Shown: positions 1-64,000 of the stretch, in pieces
How the letters are laid out: each line of letters starts with the position of its first letter
Position numbering within the stretch: the stretch's first letter is position 1
Assembly (NCBI RefSeq): GCF_003002915.1
Contig: NZ_PVTG01000016.1
Location: 1-64,000, forward strand
Direction: 5' to 3'
DNA from: Geodermatophilus tzadiensis
GTDB taxonomy: Bacteria > Actinomycetota > Actinomycetes > Mycobacteriales > Geodermatophilaceae
Length of the DNA: 64,000 nucleotides
The notes under the pieces: generated by a model
What the model saw: only the letters and a program-made list of their open reading frames with translations
Database searches by the model: none
What the model was told of the DNA's origin: nothing
Position numbers and translations under genes: made by a program

Positions 1-605
1 AACTCCTCGGGGTACTTGCTCCGTCGGCCCACCCGGGCCCTCCCTCCTCGGCTTGCGCCAAGTCTGGAGGTGTTCAGCCGACGGGGGTCACTTCAGACAG
101 CCCAGCGGACTCGTTCGTACCTGTCGATCACTGCACGCCCCGCATAGGCCCTCGACCAGTGTTCACGTCGACGACCGTATGACGATGCGCTCAAAAGGGC
201 CGCTCAGGGACATCGGCAACAGTCGCGGCGCAACTTGATCCGCAGGACAGGCCGCCATGGGCGACCGTCGGGACGGGCAGCCTCCTAGGCAGACGCCACA
301 AGGGCCGCCCTGGTCCGCGTACTCGACGGGGTAGCGACTCCCGGGGGCTAGGACCCTTCGTACGCGGGGGCGACCCCCGGACGAGCCGCGCCAGGAGGAA
401 CCCATGAGTTCACGAACGCGGCCCACGGAGCAGCGTACGGAACTGTTACGACACTAAGCCGCGACTCGCCGGGGACGCCCAAGCGTGGAGAAGCACGTCT
501 CGGGGCTGCATTTCGGCCGCAGCGTAATGACCGCGATGATGCCGCCGCCACGTCGTATGTGCCGGTGAACGTGCTCCTCGAAGGGAGGTTTGCCCTCGGC
601 GCCTC
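1..605. other. No gene supported
   Basis: Several short overlapping reading frames cross this stretch on both strands. None has a recognisable motif, a convincing ribosome binding site or a plausible composition. It lies downstream of the PLD-like gene that ends at 606. I see nothing further in it. The far end of the accessory island is not visible here, because no copy of the tRNA-Ser 3' end sequence is present. Confidence 0.5.
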
Positions 606-3470
606 CTAGGGTCGGTCCCCGTCGTGAAGGGATGACGGAGCAGCCGCAGCGCCACCCGCGGCAGGGCATCCGGACGGAGGACCAACGGCCGAATCGACTG
701 CTACTGCCGACATGGCAGTGCGCGTGAGGTCGGACGGCCTGTTCTGGGGCCGGTGGCGCAGGTCGGCGTTCCGCTCGGCCTCGCCGCCAGCGGCTATTCG
801 GCCGGGTCCGAGCAGCGTGGACAGGGCGTAGTCGTAGTGGCGAACGATCCGGTCCCGACCGGGTTCGACCCGGCTGAGGGTGCCTTCGTTGACGATGGCC
901 AGCGCCCAGTCGCCGTTGTGGTTGGTGGCCCACACACCAACGGTCGGGAGCGCGTCCGTCAGGTCGAGCGCCTTTCCAGCCGCCAGGAATGGCTTGCCGA
1001 AGGTGCCGTGGACGTGGAGCAGGTTAGGGCCATGGGCGTGCACCTCCCAGTCGGGGTAGGCGCCCTGGACGGTGGCAACGAGATCCGCGGTTGGGTCGTC
1101 TTGGACGGCCGCCGTCGCGTGTTCCATGACGGCCGCCGGGTCGATCGGGAACCCGGCGTCGTTGCGCAGCGGTTCGCTGTAGGCCCTGACCAGGTCGAGG
1201 TCGGCTTCGACCAGCAGGTGCTCGGAGGCGGCTAACGCGGCGAGGTAGGTGTCTCGATCGTGCCCTCGTGCTCCATAGGGAATCGCATCCCGCATGAGGT
1301 AGAGAGCAACCGCAGCCAGGCTGCCGAACTGGGGTTCGAGGGCGGCCGGTATGTCATCGCCATCCAGTGCGACGGTCGCGTCCGCCAGCAGGTGCAACCA
1401 GCCTTGGCCGCCGCTCGGTCCTGCCCAGAACTTGCCCGCGGTACCGATCAGCATCAGCGCGTGCATCGCAGCGCGATCGATGGCCGGTCGTCCGCGCATC
1501 TTCCCGACCAGATCGGTCAGCCACGCGCGGTATCGCCTCTGTTCCGCAGCGGTCCTGGCCCGCCGATGCGCCTCACGGTCCGGCTTTTCCGCTCCCGGCT
1601 CGGGCTCGGGCTCATTGTCCGTCCGGGAGTCCTGCTCTTCGATCGTGTCGCCTTCGACCGCTCCGTTGTCTTCCTCGGCCACTCGGTCGGCCCAGACGGG
1701 GGCGGTGGGCTCGTGGGTGTCCCCGAGCAGCGAGCCAAGACGGGGCAGGCCGCCGGTTGCGAGGACGAAGATCGACTGTCCGAGTCGCTCGACCGCTTCG
1801 TCGGTGTAGCGAGCCCAGGAATCAGGATCGTTGTCTTGGCGCCATCCGGCTGCATCCGCGAGACGGGCGCGATCTGCTGGCTCGGTGCGGCTTCCTGAGG
1901 ATGTTGATCGCGGCGGGGGAACGCGTGTCCGGTTGGTCGCCAACTTGCCAACCGCAGCGAGCCATTGCTCCGCCAGCCTGGGGTCGCCGAACAGGTCCAG
2001 GGGATCGTTTGGGGCTGAGCGGTTCCCGGTCTGCCCTCCCCGTCGTTGGGCCGCTCGTGCCGGATCGGTCAGCGGGACTGCCGGGCCGTATCGCCGCTGG
2101 AGCGGTTCGCCGGGCACCGAGGCGGCAACGAGCCACGTGAGCCGGATTCGGCTCCCGCCGGGGAAGTCCCCGTCAAAGACGGCGTCTGCTTGACCGGCAG
2201 GTATCACTCCGAGGGAGGTGTACGACTCGGGCAGGTCGTGGAAGTGCGACACCTCTACGGTGATGGGCGCGGGCGCGGGCTTGTGCAGCGTGACCGTGAG
2301 GTTGCCTTCGCTACGGACGGCTCCCAGCAGAAGTACGCCACCGGCGACCTCCGGGTTTGGTGGCCCGTCCCGCACGGTGTGAGTGGGTACGTCTGCGGCG
2401 GGCACCGGGGTCCCGTCGCCGGGGTACAGCGAAAAGGTCGTGGGCTCGGTAAGCACGCCGACTTCGCAGTTGCCCCCGCCGCTCAGTGTGCGCACCAGCG
2501 CTGCGGATGAAAGGTTCGGGCTGCCGGTGAGAGCCCACTGGCTGCCGTCCGGACGGGTGGCCTCGATGAGTTTGCCGTGTCGGTAGCGCTCGCCCGCGGC
2601 CCTCTCGAAGGTCAGGGATACGCCCGAACCATTGGCGGCTGCGACGAGCGCCGGGGGTGTCAGGACCGTCTGGCCGGGCTGGACGGCGATGGTGACGGTC
2701 CTCGGCTTGTAGCGATTGATCAGTGCTCCGAGAGCGATGCCTGCCGGGTCGTGGAACGGGGCATACAGGCGCAGCCGTTCGGCGGGGCCGTTGGGAAGTT
2801 GCTCCAGGATGGGAGTCGTTCCGCTGTGCACCAGTCGGTGTGCCGTGGGCAGCACCGGGGCGGACCGGACAAGATCGTCCAAGGCGTCGATGGTGCGGTG
2901 AATACGCGGCCGAGCCGCCGGGCTCAGCCGTACCTGCTGGTCCAGACCGCGCAGCCAGTCGGCGACTTCAACGACGAGGTCCGGACACCCTTGTTCCCGA
3001 TCTCCGGTGATGACGGTGCAGAGTTCGTCGTTGAGATGCCACCCATTGAGGGTGAGATTCCCAGAACCGATGGAGATGATGGTCCGGTCTTCACCCACGA
3101 GAATGTTGACCTTGGGGTGGAACGCACCGCCGGGTGTGGCCGCGAGGCCGGGGATGTAGGCGGTTCCGGCTGAGCGGATCGCGCGAACATCCGGGTCGAA
3201 CATCCGTGCGTCGGCGATCACGGTCACCAGCGCTCCGGCCGCGCGGGTGAGGCCGAGCAGGCGCGTCTCGAAGAAGCCGAGATCGACGTTGAATGTGAAG
3301 AACAGCGCTTCCCGGGCGCCTCCCTGGCCGCGCCGCTCCTCCGCGTAGAGGTATTCCAGCAGGGAAGACACGTGCTGGATGGCGACTCCTGGCGTCGAGG
3401 GCTCAGAGAAGGTCGAGGGCTCAGACAAGGAGGTCTCCGCGTGGCCCAAGCCGCCATGTCGCAGCCTCAC
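606..3470 (-). CDS. PLD-nuclease-like protein, last gene of candidate defence cassette
   Basis: This is a large protein of 954 aa from the GTG at 3470, or 940 aa from a TTG at 3428 preceded by GGAGA. The TTG would give an 8-bp overlap with the upstream gene and is a good alternative. The N-terminal 330 or so residues resemble a duplicated phospholipase D-like nuclease fold. HPKVNIL followed by SGNLT, and HGKLIE followed by TGSPNLS, are the HxK and SxN motifs of the two halves. The Asp of the canonical HxKxxxxD motif is not visible in either half. The remaining 600 residues match nothing I know. A low-complexity acidic and Arg-rich stretch separates the PLD part from a helical C-terminal part. 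The gene is the third of a minus-strand run with the 513-aa gene and the OLD nuclease. A nucleic-acid-cleaving effector is inferred, not shown. Confidence 0.75.
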   Translation of the reverse strand: MRLRHGGLGHAETSLSEPSTFSEPSTPGVAIQHVSSLLEYLYAEERRGQGGAREALFFTFNVDLGFFETRLLGLTRAAGALVTVIADARMFDPDVRAIRSAGTAYIPGLAATPGGAFHPKVNILVGEDRTIISIGSGNLTLNGWHLNDELCTVITGDREQGCPDLVVEVADWLRGLDQQVRLSPAARPRIHRTIDALDDLVRSAPVLPTAHRLVHSGTTPILEQLPNGPAERLRLYAPFHDPAGIALGALINRYKPRTVTIAVQPGQTVLTPPALVAAANGSGVSLTFERAAGERYRHGKLIEATRPDGSQWALTGSPNLSSAALVRTLSGGGNCEVGVLTEPTTFSLYPGDGTPVPAADVPTHTVRDGPPNPEVAGGVLLLGAVRSEGNLTVTLHKPAPAPITVEVSHFHDLPESYTSLGVIPAGQADAVFDGDFPGGSRIRLTWLVAASVPGEPLQRRYGPAVPLTDPARAAQRRGGQTGNRSAPNDPLDLFGDPRLAEQWLAAVGKLATNRTRVPPPRSTSSGSRTEPADRARLADAAGWRQDNDPDSWARYTDEAVERLGQSIFVLATGGLPRLGSLLGDTHEPTAPVWADRVAEEDNGAVEGDTIEEQDSRTDNEPEPEPGAEKPDREAHRRARTAAEQRRYRAWLTDLVGKMRGRPAIDRAAMHALMLIGTAGKFWAGPSGGQGWLHLLADATVALDGDDIPAALEPQFGSLAAVALYLMRDAIPYGARGHDRDTYLAALAASEHLLVEADLDLVRAYSEPLRNDAGFPIDPAAVMEHATAAVQDDPTADLVATVQGAYPDWEVHAHGPNLLHVHGTFGKPFLAAGKALDLTDALPTVGVWATNHNGDWALAIVNEGTLSRVEPGRDRIVRHYDYALSTLLGPGRIAAGGEAERNADLRHRPQNRPSDLTRTAMSAVAVDSAVGPPSGCPAAGGAAAAPSSLHDGDRP

Positions 3471-4962
3471 CCGCGCCTGTACCTAGTGACGGATCTCGCC
3501 GGAAGAGACCGGTCTGCTCCCCCATCCGGAGCAACTGCCACCACCGCAGGGATGCCGTCAGCGCCGTCTCGGTGTGCAGCCGGTACACGAGGTCATCACG
3601 GACTTGAACGCGGGTTGGGATGGTCACCCGGCCCGTCCGACGGTCGAAGCGGGTCTTGAGCAGAGCGATCCGCTGCGACCTGTTGATCAGCACGTCGACC
3701 AGGTCCGCGGCGAAGTCCCTCATTGGGCGGTCTGCCCACGAGTGAAGCCGATGGGCCATCCACATCGGTGCTAGTTCTTCGAACACATCGTTCTGGGCGG
3801 GCCCCTGGAACCCGAGCAGTTCCTGGCCGGTGAGTTCCCCGTGACGGCGCGCTCCGAGGGCCAAGATGCTGATGCAACGGAGGGGCTGCGGCGCCGACAG
3901 CACCTCCTCGGTCCGCTCCGCAGGAGCGGGCTGGCCCAGGTTGTCCAGGGTGTCGGGGAGGTTGCGCTGGAAATCGGCCACGGTCCCGGCTGGGACATGG
4001 TCTGCCAGCCAGTCCCGGAGTTCTTGCCGGGTGACCGTGGCGTGCTGTCCGATGCGGTCGACGAGAGCCTCCCAGAGTGACCGCCAGGCGTTGACCGACT
4101 CGTACCGAAAGACGACGCCGCGCCACTGTCGGCAGATGGCTGAATCAGCCAGGCGATCGTGTGACAACAGAGCCGGGCTGTAGGCGACGAAAGCCGTGAG
4201 GTCCCCGTCCACGGTCCGTATCGGGGATTCCTCCACCGCGGTCGTCAGCATTTGCATGGTTTGGCGGCGGATGCTGCTGGTCTCCCCGGTGGGGTCCGTG
4301 GCGGCGAACAGCCGCGCCAGCCATGCGCCATCTGTGCAGTACGCCGTACGGCACAGACACAAGTCCGGGTACTGCTCCAAGTCTTCTTCCGAGAGGGTGT
4401 CCTGCCTGGCCAAGGTCAGGACTGGGGACAGTGCTTCACGGACCATGCCCGCGTCGAAGTTCGGCCCTGGAGCCAGGCGGCTACCGGTACCCACGATGCG
4501 GAGAGTCATCTCGGAGCCGCGGTACTGCCCCATGAACCCCCAGTTGCCACGCGCGTAGGACCCGACCCCGGTCTTGGCTACCTCGCGCATGTCCAGCGAC
4601 CCATCCCGAAGGCGGACACGAACGGTGTCCGCCGCGTGTGCGGTCGCGAGCGGTTGATGGATGCCAGCACTTCGCTGTTCATGGACTTGGGATGCGACGG
4701 CCAGGACGACCTCGGACCGACGGAGCAGGTTCTGGGCCTCCGGCATGCTGAGACCCGCGGCGTCGGCCTCGTCGGCGATCAATCCGTGGAGCGCGTAGTA
4801 CCGCGCGCCAGTGGTAACCGTGGTGACTCCAGGAGCCAGGCGGGCCACCACGCGATTGAGGTACCGCTCGACGGACAAAGGGAACAGGCCGCGGATAGTC
4901 CTCGTGTCGCTCTGGACCCAACCCGGCCCATCAACCCCCACGCGCTCAACGGCGTTGCTCAC
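3421..4962 (-). CDS. Unrecognised 513-aa protein in PLD/OLD cassette
   Basis: I do not recognise this family. The protein is soluble, with no signal peptide or membrane segment. A Cys cluster (DLCLCRTAYC) lies near residue 210 and the C-terminus is rich in Arg and Trp. The start is a GTG at 4962 with AGGAGG about 10 bases upstream. Its stop overlaps the start region of the downstream PLD-like gene (8 or 50 bp depending on start choice), which suggests translational coupling. The OLD nuclease gene ends 69 bp upstream. The fixed order of OLD nuclease, this protein and PLD-like protein suggests one functional unit. This protein could be a specificity, sensor or adaptor subunit, but nothing in the sequence proves that. 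Confidence 0.7.
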   Translation of the reverse strand: MSNAVERVGVDGPGWVQSDTRTIRGLFPLSVERYLNRVVARLAPGVTTVTTGARYYALHGLIADEADAAGLSMPEAQNLLRRSEVVLAVASQVHEQRSAGIHQPLATAHAADTVRVRLRDGSLDMREVAKTGVGSYARGNWGFMGQYRGSEMTLRIVGTGSRLAPGPNFDAGMVREALSPVLTLARQDTLSEEDLEQYPDLCLCRTAYCTDGAWLARLFAATDPTGETSSIRRQTMQMLTTAVEESPIRTVDGDLTAFVAYSPALLSHDRLADSAICRQWRGVVFRYESVNAWRSLWEALVDRIGQHATVTRQELRDWLADHVPAGTVADFQRNLPDTLDNLGQPAPAERTEEVLSAPQPLRCISILALGARRHGELTGQELLGFQGPAQNDVFEELAPMWMAHRLHSWADRPMRDFAADLVDVLINRSQRIALLKTRFDRRTGRVTIPTRVQVRDDLVYRLHTETALTASLRWWQLLRMGEQTGLFRRDPSLGTGAGEAATWRLGPRGDLLV

Positions 4963-5031
4963 AGAAGCACCCCCCTCCTGACGTTATGACACGCTCCCGC
5001 AGTCCTGAGGGAGCGCACTGGGCATGCACGG

Positions 5032-6795
5032 TCAGTCAATCGGACTGCCGTTCGCGACCCGGATGAACTCGACAGCCCGCTGCACTTGCCGACGGAGGTC
5101 TCGATGGTCGAGTCGGTCGCGGGGCCAGAGCGTGCGGGCGGCCTGCGCGACGCGGATCTTGTCCACACGTGGATGCTGGCCCCGCTTGTCGGGGTCGACC
5201 GCGAGTGGGTCGTCCCATTTGCTGTCGTCGTAGGTCAGCCTGACGTGGGGATGGGTTTCGGCGAGCGCCTGGGTGAGGATGTCGAGGGGAACGTAGTTCT
5301 CGATCGTGCGACCGTCGGTGATCCAGGCGAAGCCGGGATACGCCGGGGCGTCGAACTCATCCCGAACGCGCGTCTTGGTTGCTCCGATGCGTTCTCGGGC
5401 GGATTGCTTGTCGCTGTCGATGAGGATGGCGATGTGCCGGTTGAGCGCCCGGAGCGAGATGAACTCGTTGATCTCGGGGTCGTTGGCCGTCAGGTGATTG
5501 AGCAGGCGACCGCCGTAGAACATGATCGAGTAGTGGATGCCCTCGATGAGGGTGTCGTCGATCAGGCTGATCCAGTGTGCGAGGTAGATCCGGTCGGAGG
5601 GTCCCTCGACCCAGATGACTGCGTTGGCTTGCAGCAGGTTGCTGGGGCGGTAGCCGAGGTCGGCGCAGATGTCGGCGACCTTCGCCGGTGTTCCGGCGCG
5701 CTGGACCTCCGTGCCGTTCGGGGTCTGCTGGACGTGAAAGACCGTGGCGCGGGTGTGGTCGAGCATGTGGGCGCTGTGCGTGGCGATGAGGTACTGGTTG
5801 CTGATCTTCTCGGTGAGATAGCGGACCAGTTTCCGTTGAAGGATCGGGTGCAGGTGCACCTCCGGCTCCTCCATGCAGACCAGGCTGTTCTCCAGCAAGG
5901 TCGCGGCGGCGGCCAGAATGATCACCTGGTGGACCCCTGTGCCCAGGTTCTCCAGCGGGAGCACGAGGTCGCCTCGGATGACGTGCAGCGCCTGCGCGTC
6001 GTAGGGGACATCCAGCCGGGCGCTGGGATCCTCCAGGACGGTGCGCACGAAATCGTTGACGGCCTCAAACCGCTGCTTGTCCTCCTGCCGGTCCAGCGGA
6101 GGCGCCTGAAGGCGTCGTAGCCCGGCAACCAGTCCCCGTCCGGTGTAGAAGGCGGCGTCGCTGCTGTCGTCGTCGCCCGGGACGATCTGCCGGAACGCCT
6201 CCACCGAGTGGACCGCGGGCAGCCGATCTAGCGGCGAGAACCGTTGGAGCACGCGTTGGGCGTCGTCCACGATGCCGCCACCGTGGCTTGTGAGAGCAAG
6301 GCTGAGGATGTGTAGGTGGTCGGCCATCGCTTCGGCGACCGTCCGGAGCCAGTCGGGGTCCAGTTGGTAGTGATGGACGAGCGGCGCACCGCTAGGCGGC
6401 GGCGGATTGGGGACGAACTGGAACCAGACCAGGTCGTCTCCAGATAGCCGAAATAGGTCGTGCGCGAACACCTCACGTAGCCGCCGCATCAGATCCTGGC
6501 CGCTGTGCTGGTCCGGCGACGGCACGCGCAGCGCCAGATCTGGCTCGTCAATCTCTCGGGCGATGGCGAAGCGGAACGGCGAGGCATCGGGCTGACGCGG
6601 AGCGTCGAGACCCTCGGGGACCGGCGCTCCGGCCCCGAGGTAGCGCTGTACGAACCGGAGGATGTTGGACTTTCCCGCGTTGTTCTGACCCGCGACCAAG
6701 TTCACCTTGCGGAGCGGCCCCAGCACTTGCATGTCGCCGCGGAAACTGCGGTAGCCGGTGAACCCGAATCCAGGCAGCGTCGCCATCAGCGCCAT
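5032..6795 (-). CDS. OLD-family ATP-dependent nuclease (AAA ATPase + TOPRIM)
   Basis: The 587-aa protein has the complete OLD layout. An SMC/RecF-type ATPase carries Walker A GQNNAGKS (residues 36-43), the signature LENLGTG (281-287), Walker B LVCMEEPE (305-312) and the switch His in ATHSAHMLD (338-346). A TOPRIM nuclease domain follows from about residue 392, with the acidic WVEGPSD (395-401) and ILIDSD (457-462). OLD proteins are ATP-regulated, metal-dependent DNA nucleases, and many act in phage defence (P2 OLD, GajA of Gabija). No UvrD-like helicase partner is adjacent, so this is not an ordinary Gabija pair. ATG starts exist at 6795 and 6786. It is the first gene of the three-gene minus-strand cassette and sits next to a restriction-modification pair. 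Confidence 0.9.
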   Translation of the reverse strand: MALMATLPGFGFTGYRSFRGDMQVLGPLRKVNLVAGQNNAGKSNILRFVQRYLGAGAPVPEGLDAPRQPDASPFRFAIAREIDEPDLALRVPSPDQHSGQDLMRRLREVFAHDLFRLSGDDLVWFQFVPNPPPPSGAPLVHHYQLDPDWLRTVAEAMADHLHILSLALTSHGGGIVDDAQRVLQRFSPLDRLPAVHSVEAFRQIVPGDDDSSDAAFYTGRGLVAGLRRLQAPPLDRQEDKQRFEAVNDFVRTVLEDPSARLDVPYDAQALHVIRGDLVLPLENLGTGVHQVIILAAAATLLENSLVCMEEPEVHLHPILQRKLVRYLTEKISNQYLIATHSAHMLDHTRATVFHVQQTPNGTEVQRAGTPAKVADICADLGYRPSNLLQANAVIWVEGPSDRIYLAHWISLIDDTLIEGIHYSIMFYGGRLLNHLTANDPEINEFISLRALNRHIAILIDSDKQSARERIGATKTRVRDEFDAPAYPGFAWITDGRTIENYVPLDILTQALAETHPHVRLTYDDSKWDDPLAVDPDKRGQHPRVDKIRVAQAARTLWPRDRLDHRDLRRQVQRAVEFIRVANGSPID

Positions 6796-6924
6796 CTCGA
6801 TCGACAGGGGCGGCGAGTAGTCGATAGCAATCCCCGCTCCCCTCCCCGTCGAGCGCCGGTACTACACCATGCCGTTCCCAGTGGCCGCTCTCGACGCCAC
6901 CGTGTCTGAACAGGCACTGAGAAC

Positions 6925-7160
6925 CTAGGCGACGGCGTCTCCCCAGCGTTCGTCGCCGGACGAGTGCAGCCCTGGCTGACCGTCGACCCAGTAGCAGTAA
7001 GGACCACTGTCGTCGCCGGACGGCGCGATTCCTTCGCACCCGGAGTGCTCAACGAGGCGTGCCGGTTGTCCGGTCGACCAGCGCAACCAGCACCCCGACA
7101 GCGGGTGATCCGGCCGTGCGCGGCCACGAGCGCCGCCATCTGATCTGCTGACGGCTTCAT
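6925..7160 (-). pseudogene. Possible broken small gene
   Basis: An ATG at 7160 opens a frame that reads plausibly as protein for about 25 residues (beginning MKPSADQMAALVAAHG). The plausible text then continues in another frame (containing PYCYWVDGQPGLHSSGDE) to a TAG at 6925. The two parts would join if one frameshift occurred near 7080-7110. The family is not recognised. The rest of the 455-bp gap between the OLD nuclease and the methyltransferase (6796-7250) holds nothing else I can support. This call rests only on amino-acid composition. Confidence 0.25.
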
Positions 7161-7250
7161 GCCGTCACCTACCGCGCCGAGCCACGAGTCAGGTACTGCG
7201 TCTGCGGTGCCGTCCCAGCGCTCCCAGACCCCGCGCTTCACCCTCGCGTG

Positions 7251-8762
7251 TCAGAACAGGGCGTCCGCTTCCACCGCTCCGAACCGGCGAAGCAGGCTTT
7301 CAACACGCTCTGCGTTCAGTTCGATGCCCAGCCTTGTCGCCTCACGTGAGGCCATTGATCTTGCGGCGTCGGCGCCGAAGGGAAGCAAGTTTACGTCGAT
7401 GCGCGAGAGAAGTTTCTTGGTGATCGGCCGCTTGGCGTCCCAAAAGACCAAGGACTCGACCAAATCCTCGCAAGCCGGACTCGACAGCACAGCCCAGGTA
7501 ATCAGGGCTTCCGTAGCGTCCTCGAAGGGCAGGAAGTAGCAGGTGTCATCGAGGACAACGGGCTGTCCGTTGAGGGGAGCGACTAGACGAAAGACGGGCT
7601 TCTTGTGCAGCCCCGAGATCGCGACCTTGTAGGGCGCGTAGGTGTAGGGGCCGTGGCCGAACACCGAGAAGCGTGGACGGTTGCGATAGATCGACGACTT
7701 GCGACCGTCCAGCAAGTCAGCGTTCGCGTTAAGGTATTGCCACAGGTTTGGTGCGATGTGCGCCAGCGATGCGGTCTCTGCGCCAAAAGTTGTCTGCGGT
7801 ACGATCACCCATTTCGAGAGGGTGTCGTGCCGTCCGCGAAAGAGGTCAGTGCTCTTCAGGAAGGGGAAAACATAGGCAGGTTCAAGGTTGAGCACCTCGC
7901 CTGCGCGAGTCGTGGGCTCGGGGTTGGCGACAAGTTCAAAGACCGATGATGCGTCATGCTTGAGTCCTGATCTCCATACGTAAGGGCTTGTGCCATCCGC
8001 GGAGCGAACGTGCTGATAGCGGGCAACGTCCGACACCATTCGTCCATCAACAAACCCGAACCTTGGCGCGTTGCTTCTCGGGGCGTTCAGCGACTCGTAG
8101 ACCGCCGTTGTGTAGTCCGGTTCGCCTGCCGGGTCCACGACCACAGTGAACCAGCATGCGTCGACGCCAGCGTTGAACCACTTCATTGCGTCAATCCGGT
8201 AGATAGCGGAGTCGACGATCGGGAGTCGCGCCGAGTGGGCGTACTCAATGACGTTGCGAGCCACGTGTGTCTTGCAAAGCATCCCGAGAGTGAGCCGGGA
8301 CGACCGATGCTCAGTCAGCAACTTGAGGATGATGTATTCGCACACGTCGAAGTTGGACGCCCCCAGAAGCGCGTCCAGACCGCGTGCTCCCTTGAAGTTT
8401 TCCTTCTTCGGCAGGTTATTGCTGTCCATACGGTTCAACTCGGCCGAGGTGACCCAGGGGGGGTTGCCAACAACTACGAGCCGTGCACTCGAATCCCAGG
8501 GGATGTCCCGGGCCAGATCCATGTGGAAGATGTTGGAGTTCAGAACCTTGCCATGCGCAGCCGCCGCTGCCGCATGCTCGGGCTGAATCTCAACGCCAAT
8601 GCGCTCGCTACCGGGTGCGAGTTCGGATGCAGCCTGCAAGAACGACCCGAGACCACAGGTCGGTTCCAAGACCCGGCAATGGTCATCAACGGAAAGGAGT
8701 TCTAGACACTGTCGCGCAAGTTCAAGCGGCGTCTGAAAATCACCGAACTCGTTGTTAGGCAC
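7251..8762 (-). CDS. Type II N6-adenine DNA methyltransferase
   Basis: The 503-aa protein has a class I SAM-dependent methyltransferase core. Motif I is EPTCGLGSF (residues 33-41) and catalytic motif IV is NPPW (100-103). This motif order is typical of N6-adenine methyltransferases that pair with type II endonucleases. The long C-terminal part would hold the target recognition region. The GTG start at 8762 overlaps the end of the endonuclease gene by 8 bp, so the two genes are translationally coupled with the endonuclease first. The recognition site cannot be read from sequence. The gene protects host DNA against the partner nuclease and may also mark the island. Confidence 0.88.
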   Translation of the reverse strand: MPNNEFGDFQTPLELARQCLELLSVDDHCRVLEPTCGLGSFLQAASELAPGSERIGVEIQPEHAAAAAAHGKVLNSNIFHMDLARDIPWDSSARLVVVGNPPWVTSAELNRMDSNNLPKKENFKGARGLDALLGASNFDVCEYIILKLLTEHRSSRLTLGMLCKTHVARNVIEYAHSARLPIVDSAIYRIDAMKWFNAGVDACWFTVVVDPAGEPDYTTAVYESLNAPRSNAPRFGFVDGRMVSDVARYQHVRSADGTSPYVWRSGLKHDASSVFELVANPEPTTRAGEVLNLEPAYVFPFLKSTDLFRGRHDTLSKWVIVPQTTFGAETASLAHIAPNLWQYLNANADLLDGRKSSIYRNRPRFSVFGHGPYTYAPYKVAISGLHKKPVFRLVAPLNGQPVVLDDTCYFLPFEDATEALITWAVLSSPACEDLVESLVFWDAKRPITKKLLSRIDVNLLPFGADAARSMASREATRLGIELNAERVESLLRRFGAVEADALF

Positions 8763-9453
8763 GGAGGTCCACCACTTCCCGATCGAAAGTCTTATTCGTG
8801 GCGGCAGCGATCGCTCGCCCGTACTGAAGTCTCCACTGGAGTGCGTTCGAGATTGTCAGTACACCCTGCTCTGGCACATCGTCCACGATCCGCTCGGCGA
8901 GTGACCGGCGACTCACCTCGTCCAGGGGGACATTCTTGTCTTGGAGAATGGCGTCCACGTCTTCGATCTTGGTTTCACGGGATTCCGCCCCAGTGGGGTC
9001 CGGGGTTAGAACAACATCCCTAATCAAGCGGGTGATTGTGTGATCACCTGTACGAGCGGAGTGGATGAAGACTACGTGACGAATGTCGAGGTAGGCTGCG
9101 CGCTCCTCGGGCACGTCCCGTTTCACGTAGACGACGCAGAGCAGGTGGTAGCCGAGTCCGTAAATCTTCTGCGTAGCGCTATCAAATGGCGATGAGGACT
9201 GGGGTTGTTTCAATGACGTGACCTTCAGGTCCACGTTCAAGTCCGGGAAGTCGATGCCTCGGGCGGCGTTACCGACGGTCAAGTCGTACCGTTCGGCCAG
9301 GTGTTCCTTGAACATCGACTCGACCTTGGTACCTACGGCCTTGCCGTCCGTTGCGCCATAGAGGTCGGGTAGAGGGCTGACCGCTAGTGCCTCCGCGAAC
9401 TCGACCGCAGCGGCATGGAAGAGTTCCAAGGTGATGAGCGGCAGGTCTGTCAT
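8755..9453 (-). CDS. PD-(D/E)XK restriction endonuclease
   Basis: The 232-aa protein has the catalytic layout of the PD-(D/E)XK nuclease fold. An acidic helix carries KVESMFKEHL (Glu45 or Glu50), then comes FPDLNVDLK (Pro70-Asp71, Asp75-x-Lys77), then a Gln/Ser-rich strand. Its size and its 8-bp overlap with an N6-adenine methyltransferase identify it as the cleaving half of a type II restriction-modification system. I do not recognise a close named enzyme, so the specificity is open. The start is ATG at 9453. No separate controller gene is seen directly upstream. The endonuclease is translated before the methyltransferase, so expression of the pair on entry to a new host must be balanced in some other way. 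Confidence 0.8.
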   Translation of the reverse strand: MTDLPLITLELFHAAAVEFAEALAVSPLPDLYGATDGKAVGTKVESMFKEHLAERYDLTVGNAARGIDFPDLNVDLKVTSLKQPQSSSPFDSATQKIYGLGYHLLCVVYVKRDVPEERAAYLDIRHVVFIHSARTGDHTITRLIRDVVLTPDPTGAESRETKIEDVDAILQDKNVPLDEVSRRSLAERIVDDVPEQGVLTISNALQWRLQYGRAIAAATNKTFDREVVDLRA

Positions 9454-10048
9454 CAGTGCGATAGCCCTCGGTTGTCGGTCGGTCGATGCATGTGGCAGGC
9501 CGCAAGCGGCGCTGTACGAGCGGATGGTTCAGGGCGGCACCCCGGCGGACCGGGGCGTAGCAGCACCGAACGCTATCGGCAGGATCCGACGGAGCCGGGT
9601 CGCGACACCACAGGCAGAGGATGGATCGTCCGTTCTGGGCCAGGACCCCGGGGTGTCGGAGCGTCAGAGGGGCGTCGAGACGATCGTCACGTCGGCCACT
9701 CGGTTCATTAGTCACCGCTGGCGAGCCGTCCGGGCGGGAGCAGGACTCTCGCACGGCTTGGCGTGTCGGTGGTCGCGAACGGTGTTCGACGCCTTGGCTC
9801 CCTGGCGGCTCGATGCCGCCCCGCATCTCGCCCTGGGCTCAACCTCTTCGCTGACTCAAGGGCTGGCTGCCGACTGGGGGTGCATGCCGCGAGTGCCTGG
9901 GGTCTTGCGTCAGGGCGGGCTGTCCGTCCCCGCCACCAGCGTGTCGGCTCGATCACAGCGCAACGCCGCAGGGCGTTCAAGAGGCACAGGACAGGCACGG
10001 GGGACACATGAAGTTGCAGCAGTCTAGGTCCACAAGTTCCGAAACATC
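9454..10048. other. 595-bp gap, no gene supported
   Basis: Open frames exist on both strands, the longest on the plus strand at 9431-10027. They are rich in Arg, Ser and Gly without domains and overlap the start of the endonuclease gene. The promoter of the minus-strand restriction-modification operon should lie just above 9453, but I cannot place it. The stretch may be decayed sequence. Confidence 0.4.
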
Positions 10049-10216
10049 GTGGACAGCGGCGTCATTAAGGTCGAACGGCGCTCGCTTCGCGAGATCGCCG
10101 AGTTGACCGACCGCTCGTTTTCGGCCGTCCGCAACATTCTCGATAAGCACGGTGCCCGCGGGCGAGAGACTGGCGCTCCGCCTACCAGGCGGTCCGACAC
10201 ATGCCCCGAGGTCTAG
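10049..10216 (+). CDS. Small helix-turn-helix protein
   Basis: A 55-aa frame from a GTG at 10049 to a TAG at 10214-10216 encodes a single helix-turn-helix. SLREIAELTDRSFSAVRNIL has the spacing of the short actinobacterial HTH proteins often seen as xxREIAExTGRSYGxVHxLL, followed by HGARGRE. An in-frame stop lies a few codons before the GTG, so the gene cannot be much longer at its 5' end. It reads toward the NYN-domain gene that begins 89 bp downstream, and the two may form a regulator/effector pair. The recognition is by eye from the HTH pattern. No clear ribosome binding site precedes the GTG. Confidence 0.5.
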   Translation: MDSGVIKVERRSLREIAELTDRSFSAVRNILDKHGARGRETGAPPTRRSDTCPEV

Positions 10217-10305
10217 GCCCCCGGCCCATCTGGCGCCAACGTGCGCCTGGGCGCCTGGGCAGGCACTTCTCAAATAGTGTCGGTGGCCCAGTGCACCGTC
10301 CACCC

Positions 10306-10784
10306 ATGTCGACGAGGCCAGAGATGGAGCGGGCGAGGATGGCCCTTCTCTGGGACCTCGACAACGTGTCCACTCCTGTCGCGGACCTCGGCTCCCTCGC
10401 ACGAGCGCTCTGTGGCCTCGTCGAGCCCGATGCGCCACGGCTCGCATCGGTGCACTGGCGGGCATTCCGGTTGGCCGGGGACACACTGCGGGCGAACGGG
10501 ATCAGGGTGCTGTGCGGAGCCGCACCCCCCAGGGAGCCGATAGGGTGCTCCTCCGGCAAGCCCGGCGGCTGCGCAAGCGCGGGGTCGAGCGGTTCATCGT
10601 GGCCAGCAACGACAACGCATTCGCTCCTATCGCGGCCACTGCGGAGGTACACGTGGTCACTCTGACCGGTGACCTGGTGAGTGGGCGACTCCGAGCCGTG
10701 GCTCAGAGCATCACGGTCCTGGTCCGTGCAGGGGAAGGTTGGCGCATGGAACGTGAGACTCCTGGCACCATGACCGACATCTGA
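10306..10784 (+). pseudogene. NYN-domain nuclease gene interrupted by -1 frameshift
   Basis: Frame 1 from ATG 10306 encodes an N-terminal part with ALLWDLDNVSTPV, the hallmark acidic strand of NYN/PIN-like RNases (LabA/DUF88 type), up to VLCGAAP. The rest of the domain (GADRVLLRQARRLRKRGVE, then FIVASNDNAFAPIA with the second acidic site) lies in another frame that ends at 10784. The two frames meet at a run of six C at 10525-10530. One extra C, or a -1 slip, would restore a continuous protein of about 159 aa. The gene may be inactivated, wrongly sequenced, or expressed by slippage. NYN proteins are metal-dependent RNases, often found in defence or RNA-decay settings. The small HTH gene sits just upstream. 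Confidence 0.65.
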
Positions 10785-10913
10785 AAGCGGGCCGTGGCTA
10801 GCCGTTCCGTAATCGCGGAATCTCGGATCGCCAAACCTCTTCGAAAGATCGATCCGTCCAGCACCCTCAGGCTGCTAGACCCGCCGAGCAGCGTTGGCGC
10901 GGGTCGCGCGTCC

Positions 10914-11321
10914 TCACCTCCCAGTCCTGCCTGGAGGCAGTCCGCTCGCTGTCTTCTGTGCGAGGAAGGCGCTAGTGCGGTCGCAATACCGCCGGATGTT
11001 GACGGCCAAGCGGTCAGCAACCTGACGCGGCGACGCATTCTCGTGCAGGTGCCTCTGAGCCTGGCGAAGATGAGCGTCGAGGTCATACAGACCAGCCTTC
11101 AGTGCATTGATGTCGTCTTGCGTGAAGCGCACGGACGGCGCAACTCCAAGCCGATCCGCCAGGACCGCCTCGCGAAGTCTCGCCCGACGGCGGCGCTGGT
11201 GCTCTGCATTCCCAGCGCGACGCCGGGAAACCCTGCATGGATCGCAGAAGCGACGCGGGGGGACAACGCGGCCTCGCGAGCACTGTTCGCAGCGCATTGA
11301 GCCAGCCTGCACATCAGACAC
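10914..11321 (-). CDS. Small Cys-pair (putative zinc-binding) protein
   Basis: The chosen start is the GTG at 11321, preceded by AGGAGA at a good distance, giving 135 aa. A longer frame opens at 11372. The N-terminus has two cysteine pairs, CEQC and CDPC, about 16 residues apart, which fits a small zinc-binding knuckle. A strongly basic stretch (RRRRARLREA) follows, then helices. The family is not recognised. A basic zinc-knuckle protein would suit DNA or RNA binding. It is convergent with the NYN/HTH unit and divergent from the recombinase-like gene. Confidence 0.55.
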   Translation of the reverse strand: MSDVQAGSMRCEQCSRGRVVPPRRFCDPCRVSRRRAGNAEHQRRRRARLREAVLADRLGVAPSVRFTQDDINALKAGLYDLDAHLRQAQRHLHENASPRQVADRLAVNIRRYCDRTSAFLAQKTASGLPPGRTGR

Positions 11322-11608
11322 AAGAATCTCCTGGGGACGATCGGTCACCTGGCCGTCAGCATGGCCATACACACCCCAGCCGTCGGCTCTAGTTCCAAAC
11401 CTACAGGTCAGGAAGCCGTGTGGCCGTTAGAAGCGGCGAAGGGATCCACCGTTCGGGTTAATCCGGGCGTCAGCACAGTCAGCATGCGCGTCACACCTGT
11501 CTGGGCGATTTCAGACCTTTATCGGGTCCGAAACCGCACCTGGCCGACGAGAGAAAACGTCTGAGGCCAGCACCCAGAAAGAACTAGGCGTTCAACAAAT
11601 ACGAGCCG

Positions 11609-12739
11609 TTGACCGCGCCACCGACTCCGCGTCCTCAGGCCATTCCCGTGCCGCCAGTGGTTGCTGGAATCACGGGCGAGCCGATTGCCGACTCTGACAC
11701 CGAGGAAACCTGGGACGAAAGCGATGTGACCGTGCGGGGCACGCGCCGCCTCAGCCGTATTTGCTCTCCCGAGCGCGCCCGGGCCTATGTGGAGTCCTAC
11801 GCACCCGCGGACCGGCATGACGTGAGCCTCCGGGATTGGCAAGCGCTGGCACCGGTCATCCGCCCAGCCTTGGCCTCGCTCTGCGTCAGGGACAGCGCCG
11901 TGGTCCGTCAGATGCCGGTCCACCTGGATGCACTCGCGCGCATTGGCGCGTGGGTCTTGAAGGAAACGGGCGCTGTGGCTGACATCCGGGATCTTCTGAA
12001 CCCGGACACGATCAATCGTTGGGTCGTCGCTGCGCGGACGGCCCAGGAAGCCGGAAGTCTTGCCGCGTACCGGTCCCGGATTCGGCGGCTGGCTCCGCTT
12101 CTGTGGCCGGACTGCCCCTGGTCACACCAGCAGGGTCGGGTGGCGCGTCGCAAGCCGCAGCCGCCCTACACCGCCGAACAAGTTGCGCGGTTGGAGGCTG
12201 ACTGTCGTAACCAGCCTACCGAGCAGGCGCGCCACCGCGCGGAGGTCATCTTGACCCTGGGGCTCGGCGCCGGACTGGACGGACGGTGGCTCCCTGACGT
12301 TCGCCCCGATGACATCTTCAGCCTGCCAAGCGGCGAGGTCTGCGTCTGGGTGCCCGAGCCGGATCGGTACGTCCCCGTTCTCCAGAAGTTCGCGCCTCGC
12401 CTGCTCGATGTGAAGTCGCGCGTGCCGTCCGACGAATCCCTCCTGGGCGGCCCCGTTCGCACCAACAAGAACACCGTCAGCCATCTGGTCGGGCGCATCA
12501 AGCAGCCGGGCGCGCACGCGACCGATCCGCGCGCGGCACACCCCAGGCTGAACCCCACCCGTCTGCGCAACACCTGGCTGGTGCACCACTTGACGGCCGG
12601 AACGCGGCTTCCAGAGTTGCTTGCGGCGGCCGGACTCCAGGGTTTGAACAGCCTGGAGGGACTTCTTCAGCACGTCCCCGTAAGCGATGACGCATTGGCG
12701 AACATCGGCCGTGTTGCGAGGGCTCATGCCCGGCGTTAG
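11609..12739 (+). CDS. Tyrosine-recombinase-like protein without visible catalytic Tyr
   Basis: The 376-aa frame starts at a TTG (11609); an in-frame GTG near 11650 is an alternative. A helical N-terminal region resembling the core-binding domain of phage integrases covers about residues 85-180. It is followed by a region reminiscent of the catalytic domain, ending in LNPTRLRNTWLVHHLTAGTR, which matches the HxLR helix of tyrosine recombinases. The box-II His is replaced by Asn, the box-I Arg is not in its usual place, and no Tyr is found after the HxLR-like helix. The protein is therefore probably not an active recombinase alone and may act as a DNA-binding partner of the DDE protein downstream. 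Confidence 0.6.
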   Translation: MTAPPTPRPQAIPVPPVVAGITGEPIADSDTEETWDESDVTVRGTRRLSRICSPERARAYVESYAPADRHDVSLRDWQALAPVIRPALASLCVRDSAVVRQMPVHLDALARIGAWVLKETGAVADIRDLLNPDTINRWVVAARTAQEAGSLAAYRSRIRRLAPLLWPDCPWSHQQGRVARRKPQPPYTAEQVARLEADCRNQPTEQARHRAEVILTLGLGAGLDGRWLPDVRPDDIFSLPSGEVCVWVPEPDRYVPVLQKFAPRLLDVKSRVPSDESLLGGPVRTNKNTVSHLVGRIKQPGAHATDPRAAHPRLNPTRLRNTWLVHHLTAGTRLPELLAAAGLQGLNSLEGLLQHVPVSDDALANIGRVARAHARR

Positions 12740-13031
12740 TCGGCCGCCGCGGCGCCCAGGACCGCAGGGAATCTCTTTCGCCCCTGCATCGACAACCGGC
12801 GCACCGGCGCAGGCCCCCGCCTCCCCAAGTAGCACTCGGCCGCGCCGCCCGGCTGCGGTCACGGTTGCCGATCACCCTGGTCGCCGCCAGCCGTCCCGGC
12901 GGCATGTGCCGGTGCTTCCAGTGCACGGCGTGCTGTCTCTTCGCGAAGCCCGTCGGGTGGTTGGCCTCGGGGTTGCGCCCGCAGGCCGGAGGGCGAACCG
13001 CGGCCGGTACGAAATCAACCAGAAGGTGATC

Positions 13032-14714
13032 ATGGCAGCACCCACGCCGGAATCATTCGACATCGCCATGCGAATGGCGGACCGTTGCGCGGCCGTGGCA
13101 GTGATGTCAGTGGCAATGGCGTCCAGGACCGGGCGCCCAGGTGACCTGAACTACCGCGCCTTCCACGTGGCGGCGCAGATCAATGGATTGGCGCCGAACC
13201 AGCGGAACCTCATCAGCAACGTAACGAAGGTTCTTCCTGGACTCACCAACGCGCAGCGCGAACGCCTGGGCTTCATGCGGCCTGTCCGGAGCAACGGGCT
13301 GTATGACGTGGTACGCCGCTACCTCGACCGCCTCACCGCCGTCCTCGATGAGGGTGTGGTCATCCCCCACTCCCTCTCCTTCGGGTTCGGCACCTTGCTG
13401 CCGGAGACCTATCGCCGCAAGTCCGACGGGTCTGCCAACTGGGGCGTTCCGGAGGGGTACCTCGACGGCTCGGGTGCTTGCACGGAACCGCTCGTCCTCG
13501 TGCACTCGGACTGGCACCTACACGCGACCACCGTCTCGGGCATCGATCCCACGCTGCCCATCTCCGGCGCCGTAGCAGTCGATGGGACAGAGTTCGAAAC
13601 GTCTGCGCGGCTTCATGGCCCGAACAGGGATGTAGACCTCGACGGGGAGATTGAATACGACCCGGAGACGACTGGAGCAATGCGGACGCGGGGGGCTCGC
13701 CCGCTCGGCATCGGACCGGACGATCGAAAGGTCTACACCCTCGATTTCGACAGCCGCAGTGGCTACCGCACCGTGACGAACGGGCGCAGCGGCGGCAGGT
13801 ACACCGGCTACGAGGTGCATCTCGCCGTGCAGGTGCCCGCACTCCGGTGGACGAACTACGTGGACCAGGTGACGTTGGGACCGGCTGTTCCCGGATTCAT
13901 CGTCAACGCGACGATGACTCCTGCGGGAAGTCACCGCGCGAATGCCATCATTCCGGCCCTGCTCGGCAGCAAGGCAGCAGGCCAGGAACTGAAGGAAGTC
14001 ATCGCCGATCCCGGGTACAGCCTGTGCTCCATGGAGACGTACCACCTGCCCCTACGGCTGGCCGGGATCAGCGTGCTGCACAAGCCCATGACTCATCAGC
14101 GGGGCATCCGTCCCACCGTCGACGGAGCCGTTCTTTGCGATGACACGCTCTTGCATCCCGCGACGCCGAGGAACCTCCTCGCCTCCCGCTCCGCAAGGAG
14201 TGCCGGATCCGCACCGCTTCCCTACGCACCGCCTGGCAGCGACGAGGCAACCCGGCGGCAGTACGAACAGCCCTTCAACCAGCGCGCCCTATGGCGCCTG
14301 CGCCTCAACAGGACGGACTCGGACGGGACCGCATGGTTCACGTGTCCCTTCTGCGAAGGAGCGCTGTCGGCCACCAGTCTCACGGTCCACAGCGGCAGGA
14401 CGCCCGGCCCAAGGGCCGTGCCCGTCAGCGGTCACGTTGCCCACCTGAGCCGGTGCTGCAACGGCCAGATCAGGCTCGCCGCTGAAGAACTGGGCCGCTG
14501 GCAGAAGATCCCAGCCGGAACCACGGCCCACTGGAAGGCGTATCACGCGCGGCGCCAGCAGGTGGAGAACGCGAACAGCGCGCTCAAGAGCAGCATGACC
14601 CAACTCGACAAGAAGCACACGCTCGTCTTCGGGCTGTCGAAGCGGCGCACCCTCCTTGGGTTCACGCTCGCGGCCTACAACTACAACGTCGGCGCTGCAC
14701 ATCAGGCCCGGTAG
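13032..14714 (+). CDS. DDE-transposase-like protein with zinc-finger insertion
   Basis: The start chosen is ATG 13032, with AAGGTG just upstream. The frame is open back to 12687, but that part has biased composition. The 560-aa protein carries a DDE triad pattern: AVDGTEF (Asp184), IADPGYS (Asp326) and QQVENANSALK (Glu512). Between the second Asp and the Glu lies a cysteine-bearing insert (CPFC at 438-441, CC at 475-476) that looks like a zinc finger. This matches transposases with an RNase H fold, but I cannot assign an IS family. Terminal inverted repeats were not found. The upstream neighbour is the recombinase-like gene on the same strand, and the 292-bp gap between them holds no other gene. 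Confidence 0.7.
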   Translation: MAAPTPESFDIAMRMADRCAAVAVMSVAMASRTGRPGDLNYRAFHVAAQINGLAPNQRNLISNVTKVLPGLTNAQRERLGFMRPVRSNGLYDVVRRYLDRLTAVLDEGVVIPHSLSFGFGTLLPETYRRKSDGSANWGVPEGYLDGSGACTEPLVLVHSDWHLHATTVSGIDPTLPISGAVAVDGTEFETSARLHGPNRDVDLDGEIEYDPETTGAMRTRGARPLGIGPDDRKVYTLDFDSRSGYRTVTNGRSGGRYTGYEVHLAVQVPALRWTNYVDQVTLGPAVPGFIVNATMTPAGSHRANAIIPALLGSKAAGQELKEVIADPGYSLCSMETYHLPLRLAGISVLHKPMTHQRGIRPTVDGAVLCDDTLLHPATPRNLLASRSARSAGSAPLPYAPPGSDEATRRQYEQPFNQRALWRLRLNRTDSDGTAWFTCPFCEGALSATSLTVHSGRTPGPRAVPVSGHVAHLSRCCNGQIRLAAEELGRWQKIPAGTTAHWKAYHARRQQVENANSALKSSMTQLDKKHTLVFGLSKRRTLLGFTLAAYNYNVGAAHQAR

Positions 14715-14799
14715 TCATCCGGTGAGGCGAACCGGTGCCCGAGCCCACTGTGAAGGCCAACAGAGTCGCCCTCCTGCTACCGAGCCTGGCGAGTTGGCG

Positions 14800-15069
14800 T
14801 CAGGGGACGTGCGTCTCATCGAACCCAGAGCCGACAGGGTCGACGTAGAAGTCCCGCACCAGGGTGCGGGCCTTCACCTCGATCGGGTCGGAGTTGGAGC
14901 GCAGTGGGAAACGCTGGAAGTCCGCGTCGGTCGCAGCCAAGGCGGCGACACACTCCGCACAGTTCGGCGCCCCGCACGGCAGGTGCCCGTTGCGCTTGTC
15001 CCAACCCAGATACCAGTACGCCCGAGCCCTCGGGTCGCTGGGGACACGCAAGCGGAGGGACCGCGTCAT
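14800..15069 (-). CDS. Small hypothetical protein
   Basis: From ATG 15069 the frame encodes 89 aa. The frame is open up to 15168, but the extra residues are unlikely. It has a short Cys motif (CGAPNCAEC) in the middle, which may bind zinc, and a C-terminus with VRDFYVDPVGSGFDETHVP. A GAGG lies about 9 bases before the start. The family is not recognised. It is convergent with the DDE-transposase-like gene and divergent from the repeat-protein gene. Confidence 0.45.
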   Translation of the reverse strand: MTRSLRLRVPSDPRARAYWYLGWDKRNGHLPCGAPNCAECVAALAATDADFQRFPLRSNSDPIEVKARTLVRDFYVDPVGSGFDETHVP

Positions 15070-15308
15070 CTCAGTAATCCTCGAACAAACGTTCGGCCAT
15101 GTGCCGATCTTGACCCGTCCAGTTCGCGTGTGCAAGGCCGTCTCGTTGCTCCCCGCGCCGCCCCTCACCTCAGGCTCCGTGACCTAAGCAGCCTGGCGGG
15201 CGACTGCGCTAGGCAATCGCAGCGACCGTCGGGGATCCGGGACTGTCGTACCGCTGAGGAACAATCAGGCGGTGACGCGGGATTCGTAGGACGGCTCGAA
15301 GATTGTTT

Positions 15309-15365
15309 GTCGCTCCGGCTCGATCTCGCGGCTAGTAGGTAGCGGCCCTACTACACCGGAGCGAC
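15309..15365 (+). promoter_or_regulatory. Nested hairpin burying the ribosome binding site of the repeat protein
   Basis: A perfect 10-base inverted repeat (GTCGCTCCGG at 15309-15318 and CCGGAGCGAC at 15356-15365) encloses a second one (TAGTAGG at 15333-15339 and CCTACTA at 15347-15353). The downstream outer arm contains GGAG (15358-15361), the only Shine-Dalgarno-like element before the ATG at 15369. In RNA this could hide the ribosome binding site. It could also be a DNA operator. No known riboswitch class is recognised. Confidence 0.45.
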
Positions 15366-15368
15366 CCC

Positions 15369-16517
15369 ATGTCTGAAGAGAAGCCACCCGCTCACCTGCG
15401 GGGCGTGAGCCACATCGTCACGTCGTCCCAAATCAAGGCGGCGAACCGCGCGCTCAACGCCCTCCCGAAGCCGCCCGCGGTCTTCGACGTAATGCCGTCA
15501 CTGGTGCCCGCGCTCCCGAAGTTCACCGTCCCTCAGGTAGCGGAGATGCACGCCAACCTGGTCCGGAACCTGGCCCCCGCGCTCCCGAAGTTCACCGTCC
15601 CTCAGGTAGCGGAAATGCACGCCAACCTGGTCCGGAACCTGGCCCCCGCGCTCCCGAAGTTCACCGTCCCTCAGGTAGCGGAAATGCACGCCAACCTGGT
15701 CCGGAACCTGGCCCCCGCGCTCCCGAAGTTCACCGTCCCTCAGGTAGCGGAAATGCACGCCAACCTGGTCCGGAACCTGGCCCCCGCGCTGCCGAAGTTC
15801 ACCGTCTCTCAGGTAGCGGAGATGCAGGCGACCTTCCTGCGCAACCTGATCCCCAAGATCGAGATTCCTCGCGCCGCCTTCGACTTCGTGCCTCGTCTTG
15901 TCAGCGACATGCTGCCCCACTGGACGAACGTGCATGACTGGCTGTCGACGAGCCTGCGGATCTGGCGTGACTTGGCCGACGTGGGAAAGGCGTCGGCCGC
16001 CTGGGCGCGTCGGGCGCTGCGGGCCGCCCGTGCGGCTCGGGACGCGGTACTGCACGGCCGCTGGGACCTTGTGCGCGCGTTCCTTCGGGAGTGGCTCGAC
16101 TTGCGCCACCCCGAAGACGCCCACCTCCAGGCCGCTGCCGATGCTCTGCTGGACCCGGGATGGAAGCCCGATGAGGTGGACGTGTGGGCAGTCCCGGGCC
16201 TGCTCGCAGACCTGAGGAGGGAGACGGTTAGCGGGGCTCGACGCCACCGGCCGGTTTACGAGACCCAGATCAACGGACGAGCAGTAGGGCTCCTGGATCG
16301 GCCGATCGCCCGTGCCGACGGAACCGTCGGCACCGCCCTCGACCAGGTCCGGGACGAGGTGCCAGTTCCCGAGCCTGCGGACTACGGATTTCACGACGAC
16401 CGGCTCAATCGGGTCTTGGCCTTGATGACCCCGGACGAGGGCAAGGTCTGCCTGGCCCACCCCGGTCCCGGCTGCACCTGGGCCGACGCAGCGGTCATCG
16501 CGGGGTTCCCCCCCTGA
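15369..16517 (+). CDS. Tandem-repeat protein with probable +1 frameshifted C-terminus
   Basis: The 382-aa frame starts at ATG 15369. Residues 47-161 are five tandem 23-residue units (PALPKFTVPQVAEMHANLV plus RNLA). The first four are nearly identical at DNA level and the fifth has diverged. The rest is a soluble helical part with no family I know (WLDLRHPEDAHLQAAADALL, then WAVPGLLADLRRETV). The frame ends at a TGA (16515-16517) straight after seven C. In the +1 frame the text continues smoothly as PEFGETVRRKRIRVVKEVSR to a TGA at 16591-16593, adding about 25 basic residues. This extension looks like the true C-terminus. CCC-TGA is a known type of +1 slippage site, but a simple indel is equally possible. 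Confidence 0.6.
   Translation: MSEEKPPAHLRGVSHIVTSSQIKAANRALNALPKPPAVFDVMPSLVPALPKFTVPQVAEMHANLVRNLAPALPKFTVPQVAEMHANLVRNLAPALPKFTVPQVAEMHANLVRNLAPALPKFTVPQVAEMHANLVRNLAPALPKFTVSQVAEMQATFLRNLIPKIEIPRAAFDFVPRLVSDMLPHWTNVHDWLSTSLRIWRDLADVGKASAAWARRALRAARAARDAVLHGRWDLVRAFLREWLDLRHPEDAHLQAAADALLDPGWKPDEVDVWAVPGLLADLRRETVSGARRHRPVYETQINGRAVGLLDRPIARADGTVGTALDQVRDEVPVPEPADYGFHDDRLNRVLALMTPDEGKVCLAHPGPGCTWADAAVIAGFPP
15507..15851 (+). repeat. Five 69-bp in-frame tandem repeats
   Basis: Units begin at 15507, 15576, 15645, 15714 and 15783. Units 1 to 4 differ by only one or two bases, while unit 5 has several changes (SQVAEMQATFLRNLI). Near identity at third codon positions points to recent expansion or gene conversion rather than old duplication. 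Confidence 0.9.
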
Positions 16518-16624
16518 GTTTGGCGAGACGGTCCGCCGCAAGCGGATCCGCGTCGTCAAGGAGGTCTCACGGCGAGCAACTGCCCGCCGCTGAGCAGACA
16601 TCGAGAGAGATGGGAGGTGATGAG

Positions 16625-16789
16625 ATGGCCACCAACACTGGAAAGGGCTATCGCCACGGGAGCGTGACCGGGCGCAGCCAGACCAAGGCTCCCAACGGCA
16701 ACTGGGTGAAGCGCGGCTCGAACGGGCGCTTCATGGACCAGAAGACCTCGTCGGCGACGCCGTTCAAGGGCGTCCGCCGGGAGAAGTGA
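16625..16789 (+). CDS. Small conserved basic protein
   Basis: The 54-aa protein starts at ATG 16625, with a strong GGAGGTGA at 16613-16620. It reads MATNTGKGYRHGSVTGRSQT, then a Gly/Arg-rich body ending FKGVRREK. I recognise the pattern of a small protein found in many bacteria (xGxGYRxGxVxGRSQ ... FMDxK ... FKGVRKE), whose function is unknown to me. It is followed at once by a strong hairpin. It overlaps nothing and is the last intact gene of the island before the tRNA. Confidence 0.7.
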   Translation: MATNTGKGYRHGSVTGRSQTKAPNGNWVKRGSNGRFMDQKTSSATPFKGVRREK

Positions 16790-16792
16790 CGG

Positions 16793-16814
16793 CAGGTCCC
16801 CCTAGGGGGACCTG
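16793..16814 (+). terminator. Hairpin terminator after the small basic protein
   Basis: A perfect 22-base palindrome with 11-base arms (CAGGTCCCCCT and its complement) starts 3 bases after the stop codon at 16789. There is no U tract. The remaining gap to 17102 contains no intact gene, only a possible integrase relic. Confidence 0.6.
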
Positions 16815-16899
16815 ACACCTGGGCGGCGGGTTCGGAGATGAGGAAAGCACCTCCGGGCCCGCCGCTCGGTCCCTGCTTCCTATCACTCCCGTGAGGCAA

Positions 16900-16985
16900 T
16901 CACAGCCCCAACCGGGCTGATGCCGGGCCCGCCCAGCGGCTGCTGGCGTCATAGCGACGCATGGTGCTGACGCTCTTCCAGCGCC
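16900..16985 (-). pseudogene. Possible relic of a tyrosine integrase C-terminus
   Basis: A short minus-strand reading contains KSVSTMRRYDASSRWAGPA and ends at a TGA at 16900. This resembles the C-terminal Tyr box of actinobacterial integrases, usually SVxTTMRYDRR. It sits about 120 bp from the tRNA-Ser 3' end, where an integrase gene often lies. The evidence is a single short match, so this is a suggestion only. Confidence 0.2.
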
Positions 16986-17102
16986 CGGCGGCTCCTCGCG
17001 ACCTCCGGGTTCTCGACACCCCCCTCGATCCCTCCCAGCAGGGCGAGAGCGGATCGAGAGTTTCGCGTATCCAAGGCAGCGGCTTACGCGTAGCCGCCGG
17101 AG

Positions 17103-17189
17103 CGGAGGGCGTGGGATTCGAACCCACGATGGGTGTGACCCCATAGCGGTTTTCAAGACCGCCGCCATCGGCCGCTAGGCGAGCCCTCC
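17103..17189 (-). tRNA. tRNA-Ser (anticodon UGA)
   Basis: The 87-nt gene folds as a class II tRNA. The acceptor stem is GGAGGGC/GCCCTCC with discriminator G. The anticodon stem GCGGT/ACCGC encloses TGA (plus-strand TCA at 17153-17155). It has a long variable arm, a T arm with GGGTTCGAATCCC, and no encoded CCA. It reads UCA serine codons. Its 3' end faces the accessory island, making it the likely attachment site. Confidence 0.95.
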
Positions 17190-17241
17190 TGGCCGGTCGA
17201 GGCTAACCCGTCGGGCGCGCGCCGGTCGCCGTCGGCGGTGC

Positions 17242-18006
17242 TCAGCCGCGGCGGGACTCGCGGAGGATGCGCTCCAGCCGCTCGAGCAGCTCCTCGAGCG
17301 CCTCCTCGAACTCCGCCGCCGACTCGTCCTCCGACAGCAGCGGCTCCAGCCGCCGGACGTGCGGGTAGCCGTCGAGCGCCCCGGGTGGCGGGGACGCCGC
17401 GTCGGCCTCCTCGTCGTGCGAGCTGATCGGCACGCCCCGCGCCGAGACCTCGAGCAGCAGGTGGCCGAGCAGGAAGCCGGTGTAGGCCCGGTAGGCCGCC
17501 ACCGCGGCCGCGTCGGAGAAGCCGCTGCCGGTCAGCGCGTCGAGGAAGGACTCCAGCCAGCGCAGGCTGCGCAGCGGCGGCCGCACCCACGGCGCCGCCG
17601 GCGGGCGGGTGGCCACCAGCGGGAACACGGCCGGGTGGGCCAGCGCGATCCGCCGGACCCCGTGCGCGAGCCGCTGCAGGTAGTCCTGCCAGCCGTGCCG
17701 CGGCTCGAGGAACACGTCGGGGTCGCCGTAGAGCTCGTCGACCACGGTCTCCACGACGCCGTCGAGCAGCCCCTCGCGGCTGGTCACGTGGCGGTACAGC
17801 GCCATCCCCTCGACGCCGAGGTGGCTGCCCAGCCGGCGCATGGTGAGCGCCTCGATGCCGTGCTCGTCGATGAAGGAGACCGCCGCGCCGAGCACCCGCC
17901 GCCGGTCGAGCGGACGTCGGCTGCCGTCAGGGGGCACGGTCGCGATGGGAGCCGCCGCACCGCCGCGGGCCTCCGGTGTGTCCGGGTCCTGCGCGTCGTC
18001 GACCAC
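17242..18006 (-). CDS. TetR-family transcriptional regulator
   Basis: The start is GTG 18006, preceded by AAGGAGG at ideal spacing. The open frame to 18312 is not needed. The 254-aa protein has a TetR N-terminal HTH around residues 30-80 (VLGAAVSFIDEHGIEALTMR, then LGSHLGVEGMALYRHVTSRE). A C-terminal ligand and dimer domain of the tetracycline-repressor type follows. It is divergent from the PRC-barrel gene. A perfect inverted repeat at 18126-18142 lies between them and is the best operator candidate, so autoregulation and control of the stress gene are inferred. It is the first core gene after the tRNA. Confidence 0.85.
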   Translation of the reverse strand: MVDDAQDPDTPEARGGAAAPIATVPPDGSRRPLDRRRVLGAAVSFIDEHGIEALTMRRLGSHLGVEGMALYRHVTSREGLLDGVVETVVDELYGDPDVFLEPRHGWQDYLQRLAHGVRRIALAHPAVFPLVATRPPAAPWVRPPLRSLRWLESFLDALTGSGFSDAAAVAAYRAYTGFLLGHLLLEVSARGVPISSHDEEADAASPPPGALDGYPHVRRLEPLLSEDESAAEFEEALEELLERLERILRESRRG

Positions 18007-18125
18007 GCGGACCTCCTTCCCCTCAGCACGTGGGACCGCACTCCCCGCATCCTCCCCGCCCCCGCGGGGTAGTGACGGGTGGCCCCGCGGTGCAGCTGCC
18101 CACGACGGCGGCCGGGACGATGCTG

Positions 18126-18142
18126 TGTTTACCCCGTAAACA
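18126..18142. promoter_or_regulatory. Candidate TetR operator
   Basis: TGTTTAC-CCC-GTAAACA is a perfect 7+7 inverted repeat. Its AT content is unusual for this 75 percent GC surrounding. It sits between the divergent starts at 18006 and 18239, 97 bp upstream of the latter. The GTTT could also belong to a stress-sigma-like promoter, but I cannot separate the two. Confidence 0.5.
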
Positions 18143-18238
18143 GGCGGGCACCCAGGGAGTGCCGCCCCCGACGGGGGCAGGTCGACGCGCACGAGAGCAC
18201 CGTGCGCGCACTCTCGCGCCCGACCCCGAGGAGCACGC

Positions 18239-19084
18239 ATGATCTCCGAGCAGCAGATCCAGCAGGTCATCGGCGGCACCGCCGTCGACCGCGACGGCGA
18301 CAAGCTGGGCAAGATCGGCGAGGTCTACCTCGACGACGAGACCGGCCGCCCCGAGTGGGCGACGGTGCACACCGGCCTGTTCGGCACCAAGGAGACCTTC
18401 GTCCCGCTGGCGCAGGCCGAGGTCTCCGGGGAGACGATCCGCTTCCCGTACGAGAAGGCCAAGGTCAAGGACGCGCCGAAGATCGACACCGACGGCCACC
18501 TGTCCCCGCAGGAGGAGCAGGAGCTGTACCGGTACTACGGCCTGGGCAGCGGCACCGGCACGCAGACCACCCAGACCACCACCCACGCGGCGGCCGGCAC
18601 CGTGGGCACCGGCACCGCGGGCACCCGCACCGACCGTGACGGCGACGGCGTCTACGACGACGTGCAGGACCGCGCCGTCGGCCGGGACACCTCCGGCCCG
18701 ACCACCGACAGCGCGATGACCCGCTCCGAGGAGCACCTCGAGGTGGGCACCCAGCGCGTCGAGGCCGGCCGCGCCCGGCTCCGCAAGTACGTCACGACCG
18801 AGCGCGAGACGGCGACCGTGCCGGTGTCGCACGAGGAGGTGCGGGTCGAGCGCGAGCCGATCACCGACGCCAACGTCGGCAACGCCCTCGACGGCCCGAC
18901 CATCTCCGAGGAGGAGCACGAGGTCACGCTGCACGCCGAGCGTCCCGTCGTCTCCACCGAGGCCACCCCGGTCGAGCGCGTGCGCCTGGACACCGAGACC
19001 GTGACCGGTCAGGAGACCGTGAGCGGCGACGTCCGCAAGGAGCAGATCGACGTCGACACCGACGGGGTCGACCCCCGGCGCTGA
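18239..19084 (+). CDS. PRC-barrel and DUF2382 (YsnF/AvaK-type) stress protein
   Basis: The 281-aa protein starts at ATG 18239, preceded by GAGGAG. Residues 1-90 form a PRC-barrel (GTAVDRDGDKLGKIGEVYLD). A Thr/Gly-rich linker contains DRDGDGVYDD, which resembles a calcium-binding loop. The C-terminal 120 residues are the DUF2382 domain (EEHLEVGTQRVEAGRARL, then repeated Val/Glu/Arg strands). Proteins of this layout are linked to general stress and desiccation responses. It is divergent from the TetR gene and is followed by a strong hairpin. Confidence 0.9.
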   Translation: MISEQQIQQVIGGTAVDRDGDKLGKIGEVYLDDETGRPEWATVHTGLFGTKETFVPLAQAEVSGETIRFPYEKAKVKDAPKIDTDGHLSPQEEQELYRYYGLGSGTGTQTTQTTTHAAAGTVGTGTAGTRTDRDGDGVYDDVQDRAVGRDTSGPTTDSAMTRSEEHLEVGTQRVEAGRARLRKYVTTERETATVPVSHEEVRVEREPITDANVGNALDGPTISEEEHEVTLHAERPVVSTEATPVERVRLDTETVTGQETVSGDVRKEQIDVDTDGVDPRR

Positions 19085-19096
19085 GCGACGCCACCC

Positions 19097-19134
19097 CGGT
19101 CGGGCCGGGCAGCTGCGGCTGCCCGGCCCGACCG
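19097..19134 (+). terminator. Strong GC hairpin terminator
   Basis: Perfect 17-base arms (19097-19113 and 19118-19134) with a TGCG loop lie 12 bases after the stop of the PRC-barrel gene. No U tract follows, as is usual in actinobacteria. Confidence 0.75.
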
Positions 19135-19242
19135 CGTCCCGGGGTCGGGCATGAACCGGGCCCGGCCGGTGTTCGGAACGGGGAAGGGTCCGCGGGTTCC
19201 TCGTGTCGACCTCCTGCCCGCACGTCGACCGAAGGACTCCCC

Positions 19243-21045
19243 CTGCCCGAGACCGTCCTCCCGCCGTCCACCGCCCGCCGCCGCCGGCGGCTGCCCGCTG
19301 ACGAGCGTCCCGCGACCAGCGCCGCGCACGCCGCCGACCGCGAGGCCGCCCGCGAGGAGCGCCGCGCCCAGCAGTCGTGGGTCGAGGGCGCCGCCCCGGA
19401 GCTGCCCGTCCGCAGCACCCCGCCCGAGCGCGTCGTCTTCCACCTCGGCCCCACCAACTCCGGCAAGACGTACGAGTCGCTGCAGGCGCTGGCCGCCACC
19501 GGCTCCGGGGTCTACGCCGCGCCGCTGCGCCAGCTCGCGCACGAGGCCTACGCCAAGCTCTCCGCCCTGCTGCCCGCGGGCACGGTCGGCCTGTCCACCG
19601 GCGAGGAGGAGGTCGACCCGCACGCGCCGGTCGTCTGCTGCACGGTGGAGAAGGCGCCGCTGCGCGGCGAGCTGCTGGTGCTCGACGAGTCGCACTGGGT
19701 CGCCGACCCCGACCGCGGCCACCACTGGGCCCGGCTGCTGCTCACCGGCGAGTACCGCGAGATGCACCTGATCTCGGCGGCCGAGGCCCACCCGCTGCTC
19801 GCGCCGCTGGTCGACGACGCCGGGTCCGTCGACGTCGTCACCCACCAGCGGCTGTCCCGCCTCGACGTGCTGCGCGCGCCGGTCCGCACCACCGGCGTCC
19901 GGCCCCAGACCCTCGTGGTCGCCTTCTCCCGCAAGACCGTCTACGCCGTCGCCGCCGAGCTCGACCGGCACCGCCCGGGCCGGGTCGGCGTCCTCTACGG
20001 TGCGCTGCCCCCGGCCACCCGGCGCGAGGTCATCGAGCGGTTCACCGCCGGGGAGCTCGACGTCCTGGTCACCACCGACGTCATCGGCCACGGCATCAAC
20101 GTGCCGGCCACCACCGTGCTCTTCGCCGAGACGACGAAGTTCGACGGCACGGAGCTGCGGCCGCTGCGCAGCTGGGAGGCCGCCCAGATCGCCGGGCGGG
20201 CCGGCCGCTACGGCCTGACCGGGCACGGCACGGTCGGCGTCCTCACCGGTGTGCGGGGGCTGAAGCCGTCGACGGCGCTGGTGTCCCTCGGGGCCGAGGT
20301 CGCCCGCGGCGACCGCGCCAGCGACCTGCCCCGGCGGGCGCCGCGGCTGCGGCCCGAGCTCGCCGACCTCGGCGCGCTGGAGGCGGTCGACCTGCCCGAG
20401 GCGCTGGTCCGCTGGCAGGCGTGGGCGCGCGCGGCCACCCGCGACGAGGCGATGACGCCGGACGACGTCACGAGCCTGGTGCTGCGGGTGCAGGCGCTGC
20501 TGCCGCTGCTGCGCGGCCCGCTCGGCGCCGCCGGCGACCTGCACACCGTCTGGCGGCTGGTCAGTCTCCCGATCGACTACGACCCGCCCCGCCGCACCCG
20601 CTGGCTGGTGCTGGCACGGGCCGCGCTGCGGCACGCGGCCGGGCTGCCCGTCGCCCCGGAGCTCGTGCTGCCCGACGTGCCGGTCGGCGGCTCGGTCGAG
20701 GAGTACGAGCAGGCCGCGGCCGCCGCCCGCGACGCGCAGACGCTGCTCCGGCAGTTCCCCGGCGTGGCCGGCCTGGACGACGACGACGCCGCGTGGGTCG
20801 AGGAGGAGTGCGCCGAGGCGATCAGCGAGCTGCTGCCCGACGCCATCGCGGTCAGCCGGTCGGCGGCCTGCGCCGAGTGCGGGACCGCCATCGCCCCCTG
20901 GTTCTCCACCTGCCGCCCGTGCAGCGCGCCCCGTGGCCGCGGTCCCGGCCGGGACACCGGGCGGGAGGCCGCACGCGGTGGCCGGCGCGGACCGCGCTCG
21001 GGGTCCCGGCAGGGCCGGCGCCCCACCCGCAGCGGCCGGGGCTGA
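19243..21045 (+). CDS. Suv3-like RNA helicase, probable CTG start
   Basis: The frame has no ATG, GTG or TTG before 19645, yet the conserved motifs lie upstream of that point. Walker A GPTNSGKT is at residues 69-76 and the DE box LDESH at 147-151, counting from a CTG at 19243 that has GAAGGA 6 bases upstream. Motif VI is QIAGRAGRYG (315-324). A C-terminal zinc-ribbon-like part has CAECG and CRPC, and the tail is basic and Arg/Gly-rich. The layout matches the Suv3/degradosome helicase family, ATP-dependent 3'-5' RNA unwinding enzymes. The 600-aa length depends on the CTG start. Starting at 19645 would remove Walker A and kill the ATPase. Confidence 0.82.
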   Translation: MPETVLPPSTARRRRRLPADERPATSAAHAADREAAREERRAQQSWVEGAAPELPVRSTPPERVVFHLGPTNSGKTYESLQALAATGSGVYAAPLRQLAHEAYAKLSALLPAGTVGLSTGEEEVDPHAPVVCCTVEKAPLRGELLVLDESHWVADPDRGHHWARLLLTGEYREMHLISAAEAHPLLAPLVDDAGSVDVVTHQRLSRLDVLRAPVRTTGVRPQTLVVAFSRKTVYAVAAELDRHRPGRVGVLYGALPPATRREVIERFTAGELDVLVTTDVIGHGINVPATTVLFAETTKFDGTELRPLRSWEAAQIAGRAGRYGLTGHGTVGVLTGVRGLKPSTALVSLGAEVARGDRASDLPRRAPRLRPELADLGALEAVDLPEALVRWQAWARAATRDEAMTPDDVTSLVLRVQALLPLLRGPLGAAGDLHTVWRLVSLPIDYDPPRRTRWLVLARAALRHAAGLPVAPELVLPDVPVGGSVEEYEQAAAAARDAQTLLRQFPGVAGLDDDDAAWVEEECAEAISELLPDAIAVSRSAACAECGTAIAPWFSTCRPCSAPRGRGPGRDTGREAARGGRRGPRSGSRQGRRPTRSGRG

Positions 21046-21052
21046 CCCCGCC

Positions 21053-22126
21053 TCAGGCCGCGGGGTCCCCGGCGTCCACGGGCGCGTCGGGCCGCTCGCG
21101 CTCGACCGGCGTGCCCACCACGCCGTGCAGGTGGCACGCCGCCACGTGGCCCGGCGCGGAGCCGACCGGCTGCAGCGCCGGGTCGACGTCGGGGCAGGGC
21201 GCGAAGACGTCGGGGCAGCGGGTCCGGAACCGGCAGCCGCTGGGCACCCGGGACGGCGAGGGGACGTCGCCGCGCAGCACGATCCGCTGCCGCGAGCGCT
21301 CCAGCTGCGGGTGCGGCAGCGGGACGGCCGACAGCAGCGCCCGGGTGTAGGGCATCTGCGGCTCGGCGGCGACGGCGGACGCGGGCCCGACCTCCACCAC
21401 CCGGCCCAGGTACATGACCGCGATCCGGTCGGACACGTGCCGCACCGCCGACAGGTCGTGCGAGATGAACAGCAGGGTCAGCCCGAGCTGCCGCTGCAGC
21501 CGGCGCAGCAGGTTGAGCACCTGGGCCTGCACGCTGACGTCGAGCGAGGCGATGGCCTCGTCGCAGACCAGGAAGTCCGGCTCGCCGGCCAGCGCCCGGG
21601 CGATGCCCACCCGCTGCCGCTGACCGCCGGAGAACTCGTGCGGGTAGCGGGCGGCCACGCCCGGGTCCAGCCCGACCAGCTGCAGCAGCTCGCGCACCCG
21701 GGCGGCCCGCGCCTGCCGGCCCGGGTGCAGGCCGTGCACCTCCAGCGGCTCGGCCACCGTCTGGGCGACCGTGCGCCGCGGGTCGAGGGAGGCGAACGGG
21801 TCCTGGAACACCATCCCCGCCCGCCGGCGCAGCTCCCGCAGCTCGCGGCGGCCCATCCGCGTGACGTCGGCGCCGTCGAAGGTCACCGTGCCGCCGGTGG
21901 GCGGGACCAGCCGCAGCAGCGCGTTGCCCAGCGTCGACTTCCCGCAGCCGGACTCCCCGACCAGGCCCAGCGTCTCGCCGCGGTGCACGTCGAGGTCGAC
22001 GCCGTCCACCGCACGCAGCAGCCCCGTCGTCCGGCGCAGCGCCCCGCCGGAGCGGACCGGGAAGTGCACCTCCAGGCCGCGGGCGGAGACGAGCACGTCC
22101 GGCGCGCCCGTCGACGGCGACGTCAC
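21053..22126 (-). CDS. Peptide ABC transporter ATPase (DppF/OppF type)
   Basis: The 357-aa ATPase starts at GTG 22126, overlapping the preceding gene as GTGA. It has Walker A GESGCGKS, signature FSGGQRQR, Walker [13 protein letters not shown] and switch ISHD. The C-terminal oligopeptide-transporter extension has the Cys cluster CRFRTRCPD. It is the last gene of a five-gene minus-strand operon (binding protein, two permeases, two ATPases) that imports peptides, nickel or similar solutes. The substrate is not readable from the ATPase. The gene is convergent with the helicase gene, only 7 bp away. Confidence 0.92.
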
Positions 22127-23121
22127 GACGCCTCCCTCTCCGCGCACCACGTCGCCGCACGGTGCGGCAGCGCGCGGCCGCCGGCACCCACCACGGCCAG
22201 CGGCGGCTGCTCGGTCTCGCAGCGGGTGTCGCCGCGCACCGGGCAGCGCGGCCAGAAGACGCACCCCGGCGGCAGGTCGGTGGGCGGGGGCGGGGTGCCG
22301 GGGATGGTGGCGAGGTCCGCGTCGTCGTCCGTCGCCAGGTCGGGCAGCGCGCCGAGCAGGCCGCGCGTGTAGGGGTGGACCGGCCGCTCGAGGACGTCGT
22401 CGACCGTGCCGTCCTCGACGCAGCGCCCGCCGTACATGACCAGCACCCGGTCGGCGATGCCCGCGACGACGCCGAGGTCGTGGGTGATCCAGACGACGCC
22501 GGTGCCGTGCTCGGTCCGCAGCCGCTCCACCAGGTCGAGGATCTGCGCCTGCACGGTGACGTCGAGAGCGGTGGTGGCCTCGTCGGCGATGAGCAGCGAC
22601 GGGGAGTTCGACAGCGCGATCGCGATGACCACCCGCTGCCGCATGCCGCCGGACAGCTCGTGCGGGTAGCGGTCCACCGCGCGGCCCGGGTCGGGCAGGC
22701 CGACCTCGCCGAGCAGCTCGACCGCCCGGGCCCGGGCCGCCGCCTTGGACGGCGTCCCGTGCGCGCGCAGCCCCTCGGTGAGCTGCCGGCCGACGGTGAG
22801 CACCGGGTTCAGCGAGGTCATCGGGTCCTGGAAGACCATGCCGACGCCGGGCCCGCGGACCTGCCGCAGCCGCTCGGGCGACATGGTGAGCAGGTCCTCG
22901 CCGTCGAGCAGCGCCCGCCCGGTGACCGTCGCCGTCCGTGCCGGCAGCAGGCCGAGCAGGGCCAGCACCGAGACGCTCTTGCCGCTGCCGGACTCCCCGA
23001 CCACGGCCACGGTCTCCCCGGCGCCGACGGTGTAGCTCAGCCCGTTGACCACGTGCGCCGTCCCGCGCGGGGTGCGCAGGTCCACCCGCAGGTCCTCGAC
23101 CTCCAGCACGGGCGCCGTCAC
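22123..23121 (-). CDS. Peptide ABC transporter ATPase (DppD/OppD type)
   Basis: The 332-aa ATPase starts at GTG 23121 within a GTGA overlap with the DppC-type permease gene. Motifs are Walker A GESGSGKS, signature LSGGMRQR, Walker [13 protein letters not shown] and switch WITHD. The C-terminal Cys-containing extension ([10 protein letters not shown]) is typical of oligo/dipeptide importers. It should pair with the DppF-type ATPase as a heterodimer beneath the DppB/DppC permeases. The frame is open further upstream to 23658, but that part is antisense-free shadow of the permease gene. Confidence 0.92.
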
Positions 23122-24056
23122 CGCCCGCCCCCGGCCATCAGGGTGCGCTGCCGCGGGTCGAGGACGTCGCGCAGGCCGTCGCCGAGCAGGTTGAAGCAGA
23201 GCACCGTGACGACGATCGCCAGGCCCGGGAAGACGGTGTACCACCACGCCTGGTCGATGAAGCCGCGGCCGTCGGCGAGCATCAGCCCCCACGACGGGTT
23301 GGGCCGGCGCGGGCCCAGGCCGAGGAAGGACAGCGCCGCCTCGGCCAGCACCGCGAACGCCAGGCTGATCGAGGTCTGCACGATGATCGGCGGCGCCGCG
23401 TTGGGCAGCACGTGCCGGGTGATCAGCCGCCAGTCGGAGGCGCCCACCGACCGTGAGGCGCGCACGTACACCTCCTCCCGGACGCCGAGCACGCTGGCGC
23501 GGGTGACCCGGGCGAAGATCGGCACGTAGACGATGCCGATGGCGAGGATCGCGTTGGCCGGCCCGGCGCCCCGGATGGCGACGATCGCGATGGCGAGCAG
23601 CACCGCGGGGAAGGCGAACAGCACGTCCATCAGCCGCATGAGGGTGTCGTCGACCCACCGGCCGTAGAAGCCGGCCAGCAGGCCGATGAGCGTGCCCACG
23701 ACCAGGGCGAACGCGACGGAGAGGAAGCCCACGCGCAGCGACGTCGCGGCGCCGAGGACGACGCGGCTGAGGATGTCGCGGCCGAACTCGTCGGTGCCGA
23801 ACGGGTGGTCCCAGCTCGGCGGCTGCAGCTGCAGGGAGGGGTCCTGGTCGTTCGGGCCGTCGGGCGCGAGCGTCTCGTCGAACACCGCCATCAGCACGAT
23901 CAGCACCAGGACGACGGCGGAGACGGCCGCGGTCGGGTTGCGCGCGAGCAGCCCGAGCGTCTCCCGCCAGCGCGGGCGCGGCGGGGCCGCCGTCGGCAGC
24001 GGCTCGGACGGCGGCGGTGCGGCCGGGGTGGCGCCCGGCGTCGGCAGCTGCGTCAT
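23118..24056 (-). CDS. Peptide ABC transporter permease (DppC type)
   Basis: The 312-aa membrane protein starts at ATG 24056 (ATGA overlap with DppB). It has a Pro/Ala-rich cytoplasmic N-terminus, one membrane segment at about residues 35-60 and a periplasmic loop with [18 protein letters not shown], highly typical of DppC. Five further segments follow, with the EAA loop ending in [10 protein letters not shown]. It forms the channel with the DppB-type protein. Confidence 0.93.
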
Positions 24057-24997
24057 CGGCGGGCGATCCTCGGGTCGATGCGGCTGTAGAGCAGGTCCAC
24101 CAGCAGGTTGATGACGAGGAAGACCAGCGCGAAGAGCAGGACGGCGCCCTGCAGCACCGGGAAGTCGCGGTCGCGCACCGCCTGGTAGGCCAGCTGCCCG
24201 AGGCCCGGCCAGGAGAAGACGATCTCCACGACGACGACGCCCGAGAGCAGGTAGGCCAGCTGCACGCCGGTCACCGTGACCAGCGGCAGCAGGGCGTTGC
24301 GCAGCACGTGCCAGGTGAGCACCTGGCGGGTCGGGACGCCCTTGGCCTGCGCCGTCCGCACGTGGTCGGAGCCCAGCGCCTCGAGCATGCTGGAGCGGAC
24401 GAACCGGGTGATCACCGACCCGGACACCACCCCGGTGGCCACAGCCGGCAGCACCAGCCGCTGCAGCCAGCCGAGCGGGTCCTCGGTCAGCGGCACGTAG
24501 CCGCCCGAGGGCAGCCAGCCCAGCGTCCCCGCGAAGACCAGGATCAGCATGATCGACAGCCAGAAGTCCGGCACCGAGATGCCGAACTGGCTGACGACGG
24601 TGGCCAGCCGGTCGACGAGCGACCGCGGGTGCAGCGCCGAGAGCATCCCGAGCGGCAGCGCGATGACCAGGGCGACCAGCAGCGAGGCGAGGGCCAGCGT
24701 CAGCGTGGCCGGCAGCCGCTCGGCGATCAGCGAGGTGACCGTGTCCCCGCTGCGGAAGCTGACCCCCAGGTCACCGGTGACCGCCCGCCCGGCCCAGGTG
24801 AGGTACTGCTGGACCAGCGGCAGGTCCAGCCCGCTGCGCTCCCGCAGGGCGTCGTAGGTCTCCTGGGAGAACCGCGTGCCGAGGGCCAGGCGGATCGGGT
24901 CGCCCCGCACCAGGTGGATGAGGGAGAAGACCAGGACGCTCACGCCGGCCAGGACGACGACGGCCTGGCCGGCCCGCCGGAGCAGGTACCCGGTCAG
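24053..24997 (-). CDS. Peptide ABC transporter permease (DppB type), probable CTG start
   Basis: The conserved N-terminus GYLLRRAGQAVVVLAGVSV requires a start at a CTG (24997) that overlaps the TGA of the binding-protein gene as CTGA, the same geometry as the GTGA and ATGA overlaps elsewhere in this operon. No ATG, GTG or TTG occurs before the first membrane helix. From the CTG the protein is 314 aa, normal for DppB. It has six predicted membrane segments and a QAKGVPTRQVLTWHVLRNA coupling loop. Confidence 0.88.
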   Translation of the reverse strand: MTGYLLRRAGQAVVVLAGVSVLVFSLIHLVRGDPIRLALGTRFSQETYDALRERSGLDLPLVQQYLTWAGRAVTGDLGVSFRSGDTVTSLIAERLPATLTLALASLLVALVIALPLGMLSALHPRSLVDRLATVVSQFGISVPDFWLSIMLILVFAGTLGWLPSGGYVPLTEDPLGWLQRLVLPAVATGVVSGSVITRFVRSSMLEALGSDHVRTAQAKGVPTRQVLTWHVLRNALLPLVTVTGVQLAYLLSGVVVVEIVFSWPGLGQLAYQAVRDRDFPVLQGAVLLFALVFLVINLLVDLLYSRIDPRIARR

Positions 24998-26520
24998 GGC
25001 AGCTCCACGGTCTCGAAGTTGATCGCGGCGTCGGCCCGCACCTGGTACCCGGTGAGCCCCGGCACCCAGGCCTGCACCTCGTCGGGGTTGTAGAGGTACA
25101 GGTAGGAGACGTCGTCGACGATGATCCGCGCGGCCTGGTCGTAGAGGTCCTTGCGGGCCGTCGGGTCGACCTCGGTGGCGGCGCGGGTCAGCAGGTCGTC
25201 GACCTGCGGGTTGCTGTACTTCTGGTAGTTGCTGCCGCCGGTGGACAGGTGCTGGTTCTCGTAGAAGTCGGCCGGGTCGATGTTGCCGATCCAGCTGAGC
25301 ATGAAGGCGTCGAAGTCGCCCTGGGACTGCCGGTCCAGCCAGGTGGCGAAGTCCTCCTCCTGGATCTCCACGTCGATGCCGATCGGCTCGAGCTGGCTGG
25401 CGATGACCTGGGCGGCGGCCACGGTCTCGGGGTACTCGTCGGTGACCATCAGGCCCATCGTCAGCGGCGTCTGCACGCCGGCCTGCTCGATGAGCCGGCG
25501 GGCGGCGTCCTGGTCGGGGGTGAACGGCGCGTAGTCGAGGTAGTAGGGGCTGCCCTCGGGGATCGCCGTCTGGTTGGTCTGCGCCGCGCCGAAGCGGGCG
25601 GCCTGGGTGACCTCGTCGCGGTCGATCGCGGTGGCGATCGCCCGGCGCACGTCCCGGTTGTCGAACGGCGGGACCTGGTAGTTCATGGACATGTAGAAGT
25701 ACTCGACGCTGGTGACCGAGCCGAGCTCGACCTCCTCGTCGCCCTCGAGGTCGGCGACGTTCTGCGGCGGCACGTTGTCGGTCCACTGCACCTCGCCGTT
25801 GCGCAGCGCGGTCAGGGCCGAGCTCGCCTCGGTGATGTAGCGGAACTCGACGCCGTCGATGGTCGGCGCGCCGCCCCAGTAGTCCTCGTAGGCGGTGAGC
25901 ACGGTGCCGTTGGCGTCGGAGCTCTCCAGCTGGAACGGGCCGGTGCCGTTGGCCTCGCTCTGCAGGTCGAACTCCTCGGCGGCGTTCTCCGAGACGATCG
26001 CCATGCCCTTGAAGGACCCGATGAGCTCGAGCAGGTTGGGCGTCGGCCGGGTGACCGTGATGACGACGGTCCGCGGGTCGGGCGCCTGGACGTCGGCCAC
26101 CGTGGCGAACCGGTAGGCGTTGGACAGGTCCTCGTCGATGATCCGGCGGTAGCTGTAGACGACGTCGGCGGAGTCGAACTCGCTGCCGTCGTGGAAGGTG
26201 ACGCCGTCGCGGAGGGTGAACGTCCAGGTCAGCTGGTCGGGGCTGGTCGTCCACGACTCGGCCAGGCTCGGCTGCATGGTGAGGTCCTCGGCGCTGGGGA
26301 CGACGAGGGTGTCGTAGACGTTCTCCAGCACCTGGAAGCTGGCGTAGGCGTTGGTGACGTGCGGGTCGAACTGGTCGGGCTCCGCGCTGACCGCCGCGAT
26401 CAGCGTGTTGTCCCCGCCGCCGCCTCCCCCGCCGCCGGTGTCGACGCTCTCCCCGCCCCCGCAGGCGGGCAGGACCAGGGCCGCGGCCGCGGCGAGGGGC
26501 AGGAGCCGGTTCGTGCGCAC
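24994..26520 (-). CDS. Peptide-type ABC solute-binding lipoprotein
   Basis: The 508-aa protein starts at GTG 26520, preceded by GGAGG. It has a short signal peptide and the lipobox LPAC, so it should be anchored to the outer face of the membrane. A Gly-rich linker and the SBP_bac_5 fold follow, with LAESWTTSPDQLTWTFTLRD and TVYLYLYNPDEVQAW-like segments near the ends. It is the first gene of the operon and delivers peptide-like solutes to the permeases. Its substrate is unknown. Confidence 0.92.
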   Translation of the reverse strand: MRTNRLLPLAAAAALVLPACGGGESVDTGGGGGGGGDNTLIAAVSAEPDQFDPHVTNAYASFQVLENVYDTLVVPSAEDLTMQPSLAESWTTSPDQLTWTFTLRDGVTFHDGSEFDSADVVYSYRRIIDEDLSNAYRFATVADVQAPDPRTVVITVTRPTPNLLELIGSFKGMAIVSENAAEEFDLQSEANGTGPFQLESSDANGTVLTAYEDYWGGAPTIDGVEFRYITEASSALTALRNGEVQWTDNVPPQNVADLEGDEEVELGSVTSVEYFYMSMNYQVPPFDNRDVRRAIATAIDRDEVTQAARFGAAQTNQTAIPEGSPYYLDYAPFTPDQDAARRLIEQAGVQTPLTMGLMVTDEYPETVAAAQVIASQLEPIGIDVEIQEEDFATWLDRQSQGDFDAFMLSWIGNIDPADFYENQHLSTGGSNYQKYSNPQVDDLLTRAATEVDPTARKDLYDQAARIIVDDVSYLYLYNPDEVQAWVPGLTGYQVRADAAINFETVELP

Positions 26521-26712
26521 GGGTACCTCCGGAGCTCGTCGGCGTCGTCGGTGCCGACCCTGGCCCGGCCGGAGCCGTTCCGCAGGTCGGGGCGGTGATC
26601 GTTGCGCAGCCGTGACCGCCCGCTTCCGCCTCGCCGACAGCGGCCCGCCGGAGCGCCCCGACGTCGCACGGGGACACCGGTGCCGGCGGCGAGCACGTCG
26701 TGGGCCGGCGGC

Positions 26713-26791
26713 GACGTCCTCCCGCACCGCAGCGCGTCCTCCTCGACCGCCCACCGTCCGGTGGGACGCGCCACGATCAGGTCACCTGATC
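26713..26791 (+). repeat. Dispersed 79-bp repeat, copy 1
   Basis: This copy begins GACGTCCTCCCGCACCGC and ends in the palindrome GATCAGGTCACCTGATC (26775-26791). It closely matches 49087-49165 on the same strand and the complement of 39794 to about 39875. It lies between htdX, whose 3' end it follows, and the solute-binding protein gene. It may act as a terminator. The rest of the 284-bp gap holds the operon's presumed promoter. Confidence 0.7.
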
Positions 26792-26804
26792 CCGGCGCGC
26801 CCCC

Positions 26805-27659
26805 TCAGAGCGGGCGGACCGTCCCCACCAGGTGCTCCGCGCCCGACCGGGCGTTGCGGACGGCGACGTCCCAGCCCCCGCCGGACGGCGCCGTGGCCAG
26901 CTGCACCGTCGAGGGCAGGTACAGCGGCTTGCGGAACTGCACGTCGTAGGCGAACGCCTCGGGCAGCCGGCCGGCCAGCGCGCCGAGCACGCGGGCCTTG
27001 GTCCACATGCCGTGGGCGATCGCGTGCTTGAAGCCGAACGCCTTGGCCGTCAGCCCCGACAGGTGGATGGGGTTCACGTCGCCGGAGGCCCGTGCGTAGC
27101 GGCGCCCGGTGTCGTCGGGCACCCGCCAGGTGGCCGTGGTGCGGGCCGGCTCGTCCACCTCGACGTCCAGGTCGGCGGGGTCGGCACCCTCGGGCGCCCG
27201 CCCGCCGCGGGAGAGGTAGGTCGAGCGCGAGCGCCAGACCTCCCGGCCGCCGGCGCGCACCGAGGCCAGCAGGTCCACCGTGGCGCCGGCGCGGTGCGGG
27301 GCCAGGCGATCGGCCCAGACCTCGACGTCCAGCGGCGCGGCGGCCCCGACCGGCGCCAGCAGCTCGACCCGGTTGCGTACGTGCACGATGCCGGGCAGCG
27401 CGAGGGGGAACGAGCGGTCGCTCATCAGCGCCATCTGCAGCGAGAAGGAGAGCACGTGCGGGTAGGTGGCGGGCAGCACGTCGTCCAGCGGCAGCCCGCA
27501 CACCCGCGCGTACCCGGCCAGGTGCGCCCGGTCGACGCCGACCCCGTGCCGGGCCAGGTGCGTGTCCGGCAGCTCGCCGCCCCGACCCCGCGCGGTGACG
27601 GCGGCCCTCGCGTACAGCGCCGCGAGGTTCGGTGCGGCGTCGAGCACGGTGGTCGGCAT
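26805..27659 (-). CDS. htdX: (R)-3-hydroxyacyl-thioester dehydratase, MaoC family
   Basis: The 284-aa protein starts at ATG 27659, overlapping the FabG4 stop as ATGA. It is a double hot-dog protein: an N-terminal degenerate half and a C-terminal MaoC half with the hydratase-2 motif YARASGDVNPIHLSG and AFGFKHAIAHGMW. The pairing with FabG4 matches the mycobacterial Rv0241c-Rv0242c locus, where HtdX dehydrates 3-hydroxyacyl thioesters in a fatty-acid pathway. A dispersed palindromic repeat follows its stop and may end the operon. Confidence 0.85.
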   Translation of the reverse strand: MPTTVLDAAPNLAALYARAAVTARGRGGELPDTHLARHGVGVDRAHLAGYARVCGLPLDDVLPATYPHVLSFSLQMALMSDRSFPLALPGIVHVRNRVELLAPVGAAAPLDVEVWADRLAPHRAGATVDLLASVRAGGREVWRSRSTYLSRGGRAPEGADPADLDVEVDEPARTTATWRVPDDTGRRYARASGDVNPIHLSGLTAKAFGFKHAIAHGMWTKARVLGALAGRLPEAFAYDVQFRKPLYLPSTVQLATAPSGGGWDVAVRNARSGAEHLVGTVRPL

Positions 27660-28996
27660 CAGGCCCCCAGCAGCGACTGGCCGCAGACCCGCAGCACCTG
27701 GCCGTTGACCCCGGCCGCGCCCGGCTGGGCGAGCCAGGCGATGGCCTCGGCGACGTCCACCGGTAGGCCGCCCTGCTGCAGCGAGTTGAGCCGCGCCCCG
27801 ACCTCGCGGGTGCTCAGCGGCATCCGCGCCGTCATCTCGGTGACGATGAAGCCCGGCGCCACGGCGTTGACCGTCGCCCCGCGCGCGGCGAACTCCGGCG
27901 CCCACGCGCGCACCATGCCGATGACGCCGGCCTTGGACGCCGCGTAGTTCGTCTGCCCGCGGTTGCCCGCGATGCCCGACTGCGAGCTCACGCTGACCAC
28001 CCGCGCGCCCGGCCGCAGCACGCCGTCGGCGTCCAGCAGCGCCCGGGTGAGGTCCAGCTGCGCCTGCAGGTTCACCGCCATGACCGCGTTCCAGCGGGCG
28101 GCGTCCATGTTGACCAGCAGCTTGTCCCGCGTGATGCCGGCGTTGTGCACGACGACGTCGACCCCGCCGTGCCGCTCGCGCAGGTGCCCGACCAGCCGAC
28201 GCGGGGCGTCGGGCGCGGTGATGTCGAGCTGCAGCGCCGTCCCGCCGACCTCGTTGGCGACCTCGGCGAGCGCCTCGCCGGCGGCGGGGACGTCGACGGC
28301 GACCACGTGCGCGCCGTCGCGGGACAGCACCCGGGCGATGGCCGCGCCGATGCCGCGCGCCGCACCGGTGACGACGGCGACCCGGCCGGCCAGCGGTCGC
28401 TCGTCGTCCGCCCCGGCCGGGACGTCGGCGGGCGAGACGGGAAGCACCTGGCCGTCGACGTAGGCCGACCGCCCGGAGAGGAAGAACCGCAGCGGGCCCG
28501 CGACCGACGCCTCGGCGCCCTCGGGCACGAGGAGGAGGTTCGCCGTCGACCCGCCGCGCAGCTCCTTGGCCAGCGAGCGCACCAGGCCCTCGAGCGCCTG
28601 GCGGGCCGCCGCCTGGGCCGGTGTGCCCGCCTCGGCCGGCGGGTCGCCGAGCACGACCACCCGGCCGGTCGGCCGCAGCCGCTTCACGGCGGGGGCGAGC
28701 AGGTCGTGGGCCGCGGCCAGCTGCGCCGGGCCGGTCACGCCGGTGGCGTCCAGGACGACCGCGGCGGGGCGCTCGTCGGCGTCAGCGGTCAGCACGGTCA
28801 CCCCGGCGTCGCGCAGGACGGCGTCGACCGTGTCGCGCAGCCGGCCCTCCCCCGCCGTCCCGAGCACGGCCGGGCCGGGCAGCAGCGGCTGCCCGGGCTC
28901 GTACCGGCGCAGCACGGCCGGCCGGGGCAGGCCGAGCTGCGTGACGAGGGTGGACCCGACGCCGGAGTTGGCGAAGGTCGTGTACCAGTCGCTCAC
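27659..28996 (-). CDS. fabG4: High-molecular-weight 3-oxoacyl-thioester reductase FabG4
   Basis: The 445-aa protein starts at GTG 28996, with GAGAGGA upstream. It has an N-terminal flavodoxin-like domain of about 200 residues and a C-terminal short-chain dehydrogenase with TGAARGIG for cofactor binding, a Ser in SVSSQSG, and the catalytic YAASK. This two-domain build and length identify the FabG4 (HMwFabG) class that reduces 3-oxoacyl-CoA. It is coupled to htdX by an ATGA overlap and follows the thiolase gene after a 73-bp gap holding a palindrome. Confidence 0.9.
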   Translation of the reverse strand: MSDWYTTFANSGVGSTLVTQLGLPRPAVLRRYEPGQPLLPGPAVLGTAGEGRLRDTVDAVLRDAGVTVLTADADERPAAVVLDATGVTGPAQLAAAHDLLAPAVKRLRPTGRVVVLGDPPAEAGTPAQAAARQALEGLVRSLAKELRGGSTANLLLVPEGAEASVAGPLRFFLSGRSAYVDGQVLPVSPADVPAGADDERPLAGRVAVVTGAARGIGAAIARVLSRDGAHVVAVDVPAAGEALAEVANEVGGTALQLDITAPDAPRRLVGHLRERHGGVDVVVHNAGITRDKLLVNMDAARWNAVMAVNLQAQLDLTRALLDADGVLRPGARVVSVSSQSGIAGNRGQTNYAASKAGVIGMVRAWAPEFAARGATVNAVAPGFIVTEMTARMPLSTREVGARLNSLQQGGLPVDVAEAIAWLAQPGAAGVNGQVLRVCGQSLLGA

Positions 28997-29037
28997 GGGT
29001 GTTCCTCTCCGAGGACGTGCACGTCCACGGACGTGCA

Positions 29038-29060
29038 CCGTGCAGTTCCGCGGAAGTGCA
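29038..29060 (-). repeat. TTCCGCGGAA palindrome, copy 1
   Basis: An imperfect palindrome (GCAGTTCCGCGGAAGTGC with flanking paired bases) lies just after the thiolase stop and before the FabG4 start. Related palindromes occur at 46818-46858 and 62347-62368. It may be a processing or attenuation hairpin within the operon. Confidence 0.6.
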
Positions 29061-29069
29061 CGGAAGGGG

Positions 29070-30359
29070 TCAGGACTCGAGGAGCGCGACGACGCCCTGG
29101 CCGCCGGCCGCGCAGATGGAGACCAGGCCGCGCGTGCCCGGCCCTGCCTCGTGCAGCTGCTTGGCCAGCGAGGCGACGATCCGGCCGCCGGTCGCGGCGA
29201 ACGGGTGCCCGGCGGCCAGCGACGAGCCGTTGACGTTGAGCCGGTCGCGGTCGATCGCGCCGAGCGGGGCGTCCAGGCCGAGCTTCTCCTCGCAGAACGC
29301 CGGGCTCTCCCACGCCTTCAGCGTCGCGAGGACCGTGGCGGCGAACGCCTCGTGGATCTCGTAGAAGTCGAGGTCCTGCAGGGTCAGGCCGTTGCGCGCG
29401 AGCAGCACCGGCACCGCGTACGCCGGGGCCATGAGCAGGCCCTCGCCGCCGTGCACGTGGTCGACCGCGGCGGTCTGCGCGTCGACGAGGTGGGCGAGCA
29501 CCGGCAGCCCGTGCTCGGCGGCCCACTCGTCGGAGGACAGCAGCACCGCCGACGCGCCGTCGGTCAGCGGCGTGGAGTTGCCGGCGGTCATGGTGGCCGC
29601 GGGGTCGTCGGTGCCGAAGACCGGCTCCAGCGTCGCCAGCTTCTCCACGGTGGTGTCCGGCCGCAGGTTCTGGTCGCGGGTGAGGCCCAGGTAGGGGGTG
29701 ACCAGGTCGTCGAGGAAGCCGCGGTCGTAGGCGGCGGCCAGGTTGCGGTGCGAGCGGACGGCGAGCTCGTCCTGGTCCTCCCGGCTGATCCCCCACTCGC
29801 GGGTGGTGATCGCCTGGTGCTCGCCCATGGCCAGGCCGGTGCGCGGCTCGGCGTTGCGCGGGGCCTCCGGGACGAGCGAGCCTGGCCGGATCCGGGCGAT
29901 CGCCCGGAGTCGGGCACCCACGGACCTCGCGCCGGCGAGCTCGAGGAGCGCGCGACGCAGGTCGTCGCCCACGGCGAGCGGGGCGTCCGACGTCGTGTCC
30001 ACGCCGCCGGCGATGCCGGACTCGATCTGGCCGAGCGCGATCTTGTTCGCGACCAGGACGGCGGCCTCGAGCCCGGTGCCGCACGCCTGCTGGACGTCGT
30101 AGGCGGGGGTGGCCGCCGACAGCCGCGAGCCGAGCACCGACTCACGGGTGAGGTTGAAGTCGCGCGAGTGCTTGAGGACCGCGCCGGCGACCACCTCGCC
30201 CACCCGCTCGCCCTGCAGGCCGAAGCGGGCGACCAGGCCGTCGAGGGTCGCGGTGAGCATGTCCTGGTTGGACGCCTGCGCGTAGGCGGAGTTGGACCGG
30301 GCGAAGGGGATGCGGTTGCCGCCGAGGACGGCGGCCCGGCGGGGCTGGGACGAGCTCAT
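29070..30359 (-). CDS. fadA2: Acetyl-CoA acyltransferase (thiolase)
   Basis: The 429-aa protein starts at ATG 30359, preceded by GGAGGT. The acylated cysteine lies in QQACGTGLEAA. The catalytic His is in NVNGSSLAAGHPFAATGGR and the second Cys in ICAAGGQG. Together with FabG4 and HtdX it makes three sequential enzymes of fatty-acid beta-oxidation or reverse elongation. The set mirrors the mycobacterial Rv0241c-Rv0243 neighbourhood, so the name fadA2 is used. The gene is divergent from a TetR regulator. Confidence 0.88.
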   Translation of the reverse strand: MSSSQPRRAAVLGGNRIPFARSNSAYAQASNQDMLTATLDGLVARFGLQGERVGEVVAGAVLKHSRDFNLTRESVLGSRLSAATPAYDVQQACGTGLEAAVLVANKIALGQIESGIAGGVDTTSDAPLAVGDDLRRALLELAGARSVGARLRAIARIRPGSLVPEAPRNAEPRTGLAMGEHQAITTREWGISREDQDELAVRSHRNLAAAYDRGFLDDLVTPYLGLTRDQNLRPDTTVEKLATLEPVFGTDDPAATMTAGNSTPLTDGASAVLLSSDEWAAEHGLPVLAHLVDAQTAAVDHVHGGEGLLMAPAYAVPVLLARNGLTLQDLDFYEIHEAFAATVLATLKAWESPAFCEEKLGLDAPLGAIDRDRLNVNGSSLAAGHPFAATGGRIVASLAKQLHEAGPGTRGLVSICAAGGQGVVALLES

Positions 30360-30416
30360 CGGTGACCTCCGGGGTCCCTGGTTCGCCTCCCGCGCACGGG
30401 AGGCCGACATGGTGGC

Positions 30417-30441
30417 CGGTACCGACGGTACACGGTACCGT
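30417..30441. promoter_or_regulatory. Candidate operator between fadA2 and tetR
   Basis: The stretch holds repeated GGTAC units: CGGTACCG, then ACGGTAC, then ACGGTACCGT, each partly palindromic and spaced roughly one helical turn apart. It sits between divergent starts at 30359 and 30449, the expected place for a TetR operator that would control both operons. Confidence 0.4.
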
Positions 30442-30448
30442 GGGTAAC

Positions 30449-31111
30449 GTGAAAGCCGAGCGGGCGACCCGACGCGACCGGCGCAGCTCCCGGTGGGACG
30501 AGCACCGCCGCGCCCGCCGCGAGCAGATCGTGGACGCGACCGTCGCCGCCGTCGGCCGGTGCGGCGCGGGCGTCGGCATGGAGGAGATCGCGGCGGAGGC
30601 CGGCACCAGCAAGACCGTCGTCTACCGGCACTTCGCCGACCGCAGCGAGCTCTACGTCGCCGTCTGCGCCCGGGTGGCCGGGCAGCTGACCGGGCGGCTG
30701 CGCGCGGCGACGACCGGCACCGACCACCCGCGCGGGATGCTCGCCGCGGCGGTCGAGACCTACCTGGCCTTCCTCGAGGCCGACCCGGAGCTGTACCGGT
30801 TCGTCGTCGCCCACCCCTTCCTCGACCGGCCGGTGGACGCCGACCCGGTCAGCACGCTGTCGGACCTCGTGGGCGACCAGGCTGCCGCTCTGGTCGCCTC
30901 GACCCTCGAGCGGGCCGGCCGCGACCCGGCCGCGGCCGCCCCGTGGGGGCACGGCGTGGTCGGGATGGTCCGCTCCGCCGCCGACTGGTGGCTGCGCGCC
31001 GACCGCCCGATGCCCCGGGCCGACCTCGCCGCCCACCTCACCGACCTGGCCTGGACCGGCCTGTCCGGCCTGCTGCCCCGCACTCCCTCCCCGACCGAGG
31101 AGACGACGTGA
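30449..31111 (+). CDS. TetR-family regulator of fatty-acid genes
   Basis: From GTG 30449 the protein is 220 aa; another GTG lies at 30440. The HTH is clear: IVDATVAAVGRCGAGVGMEE, then IAAEAGTSKTVVYRHFADRS. The C-terminal ligand domain is of the type that often binds acyl-CoA. It overlaps the acyl-CoA oxidase gene as GTGA and is divergent from the fadA2 operon, so it probably represses both until an acyl-CoA ligand binds. No good Shine-Dalgarno is seen, and the transcript may be leaderless. Confidence 0.85.
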   Translation: MKAERATRRDRRSSRWDEHRRARREQIVDATVAAVGRCGAGVGMEEIAAEAGTSKTVVYRHFADRSELYVAVCARVAGQLTGRLRAATTGTDHPRGMLAAAVETYLAFLEADPELYRFVVAHPFLDRPVDADPVSTLSDLVGDQAAALVASTLERAGRDPAAAAPWGHGVVGMVRSAADWWLRADRPMPRADLAAHLTDLAWTGLSGLLPRTPSPTEETT

Positions 31112-33141
31112 CCGCCACCCTCCCGACCACCGTCGACCCCGCCCGCCTCCAGGAGGTGCTCGACGGGCGCTGGGCGCACGTGCGCCGCGACGCCCGTGAG
31201 CACCTGGGCGACCCGAAGTACGCGCCGGTCTACGGCGAGTCGGTGGAGGAGGCCCGCGAGCGGGTCAGCCGGCTGGCCGCCGAGCTGGCCACCACCGGGC
31301 GGGTCTCCCTCGGCTTCCCGGTCGAGTACGGCGGGCAGGCCGACGCCGGCGGCTCGGTCACCGCGATCGAGATGCTGGCCCACGGCGACCTGTCGCTCAT
31401 GGTCAAGGCCGGCGTCCAGTGGGGGCTGTTCGGCGGCGCCGTCCAGCTGCTGGGGACGCAGCGGCACCACGACGCGCACCTGCGCGACATCATGAGCTTC
31501 GACCTGCCCGGCTGCTTCGCGATGACCGAGACCGGCCACGGCTCCGACGTCCAGCAGCTGCGCACCACCTGCACCTACGACCCCGACACGCAGACCTTCG
31601 ACCTGCACACCCCGCACGAGGCCGCCCGCAAGGACTACATCGGCAACGCCGCGCGGGACGGCCGGATGGCGGTCGTGTTCGCGCAGCTGGTCACCGGCGG
31701 GCAGGGCCGCGGCGTGCACGCCTGGCTGGTGCCGATCCGCGACGAGCGCGGCACACCCTGCCCCGGCGTCACCATCGGCGACGACGGCCCCAAGGCCGGC
31801 CTGCTCGGCGTCGACAACGGCCGGCTCTCCTTCGACCACGTGCGGCTCCCGCGCGAGGCGCTGCTCGACCGCTACGGCCAGGTGGCGGCCGACGGCACCT
31901 ACACGTCGGACATCGCGAACGAGACCCGCCGCTTCTTCACCATGCTCGGCACGCTGGTGCGCGGGCGGGTCAGCGTCGGCGGCTCGGCGAGCGCGGCCAC
32001 GCGGGTCGCCCTCGACGTCGCCGTCCGCTACGGCGACGTGCGGCGGCAGTTCACCGCGCCCGGCCGCGACCGGGAGGTCGTGCTCAACGACTACCTGGTG
32101 CACCAGCGCAAGCTGCTCCCCGCCCTGGCCACCTCCTACGCGTACGCGTTCGCGCAGGAGGAGCTCGTCGGCCGGATGCACGACCTGCACACGGCGGTGC
32201 ACGAGCGGGGCGAGGAGGTCGACGAGGCCGCCCAGCGCGAGCTCGAGTCGCGCGCGGCCGGGCTCAAGGCGGCCCAGACCTGGCACACCACCCGCACCAT
32301 CCAGACCTGCCGGGAGGCCTGCGGCGGCGCCGGCTACCTGGCGGAGAACCGGCTGCCCCAGCTCAAGGCCGACACCGACGTGTTCACCACCTTCGAGGGC
32401 GACAACACGGTCCTGATGCAGCTGGTCGCCAAGGGCCTGCTCACCGGCTACCGCGACGCGTTCGGCTCCCTCGACGGCTGGGGCCGGGTCGCCTTCGTCG
32501 CCGACCTGGTCCGCGAGACCGTGCTGGAGCGGACGGCGGCCCGCGGGCTGATCGCCCGGCTCGTCGACGCCGTCCCCGGCCGCGACGAGGACGTGCCGCT
32601 GCGCGACCGCGGCTGGCAGCTCAAGGTCTTCGAGGCCCGCGAGCGGCACACCCTCGAGGGCGCGATCCGCCGGCTGCGCCGCAACGCCGCGACCGACGGC
32701 ATGGACCCCTTCGACGTCTTCAACAGCGTGCAGGACCACGTCCTGCGGACGGCGCAGACGCACGTCGACCGGATCGTGCTGGAGGCGTTCGTCGCCGGCA
32801 TCGAGCGCACTCCCGACCCGGCTGCGCGGGCGCTGCTGGAGGCGGTGTGCGACCTCTACGCGCTCGCCACGCTGGAGGCCGACAAGGGCTGGCTGCTCGA
32901 GCACGGCCACCTCACCCCGGCCCGCTCCAAGGCGCTCACCTCGACGGTGAACGCGCTGCTGGGCGAGCTGCGGCCGCACGCGGTGACGCTGGTCGACGGG
33001 TTCGGCATCCCGGACGCGTGGAAGAACGCCGCGATCCTGGACGAGGAGGCCCGCCGGCAGGAGGCCATGCACCGGGAGGACACCGCCGGCCGCACGCACG
33101 GGGACACCGCGGTGACGGTCGCCGTCCCGCCGGGCCAGTGA
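31108..33141 (+). CDS. Acyl-CoA oxidase / dehydrogenase family protein
   Basis: The 677-aa protein starts at GTG 31108, in a GTGA overlap with tetR. It has an acyl-CoA oxidase-like build: an N-terminal helical domain, a beta-domain with CFAMTETGHGSDVQQLRTT, and a C-terminal helical domain with CREACGGAGYLAENRLPQ and the candidate base Glu in TTFEGDN. The length exceeds ordinary acyl-CoA dehydrogenases (about 380 aa) and is in the range of acyl-CoA oxidases. It would catalyse the first step of beta-oxidation, matching the thiolase, reductase and dehydratase of the divergent operon. Whether oxygen or an electron-transfer flavoprotein is the acceptor cannot be read from sequence. Confidence 0.88.
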   Translation: MTATLPTTVDPARLQEVLDGRWAHVRRDAREHLGDPKYAPVYGESVEEARERVSRLAAELATTGRVSLGFPVEYGGQADAGGSVTAIEMLAHGDLSLMVKAGVQWGLFGGAVQLLGTQRHHDAHLRDIMSFDLPGCFAMTETGHGSDVQQLRTTCTYDPDTQTFDLHTPHEAARKDYIGNAARDGRMAVVFAQLVTGGQGRGVHAWLVPIRDERGTPCPGVTIGDDGPKAGLLGVDNGRLSFDHVRLPREALLDRYGQVAADGTYTSDIANETRRFFTMLGTLVRGRVSVGGSASAATRVALDVAVRYGDVRRQFTAPGRDREVVLNDYLVHQRKLLPALATSYAYAFAQEELVGRMHDLHTAVHERGEEVDEAAQRELESRAAGLKAAQTWHTTRTIQTCREACGGAGYLAENRLPQLKADTDVFTTFEGDNTVLMQLVAKGLLTGYRDAFGSLDGWGRVAFVADLVRETVLERTAARGLIARLVDAVPGRDEDVPLRDRGWQLKVFEARERHTLEGAIRRLRRNAATDGMDPFDVFNSVQDHVLRTAQTHVDRIVLEAFVAGIERTPDPAARALLEAVCDLYALATLEADKGWLLEHGHLTPARSKALTSTVNALLGELRPHAVTLVDGFGIPDAWKNAAILDEEARRQEAMHREDTAGRTHGDTAVTVAVPPGQ

Positions 33142-33150
33142 CGGCCGAGG

Positions 33151-34050
33151 TCACCCGGTGGGCAGGGCGCCGTTGACGGTCACCGCGTCGACGGCGCCGT
33201 GGCCGACCTCCCAGCGGTCGAGCAGCTCCTGGTAGACGCCGTCCTCGACCAGCCGCTGCAGGGCGGTGGTGAGGACGTCGCGCAGCTCGGTGCGGTCCGG
33301 GGCGACGGCGATGCCGTACAGGCCCGGCTCGTACTGGGTGTCGGACACCAGCTGGTAGCTGTTCTGCGTGCGCGGGTCGGTGGTCACGTACACGGCCGGC
33401 GGGTAGTCGGCGACGACGGCGTCGGCACGTCCGGTGCGCAGCTCGAGCAGCGCGTCGTCGTTGGTCGGCACCTCCTGGACGGCGATGCGCAGCGCGCACC
33501 CGGCCTGGGCCCGCTCCAGCAGCCCCACCTGCACGGTCCCGGCCTCGACGGCGACGCTGCGGCCGCACAGGCCGGCCAGGTCGTGGATGCCCAGCGGGTT
33601 GCCCCGGCCCACGACGATCGAGGACCCGGCGCGGAAGTAGTTGACGAAGTCGGCCTGCTGCTCCCGCTCGGCGGTGTCGGTGACCGCGCTCATCACCAGG
33701 TCGAACCGGTCGGCGGCGAGGTCGTCGAGGAGCGTGTCGAAGGGCGAGGCCTCGAAGCGCACCTCGACGCCGAGCAGGTCGCCCAGCGCGGCGCCGAGGT
33801 CGGGCTCGAAGCCGACGATCGTGCGCCCGTCGGGGCCGAAGGACGACGCCGGCGGGTACGACGGGTCGTTGGCCACGGTCAGGACGCCGGCCTCCCGCAC
33901 GTCCTCGGGCAGCGCGGCGTGCAGCGCCTCGTCGAGGGCCACGGCCGGCCCGGTCGCCTCGGCGGCGTGGTCGGCCCCGTCGCACCCGGCCGTGGCGAGC
34001 ACGGCGACGAGGACGGCGGCGCCCGCGAGGGCACGGGGGGAGCGGGTCAC
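33151..34050 (-). CDS. Amino-acid-type solute-binding lipoprotein
   Basis: The 299-aa protein starts at GTG 34050. It has a signal peptide with lipobox TAGC, then an SBP_bac_3 fold (GVLTVANDPSYPPASSFGPD, IVGFEPDLG, and FDLVMSAVTDTAEREQQ). No permease or ATPase is adjacent. Its start overlaps the stop of a membrane GGDEF-EAL protein as GTGA. It may therefore serve as the external sensor for that protein rather than as a transporter part. That link is inference from gene order. Confidence 0.88.
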   Translation of the reverse strand: MTRSPRALAGAAVLVAVLATAGCDGADHAAEATGPAVALDEALHAALPEDVREAGVLTVANDPSYPPASSFGPDGRTIVGFEPDLGAALGDLLGVEVRFEASPFDTLLDDLAADRFDLVMSAVTDTAEREQQADFVNYFRAGSSIVVGRGNPLGIHDLAGLCGRSVAVEAGTVQVGLLERAQAGCALRIAVQEVPTNDDALLELRTGRADAVVADYPPAVYVTTDPRTQNSYQLVSDTQYEPGLYGIAVAPDRTELRDVLTTALQRLVEDGVYQELLDRWEVGHGAVDAVTVNGALPTG

Positions 34051-36044
34051 GGGAGGACCTCCACGGGGAGCGCGGGCACCAGGGCGGCCGCGCGGGTGAG
34101 CTCCGGCCACGGCAGCGGCCGGGAGAAGTGCCAGCCCTGGGCGCGGTCGCAGCCGACCGAGCGCAGCCAGTCGGCGACCTCGGGCGTCTCGACGCCCTCG
34201 GCGCAGACCGACAGCCCCAGGCCGTGCGCGAGCTCGACCAGGGACCGGACGACGGCGGCGTCCTCGGCGTGCGTGTCGACGCCGGTGACGAACGCGCGGT
34301 CGACCTTGACCTCGGTGAGCGCCAGGGAGCGCAGGTGCGACAGGCTGGCGAAGCCGACGCCGAAGTCGTCGAGCGCGGCGCCGAAGCCGTGCGCGGCCAG
34401 CTCGGCCAGGCACGCCGACGCGGCGGCGAGGTCGGCCGGCAGCGCGGTCTCGGTGACCTCCAGGTGCAGCCGCGCCGGCGGCACCCCGGCCGCGGCGGCC
34501 AGCCGGGCCACGGTGGCCGCGAAGCCCGGGGCCTCGAGGTTGCGCACCGAGACGTTGACCGACACGGTCCAGTCCTCGCCCGCGGCGGTCCAGGCGGCGC
34601 AGTCGGCCAGCGCCCGGCGCAGCACCCACTCGGTGAGCGCGCCCATGACGCCGGACTGCTCCAGCGCGGGCAGGAACTCGCCGGGACCGAGCAGCCCGCG
34701 CTGGGGGTGCTGCCAGCGCAGCAGCGCCTCGACGCCGACGGTGCGGCCGGTGGCCAGGTCCACCTGCGGCTGGTAGTGCAGCCGCAGGTCGCCGTCCTCC
34801 AGCGCGCGGCGGGCCTCGAGCTGCAGGGCCGGGGAGTGCGCCGAGGGGACGGTGGACCGCCGGTCGAAGACGACGACGCCGCTGGCGCCGCGCTTGCCCT
34901 GGTACATGGCCGCGTCGGCGCAGGTCATCAGCGTCTCGACGTCGGCGGCGTCGGCCGGGTGCATGGCGATGCCGCAGCTGGCCTCCACCGCGAGCGGGAC
35001 CCCGTCGACGACGGTCTCGGCCGCCAGCGCGTCGCTGACCCGCTCGACGATCTCGCGCGCGTCGGCGGGGTCGTCCAGGCCGGGCAGCAGCAGGCCGAAC
35101 TCGTCGCCGCCCAGGCGGGCCACGGTGTCCCCCGACCGGACGGTGGCCGACAGCCGCGCGCCGACCTCGCGCAGCAGCTGGTCGCCGGCGTGGTGGCCGA
35201 GCGTGTCGTTGACCTCCTTGAACCGGTCGAGGTCGACGAGGACGACCGCGCCCGGGGTGCCGCGCACGAGCTCGGCCTCGACGCGGCGGGCGAACAGCTC
35301 GCGGTTGGGGAGCCCCGTCAGCGGGTCGTGCAGCGCGTCGTGCTCGGCCTGCGCGGCCTGCCGGCGCAGCCGCCGGGTGGTCGACCAGCTGATCGCGCCG
35401 ATCACCACGTACAGGACGCCGAGGCCGGCGCCCAGCCGCCAGTAGGTACGCGTCGTGGCCGCCTCCACCTCGGCGGCGACGGCGTCGTAGGGCAGCAGCA
35501 GCTCGAGGACGCCGATCGAGCGCCCGGAGGTGTCGGCCACGATGGGCTGCAGGACGCGGATCACCCGGCCCACCGCGAGGCCGTCGCCGTCGAGCAACGC
35601 CACGTCGGTGCCGCCGCCCGCGGCGAGGGTGAAGCCCGGTCCGGTGCTCGGGACGACGTCCTCGCCGGCGGGGTAGTCGGGCAGCACGCCGACCGGGCCC
35701 ACGGCGCCGTCGTCGGCGAAGAGCACCGCGCCGGAGAAGTCGCGCAGCCGCAGCCGCAGGATCGACCCGCGGAAGACGGCCAGGTCGGTGGCCGCCGACA
35801 GGCGCTCGCGCTCGGCCTGGGTGAGCCCGGTGCCCAGGTCCTGGCCGCGGAGCGCCGGGCCGATCGCCATCTCCTCGACGACGGCGGCCTGGGCGCGGCC
35901 GTACTCCAGCGCGCGGTCGACGGCGTCCTGGCGGATCGCCGCGGCGAGGACGGCGCCCAGCACGACCACCGGCACGAGGCTGGCCGCGGCGTAGGCGGCG
36001 AACAGCCTGGCGCCGCCGGCCCTGGTGCGCGCGGTGCGGCTCAT
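34047..36044 (-). CDS. Membrane GGDEF-EAL c-di-GMP enzyme
   Basis: The 665-aa protein starts at ATG 36044. An N-terminal membrane helix (about residues 14-36), an extracytoplasmic sensor region of about 170 residues and a second helix (about 210-230) precede an intact GGDEF domain (RLGGDEFGLL, with LVDLDRFKEVNDTLGHHAGD). An EAL domain follows with YQPQVDL, VEALLRW, LHLEVTETAL, LDDFGVGFASLSHL, VKVDRAF and CAEGVET, so both cyclase and phosphodiesterase sites look complete. It could make or break c-di-GMP depending on the signal. It is translationally coupled to the solute-binding protein gene. Confidence 0.93.
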   Translation of the reverse strand: MSRTARTRAGGARLFAAYAAASLVPVVVLGAVLAAAIRQDAVDRALEYGRAQAAVVEEMAIGPALRGQDLGTGLTQAERERLSAATDLAVFRGSILRLRLRDFSGAVLFADDGAVGPVGVLPDYPAGEDVVPSTGPGFTLAAGGGTDVALLDGDGLAVGRVIRVLQPIVADTSGRSIGVLELLLPYDAVAAEVEAATTRTYWRLGAGLGVLYVVIGAISWSTTRRLRRQAAQAEHDALHDPLTGLPNRELFARRVEAELVRGTPGAVVLVDLDRFKEVNDTLGHHAGDQLLREVGARLSATVRSGDTVARLGGDEFGLLLPGLDDPADAREIVERVSDALAAETVVDGVPLAVEASCGIAMHPADAADVETLMTCADAAMYQGKRGASGVVVFDRRSTVPSAHSPALQLEARRALEDGDLRLHYQPQVDLATGRTVGVEALLRWQHPQRGLLGPGEFLPALEQSGVMGALTEWVLRRALADCAAWTAAGEDWTVSVNVSVRNLEAPGFAATVARLAAAAGVPPARLHLEVTETALPADLAAASACLAELAAHGFGAALDDFGVGFASLSHLRSLALTEVKVDRAFVTGVDTHAEDAAVVRSLVELAHGLGLSVCAEGVETPEVADWLRSVGCDRAQGWHFSRPLPWPELTRAAALVPALPVEVLP

Positions 36045-36156
36045 GGCCCCCCATCGGCCACCGCGCCGCGCCGGCCGACCCCGGCGGGGCCGGCCTCCCC
36101 CGCACGGGTGAGCGCGGTCCGGGACACCCCGGCGGCGGGCGGGAGGATGGGCACCC

Positions 36157-36882
36157 GTGAGCACCCTCGCCGCGGCCGCCGAGACCCTGCACGTCCCGGC
36201 GGCGGTCGACCTGGCCGCGATCGTGGTCGGCGCCCTCACCGGCGGCCTGCTGGCCGCGCGCGAGGGGTTCGCCGTCTCCGGCGTGCTGCTCCTGGCCGTC
36301 ACCGGCGGGCTCGGCGGCGGGCTGGTCCGCGACGTGCTGCTGGCCGCCGGGCCGCCGGTGGCGCTGACGAACCCGAGCTACCTGCCGGCCGTGGCGATCA
36401 CCGCGGCGGTGACCTTCTACTTCTCCGGCTGGCTGTCGCGGCTGACGAGTCTGCTGGTGGTGCTCGACGCGGTCACCCTCGGCCTGTTCACCGTCATCGG
36501 CGCGCAGAAGGCCCAGCTCGCCGGCCTGCCCAGCGCCTCGGTGGTGTTCATCGGCACGCTGACCGCCGTGGGCGGGGCGGTGATCCGCGACGTGCTGCTC
36601 GCGCAGCGGGCCGACATCGTGCAGCCGGGCCCGTACAACGCGGTGGCCGCGCTGCTGGGCGCCACCGCGCTGACCGTGCTCGCCGGCCCGGCCGGTCTCG
36701 ACCCGATCCCGGTGGCGCTGCTGGTCATCGTCCTGGTCGCGGCGCTGCGGGTGCTGTCGGTGTGGCGCGGCTGGGAGGCCCCGGTCGCCGTCGACCTGCC
36801 CGGGCGCGCCCGCAGCCGGCTGGCGCGGACGCGCCCGGGACGCCCCGACGGACGCCGCCGGCTGCGGCGCCGCGACCGCTGA
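36157..36882 (+). CDS. UPF0126 / TRIC-type membrane protein
   Basis: The 241-aa membrane protein has two copies of a three-helix UPF0126 unit. Each has the Gly-rich signature (TGGLGGGLVRDVLL and TAVGGAVIRDVLL), and a basic cytoplasmic tail follows. The family includes bacterial TRIC cation channels and the YicG glycine transporter. The substrate is not decided by sequence. The GTG start at 36157 is divergent from the GGDEF-EAL gene and convergent with the amidase gene. Confidence 0.85.
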   Translation: MSTLAAAAETLHVPAAVDLAAIVVGALTGGLLAAREGFAVSGVLLLAVTGGLGGGLVRDVLLAAGPPVALTNPSYLPAVAITAAVTFYFSGWLSRLTSLLVVLDAVTLGLFTVIGAQKAQLAGLPSASVVFIGTLTAVGGAVIRDVLLAQRADIVQPGPYNAVAALLGATALTVLAGPAGLDPIPVALLVIVLVAALRVLSVWRGWEAPVAVDLPGRARSRLARTRPGRPDGRRRLRRRDR

Positions 36883-36900
36883 GGCCGCCGGTCCCGCGGG

Positions 36901-38436
36901 TCAGCGGGCGGGCGGGGGCGGGAAGCCGCCGACGAGCTGCTCGAAGGCGTGCGCCACCCGGAGGCACGTGGCGTCGGCGAACCGGCGGCCGACCAGCATC
37001 ATCCCGACCGGCAGGCCCTCGGACAGCCCCGCGGGGACGCTGGTGGCGGGGTGCCCGCTGACGTCGAACGGCGCGCAGTTGACGATCATCTCCAGGCCCC
37101 GGGCCACCCGGACCTCGAGCGGGTCGTCGGGCGCCGGGATCGGCCGGGCGACCATCGGCACGGTCGGCATCACCAGCAGGTCGACGTCGACCAGCGCCTC
37201 GTCGTAGCGACGGCGGACCTCCGCGGCCAGGTTCTGCGCCATCGCGTAGTGCCGGCCCTGCTCCCGCTCCAGCGACCAGCGGCCGGCGAGGGCGACCGCG
37301 GTGACCGTGGGCGACCAGCGGTCGGCGGTCTCCCGGCGCCGCCGTCCGTAGTGGGCGACCAGCTCGGGGTCGTAGCGGCCCTCCCAGCCGTGGCCGTACC
37401 CGTTGCCCTCGATCATCTGCACGGTCGCGCCGTCGGTGGCGATGACGTTCCAGACGTGCAGCGCGTGCCGGTGCCACGGCAGGTCGACGTCGACCACCTC
37501 GACGCCCAGCTCCCGCAGCCGCCCCGCCGCCGCCCGCACGGTGTCGTCGACGCCGTCCTCGGACAGCTCCTCCCAGCCGAAGCCCTGGGCGACCACGCCG
37601 ACCCGCAGGCCCGCGACGTCCCCGCCGAGGGCGGCGGCGTAGGCGTCGGGCGCCAGGTCGGCCGGCTGCCGGGGGTCCTCGCCGTCCCGGCCGGCCAGGA
37701 CGTCGAGCACCGCCGCCGCGTCGGCGACCGTGCGGGTCATCGGGCCGAGGTGGTCGAGGGTCGTCTCGATCGGGAAGGCACCGGTGTAGGGGACCAGACC
37801 GTGGGTGGGCTTGTGCCCGACGATGCCGCAGAAGGCCGCCGGCATGCGGATCGACCCGCCCTGGTCGCCGCCCAGCGCCAGGTCGGCCTCGCCCGCCGCG
37901 ACCAGCGCGGCGCTGCCGCTGGAGCTGCCGCCCGTCGTGCGGGTGGGGTCCCACGGGTTGCGCACCGGGCCGCTGACGGAGGTGTGGCTGCCGCCCGAGA
38001 AGCACAGGTCCTCGCAGACGGACTTGCCGGTGACGGTGGCGCCGGCGTCGAGCAGGCGGGTCACCACGGTGGCGTCCCGGGCCGGCACGAAGCCCTCGAC
38101 GGTGTGGCTGCCGTTCGTCATCGGCACGCCGGCGACCGCCACGTTGTCCTTGACCGCCACCGTGCGGCCGGCCAGCGGACCGTCGGCCGCACCCCGGATC
38201 TCGGTGCGCACGTACCAGGCCCCGAGCGGGTTGTCCGCGTCGTCGGGCCGGGTGCCGGACCGGTCGGCGGGCGGCTGCGGGGCGACCTCGGCGTACAGCT
38301 CCTCGACGGCGTCGTAGGAGGTGAGGAACGCGGCGACCAGCGGGGTGTAGGCGGCCACCTCCGCCTCGTCGGGGCGCATGCCCCACGAGGAGGCGAGCGC
38401 GGCGACCTCGGTCTCGTCCGGCGGGCGTACGGCCAC
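36901..38436 (-). CDS. Amidase (amidase-signature family)
   Basis: The 511-aa enzyme starts at GTG 38436, with AGGAGG upstream. The Ser-cisSer-Lys triad is visible: Lys in VAVKDNVAVAG, the cis-Ser region in TGGSSSGSAA, and the nucleophile Ser in GGDQGGSIRMPA. The family hydrolyses amides such as indoleacetamide, aliphatic amides or aryl amides. The long N-terminal helical extension is usual for the larger amidases. No gatA/B/C partners are near, so it is not the tRNA amidotransferase. The substrate is unknown. Confidence 0.9.
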   Translation of the reverse strand: MAVRPPDETEVAALASSWGMRPDEAEVAAYTPLVAAFLTSYDAVEELYAEVAPQPPADRSGTRPDDADNPLGAWYVRTEIRGAADGPLAGRTVAVKDNVAVAGVPMTNGSHTVEGFVPARDATVVTRLLDAGATVTGKSVCEDLCFSGGSHTSVSGPVRNPWDPTRTTGGSSSGSAALVAAGEADLALGGDQGGSIRMPAAFCGIVGHKPTHGLVPYTGAFPIETTLDHLGPMTRTVADAAAVLDVLAGRDGEDPRQPADLAPDAYAAALGGDVAGLRVGVVAQGFGWEELSEDGVDDTVRAAAGRLRELGVEVVDVDLPWHRHALHVWNVIATDGATVQMIEGNGYGHGWEGRYDPELVAHYGRRRRETADRWSPTVTAVALAGRWSLEREQGRHYAMAQNLAAEVRRRYDEALVDVDLLVMPTVPMVARPIPAPDDPLEVRVARGLEMIVNCAPFDVSGHPATSVPAGLSEGLPVGMMLVGRRFADATCLRVAHAFEQLVGGFPPPPAR

Positions 38437-38547
38437 GGTTCCTCCTGCGGCGCTGGGTGTGGGAGGAGGCCAGCGTGGCGGGTGACCGGGACCACCGCGA
38501 GCCGGCCGCGGTCGCGCGGGCCACCCGGGCACGGCCAGGATGGGCCC

Positions 38548-39777
38548 GTGAGCGAGCCCGACCGCGAGCACGACGTCGTCCTCCTCGGTGCCACCGGCTT
38601 CGTCGGCCGGCTGGTGGCCGGGTACCTGGCCGAGGCCGCGCCGCCCGACCTGCGGGTCGCGCTGGCCGGCCGGTCGCGGGAGCGGCTGACCACGGCCGCC
38701 GCGGAGCTGCCGGCGGCGGGGCGGCGCTGGCCGCTGCTGGAGGCCGACACCGGCGACCCGGCGTCACTGGCGCAGCTGGCGGGGAGCACCCGCGTGCTGG
38801 TGACCACCGTGGGTCCCTACGCCCGGTACGGCCTGCCGGTCGTCGATGCGTGCGCCCGGGCCGGCACCCACTACGCCGACCTCACCGGCGAGGTGCTCTT
38901 CGTCCGCGAGGCGATCGACCGCTTCGACGCCGTCGCCCGGGAGTCCGGCGCGCGGATCGTGCACGCCGCCGGCTACGACTCCATCCCCTCCGACCTGTCG
39001 GTGTACCTGCTCGCCGAGCGGGCGCGGGAGGACGGCGCCGGCGGGCTCACCGACGTCCGGCTGGTCGCGAGCCTGCGCGGCGGCTTCAGCGGCGGCACGG
39101 TCGCCTCCATGCGCGGCCAGATCGAGGCGATGGCGACCGACCGCGCGGTGCGCCGGCTGATCGGCGACCCCTACGCGCTCTCCCCCGACCGCGCCGCCGA
39201 GCCCGGCACCCGGCAGCCCCCGGACGCCGCCCCGCCGGCCCTGGCCGCCGACGGCCGGTGGACCGCCCCGTTCGTCATGGCGCCGTTCAACACCCGGATC
39301 GTGCGGCGCAGCAACGCGCTGCAGGAGTGGTCCTACGGGCGGAACATGCGCTACGGGGAGGCGATGAGCGCCGGGCGCGGCCTCCCCGGGGCACTCGCCG
39401 CCGCCGGCATCACCACCGGCCTGGCCGCGGGGCTGGGCGCGCTCGCCTTCGCGCCGACCCGCGCGCTGCTCGACCGGGTGCTGCCCGCGCCCGGCAGCGG
39501 CCCGTCGGAGGCGGCCCGGGAGAAGGGCTTCTTCCGGATGGTCGTCGACGCCGCCACCGAGGGCGGGCGGCGCTACCGGGCGACCGCGGCGGGGCCCGGC
39601 GACCCCGGCTACAAGGCGACGTCGGTCATGCTCGGCGAGGTCGCGCTGGGCCTGGCGCTCGACGGGGACCGGCTGCCCGACCGCGCCGGCTCGCTCACCC
39701 CGGCGACCGCGCTGGACGGCGTGCTCGTCGAGCGGCTGCGCGCCGCGGGCCACTCCTACGAGGTCACCGAGATCTGA
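38548..39777 (+). CDS. Saccharopine-dehydrogenase-fold protein (trans-acting enoyl reductase-like)
   Basis: The 409-aa protein starts at GTG 38548. An N-terminal Rossmann domain (VLLGATGFVGRLVAGYLAE) and AGRSRERL bind a nucleotide cofactor. The middle part (TTVGPYARYGLPVVDACARA, YDSIPSDLSVYLL) is typical of the mycobacterial family with trans-acting enoyl reductase Rv2953. In mycobacteria that enzyme works with type I polyketide synthases in lipid synthesis. No polyketide synthase is in this window, so the partner is unknown. A hydrophobic stretch near residues 275-310 may contact membrane. It is divergent from the amidase gene. Confidence 0.85.
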   Translation: MSEPDREHDVVLLGATGFVGRLVAGYLAEAAPPDLRVALAGRSRERLTTAAAELPAAGRRWPLLEADTGDPASLAQLAGSTRVLVTTVGPYARYGLPVVDACARAGTHYADLTGEVLFVREAIDRFDAVARESGARIVHAAGYDSIPSDLSVYLLAERAREDGAGGLTDVRLVASLRGGFSGGTVASMRGQIEAMATDRAVRRLIGDPYALSPDRAAEPGTRQPPDAAPPALAADGRWTAPFVMAPFNTRIVRRSNALQEWSYGRNMRYGEAMSAGRGLPGALAAAGITTGLAAGLGALAFAPTRALLDRVLPAPGSGPSEAAREKGFFRMVVDAATEGGRRYRATAAGPGDPGYKATSVMLGEVALGLALDGDRLPDRAGSLTPATALDGVLVERLRAAGHSYEVTEI

Positions 39778-39793
39778 GGGCGGGGCGGGCGAT

Positions 39794-39875
39794 GATCAGG
39801 TGACCTGATCGTCGCGCGTCCCACCTGACGGTGGGACGTCGGGTCGGACGCGCTGCGGTGCGGTCGGACGCGCTG
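39794..39875 (-). repeat. Dispersed 79-bp repeat, copy 2
   Basis: Reading the minus strand, this ends in the same palindrome GATCAGGTCACCTGATC and shares CCGCACCGCAGCGCGTCC and GGTGGGACGCGC with the copies at 26713 and 49087. A second hairpin with arms GTCCCACC/GGTGGGAC lies at 39818-39837. It sits between convergent gene ends at 39777 and 39901, where a bidirectional terminator would be expected. Confidence 0.7.
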
Positions 39876-39900
39876 CAGTGCGGTCCGGACGACCGCGGTG

Positions 39901-42636
39901 TCAGCGCACCCGGACGGCGAGCAGCGCGACGTCGTCCTCGGCGTCGGGCAGGAACAGCCGCGCGAGCACCCGGTCGCACAGCTCCTCCAGCGGCAGGCCG
40001 GCCGCGTCGCGCAGCACCGCGACCAGCTCGGCGGTGCCCGCGTCGAGGTCGCGGTCGCGCCGCTCGACCAGCCCGTCGGTGTGCAGCAGCACCGTGCTGC
40101 CCACCGGCAGGACGTCGGTGCAGTCGGTGCGCGGCCGGTCGGGGTCGACGCCGAGCAGCAGGTCGGCGTGCCCGGGGTCGAGCGCGCGGACGCCGCCGTC
40201 GGGGTCGACGACGACCGGGGGCGGGTGGCCGGCGCTCGACCAGCGCAGCAGCGCCGGCTGCCCGGGCTGCCGCTCGAGCCGCGCCACCACCGCCGTCGCC
40301 ATGGCGCCCAGGTCCAGTCCCACCGCCGCCCGGTCCAGCCGGGTGAGCGCCTCGGCCGGCGAGGGGTCGCCGGCGTAGGCGATCCCGCGCAGCAGCCCGC
40401 GCAGCTGACCCATGACCGCGGCGGCGTGCCGGTCGTGGCCGACGACGTCGCCGATGGCCAGCACCGTGTGCCCGCCGGCCTCGACGAAGGCGTCGTACCA
40501 GTCGCCGCCGATCTCGGCGCCCTCGGACGCCGGGCGGTAGCGGACGACGATCTCGCAGCCCGGGGGCCGGGGCGGCGCGGTGAGCATGCTGTGCTGCAGC
40601 ACCTCGGCCAGGTCGCGCTGCTGGGCGTACAGGCGGGCCGACTGCAGCGCCAGCCCGGCGCGGCGGCCCACCTCGACCGCCGTCTCCAGCTCCTCGGGGG
40701 TGTGCGGGCCACGCTCGGCGCCGTTGGCCGTGCCGAGGGCGCCGATGACGTGCCCGCGGGCGACCAGCGGCACGATCAGCGCCGACCGCGGCTCCAGCCG
40801 CAGCAGCGTCTCCCGGGCGGCGGGGTCGGGCAGCGAGCGGGCGATCCGCTCGGGGTCCAGGTCGGGCACGACCAGCGGCCGGCCGGTGCGGGTGACCACG
40901 CGGGCGGCGTGCTCGTCGCTCATCCCGGGCACCATCGCGCGCACGTAGGCGGCGACGTCCTCGCGGCGGGCCGGGTCGCGGTGCGCCCAGGCCACCTCCT
41001 GCAGCCGGCCCTGCTCCTCGGTGACCACGATCCAGCACCAGTCCGCCAGCGCCGGCACGACCAGGCCGGCGAGGCGGTCGAGCTGCTCGGTGATGTCGAG
41101 GCTGCCCGAGAGCACCTGCCCGGCCTCGGCGAGCAGCTGCAGCCGCCGGTTGGCCGCCAGCAGCTCCGCCTCGGCGGCGGCCCGCTCGGCGCGGGAGCGC
41201 ATGCGGGAGACGCTGGTGGCGATCTGCGCGGTCAGCGCGTCGAGCAGCTCGGCGTCGGTGTCGGCGAAGGCGTGCTCGGTGTCCCAGACGACGACGAAGC
41301 TGCCCAGCAGCCGGCCCTCGACGCGCAGCGGGAGCGCGGCCATCGCCCGCACGCCCAGCGCCGGGCCGACCTCGGCCATCCGCGGGAAGCGCGCGACCGC
41401 CTCCTCGAGGTCGGCGAACAGGAACCGCTCGCCGTGGTGGGCGGCGTACTGGGTGGGCAGCTCGTCGTCGAGCTCGACGACCACGCCCCGCTCGCCCAGG
41501 TCCACCTCGACGTCGGCCTCGGCGGCGGCCGCGGCCACGGTGTCGGCCAGCCGCTGCCCGAGGTGCAGCCGCAGGGTGCCGTCGCGGTCGAAGGCGGCCA
41601 GCGCGGACGACGACGCGCCCAGGACCCGCGCGCCGCGCAGCGCGATCTCGGCCAGCTGGGACAGCGCCGTGGCGTTGGCGAGCTCCGCGGCCACCTGGGC
41701 CACCGCGGCGGCGCGCTGCACCGCGGCCATCCGGCGGTCGGCCTGCTCCCGGGCCTCGGTGACGTCGACGACGGTGCCGAGCACCCGCACCGCCTCGCCG
41801 CGGACGTCGCGCACCACGCGCCCGCGGGACACCGTCCAGCGGGTCCCGCCGTCGGCGTGCAGCGCCCGGCACTCGACGACGTACTCGCCCGTCCCGGCGA
41901 ACGCCTCGGCCATCGCCGCCCGGACGGCGGCGTGGTCGTCGGGGTGGATCCGCTCGGCGAGCATCCGGTCGACGTCGGTGAACTCCTGGGCGCCCTCGAG
42001 GCCGTGCACCGCCGCACAGCGCTCGTCCCACGACACCACGCCGGTGCGCGGGTCGTGCTCCCAGATGCCGACCGAGCTGGCCTCCAGGGCGACGTCGAGG
42101 CGGGCCAGCGAGGCGCCGATCGCCGAGCGGGCCGCCGACAGCTCGAGCTCGGCGACCACGGAGGCGGCCAGGTGCTCGAGCAGGGCGGCGTCGTCGTCGT
42201 GCCACGCCCGGGGGGTGGTGTCGTAGACGGCGAGCGCGCCGACCACCCGGCCCGACGCCGAGACCAGGGGCGCGCCCAGGTAGGCGACGACCGCACCCGA
42301 GGTGACGGCCGGGAGGTCCGCGACGCGCTCGTCGCAGCGGCCGTCCGGCACGACGAGGACCCGCCCGTCCCGGACCACCCGCGCGGACAGTTGCCCGGTG
42401 AGCAGCGCCGGACCGCCGACGACGCCGGGCGGCAGCCCGTGGCCCCCCACGACGGTGTCCTGGTCGGTGAAGATGGTGACCTTGGCGTGGCCGGCGCCGA
42501 GCAGCCGGGCGGCCAGGCCGGAGAGCCGGTCGAAGGCCGCCGGGCCGGGCACCTCGACCAGCAGGCGGCGGGCCGCGGCGACGCGGTGGGCGTCGTGCAG
42601 CAGGTCAGGACCCTGCAACGGCACGGGGACGGACAC
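39901..42636 (-). CDS. Multi-sensor PP2C (SpoIIE/RsbU-type) phosphatase
   Basis: The 911-aa soluble protein has the order GAF (about 20-165), PAS with PAC motif (175-300), GAF (315-470), GAF (490-645), then a PP2C/SpoIIE phosphatase (660-910). Phosphatase motifs are EIGGDWYDAF, IGDVVGHDRHAAAVMGQL, LLHTDGLVERRDRD and DDVALLAVR, with metal-binding Asp residues intact. Such proteins act in partner-switching cascades, dephosphorylating an anti-anti-sigma factor in response to small molecules, redox or light sensed by the GAF/PAS domains. No anti-sigma genes lie in this window. The start at 42636 is ATG-like. Confidence 0.93.
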   Translation of the reverse strand: MSVPVPLQGPDLLHDAHRVAAARRLLVEVPGPAAFDRLSGLAARLLGAGHAKVTIFTDQDTVVGGHGLPPGVVGGPALLTGQLSARVVRDGRVLVVPDGRCDERVADLPAVTSGAVVAYLGAPLVSASGRVVGALAVYDTTPRAWHDDDAALLEHLAASVVAELELSAARSAIGASLARLDVALEASSVGIWEHDPRTGVVSWDERCAAVHGLEGAQEFTDVDRMLAERIHPDDHAAVRAAMAEAFAGTGEYVVECRALHADGGTRWTVSRGRVVRDVRGEAVRVLGTVVDVTEAREQADRRMAAVQRAAAVAQVAAELANATALSQLAEIALRGARVLGASSSALAAFDRDGTLRLHLGQRLADTVAAAAAEADVEVDLGERGVVVELDDELPTQYAAHHGERFLFADLEEAVARFPRMAEVGPALGVRAMAALPLRVEGRLLGSFVVVWDTEHAFADTDAELLDALTAQIATSVSRMRSRAERAAAEAELLAANRRLQLLAEAGQVLSGSLDITEQLDRLAGLVVPALADWCWIVVTEEQGRLQEVAWAHRDPARREDVAAYVRAMVPGMSDEHAARVVTRTGRPLVVPDLDPERIARSLPDPAARETLLRLEPRSALIVPLVARGHVIGALGTANGAERGPHTPEELETAVEVGRRAGLALQSARLYAQQRDLAEVLQHSMLTAPPRPPGCEIVVRYRPASEGAEIGGDWYDAFVEAGGHTVLAIGDVVGHDRHAAAVMGQLRGLLRGIAYAGDPSPAEALTRLDRAAVGLDLGAMATAVVARLERQPGQPALLRWSSAGHPPPVVVDPDGGVRALDPGHADLLLGVDPDRPRTDCTDVLPVGSTVLLHTDGLVERRDRDLDAGTAELVAVLRDAAGLPLEELCDRVLARLFLPDAEDDVALLAVRVR

Positions 42637-42799
42637 GACCCCTCCTCGTGCGCGGGCGGCCCGAGCGGCCGCGACCGGTCATGGTGCCACGCGGTGCCCG
42701 GGATACGGACGACTGAGTCCGCTGGCGTGGTCCCCCGACGGGGTGATCCTCCGCCTGCCGCCGGTCAAGCGCGACGCCGGGGCCGACGACCACCCGGGC

Positions 42800-43894
42800 A
42801 TGCCGGGCACCCTCACCTCGCGCCTGCCGGACTGCCGGCCGCTGCTGGCCGACCCCGCCGACCTGGGCGTCGTCTTCCAGCCGATCGTCGACCTCGCCCG
42901 GGCCCGCGTGGCCGGCTACGAGGCGCTGTCCCGCTTCCCCGGCACCGCCGGGCCCGAGGTCTGGTTCGCCGCGGCCGCCGACGCCGGGGTGGCCGGCGAG
43001 CTGCAGGCCCTCGCGCTGCACCGGGCACTGACCGCCGTCGCGCACCTGCCCCGGGACACCTTCCTGGTCGTCAACGTCGCGCCGCACCTGCTCGACAGCC
43101 GGCCGGTGCAGGCCGTGCTGGCCGGCCGGCCGGACCTGCGCGGCGTCGTCCTGGGCCTGACCGGGCACGACGTCGTGGCCGACCCCGCCGCGGTGCGCGT
43201 GCAGGTGGCCGCGCTGCGGGCCCGCGGTGCCCTGGTGGCCCTCGACGACACCGGCGGCGGCTGGTCGGGACTGGGCCGGATCGCCGCCCTGCGGCCGAAC
43301 CTGGTGGCGCTGGACCGGTCGCTGGTCGCCGGGGTCGACGCCGACCCGGTGCGCCAGGCCATCGCCGAGGTGCTGTCCGGGCTGACCGGCCGGACCGACT
43401 CCTGGCTGCTCGCCCAGGGCGTCGAGACCCGCGGGGAGCTGGCCACCGTCTGCCGCCTGGGCGTCCCGCTGGCGCAGGGCTGGCTGCTCGGCCGTCCGAC
43501 GTCCGGCTTCACGCCGCTGCACCCCGAGGTGGCCGCGCTGGTGCGGGCGCAGACCGCCCGCACCCGGGGAGCCGACACCGTCGCCGGCCTGCTGCGCCCG
43601 GTGCGCCAGGTGGAGGCGGCCGAGCCGACACCGGGCGTGCCGCCGGTGGTCCTGGTCGACCCGTCGGGCGCGCCGCTGGCGCTGCGGCTGGCCGACCCGC
43701 GCACCGGCGCGGTGTACACCGCTGCGGTGTCGCTGCGGGCGCACCACGGCGACGGCGTCGCCGTGACCCTGCACCGGGCGCTGAGCCGGCCTCCCGCCCA
43801 GCGCTTCGACCCGGTCGTCTGCACCGACACCGCCGGGGCCGTGCTCGGGCTGGTGCGCGTCGAGGACCTCGCCGGCGCCGCCGCGGCGCACTAG
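42800..43894 (+). CDS. Degenerate EAL-domain protein
   Basis: From ATG 42800 the protein is 364 aa; an in-frame GTG lies at 42743. The EAL fold is clear: VVFQPIVDLARARVAGYEAL (residues 24-43), NVAPHLL, LDDTGGGWSGL and GVETRGEL. Several catalytic positions are changed. The LEITE-type Glu is lost (LGLTG, 118-122), the Lys before LDR is Ala170, and EGVE is QGVE (206). Phosphodiesterase activity is therefore unlikely, and a c-di-GMP-binding or protein-binding role is more probable. The C-terminal 100 residues form an unassigned alpha/beta region. It is divergent from the PP2C gene. Confidence 0.85.
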   Translation: MPGTLTSRLPDCRPLLADPADLGVVFQPIVDLARARVAGYEALSRFPGTAGPEVWFAAAADAGVAGELQALALHRALTAVAHLPRDTFLVVNVAPHLLDSRPVQAVLAGRPDLRGVVLGLTGHDVVADPAAVRVQVAALRARGALVALDDTGGGWSGLGRIAALRPNLVALDRSLVAGVDADPVRQAIAEVLSGLTGRTDSWLLAQGVETRGELATVCRLGVPLAQGWLLGRPTSGFTPLHPEVAALVRAQTARTRGADTVAGLLRPVRQVEAAEPTPGVPPVVLVDPSGAPLALRLADPRTGAVYTAAVSLRAHHGDGVAVTLHRALSRPPAQRFDPVVCTDTAGAVLGLVRVEDLAGAAAAH

Positions 43895-43916
43895 GAGGAC
43901 CCGTTCGCCGCCCGCG

Positions 43917-44840
43917 TCAGGCGCTGGCGGCGGTCAGGGCGGCGTGCTCGTCGTCGGTGAGCACCAGGTCCTGCATCGGCAGCAGGTCGGCCAACTGGTC
44001 GACGTCGCGGCCGCTGGCGATGGGCGCGGTGACGGTCGGCCGGTCGGCCAGCCAGCGCAGCGCCACCGCGGCCGGCGTCACCCCGTGCGCGGAGGCCACC
44101 TCCGAGAGCGCCGCCAGCACCCGGTCCCCGCGCTCGCCGACGTAGGCGGCCGCACCCCGGGCGCGCGGGGAGTCGACCCGCTCGCCGGCCCGGTACTTGC
44201 CGGTGAGGAAGCCCTTGGCCAGGGCGAAGTAGGGCAGGCAGCCCAGCCCGCGGTCGGCGACGACGTCGCGCAGGCCGTCCTCGTAGACCGGCCGCTCCAC
44301 CAGGTTGTAGTGCGGCTGCAGCGCCACGTAGCGGGTCAGGCCCAGCCGCTCGGAGGTGTCGAGCGCCTCCGTCAGCCGCTGCGGCGAGTAGTTCGACGCC
44401 GCGACGTGCAGCACCTTGCCCGAGCGCACCAGCTCGTCGAAGGCGGTGAGCGTCTCCTCCAGCGGCGTCGTCTCGTCGTCGTAGTGCGCGTAGTAGAGGT
44501 CGATGCGGTCGGTCCGCAGGTTGCGCAGCGAGCGCTCGGCGGCCTCGCGGATCTCCCCGGCCGCCAGCGGGTGCGCCTTCTGCTGGGGCGAGGCCTTGGT
44601 CGCCACCACCACCCGGTCGCGCAGGCCGCGCTCGGCCATCCAGCCGCCGAGGATCTGCTCCGAGCGGCCGTCGCCGTACATCTCCGCGGTGTCGACGAAC
44701 GGGCGCAGGGTGCCGGGGACGGCGTCGACGAACCGGTCGAGGACGGCGTGCGACGTCGCCTCGTCGGCGGTCCAGCCGAAGACGTTGCCGCCGAGGCACA
44801 GGTCGCTGACGGTCAGGTCGGTCCCGGGCAGCTGTGGCAC
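43917..44840 (-). CDS. Aldo/keto reductase
   Basis: The 307-aa protein starts at GTG 44840. It has the (beta/alpha)8 aldo/keto reductase pattern: LCLGGNVFGWT, the catalytic Asp-Tyr region FVDTAEMYGDGRSEQILGGW, the Lys in VVATKASPQ, DLYYAHYDDETTPLEET, and a C-terminal NADPH-binding segment (TAPIASGRDVDQL). It reduces carbonyl compounds with NADPH. The natural substrate cannot be told from sequence. Confidence 0.9.
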   Translation of the reverse strand: MPQLPGTDLTVSDLCLGGNVFGWTADEATSHAVLDRFVDAVPGTLRPFVDTAEMYGDGRSEQILGGWMAERGLRDRVVVATKASPQQKAHPLAAGEIREAAERSLRNLRTDRIDLYYAHYDDETTPLEETLTAFDELVRSGKVLHVAASNYSPQRLTEALDTSERLGLTRYVALQPHYNLVERPVYEDGLRDVVADRGLGCLPYFALAKGFLTGKYRAGERVDSPRARGAAAYVGERGDRVLAALSEVASAHGVTPAAVALRWLADRPTVTAPIASGRDVDQLADLLPMQDLVLTDDEHAALTAASA

Positions 44841-45125
44841 TCCCCCACGCTAGGCGGCCCTCCCCGGGACCGCTGCCGGGCCGCCCGGACGGCGGCTGGG
44901 GCAGGTGGGGAGAGCGGGTCTGCTGGGTGCCCGGCCGGGTGGCGACGAGGCCCTGGACTGGCCAGATCCCCCGCGGACGTGACACGGTGCCCCGGGCCGG
45001 ACCACCGCGAAGGGGACCGGTCCGTCCCCCGGGCGCCCGCCCGGGGCGGCCGCCGCGCAGCGCGGCGGCACACCGGACGCGGCCCGCCGAGACCGCGCGG
45101 TCGCGACACCCACGAGAGGATCCCC

Positions 45126-45410
45126 GTGAACAAGGCCGAACTCGTCTCCGCCATCGCCAAGCGCGCCGACGTGCCGAGCTCCACCGTGGACGCCGTCCTC
45201 AACGGCCTCCAGGAGGAGCTCGTCGAGGCGATCACCCGCGGTGAGAAGGTCGCCGTCTCCGGTCTGCTGACCGTCGAGCGGACCCAGCGCTCGGCGCGCA
45301 CCGGCCGCAACCCGCAGACCGGCGAGTCGATCGACATCCCCGCGGCCAACACCGTCAAGGTGACCGCCGGCTCGAACCTGAAGAAGGCCGCCAGCAACGT
45401 GCCGGTGTGA
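45126..45410 (+). CDS. hup: HU-family nucleoid protein
   Basis: The 94-aa protein starts at GTG 45126, with GAGAGGA upstream. It reads VNKAELVSAIAKRADVPSST at the start and carries the HU DNA-binding arm (GRNPQTGESIDIPAANTVKV). The long Lys/Ala-rich tail of mycobacterial HupB is absent, so this is the short form. It bends and compacts DNA. The 285-bp gap upstream should hold its promoter. A short hairpin follows the stop. Confidence 0.95.
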   Translation: MNKAELVSAIAKRADVPSSTVDAVLNGLQEELVEAITRGEKVAVSGLLTVERTQRSARTGRNPQTGESIDIPAANTVKVTAGSNLKKAASNVPV

Positions 45411-45412
45411 CC

Positions 45413-45429
45413 CGCCGGGGTCCCCGGCG
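45413..45429 (+). terminator. Hairpin after hup
   Basis: Perfect 8-base arms (CGCCGGGG and CCCCGGCG) separated by one T begin 3 bases after the hup stop. A loop of this size would open a few pairs. There is no U tract. Confidence 0.45.
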
Positions 45430-45556
45430 ACGCACCGGTGCGACCTCCCGCCGCCGGGGCGGCGCCTGCCCCCTGTGACCGCGCCCACCTCCGCGTGGGT
45501 GAGGATGCCCGGGCAGGCGCCGCCCGACGGGCGGACGGCGCGGGACGGAGGAGCGC

Positions 45557-46813
45557 GTGAGCAGCGGACTGGCCCTGGACACCGACCCGGCCGAGGTGGG
45601 GCTCGACCCCGCCCGGCTGCAGCGCCTCGACCGGCGGTTGGCCCGCTGGGTGGACGACGGGCAGCTGCCCGGCTTCCTCGTCACGGTGTCCCGCAAGGGG
45701 CGGCTGGCGCACGTCGGCCGCGCCGGGATGCGCGACGTCGAGAGCGGCCTGCCGGTGGAGGAGAACACCCGCTGGCGGATCTTCTCGATGACCAAGCCGG
45801 TGACCTCGGTGGCGGCGATGATGCTGTACGAGGAGGGCGCCTTCGAGCTCGGCGACCCGATCGCGAGGTGGCTGCCCGAGTTCGCCGAGACCCGGGTCTA
45901 CGTGGCCGGGTCGGCGCTGAAGCCGGTCACCCAGCCGCAGGTCGAGCCGATCCGCATCCGGCACCTGCTCACCCACACCTCGGGCCTGACCTACGGCTTC
46001 CACCACGCCCACCCGGTCGACGCCGTGTACCGCGCGATGGGCCATGAGTGGGGCACCCCGCCCGGCGCGGACTCCGCCGAGGTCTGCCGGCAGTGGGCGT
46101 CGGCGCCCCTGGTCTTCCAGCCCGGCTCGGAGTGGAACTACGGCGTCTCCACCGACGTCCTCGGCCGGCTGGTCGAGGTGGTGTCCGGGCAGACGCTCGA
46201 CGTCTTCTTCCAGGAGCGGGTCTTCGGTCCCCTCGGTATGACCGACACCTCCTTCGGCCTGCGGGAGGACGACGACCCCGCGTCGCTGGCCCGCCTCTAC
46301 GCCGCCGTCCCCGGGCAGCCCGGCGGGGCGGCCACCGGGTTCGCCCCGCTGGACACCATGGGCGCCGCCGCGCTGTCGAAGCCGGCGTTCCTCTCCGGCG
46401 GCGGCGGGCTGGTGGGCACCGCCGGCGACTACGTGCGCTTCGCCGAGATGCTCCGCCGCGGCGGGTCGTTCGACGGCGGCCGGCTGCTCGGCCCCCGCAC
46501 GATCGCGCACATGACCCGCAACCACCTGCCCGGCGGCGCGGACCTGGAGACCTTCGGCCGGCCGTTGTTCGCCGAGACGCCGCTGCGCGGGGTGGGCTTC
46601 GGCCTGGGCTTCTCCATGGTGATCGACCCGGTGCGCTACGGCGGCGTGGCCAGCGAGGGCGACTACAGCTGGGGCGGGGCGGCGTCCACGGCGTTCTACG
46701 TCGACCCGGTCGAGGACGTCGTCGTCACGTTCTTCACGCAGCTGCTGCCCTCGTCGACGCTGCCGATCCGCGCCTACCTGCGCGCCCTGGTCAACCAGGC
46801 CATCGTCGCCTGA
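45557..46813 (+). CDS. Beta-lactamase-fold serine hydrolase
   Basis: The 418-aa protein starts at GTG 45557, preceded by GGAGGA. It has the class C/esterase-type active site: SxxK as FSMTKPVTS (about residue 77) and the Tyr motif YGVST (YxN-like). A late Gly-rich strand SWGGAASTAFYVD replaces KTG. No signal peptide is visible, so it is probably a cytoplasmic esterase or peptidase of the EstB type rather than a secreted beta-lactamase. The substrate is unknown. Confidence 0.9.
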   Translation: MSSGLALDTDPAEVGLDPARLQRLDRRLARWVDDGQLPGFLVTVSRKGRLAHVGRAGMRDVESGLPVEENTRWRIFSMTKPVTSVAAMMLYEEGAFELGDPIARWLPEFAETRVYVAGSALKPVTQPQVEPIRIRHLLTHTSGLTYGFHHAHPVDAVYRAMGHEWGTPPGADSAEVCRQWASAPLVFQPGSEWNYGVSTDVLGRLVEVVSGQTLDVFFQERVFGPLGMTDTSFGLREDDDPASLARLYAAVPGQPGGAATGFAPLDTMGAAALSKPAFLSGGGGLVGTAGDYVRFAEMLRRGGSFDGGRLLGPRTIAHMTRNHLPGGADLETFGRPLFAETPLRGVGFGLGFSMVIDPVRYGGVASEGDYSWGGAASTAFYVDPVEDVVVTFFTQLLPSSTLPIRAYLRALVNQAIVA

Positions 46814-46817
46814 TCGT

Positions 46818-46858
46818 GCACTTCCGCGGATGTGCCCGGGGCACATCCGCGGAAGTGC
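46818..46858. terminator. Long perfect hairpin between convergent genes; TTCCGCGGAA palindrome, copy 2
   Basis: Two perfect 20-base arms (GCACTTCCGCGGATGTGCCC at 46818-46837 and its complement at 46839-46858) are separated by a single G. The hairpin fills the gap between the convergent stops at 46813 and 46864 and should stop transcription from both sides. Each arm contains the TTCCGCGG core seen at 29.0 and 62.3 kb. Confidence 0.8.
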
Positions 46859-46863
46859 GCGTC

Positions 46864-47325
46864 CTACAGGTAGCGGCGGTAGACGACGGTGGCGACCATC
46901 GCCGGCTTGGACCCGCCCTCGACCTCGACGGTGACGTCCATGTTCATCGTGATCCCGCCGTCGAAGGGTGTCGCGGAGGCGAGCGTCGCGCCGGCGCGCA
47001 CGCGGCTGCCGACCGGCACCGGGGACGGGAAGCGCACCTTCTCCGTGCCGTAGTTGACGCCCATGCGGAAGCCGGTGATGTCGATGATCTGCGGCAGCAG
47101 CGCCGGGAGGAGCGACAGCGTCAGGTAGCCGTGGGCGATCGGGCCGCCGAAGGGGCTCTCCCGCTTGGCCCGCTCGGGGTCGACGTGGATCCACTGGTGG
47201 TCACCGGTCGCCTCGGCGAACCGGTCGACCTGCTGCTGGGTGACCTCCACCCAGTCGCTGTGGCCCAGGTGCTGCCCGACGAGCCCCTGCACGCCCTCGA
47301 CGCCGTCCACGGTGGTCTGCGCCAT
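46864..47325 (-). CDS. MaoC-family (R)-enoyl-CoA hydratase
   Basis: The 153-aa single hot-dog protein has the hydratase-2 motif FAEATGDHQWIHVDPERA and GGPIAHGYLTLSLLP with the catalytic Asp and His. It resembles the mycobacterial Rv0130 (HtdZ) group in length and motif, and hydrates trans-2-enoyl-CoA. The start is ATG at 47325. It is divergent from folP2, 68 bp away. Confidence 0.9.
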   Translation of the reverse strand: MAQTTVDGVEGVQGLVGQHLGHSDWVEVTQQQVDRFAEATGDHQWIHVDPERAKRESPFGGPIAHGYLTLSLLPALLPQIIDITGFRMGVNYGTEKVRFPSPVPVGSRVRAGATLASATPFDGGITMNMDVTVEVEGGSKPAMVATVVYRRYL

Positions 47326-47393
47326 CGCACGTCCTCCCTCACGGTGGTCTGGTTGGCTGACTCCACCACACCGGCTGCAGGACGGAGGAACGG

Positions 47394-48254
47394 GTGCTGC
47401 GACTGGGCCGGCTCGACGTCCCCGACGGCGCGCTGGTCGTCATGGCGATCGTCAACCGCACGCCGGACTCGTTCTACGACCGCGGCGCCACCTACGAGCT
47501 GGCCGCCGCCGTCGAGCGGGTGGACCGGGTGGTGGCCGAGGGCGCGGACGTGGTCGACGTCGGCGGGGTGAAGGCCGCGCCGGGCGAGGAGGTCGACGCC
47601 GCCGAGGAGATCCGCCGGACCGTGGACCTGGTCGCCGCCATCCGCGCCGCGCACCCGCGGCTGCCGATCTCGATCGACACGTGGCGGGCCGAGGTGGCGC
47701 GCGAGGCGCTGGCGGCCGGGGCCGACGTCGTCAACGACGCGTGGGGCGGGGTCGACCCGGAGCTGGCCGCCGTGGCCGCGGAGGCCGGCGCGGGCATCGT
47801 GTGCACGCACGCCGGCGGGCTGCCGCCGCGCACCCGGCCGCACCGCGTGCGCTACGACGACGTGGTCGCCGACGTCGTCGCCCGGACGACGGCGCTGGCC
47901 GAGGCGGCGGTCGCCGCGGGCGTGGACCGCGACCGGGTGCTGGTCGACCCGGGCCACGACTTCGGCAAGAACACCCGGCACTCGCTGGAGGCCACCCGGC
48001 GGCTCGACGAGCTGGTCGCCACCGGCTGGCCGGTGCTGGTGGCGCTGTCGAACAAGGACTTCGTCGGCGAGACCCTCGACGTCGTGCTCGACGAGCGGCT
48101 GACCGGCACGCTCGCGGCGACGGCGGTCAGCGCGTGGCTGGGCGCCCGGGTGTTCCGCGCGCACGACGTCGCCGCGACCCGCCAGACCCTGGACATGGTC
48201 GCCTCGATCCGGGGCGACCGCCCGCCCGCGCGCACCGTCCGCGGCCTGGCCTGA
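47394..48254 (+). CDS. folP2: FolP2-type dihydropteroate synthase homologue
   Basis: The 286-aa protein starts at GTG 47394, with GGAGGAA upstream. The TIM-barrel shows AIVNRTPDSFYDRG, DPGHDFGKN, ALSNKDFVGET and FRAHDV, in the order of dihydropteroate synthase. The loop that is DIGGESTRPG in true synthases reads DVGGVKAAPG. That substitution, and the closing SIRGDRPPARTVRGLA, are hallmarks of mycobacterial FolP2, which is reported not to have dihydropteroate synthase activity. It may act on another pterin or serve a different pathway. Confidence 0.88.
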   Translation: MLRLGRLDVPDGALVVMAIVNRTPDSFYDRGATYELAAAVERVDRVVAEGADVVDVGGVKAAPGEEVDAAEEIRRTVDLVAAIRAAHPRLPISIDTWRAEVAREALAAGADVVNDAWGGVDPELAAVAAEAGAGIVCTHAGGLPPRTRPHRVRYDDVVADVVARTTALAEAAVAAGVDRDRVLVDPGHDFGKNTRHSLEATRRLDELVATGWPVLVALSNKDFVGETLDVVLDERLTGTLAATAVSAWLGARVFRAHDVAATRQTLDMVASIRGDRPPARTVRGLA

Positions 48255-48457
48255 GGAGACCGGGTCCCGCACCCGACGGCCGCCGCCCCCACCCCGCGGT
48301 GCCCGCCCTCACCCTGCAGCGCGAGGCCGGGCACCACACCCCGGGGCGGGACCCCGGAGCGGGCGCGAGGTCCTTGTCGCCGGGTGGCCGGCGGGACGAC
48401 GATCGGGTGGCCCGTGGCGGCGCCGGACCCCACGGAGGCGGCGTCGAGGAGGCCGTC

Positions 48458-49036
48458 ATGACCGAGCAGGCCGCAGGGGTCGAGGAGTCGCAGGCCCGGG
48501 GGCACCGGGTCGTCGTCGGCGTGGACGGGTCGGCGGGCGCGCGGGCCGCGGTGCGGTTCGCCGTCGAGGACGCCGTCCGCCGGGACCTGCCCGTGGAGGC
48601 CGTCGTCGCGCACCGCCCGCCCGAGGCGTGGATGGACTTCGACGCGGTCGGCGAGGTGCAGTACGCGGCCGCCGAGCGGGCCGCGGTGGAGGCCACCGAG
48701 GCCGTCCTCGCGGACGTGCTCCGCGAGGTGCCCGGGCCGCACCCGGTGGTGCACGTGACGGCCGTCCTCGGCGCGGCGGCGGACGCGCTCATCCGGGAGT
48801 CGGCCGGCGCGGACCTGCTGGTGGTCGGCAGCCGGGGCCACGGCGGGTTCTCCACGATGCTGCTCGGGTCGACGACGATGCAGTGCGTGCTGCACGCGCC
48901 GTGCCCGGTCACCGTCGTCCACTCGGCGGAGGCGCACCGGGAGCGGCTGCACCTGCGCCGGCGCAGCGGTGGCGGGCGGGTGCGGGCGCACCGCCGGCGC
49001 TTCCGCGGGGCCGCCGCGGAGTTCAGCGGTCCGTGA
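48458..49036 (+). CDS. Universal stress protein (single UspA domain)
   Basis: The 192-aa protein starts at ATG 48458. It has a UspA domain with VVVGVDGSAGARAAVRFAVE and the ATP-binding motif GSRGHGGFSTMLLGSTT (G-2X-G-9X-G-S/T). A basic Arg-rich tail of about 35 residues follows and is unusual for the family. It may bind nucleic acid. Such proteins respond to starvation, hypoxia and oxidative stress. The 203-bp gap upstream holds no other gene. Confidence 0.9.
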   Translation: MTEQAAGVEESQARGHRVVVGVDGSAGARAAVRFAVEDAVRRDLPVEAVVAHRPPEAWMDFDAVGEVQYAAAERAAVEATEAVLADVLREVPGPHPVVHVTAVLGAAADALIRESAGADLLVVGSRGHGGFSTMLLGSTTMQCVLHAPCPVTVVHSAEAHRERLHLRRRSGGGRVRAHRRRFRGAAAEFSGP

Positions 49037-49086
49037 CGGGGCCCGCGACGGCCGGGCCGATCACGGTGCGTCCTCCCGCACCGGAG

Positions 49087-49165
49087 GACGTCCTCCCCCA
49101 CCGCCGCGCGTCCGACCGCACCGTGGGACGTCGGGTGGGACGCGCCACGATCAGGTGACCTGATC
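49087..49165 (+). repeat. Dispersed 79-bp repeat, copy 3
   Basis: It matches copy 1 (26713-26791) over the same 79-base length, sharing GACGTCCTCC at the start, GGTGGGACGCGCCACGATCA and the closing palindrome GATCAGGTGACCTGATC (49149-49165). The hairpin is longer here because CGCCACGAT pairs with ATCGTGGCG. It lies between the stress-protein stop and the thioesterase start. Confidence 0.7.
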
Positions 49166-49198
49166 ATCGTGGCGGCCCGGCTCGCTACGTTGCCGCGC

Positions 49199-49621
49199 AT
49201 GGCCGCCACCGGGTTCCACACCGCCGACGAGCTCAACGCGCTGCTGCCCGGCACGCTGCCGGGACTCATCGGCCTGACCATCACCGCGCACGAACCCGGC
49301 CGGCTCGAGGCCGCCCTCGACGTCCGCCCGGACCTGCTGGCGCCCAACGGCTACCTGCACGCCGCCACCGTCGTCGCCCTCGCCGACACCGCCTGCGGGC
49401 TGGCCACCCGCGCGCTGCTGCCCGAGGGGGCGGCCGGTTTCACCACCATCGAGCTGAAGAGCAACTTCCTGGGCACCGTCCGCGAGGGCCGCGTGCAGAC
49501 CGTCGCCACCAACGCGCACGCCGGACGCAGCACCCAGGTGTGGGACGCGGTCGTCTCCTCGGGCGCCGGGAAGACGCTCGCGCTGTTCCGCTGCACCCAG
49601 TCGGTGCTGTGGCCCCGATGA
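49199..49621 (+). CDS. PaaI-type hot-dog thioesterase
   Basis: The 140-aa protein starts at ATG 49199; a GTG at 49169 is an alternative but lies next to the repeat hairpin. The PaaI/YbgC hot-dog fold is shown by NGYLHAATVVALADTACGLA and FTTIELKSNFLGTV. It hydrolyses acyl- or aryl-CoA thioesters. It stands 83 bp before an acyl-CoA ligase gene on the same strand, so the two may share substrates. Confidence 0.88.
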   Translation: MAATGFHTADELNALLPGTLPGLIGLTITAHEPGRLEAALDVRPDLLAPNGYLHAATVVALADTACGLATRALLPEGAAGFTTIELKSNFLGTVREGRVQTVATNAHAGRSTQVWDAVVSSGAGKTLALFRCTQSVLWPR

Positions 49622-49704
49622 GGTGACTCGCGAGTAACCCCCGTGTCCCACGACACACCCGGGGTGTGAGACTGGCGTCACCCGTCCCCCAGGAGGAGCA
49701 CCCC

Positions 49705-51303
49705 GTGGCACTGGCCAGTCGTTACCCCGACGTCGAGATCCCCGACCTGTCGGTCCCCGAGTTCGTCCTCGCCGGAGGCGCGTCGCGTCCCGACTCCCCG
49801 GCACTGGTCGACGGACTCACCGGCGACTCCATCAGCCACGGCCAGCTGGCCACCTACGTCGACCGGGTCGCCGCCGCGCTCGCCGCCCGCGGGCTGCGCA
49901 AGGGCGACGTCGTCGCCGTCCTGTGCCCGAACACCATGTGGTACCCGGTGGTGTTCCACGGCATCGCCCGCGCCGGCTGCGTGATGAGCCCGATCAACTC
50001 GCTCTACACCGCGCACGAGGTCGCCTTCCAGCTGAAGGACTCCGGCGCGAAGGTGCTCGTCACCGTCTCGCCGTTCCTCGACCGGGCGCTCGAGGCCGTC
50101 GAGCAGACGCCGGTCGACGAGGTGATCGTCATGGACGGCGCCGAGGGCCACGCCTCGCTGCTCGACCTGATCACCAGCGACGCGCCGTCGGCGCAGGTCG
50201 ACATCGACCCCGCGAACGACCTGGTCACGCTCCCCTACTCCAGCGGCACGACCGGCCTGCCCAAGGGCGTCATGCTCACCCACCGCAACCTGGTGGCCAA
50301 CGTCAGCCAGTCCCGGCCCCTGGTGTCGCTGCACGAGGGCGACGAGCGGATCATCGCCGTCCTGCCGTTCTTCCACATCTACGGCCTGACCGTGCTGATG
50401 AACCAGGGCCTGCAGTGGGGCGGCACCGTGGTCACCCTGCCGCGGTTCGACCTCGAGCAGTTCCTGCGGACCATCCAGGACCAGAAGATCACCCGGGCCT
50501 TCGTCGCGCCGCCCATCGTGCTGGCGCTGGCCAAGCACCCGATGGTCGACCAGTTCGACCTGTCCTCGCTGCGCAGCATCACCTCCGGGGCCGCGCCGCT
50601 GGACGAGGCGCTGGCCCAGGCCGCCCAGGACCGGCTGCGCAAGGGCGCGGACGACGGCGTCGTCGTCGCCCAGGGCTACGGCATGACCGAGCTGTCGCCG
50701 GTCTCGCACACCACCCCCGACGCCGACCGGCTGCCCGAGGGCGTGCCCGCGGTGCCCAAGGGCTCGGTGGGCCTGGCGCTGCCCAACACCGAGTGCCGCC
50801 TGGTGGACCCCGCGACCGGGCAGGACGCCGCGGCCGGCGAGCGCGGCGAGCTGTGGGTCCGGGGCCCGCAGGTGATGAAGGGCTACCTGAACAACCAGGA
50901 GGCCACCGACGAGACGCTGGACGCCGAGGGCTGGCTGCACACCGGCGACGTGGCGATCGTCGACGAGAACGGCTGCTACACCGTCGTCGACCGCGTCAAG
51001 GAGCTGATCAAGTACAAGGGCTACCAGGTCGCCCCGGCCGAGCTGGAGGCCGTGCTCCTGGGCAACCCGGCCATCGCCGACGCCGCGGTCATCGGGGTCA
51101 AGGACGAGGAGAGCGGCGAGGAGCTGCCCAAGGCCTTCGTGGTGAAGGCGCCCGGCGCCGAGCTCACCGAGCAGGAGGTCATGGACTACGCCGGCAGCCG
51201 GCTCGCCCCGCACAAGAAGATCCGCGCGGTCGAGTTCATCGAGCAGGTGCCCAAGTCCGCGGCCGGCAAGATCCTGCGCAAGGACCTCAAGGCCCGCGTC
51301 TAG
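49705..51303 (+). CDS. 4-coumarate-CoA-ligase-like acyl-CoA synthetase
   Basis: The 532-aa enzyme starts at GTG 49705, preceded by AGGAGG. It has the complete ANL-superfamily motif set: the P-loop YSSGTTGLPKGVMLTH, the second motif QGYGMTELSP, the hinge GWLHTGDVAIVDENG, YKGYQVAPAELE, and the catalytic Lys in PKSAAGKILRKDL. It activates an aryl or fatty acid through an acyl-adenylate. Residues of the substrate pocket do not allow me to choose between coumarate-like and medium-chain acids. A strong hairpin follows. Confidence 0.93.
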   Translation: MALASRYPDVEIPDLSVPEFVLAGGASRPDSPALVDGLTGDSISHGQLATYVDRVAAALAARGLRKGDVVAVLCPNTMWYPVVFHGIARAGCVMSPINSLYTAHEVAFQLKDSGAKVLVTVSPFLDRALEAVEQTPVDEVIVMDGAEGHASLLDLITSDAPSAQVDIDPANDLVTLPYSSGTTGLPKGVMLTHRNLVANVSQSRPLVSLHEGDERIIAVLPFFHIYGLTVLMNQGLQWGGTVVTLPRFDLEQFLRTIQDQKITRAFVAPPIVLALAKHPMVDQFDLSSLRSITSGAAPLDEALAQAAQDRLRKGADDGVVVAQGYGMTELSPVSHTTPDADRLPEGVPAVPKGSVGLALPNTECRLVDPATGQDAAAGERGELWVRGPQVMKGYLNNQEATDETLDAEGWLHTGDVAIVDENGCYTVVDRVKELIKYKGYQVAPAELEAVLLGNPAIADAAVIGVKDEESGEELPKAFVVKAPGAELTEQEVMDYAGSRLAPHKKIRAVEFIEQVPKSAAGKILRKDLKARV

Positions 51304-51307
51304 GCGC

Positions 51308-51354
51308 CCTCCCGGCGTGCCCTGCCCGGACCGGCACGGGCACGCCGGGGAGGG
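51308..51354 (+). terminator. Hairpin after the acyl-CoA ligase gene
   Basis: Arms CCGGCGTGCCC (51312-51322) and GGGCACGCCGG (51338-51348) pair perfectly, with CCCT/AGGG outside them. The 15-base loop separates the arms. It lies a few bases after the stop at 51303 and before the oxidoreductase start. Confidence 0.6.
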
Positions 51355-51373
51355 CCCTCCTAGGGTCGAGGCC

Positions 51374-52366
51374 ATGCGCGCGGTCACCACGGACGGCTCC
51401 GGCGGACCCGAGGTGCTCGGCTGGGGCGAGGTCCCCGACCCGGTGGCCGGACCCGGCGAGGTCGTCGTCGACGTCGTCGCCACGGCGGTCAACCGGGCCG
51501 ACCTGCTGCAGCGGGCCGGGAACTACCCGCCGCCGAAGGGCGCCAGCCAGGTCCTGGGCCTGGAGTGCAGCGGGGTCGTCAGCGAGGTCGGGGAGGGCGT
51601 GACCGGCTGGTCGGTCGGCGACGAGGTGTGCGCCCTGCTGGCCGGCGGGGGCTACGCCGAGCGGGTCGCCGTCCCCGCGGTGCAGCTGCTGCCCCGCCCG
51701 GCCGGCGTGGAGCTGGCCACCGCGTCCGCGCTGCCCGAGGTCACCTGCACCGTCTGGTCGAACGTCTTCTCCCTCGCCGGGCTGCGCCGCGGCGACCGCT
51801 TCCTCGTGCACGGCGGCTCCAGCGGCATCGGCACGATGGCGATCCAGCTCGCCGCCCGCGCCGGCGCCCGCGTCTTCACCACCGCGGGCAGCCGGGCCAA
51901 GCTCGACGTCTGCCGCGAGCTGGGCGCCGACGTGACGATCGACTACCGCGACGAGGACTTCGTCGCGCGGGTCCGCGAGGAGACCGACGGCGCCGGGGTC
52001 GACGTCGTCCTGGACAACATGGGCGCCGCCTACCTGGCCCGCAACGTCGACGTGCTCGCCGTCGGCGGGCGGCTGGTCGTCATCGGCATGCAGGGCGGGA
52101 CGAGGGCCGAGCTCGACCTCGGCAGGCTCCTGGCCAAGCGCGCGTCCGTGCACGCCACCGCGCTGCGGTCGCGGCCGGTCACCGGCCCGGGCGGCAAGGC
52201 GGAGATCGTCGCGGCGGTGCGCGCGCACGTGTGGCCCGACGTCGAGCGCGGCGTGGTGCGCCCGATCGTCGACCGCCGGCTGCCGATGTCGCGCGCGGCC
52301 GAGGCGCACCGGGTCGTGGAGGCCAGCGAGCACGTGGGCAAGGTGCTGCTGCTCCCGGACGCCTGA
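51374..52366 (+). CDS. Quinone oxidoreductase (zinc-free MDR family)
   Basis: The 330-aa protein starts at ATG 51374. It has the medium-chain dehydrogenase fold of quinone reductases: NRADLLQRAGNYPPPKGAS, LGLECSGVVSEVGEGV, and the NADPH-binding VHGGSSGIGTMAIQLAARAG. Zinc-binding cysteines are absent, as in the PIG3/TP53I3-type group. It reduces quinones or enones. The next gene is convergent with its stop directly adjacent. Confidence 0.92.
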   Translation: MRAVTTDGSGGPEVLGWGEVPDPVAGPGEVVVDVVATAVNRADLLQRAGNYPPPKGASQVLGLECSGVVSEVGEGVTGWSVGDEVCALLAGGGYAERVAVPAVQLLPRPAGVELATASALPEVTCTVWSNVFSLAGLRRGDRFLVHGGSSGIGTMAIQLAARAGARVFTTAGSRAKLDVCRELGADVTIDYRDEDFVARVREETDGAGVDVVLDNMGAAYLARNVDVLAVGGRLVVIGMQGGTRAELDLGRLLAKRASVHATALRSRPVTGPGGKAEIVAAVRAHVWPDVERGVVRPIVDRRLPMSRAAEAHRVVEASEHVGKVLLLPDA

Positions 52367-53593
52367 CTAGAGCGTGCTGCGCAGCGCCGCCACCGAGTCG
52401 ATCACGTAGCCGACCTCCTCGGCGGTGTTGTAGTGGGCCAGTCCCAGGCGGACGGCGCCCCCGAGCTCGTTGACGCCGAGCGCGTCGAACAGCTCGCGGG
52501 CGTAGAAGTCGCCGTCCCACGCGCAGATGGCACGGCGGGAGAGCTCGGCGGCCACCTGCCGCGGGCGCATGCCCGGGACGGTGAACGACAGCGTGGGCGT
52601 GGTGTGCTCCGGGAAGCCGACCACCTGCACGTGCCGCATGGCCCGCAGCGCCTGGTCCAGCCAGTCGAACAGCCCGCCCTCGTACGCGGCGACCGCGGCC
52701 ATGGACACCCGAAGCCGGTCGCGGCGGCTGCCCACGGCGTCCTCGCAGAGGCCGGCCAGGTGGTCGACGGCGGCGGTGACGCCGGCGTAGAGCTCGAAGG
52801 GCGGCGTGCCGGACTCGAAGCGGTCGGGCACCCGGTCGGGTGCGGGCAGCAGCCGGTCGGGCACCAGCTCGGCCAGCAGCGCCGGGTCGGCCACCACCGC
52901 GCCGACGTGCGGGCCGCAGAAGGTGTAGGCCGACACCGCGAGGAAGTCCGCGCCGAGTGCCGCCCGGTCGAGGAGGACGTGCGGCGCGGCCTGGACGGCG
53001 TCGACGTAGACCAGGGCGCCGACCGCGTGCGCCCGGGCGGCGATCGCCGCGACGTCGGGCCGGGTGCCGATGGCGTTGCTCGCCGCCGTCACCGCCACCA
53101 GACGGGTCCGCGGGGTGATGAGCTCGTCGTACTGCCAGGCGGGCAGCTCGCCGGTCTCGATGTCGACCTCGGCCCACCGGACGGCGACGCCGACCTGCTC
53201 GGCCAGCTGCACCCACGGGCGGATGTTGGCGTCGTGGTCGAGGCGGCTGACCACCACCTCGTCGCCGTAGCGCCAGGTGCGGGCCAGCGCCCGGGCCACC
53301 GCATACGTCAGCGTGGTCGTGTTGGGGCCGAGGACGACGCCGGTGGAGACGCCCCCGACGAGGTCGGCGACGGCGGCGCGGGCGCTGGCCACCAGGCCCT
53401 CGGTGCGGGCCGAGGACGGGAAGACGCCGCCGCGGTTGCCCACCGGCACGCGCATGGCCGAGGAGACGGCGTGCGCGACGCTCTCGGGGACCAGCGTCCC
53501 GGCCGGGGCGTCGGTGTGCACGAAGCCGTCGGAGAGGCCGGGGAACAGGCCGCGGACGCGCGCGACGTCCAGCCGCGGCTCCCCCGGTCCCAT
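52367..53593 (-). CDS. Cysteine-desulfurase-like protein lacking the PLP lysine
   Basis: The 408-aa protein starts at ATG 53593. It has the class V aminotransferase fold of the VC1184-like subfamily, with SRLDHDANIRPW, YVDAVQAAPH (Asp198, Gln201) and FESGTPPFE. The position of the Schiff-base Lys, usually SAYKFFGPH, reads SAYTFCGPH, so Thr224 replaces the lysine. The codon is ACC, two changes away from AAG. The protein may not use PLP in the normal way, or a different Lys may serve. The usual role of the family is sulfur transfer from cysteine or an unknown PLP reaction. It is divergent from bpa. Confidence 0.87.
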   Translation of the reverse strand: MGPGEPRLDVARVRGLFPGLSDGFVHTDAPAGTLVPESVAHAVSSAMRVPVGNRGGVFPSSARTEGLVASARAAVADLVGGVSTGVVLGPNTTTLTYAVARALARTWRYGDEVVVSRLDHDANIRPWVQLAEQVGVAVRWAEVDIETGELPAWQYDELITPRTRLVAVTAASNAIGTRPDVAAIAARAHAVGALVYVDAVQAAPHVLLDRAALGADFLAVSAYTFCGPHVGAVVADPALLAELVPDRLLPAPDRVPDRFESGTPPFELYAGVTAAVDHLAGLCEDAVGSRRDRLRVSMAAVAAYEGGLFDWLDQALRAMRHVQVVGFPEHTTPTLSFTVPGMRPRQVAAELSRRAICAWDGDFYARELFDALGVNELGGAVRLGLAHYNTAEEVGYVIDSVAALRSTL

Positions 53594-53678
53594 GCGGGCG
53601 ACCCTAGACGGGACCGGTTGCCGCCGGACCCGGCTCCCCGCGTTCGCCGTCCCGCGAGCGCGGGGCAGGATGGAGGGC

Positions 53679-54209
53679 ATGACGGCACCGCAGAACGGCA
53701 GCGAGCGTCCGCAGCAGGTCGTCGTCGTCGGTCCCGACGGCCGGCCGGTCGGCGCGATGCCCGTGCCGGCCGCCGGTGGCGACGACGACGGCGCGCACGG
53801 CATGGGCGAGATGGTCGAGCAGCCTGCGAAGGTCATGCGGATCGGCACGATGATCAAGCAGCTCCTCGAGGAGGTGCGCGCCGCGCCCCTCGACGACGCC
53901 AGCCGCGCGCGGCTGCGCGACATCCACGCCTCCTCGATCCGCGAGCTGGAGCAGGGTCTGGCGCCCGAGCTGTCGGAGGAGCTGCGGCGGATCACCTCGC
54001 CGTTCAGCGAGGGCGTGACCCCCTCCGACGCCGAGCTGCGCATCGCCCAGGCCCAGCTGGTCGGCTGGCTGGAGGGCGTCTTCCAGGGCATCCAGACGGC
54101 GCTGTTCGCCCAGCAGATGGCCGCCCGGGCGCAGCTGGAGGAGATCCGCCGGCGCGCACTGCCCGGTCCCGCGGTCGAACCCCGCCCGGGCGGCGGCCAG
54201 TACCTGTAG
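53679..54209 (+). CDS. bpa: Bacterial proteasome activator Bpa
   Basis: The 176-aa protein starts at ATG 53679. The central helical domain (PAKVMRIGTMIKQLLEEVRA, LRDIHASSIRELEQGL, EGVFQGIQTALFAQQMAAR) is the Bpa ring-forming fold. The C-terminus GGGQYL carries the GQYL motif that docks into the 20S proteasome. Bpa activates ATP-independent degradation of unfolded proteins. This gene implies that the host has a 20S proteasome, which in actinobacteria is encoded elsewhere. Confidence 0.95.
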   Translation: MTAPQNGSERPQQVVVVGPDGRPVGAMPVPAAGGDDDGAHGMGEMVEQPAKVMRIGTMIKQLLEEVRAAPLDDASRARLRDIHASSIRELEQGLAPELSEELRRITSPFSEGVTPSDAELRIAQAQLVGWLEGVFQGIQTALFAQQMAARAQLEEIRRRALPGPAVEPRPGGGQYL

Positions 54210-54254
54210 GGGACGCCCCGCGATGATCAGGTGACCCGATCATCGCGGCGTCCC
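54208..54254. terminator. Convergent bidirectional hairpin (related to the 79-bp repeat core)
   Basis: GGGGACGCC..GCGATGATC pairs with its complement on the other side of AGGTGACC, making a long imperfect hairpin between the stops at 54209 and 54257. Its central GATCAGGTGACCCGATC is a one-base variant of the palindrome of the dispersed repeat, but the outer part differs. Confidence 0.7.
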
Positions 54255-54256
54255 CC

Positions 54257-55052
54257 TCAGAGGGAGGACAGGAAGGCGGCGACGCCGTCGTCGTCGTTGC
54301 CGGTGGTGACGTCGGTGGCCGCCGCGAGCAGCTCCGGGTGGGCGTGCGCCATCGCCACGGCCCGGCCCCCGCCCTCGCGCACCCAGTCGAAGGCCGCGAT
54401 GTCGTTGGGCATGTCGCCGAACACGACGACGTCCTCCGGGCCCACCCCGTGCCGGGCGGCGACCCGCGACAGGCCGGTGGCCTTGGTCACGCCGCGCGCG
54501 GAGATCTCGGCCAGCGCGTCCGACGACGACGTCGTCACCGTGGCGAGGTCGCCGACCACCCGCTGCACCAGCGCGACGAAGGAGTCGCGGTCCAGGTCCT
54601 CGTGGCGGGCCAGCAGCTTGGCCGCGGGGGCCGCGACGATCTCCTCGAGCGGGGCCTCCGCGACGCCGGGGGCGTCCACGTCCCACCGCGGCCGGTAGAC
54701 CGGCTCGTGGCGGAACTCCAGCCCGTACTCGACGGCGAACCAGGTGCCCGGCTGCTCGGCGCGCAGGCCCCCGGTGATCGCCGCCAGGACGTCGGGCGGC
54801 AGCGCGTCCTCCTCGAGCACCTCGAAGCGCTCCAGGTCCAACAGCACCGCGCCGTTGCAGCAGACGGCGGTGCCGGTGCGCACCACCTCGCGGATCCGGC
54901 GCATCCAGCGCGGGGGCCGGCCGGTGGCCAGGACGAGCGGCACCCCGTCGTCCGCCCAGCGCCGCAGCTCGGCCACCGTCTCGTCGCTGACGGTGTCGTC
55001 GGAGCGCAGCAGCGTGCCGTCCATGTCGCTGGCGATCAGCCGCGGACGCCAG

Positions 55053-55060
<8 letters not shown>
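54257..55060 (-). CDS. HAD-family (Cof-type) phosphatase 1
   Basis: The 267-aa protein starts at GTG 55060. It has the HAD motifs IASDMDGTLL (nucleophile and acid Asp), VLATGRPP, a late Lys in ISARGVTKATGLSR, and GDMPNDIAAF, with a C2 cap typical of Cof/sugar phosphatases. It overlaps the end of the second HAD gene by 8 bp. The two share about the same layout and probably arose by duplication. The substrate is a phosphorylated sugar, cofactor or nucleotide, unknown. Confidence 0.9.
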
Positions 55061-59247
<4,187 letters not shown>

Positions 59248-59337
59248 AGGACCCCGTCCTCCTCACCCCTCGCAGGCTCGGGGCGAGCCTGCGGACGGGG
59301 CCGTTCCAGCACCTCACCTCCGCGTACCGTGACGGGC

Positions 59338-59664
59338 GTGGCAGAGACCGCGGGCAAGCTCCCGATCAAGATGCTGCACGACCGCGTCCTGGTCGCGCTG
59401 CGCCGGGAGGACGGCGAACGGCGGTCCACCGGCGGCATCCTCATCCCGGCGACGGCGCAGGTGGCCAAGCGGCTGGTGTGGGGCGAGGCCCGCGGCGTGG
59501 GGGCGGGCGTGCGCCAGGTGAAGGTCGGCGACCAGGTGCTCTTCTCCCCCGAGGACCAGCACGAGGTCGAGGTGCACGGCGAGGAGCTGATCATCCTGCG
59601 CGAGCGCGACGTGCACGCCGTCGCCGCGGAGCGGATCGAGGAGTCCACCGGCCTCTACCTCTAG
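59338..59664 (+). CDS. GroES-fold (Cpn10-like) protein
   Basis: The 108-aa protein starts at GTG 59338. The Cpn10 barrel is shown by KMLHDRVLVALRREDGERRS, TGGILIPATAQ and KVGDQVLFSPEDQHEVEVHG, ahead of the closing EELIILRERDVHAV. The mobile-loop region is short and the sequence is divergent from the housekeeping GroES that is paired with groEL. No groEL gene is near, so this is an orphan second copy with unknown partner. Confidence 0.85.
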   Translation: MAETAGKLPIKMLHDRVLVALRREDGERRSTGGILIPATAQVAKRLVWGEARGVGAGVRQVKVGDQVLFSPEDQHEVEVHGEELIILRERDVHAVAAERIEESTGLYL

Positions 59665-59685
59665 GGGCGCTGCGAGGCACAGGGA

Positions 59686-59725
59686 GCTCTCCCCACGTCC
59701 TGGGCCCGTCCGACGTGGGGAGAGC
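59686..59725. terminator. Hairpin between convergent genes
   Basis: Arms GCTCTCCCCACGTC (59686-59699) and GACGTGGGGAGAGC (59712-59725) pair perfectly over 14 bases with a 12-base loop. It lies between the stop of the GroES-fold gene at 59664 and the stop of the MarR gene at 59729. Confidence 0.8.
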
Positions 59726-59728
59726 CTC

Positions 59729-60187
59729 CTATGCCTGGGCGTGGCGCTCGATCACCTCGGTCATCGCGGTGAGGAAGCGGATGACGACGGCGAGGTCGGC
59801 GTCGGAGAACCCCTCCATCGCCGCCACGAGATCGCGCTGCAGCCCGCCGAAGAACGCCGCCCCGGCGGCCATCGACCGCTCGGTCATCTGCAGGACGACG
59901 CGCCGCCGGTCGGCCGGGTCGCGCACCCGCTGCAGGTGCCCCGAGCGCTCGAGCCGGTCGACCAGCGCGGTGACCGACGCGGAGCTGAGCGACACCGCCG
60001 TGCCGAGCCCGCCGGCGGTGAGGGGCTCCCCCGCCCGCGCGGCGTCCATGACCGCGACGATGGCCCGCACGTCGGTGCGCCCGAGTCCGTGCAGGTCGGC
60101 GAAGCGCTGGCCCACGGCGTCGAGCTCGACGCTGAGCCGGCGCAGCAGCAGGGCCGCCTCGGCCCGCTCGCCCGCGTTGCGCGCCAC
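59729..60187 (-). CDS. MarR-family regulator
   Basis: The 152-aa protein starts at GTG 60187, with GAGGGGAGG upstream. It has the winged helix of MarR (LTAGGLGTAVSLSSASVTAL, VDRLERSGHLQRVRDPADRR, VVLQMTERS). It is divergent from the MMPL gene, with a perfect inverted repeat between them, so it probably represses both itself and the exporter until a ligand binds. Confidence 0.92.
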   Translation of the reverse strand: MARNAGERAEAALLLRRLSVELDAVGQRFADLHGLGRTDVRAIVAVMDAARAGEPLTAGGLGTAVSLSSASVTALVDRLERSGHLQRVRDPADRRRVVLQMTERSMAAGAAFFGGLQRDLVAAMEGFSDADLAVVIRFLTAMTEVIERHAQA

Positions 60188-60205
60188 GCCGCCTCCCCTC
60201 TAATC

Positions 60206-60220
60206 TCTCGACGATCGAGA
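60206..60220. promoter_or_regulatory. Candidate MarR operator
   Basis: TCTCGA-CGA-TCGAGA is a perfect inverted repeat in the middle of the 59-bp gap between the divergent starts at 60187 and 60247. A further TCGAGAG half-site lies at 60231-60237. An AT-richer TAATCT at 60201 could be a -10 element of the marR promoter. Confidence 0.55.
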
Positions 60221-60246
60221 TGATAGGCCGTCGAGAGGACCACATC

Positions 60247-62343
60247 ATGGCGCGCCGGGCCCGCTGGCTGCTCCCCCTGGTCGTCCTCCTGCTGTGGCTC
60301 GGGGCGGCCGGGCCGCTCGGCGCGCTCAGCGGGAAGCTGACCGGCCTGCAGGAGAACGACACCGCCGCCTTCCTCCCCGACAGCGCGGAGTCCACCCGCG
60401 TGGCCGAGCTGCAGCAGGGCTTCTCGCCGACCCAGTCGATCCCGGCGATCCTGCTGTGGGAGGGCGACGGCCCCCTCGACCAGGCCACGCTCGGGGAGAT
60501 CGCGCAGCGCGTGCAGGACGCGACCGCCGTCGCCGAGGAGGCCGGCTTCCTGGCCGGGGAGCCCACCCCGCCGATCCCCTCCGAGGACGGCGAGGCCGTG
60601 CAGGTCCTCCTGCCGCTGACGCCCGAGATCGGCGACGAGATCGTGCCCGTCGTCGAGGACGTCCGGGCGGCGATCGCCGTCGACGGGACGTCGTCGTTCG
60701 TCACCGGGCCCGGCGGGATCTTCGCCGACTTCGCCAACGGGTTCGCCGGCATCGACGGGTTGCTGCTGCTGGCCGCCTTCGGCGTCGTCCTGCTGATCCT
60801 GCTGGTGGTCTACCGCAGCCCGCTGCTGCCGTTCCTGGTCATCGGGACGGCGGGTCTCGCCCTGACCGCCGGCAACGCGGTCGCCTACCTGCTCGCCGCC
60901 AACGGCCTCATCACGGTCAACGGCCAGAGCCAGGGCATCGCCTCGATCCTGGTCGTGGGCGCGGCCACCGACTACGGCCTGCTGCTGGTCTCCCGCTTCC
61001 GCGAGGAGCTGCGCCGGGAGCAGTCCCGGTTCACCGCCATGCGGACCGCGCTGCGCCGGTCGTGGGAGCCGATCGTCGCCTCGGGCGCCACCGTCGTCCT
61101 CGGCGTGCTCTGCCTGCTGTTCTCCGACCTGTCGTCCAACCGCGGCCTCGGGCCGATCTCGGCGGTGAGCGTCTCGCTCGCGGTCGTCGCCGCGCTCACC
61201 TTCCTGCCCGCCGCGCTCGTGCTGCTCGGCCGGGCCGCGTTCTGGCCGTTCCGGCCGAAGTACGGCAGCGAGCCCCCGCGGGGCCGGGGCTGGCAGCGGG
61301 TCGCCGCCCTCGTCGGCCGGCGTCCCCGCCGCGTGCTGGCCCTCAGCACCCTCGCGCTGGTGGCCGCCGCGGTGTTCGCGCCCACCTACGACGCCTCGGG
61401 CATCACCTTCAGCGACGCCATCCGCGGCGAGTCCAACGGCGTCGACGGGCAGGAGGCGCTGGCCCGCCACTTCGATGCCGGCTCGGGCAGCCCGACCGTC
61501 GTCGTCACGCCGGAGGGCTCCTGGCCGGAGGTCGCCGAGGCGGCCGCGGCCACCGAGGGCGTCGCGTCGGTGGTGCCGTTCACCGGCGGGCCGCCCGGGG
61601 GCGACCCGGTGGTGGTCGATGGGCTGGTCCGGCTCGACGTCACCCTCGCCGTGGCCGCCGACAGCACCGAGGCGATCGACGTCGTCCAGGACCTGCGCGG
61701 GCAGCTCGACGACGCCGACCCGCAGGCCCTCGTGGGCGGGGACACCGCGAGCAACCTCGACGCCCGCGAGACCGCCGGCCGCGACCTGCGGGTGATCGTG
61801 CCCAGCGTGCTGGTGGTGATCACCGTCGTGCTGGCGCTGCTGCTGCGGGCGCTGGTGGCGCCGCTGCTGCTGGTGGCCACGGTGGTGCTCAGCGTCGGTG
61901 CGACGGTCGGGGTGGCCGCGCTGCTGTTCGACGACGTCTTCGGCTTCCCCGGCAGCGACCCGGGCATCCTGCTCATCGGGTTCGTGTTCCTCGTCGCCCT
62001 GGGGATCGACTACAACATCTTCCTGATGACCCGCGCCCGCGAGGAGTCGGCGCGGCACGGCACCCGCGACGGCGTCCTGCGGGCGCTGGCGGTGACCGGC
62101 GGGGTGATCACCAGCGCCGGGCTGGTGCTGGCGGCGACCTTCGGCGCACTGTCGGTGCTGCCGCTGCTGTTCCTCACCCAGCTGTCGTTCCTCGTGGGCT
62201 TCGGCGTGCTGCTCGACACCTTCGTCGTCCGGTCGCTGGTGGTGCCCGCGGCGGTCGCGCTGCTCGGCGACCGCACCTGGTGGCCCAGCCGGCTGGCCCG
62301 CCGGCCGCACCCCGAGCCCGAGCGCGCGCTCGAGCCGGTCTGA
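60247..62343 (+). CDS. MMPL-family RND exporter
   Basis: The start chosen is ATG 60247, with GAGAGG upstream; an ATG at 60220 lies inside the operator. The 698-aa protein has the two-repeat MMPL build with about 12 membrane helices and two large external loops. The proton-relay motifs are ATDYGLLLVSRFREE in the first half and GIDYNIFLMTRAREE in the second. MMPL proteins export lipids, siderophores or drugs. The pairing with a divergent MarR gene suggests an inducible efflux pump. Confidence 0.92.
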   Translation: MARRARWLLPLVVLLLWLGAAGPLGALSGKLTGLQENDTAAFLPDSAESTRVAELQQGFSPTQSIPAILLWEGDGPLDQATLGEIAQRVQDATAVAEEAGFLAGEPTPPIPSEDGEAVQVLLPLTPEIGDEIVPVVEDVRAAIAVDGTSSFVTGPGGIFADFANGFAGIDGLLLLAAFGVVLLILLVVYRSPLLPFLVIGTAGLALTAGNAVAYLLAANGLITVNGQSQGIASILVVGAATDYGLLLVSRFREELRREQSRFTAMRTALRRSWEPIVASGATVVLGVLCLLFSDLSSNRGLGPISAVSVSLAVVAALTFLPAALVLLGRAAFWPFRPKYGSEPPRGRGWQRVAALVGRRPRRVLALSTLALVAAAVFAPTYDASGITFSDAIRGESNGVDGQEALARHFDAGSGSPTVVVTPEGSWPEVAEAAAATEGVASVVPFTGGPPGGDPVVVDGLVRLDVTLAVAADSTEAIDVVQDLRGQLDDADPQALVGGDTASNLDARETAGRDLRVIVPSVLVVITVVLALLLRALVAPLLLVATVVLSVGATVGVAALLFDDVFGFPGSDPGILLIGFVFLVALGIDYNIFLMTRAREESARHGTRDGVLRALAVTGGVITSAGLVLAATFGALSVLPLLFLTQLSFLVGFGVLLDTFVVRSLVVPAAVALLGDRTWWPSRLARRPHPEPERALEPV

Positions 62344-62346
62344 GCG

Positions 62347-62368
62347 GGCAGTTCCGCGGAAGTGCCCG
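62347..62368. terminator. TTCCGCGGAA palindrome, copy 3
   Basis: A 22-base near-perfect palindrome (GGGCAGTTCCG and CGGAAGTGCCC, one mismatch) fills the gap between the convergent stops at 62343 and 62370. It shares its core with palindromes at 29.0 and 46.8 kb. Confidence 0.65.
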
Positions 62369-62369
62369 G

Positions 62370-63305
62370 TCACACCTCGCCGGCGCGGAGGCGGGCCAGC
62401 CAGGCGTGCGCGTCGGCGAAGGCGGCGTCGGCGGCGACGTCGGGCACCGGGCGGTTGGTGCGGCCGTCGGCGCGCGGGTAGGAGCCGAGGAAGCGCACGT
62501 CCTCGCAGACCCGGTGCAGGGCGGCCAGCGCCTCCCCCACCCGCGCCTCGGCGACGTGCCCCTCGCAGTCCAGCGAGAACGAGTAGACCCACAGCCGGTC
62601 GCGGGTGGGCCGGGACTCGATGCGGGTGAGGCTGATCCCGCGGACGGCGAACTCGCGCAGGACGTCGAGCAGCGCGCCGGTGCGGTCGGCGACGACGGCG
62701 ACCAGCGAGGTCTTGTCGTCACCGGTCGGCTCCGGCAGCGTCCCGGGGCGGGACACGAGCACGAAGCGGGTGACCGCGCCGGGGTGGTCGGCGACGTCCT
62801 CGGCCAGCGGCACCAGCCCGTAGCGCTCGGCGGCGATCGGCGCGCACACGGCGGCGTCGTGCTCGCCCTCGGCGACCGCGCGCGCCGCGGCGGCGGTGGA
62901 GGAGGCCGGCAGGCTCGGGACGCCGGGCAGCCAGGTGGCCACGGTGCGGGTCGTCTGGGCCAGTGCGTGCGGGTGGCTGACCACGGTGCGCACGTCGGCG
63001 GCCCGCGTGCCGGGGCGGACGGCGAGGACGAAGGAGACGGGGAGGAACACCTCGCGGGTGATGACCAGCGGGTCGCCGTCGGCCAGGCCGTCCATCGTGG
63101 CCGGCACCGAGCCCTCGACGGAGTTCTCCAGCGGCACCAGCGCGGCGTCGGCCTCGCCGGTGCGCACCGCCACCAGGGCGGCCGCGACGCTGGCGGCCGG
63201 CTGCCGGAGGCCCTCGTCCGGGCCGACTGCGGTGCTCAGCGCCGCCTCGGCGAAGGTACCCTCGGGGCCGAGGTAGGCGAACCGCGTCGGAGGCGTCTCG
63301 GGCAC
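62370..63305 (-). CDS. pheA: Prephenate dehydratase
   Basis: The 311-aa enzyme starts at GTG 63305. The prephenate dehydratase domain shows FAYLGPEGTFAEAAL, LVPLENSVEGSVPATMDGL, and the catalytic Thr region AVTRFVLVSRPG. A C-terminal ACT domain has GALLDVLREFAVRGISLTRI followed by ESRPTR, the phenylalanine-binding site for feedback inhibition. No chorismate mutase domain is fused. It makes phenylpyruvate for phenylalanine synthesis. Confidence 0.96.
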   Translation of the reverse strand: MPETPPTRFAYLGPEGTFAEAALSTAVGPDEGLRQPAASVAAALVAVRTGEADAALVPLENSVEGSVPATMDGLADGDPLVITREVFLPVSFVLAVRPGTRAADVRTVVSHPHALAQTTRTVATWLPGVPSLPASSTAAAARAVAEGEHDAAVCAPIAAERYGLVPLAEDVADHPGAVTRFVLVSRPGTLPEPTGDDKTSLVAVVADRTGALLDVLREFAVRGISLTRIESRPTRDRLWVYSFSLDCEGHVAEARVGEALAALHRVCEDVRFLGSYPRADGRTNRPVPDVAADAAFADAHAWLARLRAGEV

Positions 63306-63403
63306 CCGACGAGGGTAGTGCGACCGGGCGGAGCCGCAGGTCGGCACGGGGGCCTGCCGCCACCGGCCGAGCGGCCGGACACCCGTCGAACGGAAGGGAA
63401 CGC

Positions 63404-64000
63404 GTGACTCCCGGGCCCGTTTCCGTCACCCACGGTGACCTGGACGCTGCGCTGTGGCGCGTCCTGGCCGCCAGCGGGCGGGACGACGCCGACGCCTTCC
63501 GCACCGAGCTCGACGCCGTCGAGGGCGCCCTCGCCGCCGCGAGCGAGCCGCGCTGGGCGGCCTGGCGCGCGGCCCTCGGCGCCCGCCGCGCCCTGGTCGA
63601 CGGACACCCGGACGCCGCGGCCCACGACCTCGCCACCGCCCGCGAGGCGCTGGCCGCCTGCCCGCCCGCGCCGTCGACCGCGCTGGCGCTGGCCTACCTG
63701 GCGCACGTCGAGGCGGCCGGCGACCACCCCGACGCGGCGATGCTGCTGGCGATCGACGCCAGCCTGCTCACCGAGCAGCTCGGCACCGGTGAGCCCACGC
63801 GCGACCTGCACCAGGCGCACCTGTGGCTGTCGCTGACCCTCACCGCGCTCGACCTCGAGGAGCTGGCGCTGGCCCAGGCCGAGCAGGGCTGCCGGGTGGC
63901 CTCCGCGCTGCCCGGGCTCGCCGACCGCTGGCTGCTGATGCGGCTGTGCGCGCAGCAGTCCACCGAGCTGGCCCAGACGCTGCGCCGCCGCGGCCAGGTG
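63404..64000 (+). CDS. Helical (TPR-like) N-terminal part of an unfinished protein
   Basis: The gene starts at GTG 63404, with AAGGGAA upstream, and runs off the right edge after 199 codons. The visible part is almost all alpha-helix, in Ala/Leu-rich paired helices like TPR repeats (ALALAYLAHVEAAGDHPDA, LSLTLTALDLEELALAQAEQ, ASALPGLADRWLLMRLCAQQ). In Geodermatophilaceae-type genomes, such regions often precede a GGDEF domain, which would lie outside the window. That continuation is inference. Confidence 0.7.
   Translation, partial: MTPGPVSVTHGDLDAALWRVLAASGRDDADAFRTELDAVEGALAAASEPRWAAWRAALGARRALVDGHPDAAAHDLATAREALAACPPAPSTALALAYLAHVEAAGDHPDAAMLLAIDASLLTEQLGTGEPTRDLHQAHLWLSLTLTALDLEELALAQAEQGCRVASALPGLADRWLLMRLCAQQSTELAQTLRRRGQV

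Follow-up and report, generated by a model that had tools for sequence, protein, structure and literature searches.

P0002 and P0001, two adjacent genes on the minus strand, probably make up a conserved actinobacterial two-gene operon that is related to zacA-zacB of the Azaca system and lacks zacC, and the products of this pair most likely process invading DNA. The genes were found in the window, which is the whole stretch of 64000 bp that was analysed and starts with the first base of contig C16 of the 4.87 Mb Geodermatophilus tzadiensis genome. Three neighbouring units are present, an OLD nuclease gene, the P0002-P0001 pair and a type II restriction-modification (RM) pair, and their genes are as follows.

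606..3428, minus strand: P0001, ZacB-like tandem PLD (Tdp1-like model) protein of ~940 aa; TTG 3428 is the likelier start
3421..4962, minus strand: P0002, 513 aa, weakly ZacA-like partner with a confident, mostly helical model
5032..6795, minus strand: P0003, Class-1-type OLD ATPase-TOPRIM nuclease, a neighbour outside the conserved pair
7251..8762, minus strand: P0004, type II DNA methyltransferase (profile match) of the separate RM unit
8755..9453, minus strand: P0005, type II restriction endonuclease (profile match) of the separate RM unit

A sequence-only reading of this DNA had described three tightly spaced minus-strand open reading frames (ORFs), and all are present (P0001 at 606-3470, P0002 at 3421-4962 and P0003 at 5032-6795), with the start of P0001 now corrected. 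The P0001 ORF reaches back to a GTG at 3470. Among the relatives of P0001, 28 loci offer a start at -4 and nine offer one at -8, and the genes of the pair often overlap by 4 or 8 nt. Because of the starts available in these relatives, P0001 probably begins at TTG 3428, in which case the protein would have 940 aa and its gene would overlap P0002 by 8 nt. The end of P0003 is separated from the start of P0002, on the same strand, by 69 nt that contain a GC-rich inverted repeat, the fold of which was no better than those of shuffled sequences (z 0.01), and a terminator scan of this gap found nothing.

The genes had also been placed in a tRNA-associated island. The GC content is 62-68% over bases 1-16000 as against 71-78% beyond, and a tRNA-Ser gene is located at 17102-17189; the low-GC stretch and the tRNA gene thus stand, and the island and its association with the tRNA are candidates. 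The RM pair reported to adjoin the genes is real and of type II, with PADLOC matches for the methyltransferase (E 2e-113) and the endonuclease (E 7e-65) encoded upstream of the three genes, and relatives of the P0005 endonuclease were found on plasmids from several phyla. The description of a defence-type setting also held, as probable defence genes lie in a low-GC stretch beside an RM pair. The first 96 bases of the window recur exactly at C28:1-96, with 95 bases recurring at C2:442421-442515 and a 77% copy in C9, hence contig C16 probably breaks at a repeat. The copy in C2 is located 5' of a 375-aa ORF that appears by eye to be tyrosine recombinase-like (locus L107). A 675-aa ORF close to the island genes (12687-14714) gave a weak match to an IS1182-family transposase (E 3.3e-9), its 36 bits falling far short of the cut-off, 270.

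Homologues of P0002 and P0001 were adjacent, on the same strand and in the same order at 73 of 75 loci, or 68 of 70 after removal of five repeats, and the two exceptions are a contig edge and a fragment. Loci L039, L049, L074 and L081 were removed as repeats of L019, L020, L025 and L021, whose contigs are equal to theirs in length, and L058 because its neighbourhood is identical to that of L022, though it is unproven that they come from the same genome. P0002 homologues were encoded by 11 of the 298 genomes searched in the order and by 3 of the 26 in the genus, the genome studied here being included in both counts, and this patchy distribution was counted in favour of a defence role for the two genes. 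They were also found in six plasmid records, and the 61 loci in named genomes, found with one peptide pattern, were all actinobacterial judging by their titles. Pairwise distances for P0001 and P0002 were correlated (Spearman 0.88, reached in 0 of 1000 permutations; 64 pairs), a result that vertical co-inheritance alone would also produce. The set of 64 P0001 sequences omits, from the 70 loci, L017, L020, L036, L043, L048, L055 and L086, where genes are missing or incomplete; alignment A2 was made without L017 (split) and L020 (cut), and alignments A3 (40 rows) and A6 (20 rows) are selections from the loci. In L017, the PLD gene (3948-8044) is split in two with ~1.5 kb between the parts, beside a DrmD-DrmMI pair. 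Searches of phage records and viral contigs yielded no P0002 relative, a scan of viral sequences with ZacA likewise yielded none, and a PHROGs search with P0001 and P0002 returned nothing up to E 0.01. No description of the pair was found, among the matches listed, in the open-licence PMC literature excluding preprints.

P0003 had been recognised as an OLD-family protein with ATPase and TOPRIM domains, and this identity was upheld. It exceeded the Pfam cut-offs for AAA_15 and AAA_21, and its OLD-like TOPRIM match (16.9 bits) was itself below the Pfam cut-off of 23.2. A Walker A motif at residues 36-43 was found in five of six aligned sequences (window included), the sixth row being cut at the N-terminus, and the Walker B residues and the TOPRIM residues E397, D401, D460, D462 and E499 were invariant in all six. 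The top PADLOC match was the GajA model (E 2e-22; among the best 25 of 141 families), fused AriAB gave a weaker match (E 2.6e-16), and the best solved relative by sequence was the OLD-family structure 6p74 (E 9e-7, residues 264-350). The predicted combination of an ATPase with a TOPRIM domain carrying metal-binding acids, and no UvrD helicase beside it, places P0003 with the Class 1 OLD proteins such as P2 Old and that of Thermus scotoductus (TsOLD), with which it shares the pattern of acids (TsOLD catalytic residues in PMC7049728). However, P0003 adjoins other defence-type genes, its sequence similarity to 6p74 is limited, and in one relative, from Burkholderia (L111), a second ATPase of weak similarity is encoded immediately upstream. 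Genome searches detected relatives of P0003 in 3 of 296 and 2 of 396 genomes, with the genome studied here counted in both, and nine plasmids also carry them. Beside one OLD relative, in L090 (7141-8676), is a gene for a 511-aa protein with a match to the NucS C-terminal domain.

The sequence-only reading had joined P0003 to the pair in a three-gene cassette, and co-occurrence of the three genes was not found from either side. At the other 70 non-redundant loci no P0003 match at E 1e-8 adjoined the pair, among the matches listed and in the flanks available, and an OLD profile made from two sequences detected only two remote proteins at the pair loci, in L051 and L054, each ~5.5 kb from the pair. 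As the upstream flank is <2 kb in L041, L059, L061 and L069, a more distant OLD gene would be missed there. Likewise, a P0001 or P0002 relative was found near P0003 relatives in none of eight loci (three genome and five plasmid; two of the genome loci have little flanking sequence), and no common partner was seen in the five plasmid regions, one of which has the second ATPase mentioned above. What remains of the single conserved unit is thus the pair, and a three-gene system was rejected as unlikely. A true three-protein system, in which the OLD protein senses or cleaves, P0002 bridges and P0001 cuts, OLD having replaced the Azaca helicase in this lineage, would fit the 69-nt spacing of OLD and P0002 on one strand, the lack of a ZacC match in the genome and the reported coupling of OLD-type ATPases with other endonucleases (PMC12839542), but is very unlikely given the separate occurrence of P0003 and the pair in the flanks available, and the inverted repeat in the 69-nt gap also counts against it, though this repeat folds no better than shuffles. 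As no OLD gene was found beside the pair elsewhere in the flanks available and Class 1 OLD genes have been described as single genes (PMC10568477), the pair was taken as the conserved unit, and P0003 is best read, from these comparisons, as a separate OLD nuclease that neighbours it.

The description of P0001 as a large PLD-nuclease-like protein was borne out by two HxK...GSxN motifs and a Tdp1-like model, although the match to Pfam PLDc_2 scored 22.4 bits and so did not reach its cut-off, 27. At both half-sites the H, K, N and E residues were retained in 63-64 of 64 sequences. The predicted model is of moderate quality (pLDDT 73, pTM 0.54), and its best matches in the PDB were human and yeast Tdp1 (E 3e-8, probability 1.00), with a TM score of ~0.5 when normalised to the target and 0.24 when normalised to the query length. 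Two HxK...N half-sites in a predicted Tdp1-like fold, matched over ~430 columns, suggest that P0001 belongs to the Tdp1/PLD superfamily, from which it differs in having only 12-15% identity, a long C-terminal half and a constant neighbour, P0002. PLD-type enzymes provide an analogy for a catalytic role of the conserved glutamates, which may also be catalytic in P0001. Tdp1 has two HKN motifs and forms a covalent histidine intermediate (PMC11405833).

P0002 had been reported as a 513-aa protein that could not be placed, and this remains so, as no match was found in Pfam or NCBIfam up to E 1 and a weak match to the ZacA profile is the only PADLOC family lead. Its predicted model is confident (pLDDT 90, pTM 0.88) and mostly helical, and no fold match to the model was found in the PDB at E 0.001. 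A sequence search of the PDB with the P0002 profile returned only designed helical proteins (E 0.26 and 0.53). As a confident model has no significant match in the PDB, it is plausible, on the strength of the prediction, that the fold of P0002 is new.

Azaca is a system of ZacA, ZacB and ZacC. In 2023 its mechanism was still listed as unknown (PMC10482375), and ZacC is a helicase (PMC12278908). Profiles were compared using eight Azaca loci, in seven of which ZacC is present, the eighth (L103) stopping at a contig edge ahead of that position. The PADLOC ZacB model matched 12 of 13 members of the P0001 family at E up to 0.01 (best 9.7e-15) and the P0001 profile aligned with ZacB by hhalign (E 2e-10), indicating that P0001 is a remote homologue of ZacB. 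The match of P0002 to ZacA is weaker (E 0.0059). Six of 15 P0002 family members reached E 0.1 or better with the PADLOC ZacA model, the strongest at 1.8e-5, ZacA being the only PADLOC family matched, and two further members gave no ZacA match at E 0.01; in hhalign the alignment had E 1.6e-4 and 50% over 69 N-terminal columns, or 22% with fewer ZacA rows. Both ZacA proteins scanned matched Pfam DUF6361.

The pair thus resembles Azaca in the order of the A and B genes, which overlap or abut, in the alignment of P0001 with ZacB across both PLD sites, and in an N-terminal stretch of 69 columns over which P0002 weakly aligns with ZacA/DUF6361. However, none of the 15 P0002 family members matched DUF6361, and P0001 exceeds the ZacB proteins compared by ~300 residues. 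No ZacC match was found in the genome studied here, where the local view is limited by the end of the contig 605 bases past P0001, and in the 70 pair loci ZacC gave only short matches to helicase motifs, in eight of them. As ZacC was not found, the pair was not classed as Azaca; the proposal that the genes match no named system therefore holds in part, P0001 being a remote relative, and P0002 a possible one, of Azaca proteins, the third of which was not found here. Judging by these profile comparisons, the pair may work like the Azaca A-B core or derive from it.

The B component of the PADLOC candidate system PDC-M27 matched the PLD site region in every one of the 13 members of the P0001 family (E 5e-7 at best), but in P0001 the match spans one motif only and no P0002 family member matched another M27 component; the C model of this system matches helicases. 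P0003 resembles GajA of Gabija and AriA of PARIS, but its direct neighbours, P0002 and the RM methyltransferase P0004, match neither GajB nor AriB. P0001 weakly matched DrmC of DISARM (E 0.012), but no DrmA or DrmB was detected in the neighbours scanned. None of these four partners was matched by the other six proteins scanned with PADLOC, P0003 itself being represented by its best 25 of 141 families. Gabija and DISARM were rejected as their partner genes were not found among the proteins scanned, in agreement with the sequence-only reading. A search of the genome for DrmD gave two short helicase-domain matches only, and the same model also fires in all 14 control genomes.

Of 69 pair loci, 28 had defence-type genes nearby, compared with one of 40 control stretches (p 4e-6), the latter drawn from six genomes and unmatched by genome to the pair loci. 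The queries (HsdR, HsdM, two DrmD, DrmMI, BrxC and a type III methyltransferase) came from six pair loci, and the fragment L086 was left out. The enrichment was 22 of 63 without the loci that supplied the queries (p 6e-5), and 16 of 57 with repeats of one Streptomycetaceae arrangement removed (p 8e-4). A defence role of the pair is likely on this evidence. However, no tested defence gene was present near 41 of the 69 loci, and DrmD-type helicases were found near several pair loci, where a helicase of another family may serve as partner. At two Pseudonocardia loci the pair follows, on the same strand, a kinase-like gene and a type I restriction-like gene, so that it may merely assist other systems instead of acting as a separate one. 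Such an accessory role, with the pair plugging into the restriction systems of its host (type I RM, DrmD/DrmMI, BrxC or type III), would account for the enrichment and for the diversity of the restriction-type neighbours, but this explanation seems unlikely, as 41 of 69 loci lack every tested family and the neighbours vary in type and orientation, which mere clustering in islands would fit equally.

Several further arrangements were observed at the pair loci. On the Mycobacterium avium plasmid pS2b (L015), which is typed as mobilizable, the pair is located directly before a type III-like methyltransferase gene and an annotated restriction endonuclease gene. A 727-aa protein with no Pfam match is encoded between HsdM and a divergent pair in nine Streptomycetaceae loci (L033, 7372-9555, and relatives). 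Large proteins of one cluster (~1100-1290 aa) are encoded convergently behind the pair in L012, L013, L030, L031, L035, L040 and L052; a CHAT domain was shown for L013 and is annotated in L012 and L013, and the gene is a second candidate for a role in defence.

As a member of the PLD superfamily, P0001 would be a phosphodiesterase that needs no metal, with the two half-sites forming one Tdp1-like active site, and is predicted to act on DNA via a covalent phospho-histidine intermediate. P0002 would be its dedicated partner, either recognising the target or restraining the enzyme, and together they most likely cleave or process invading DNA alongside restriction-type systems. The same HKN sites and Tdp1-like model would also suit an end-processing or repair enzyme with a true Tdp1-type role, carried on mobile islands and without a role in defence, but this is very improbable in view of the remote kinship with ZacB and perhaps ZacA, the patchy distribution and the restriction-gene neighbourhoods. 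The region is thus probably best described, from its sequence relationships, as a two-gene immune module beside an independent OLD gene and an RM pair.

More tentatively, it is possible that the pair is an undescribed two-gene actinobacterial immune system that dispenses with the Azaca helicase. A partner with a new fold would then control a Tdp1-like PLD enzyme, perhaps recognising protein-capped or otherwise marked ends of invader DNA, and the system would have been redeployed next to many restriction systems as a plug-in. The OLD gene beside it bears on the question, described as open (PMC10568477), of whether one Class 1 OLD protein alone gives broad protection to bacteria. The Tdp1-like site of P0001 points to concrete biochemical tests, and a natural relative of Azaca without the helicase would allow the ZacA-ZacB core to be studied alone.
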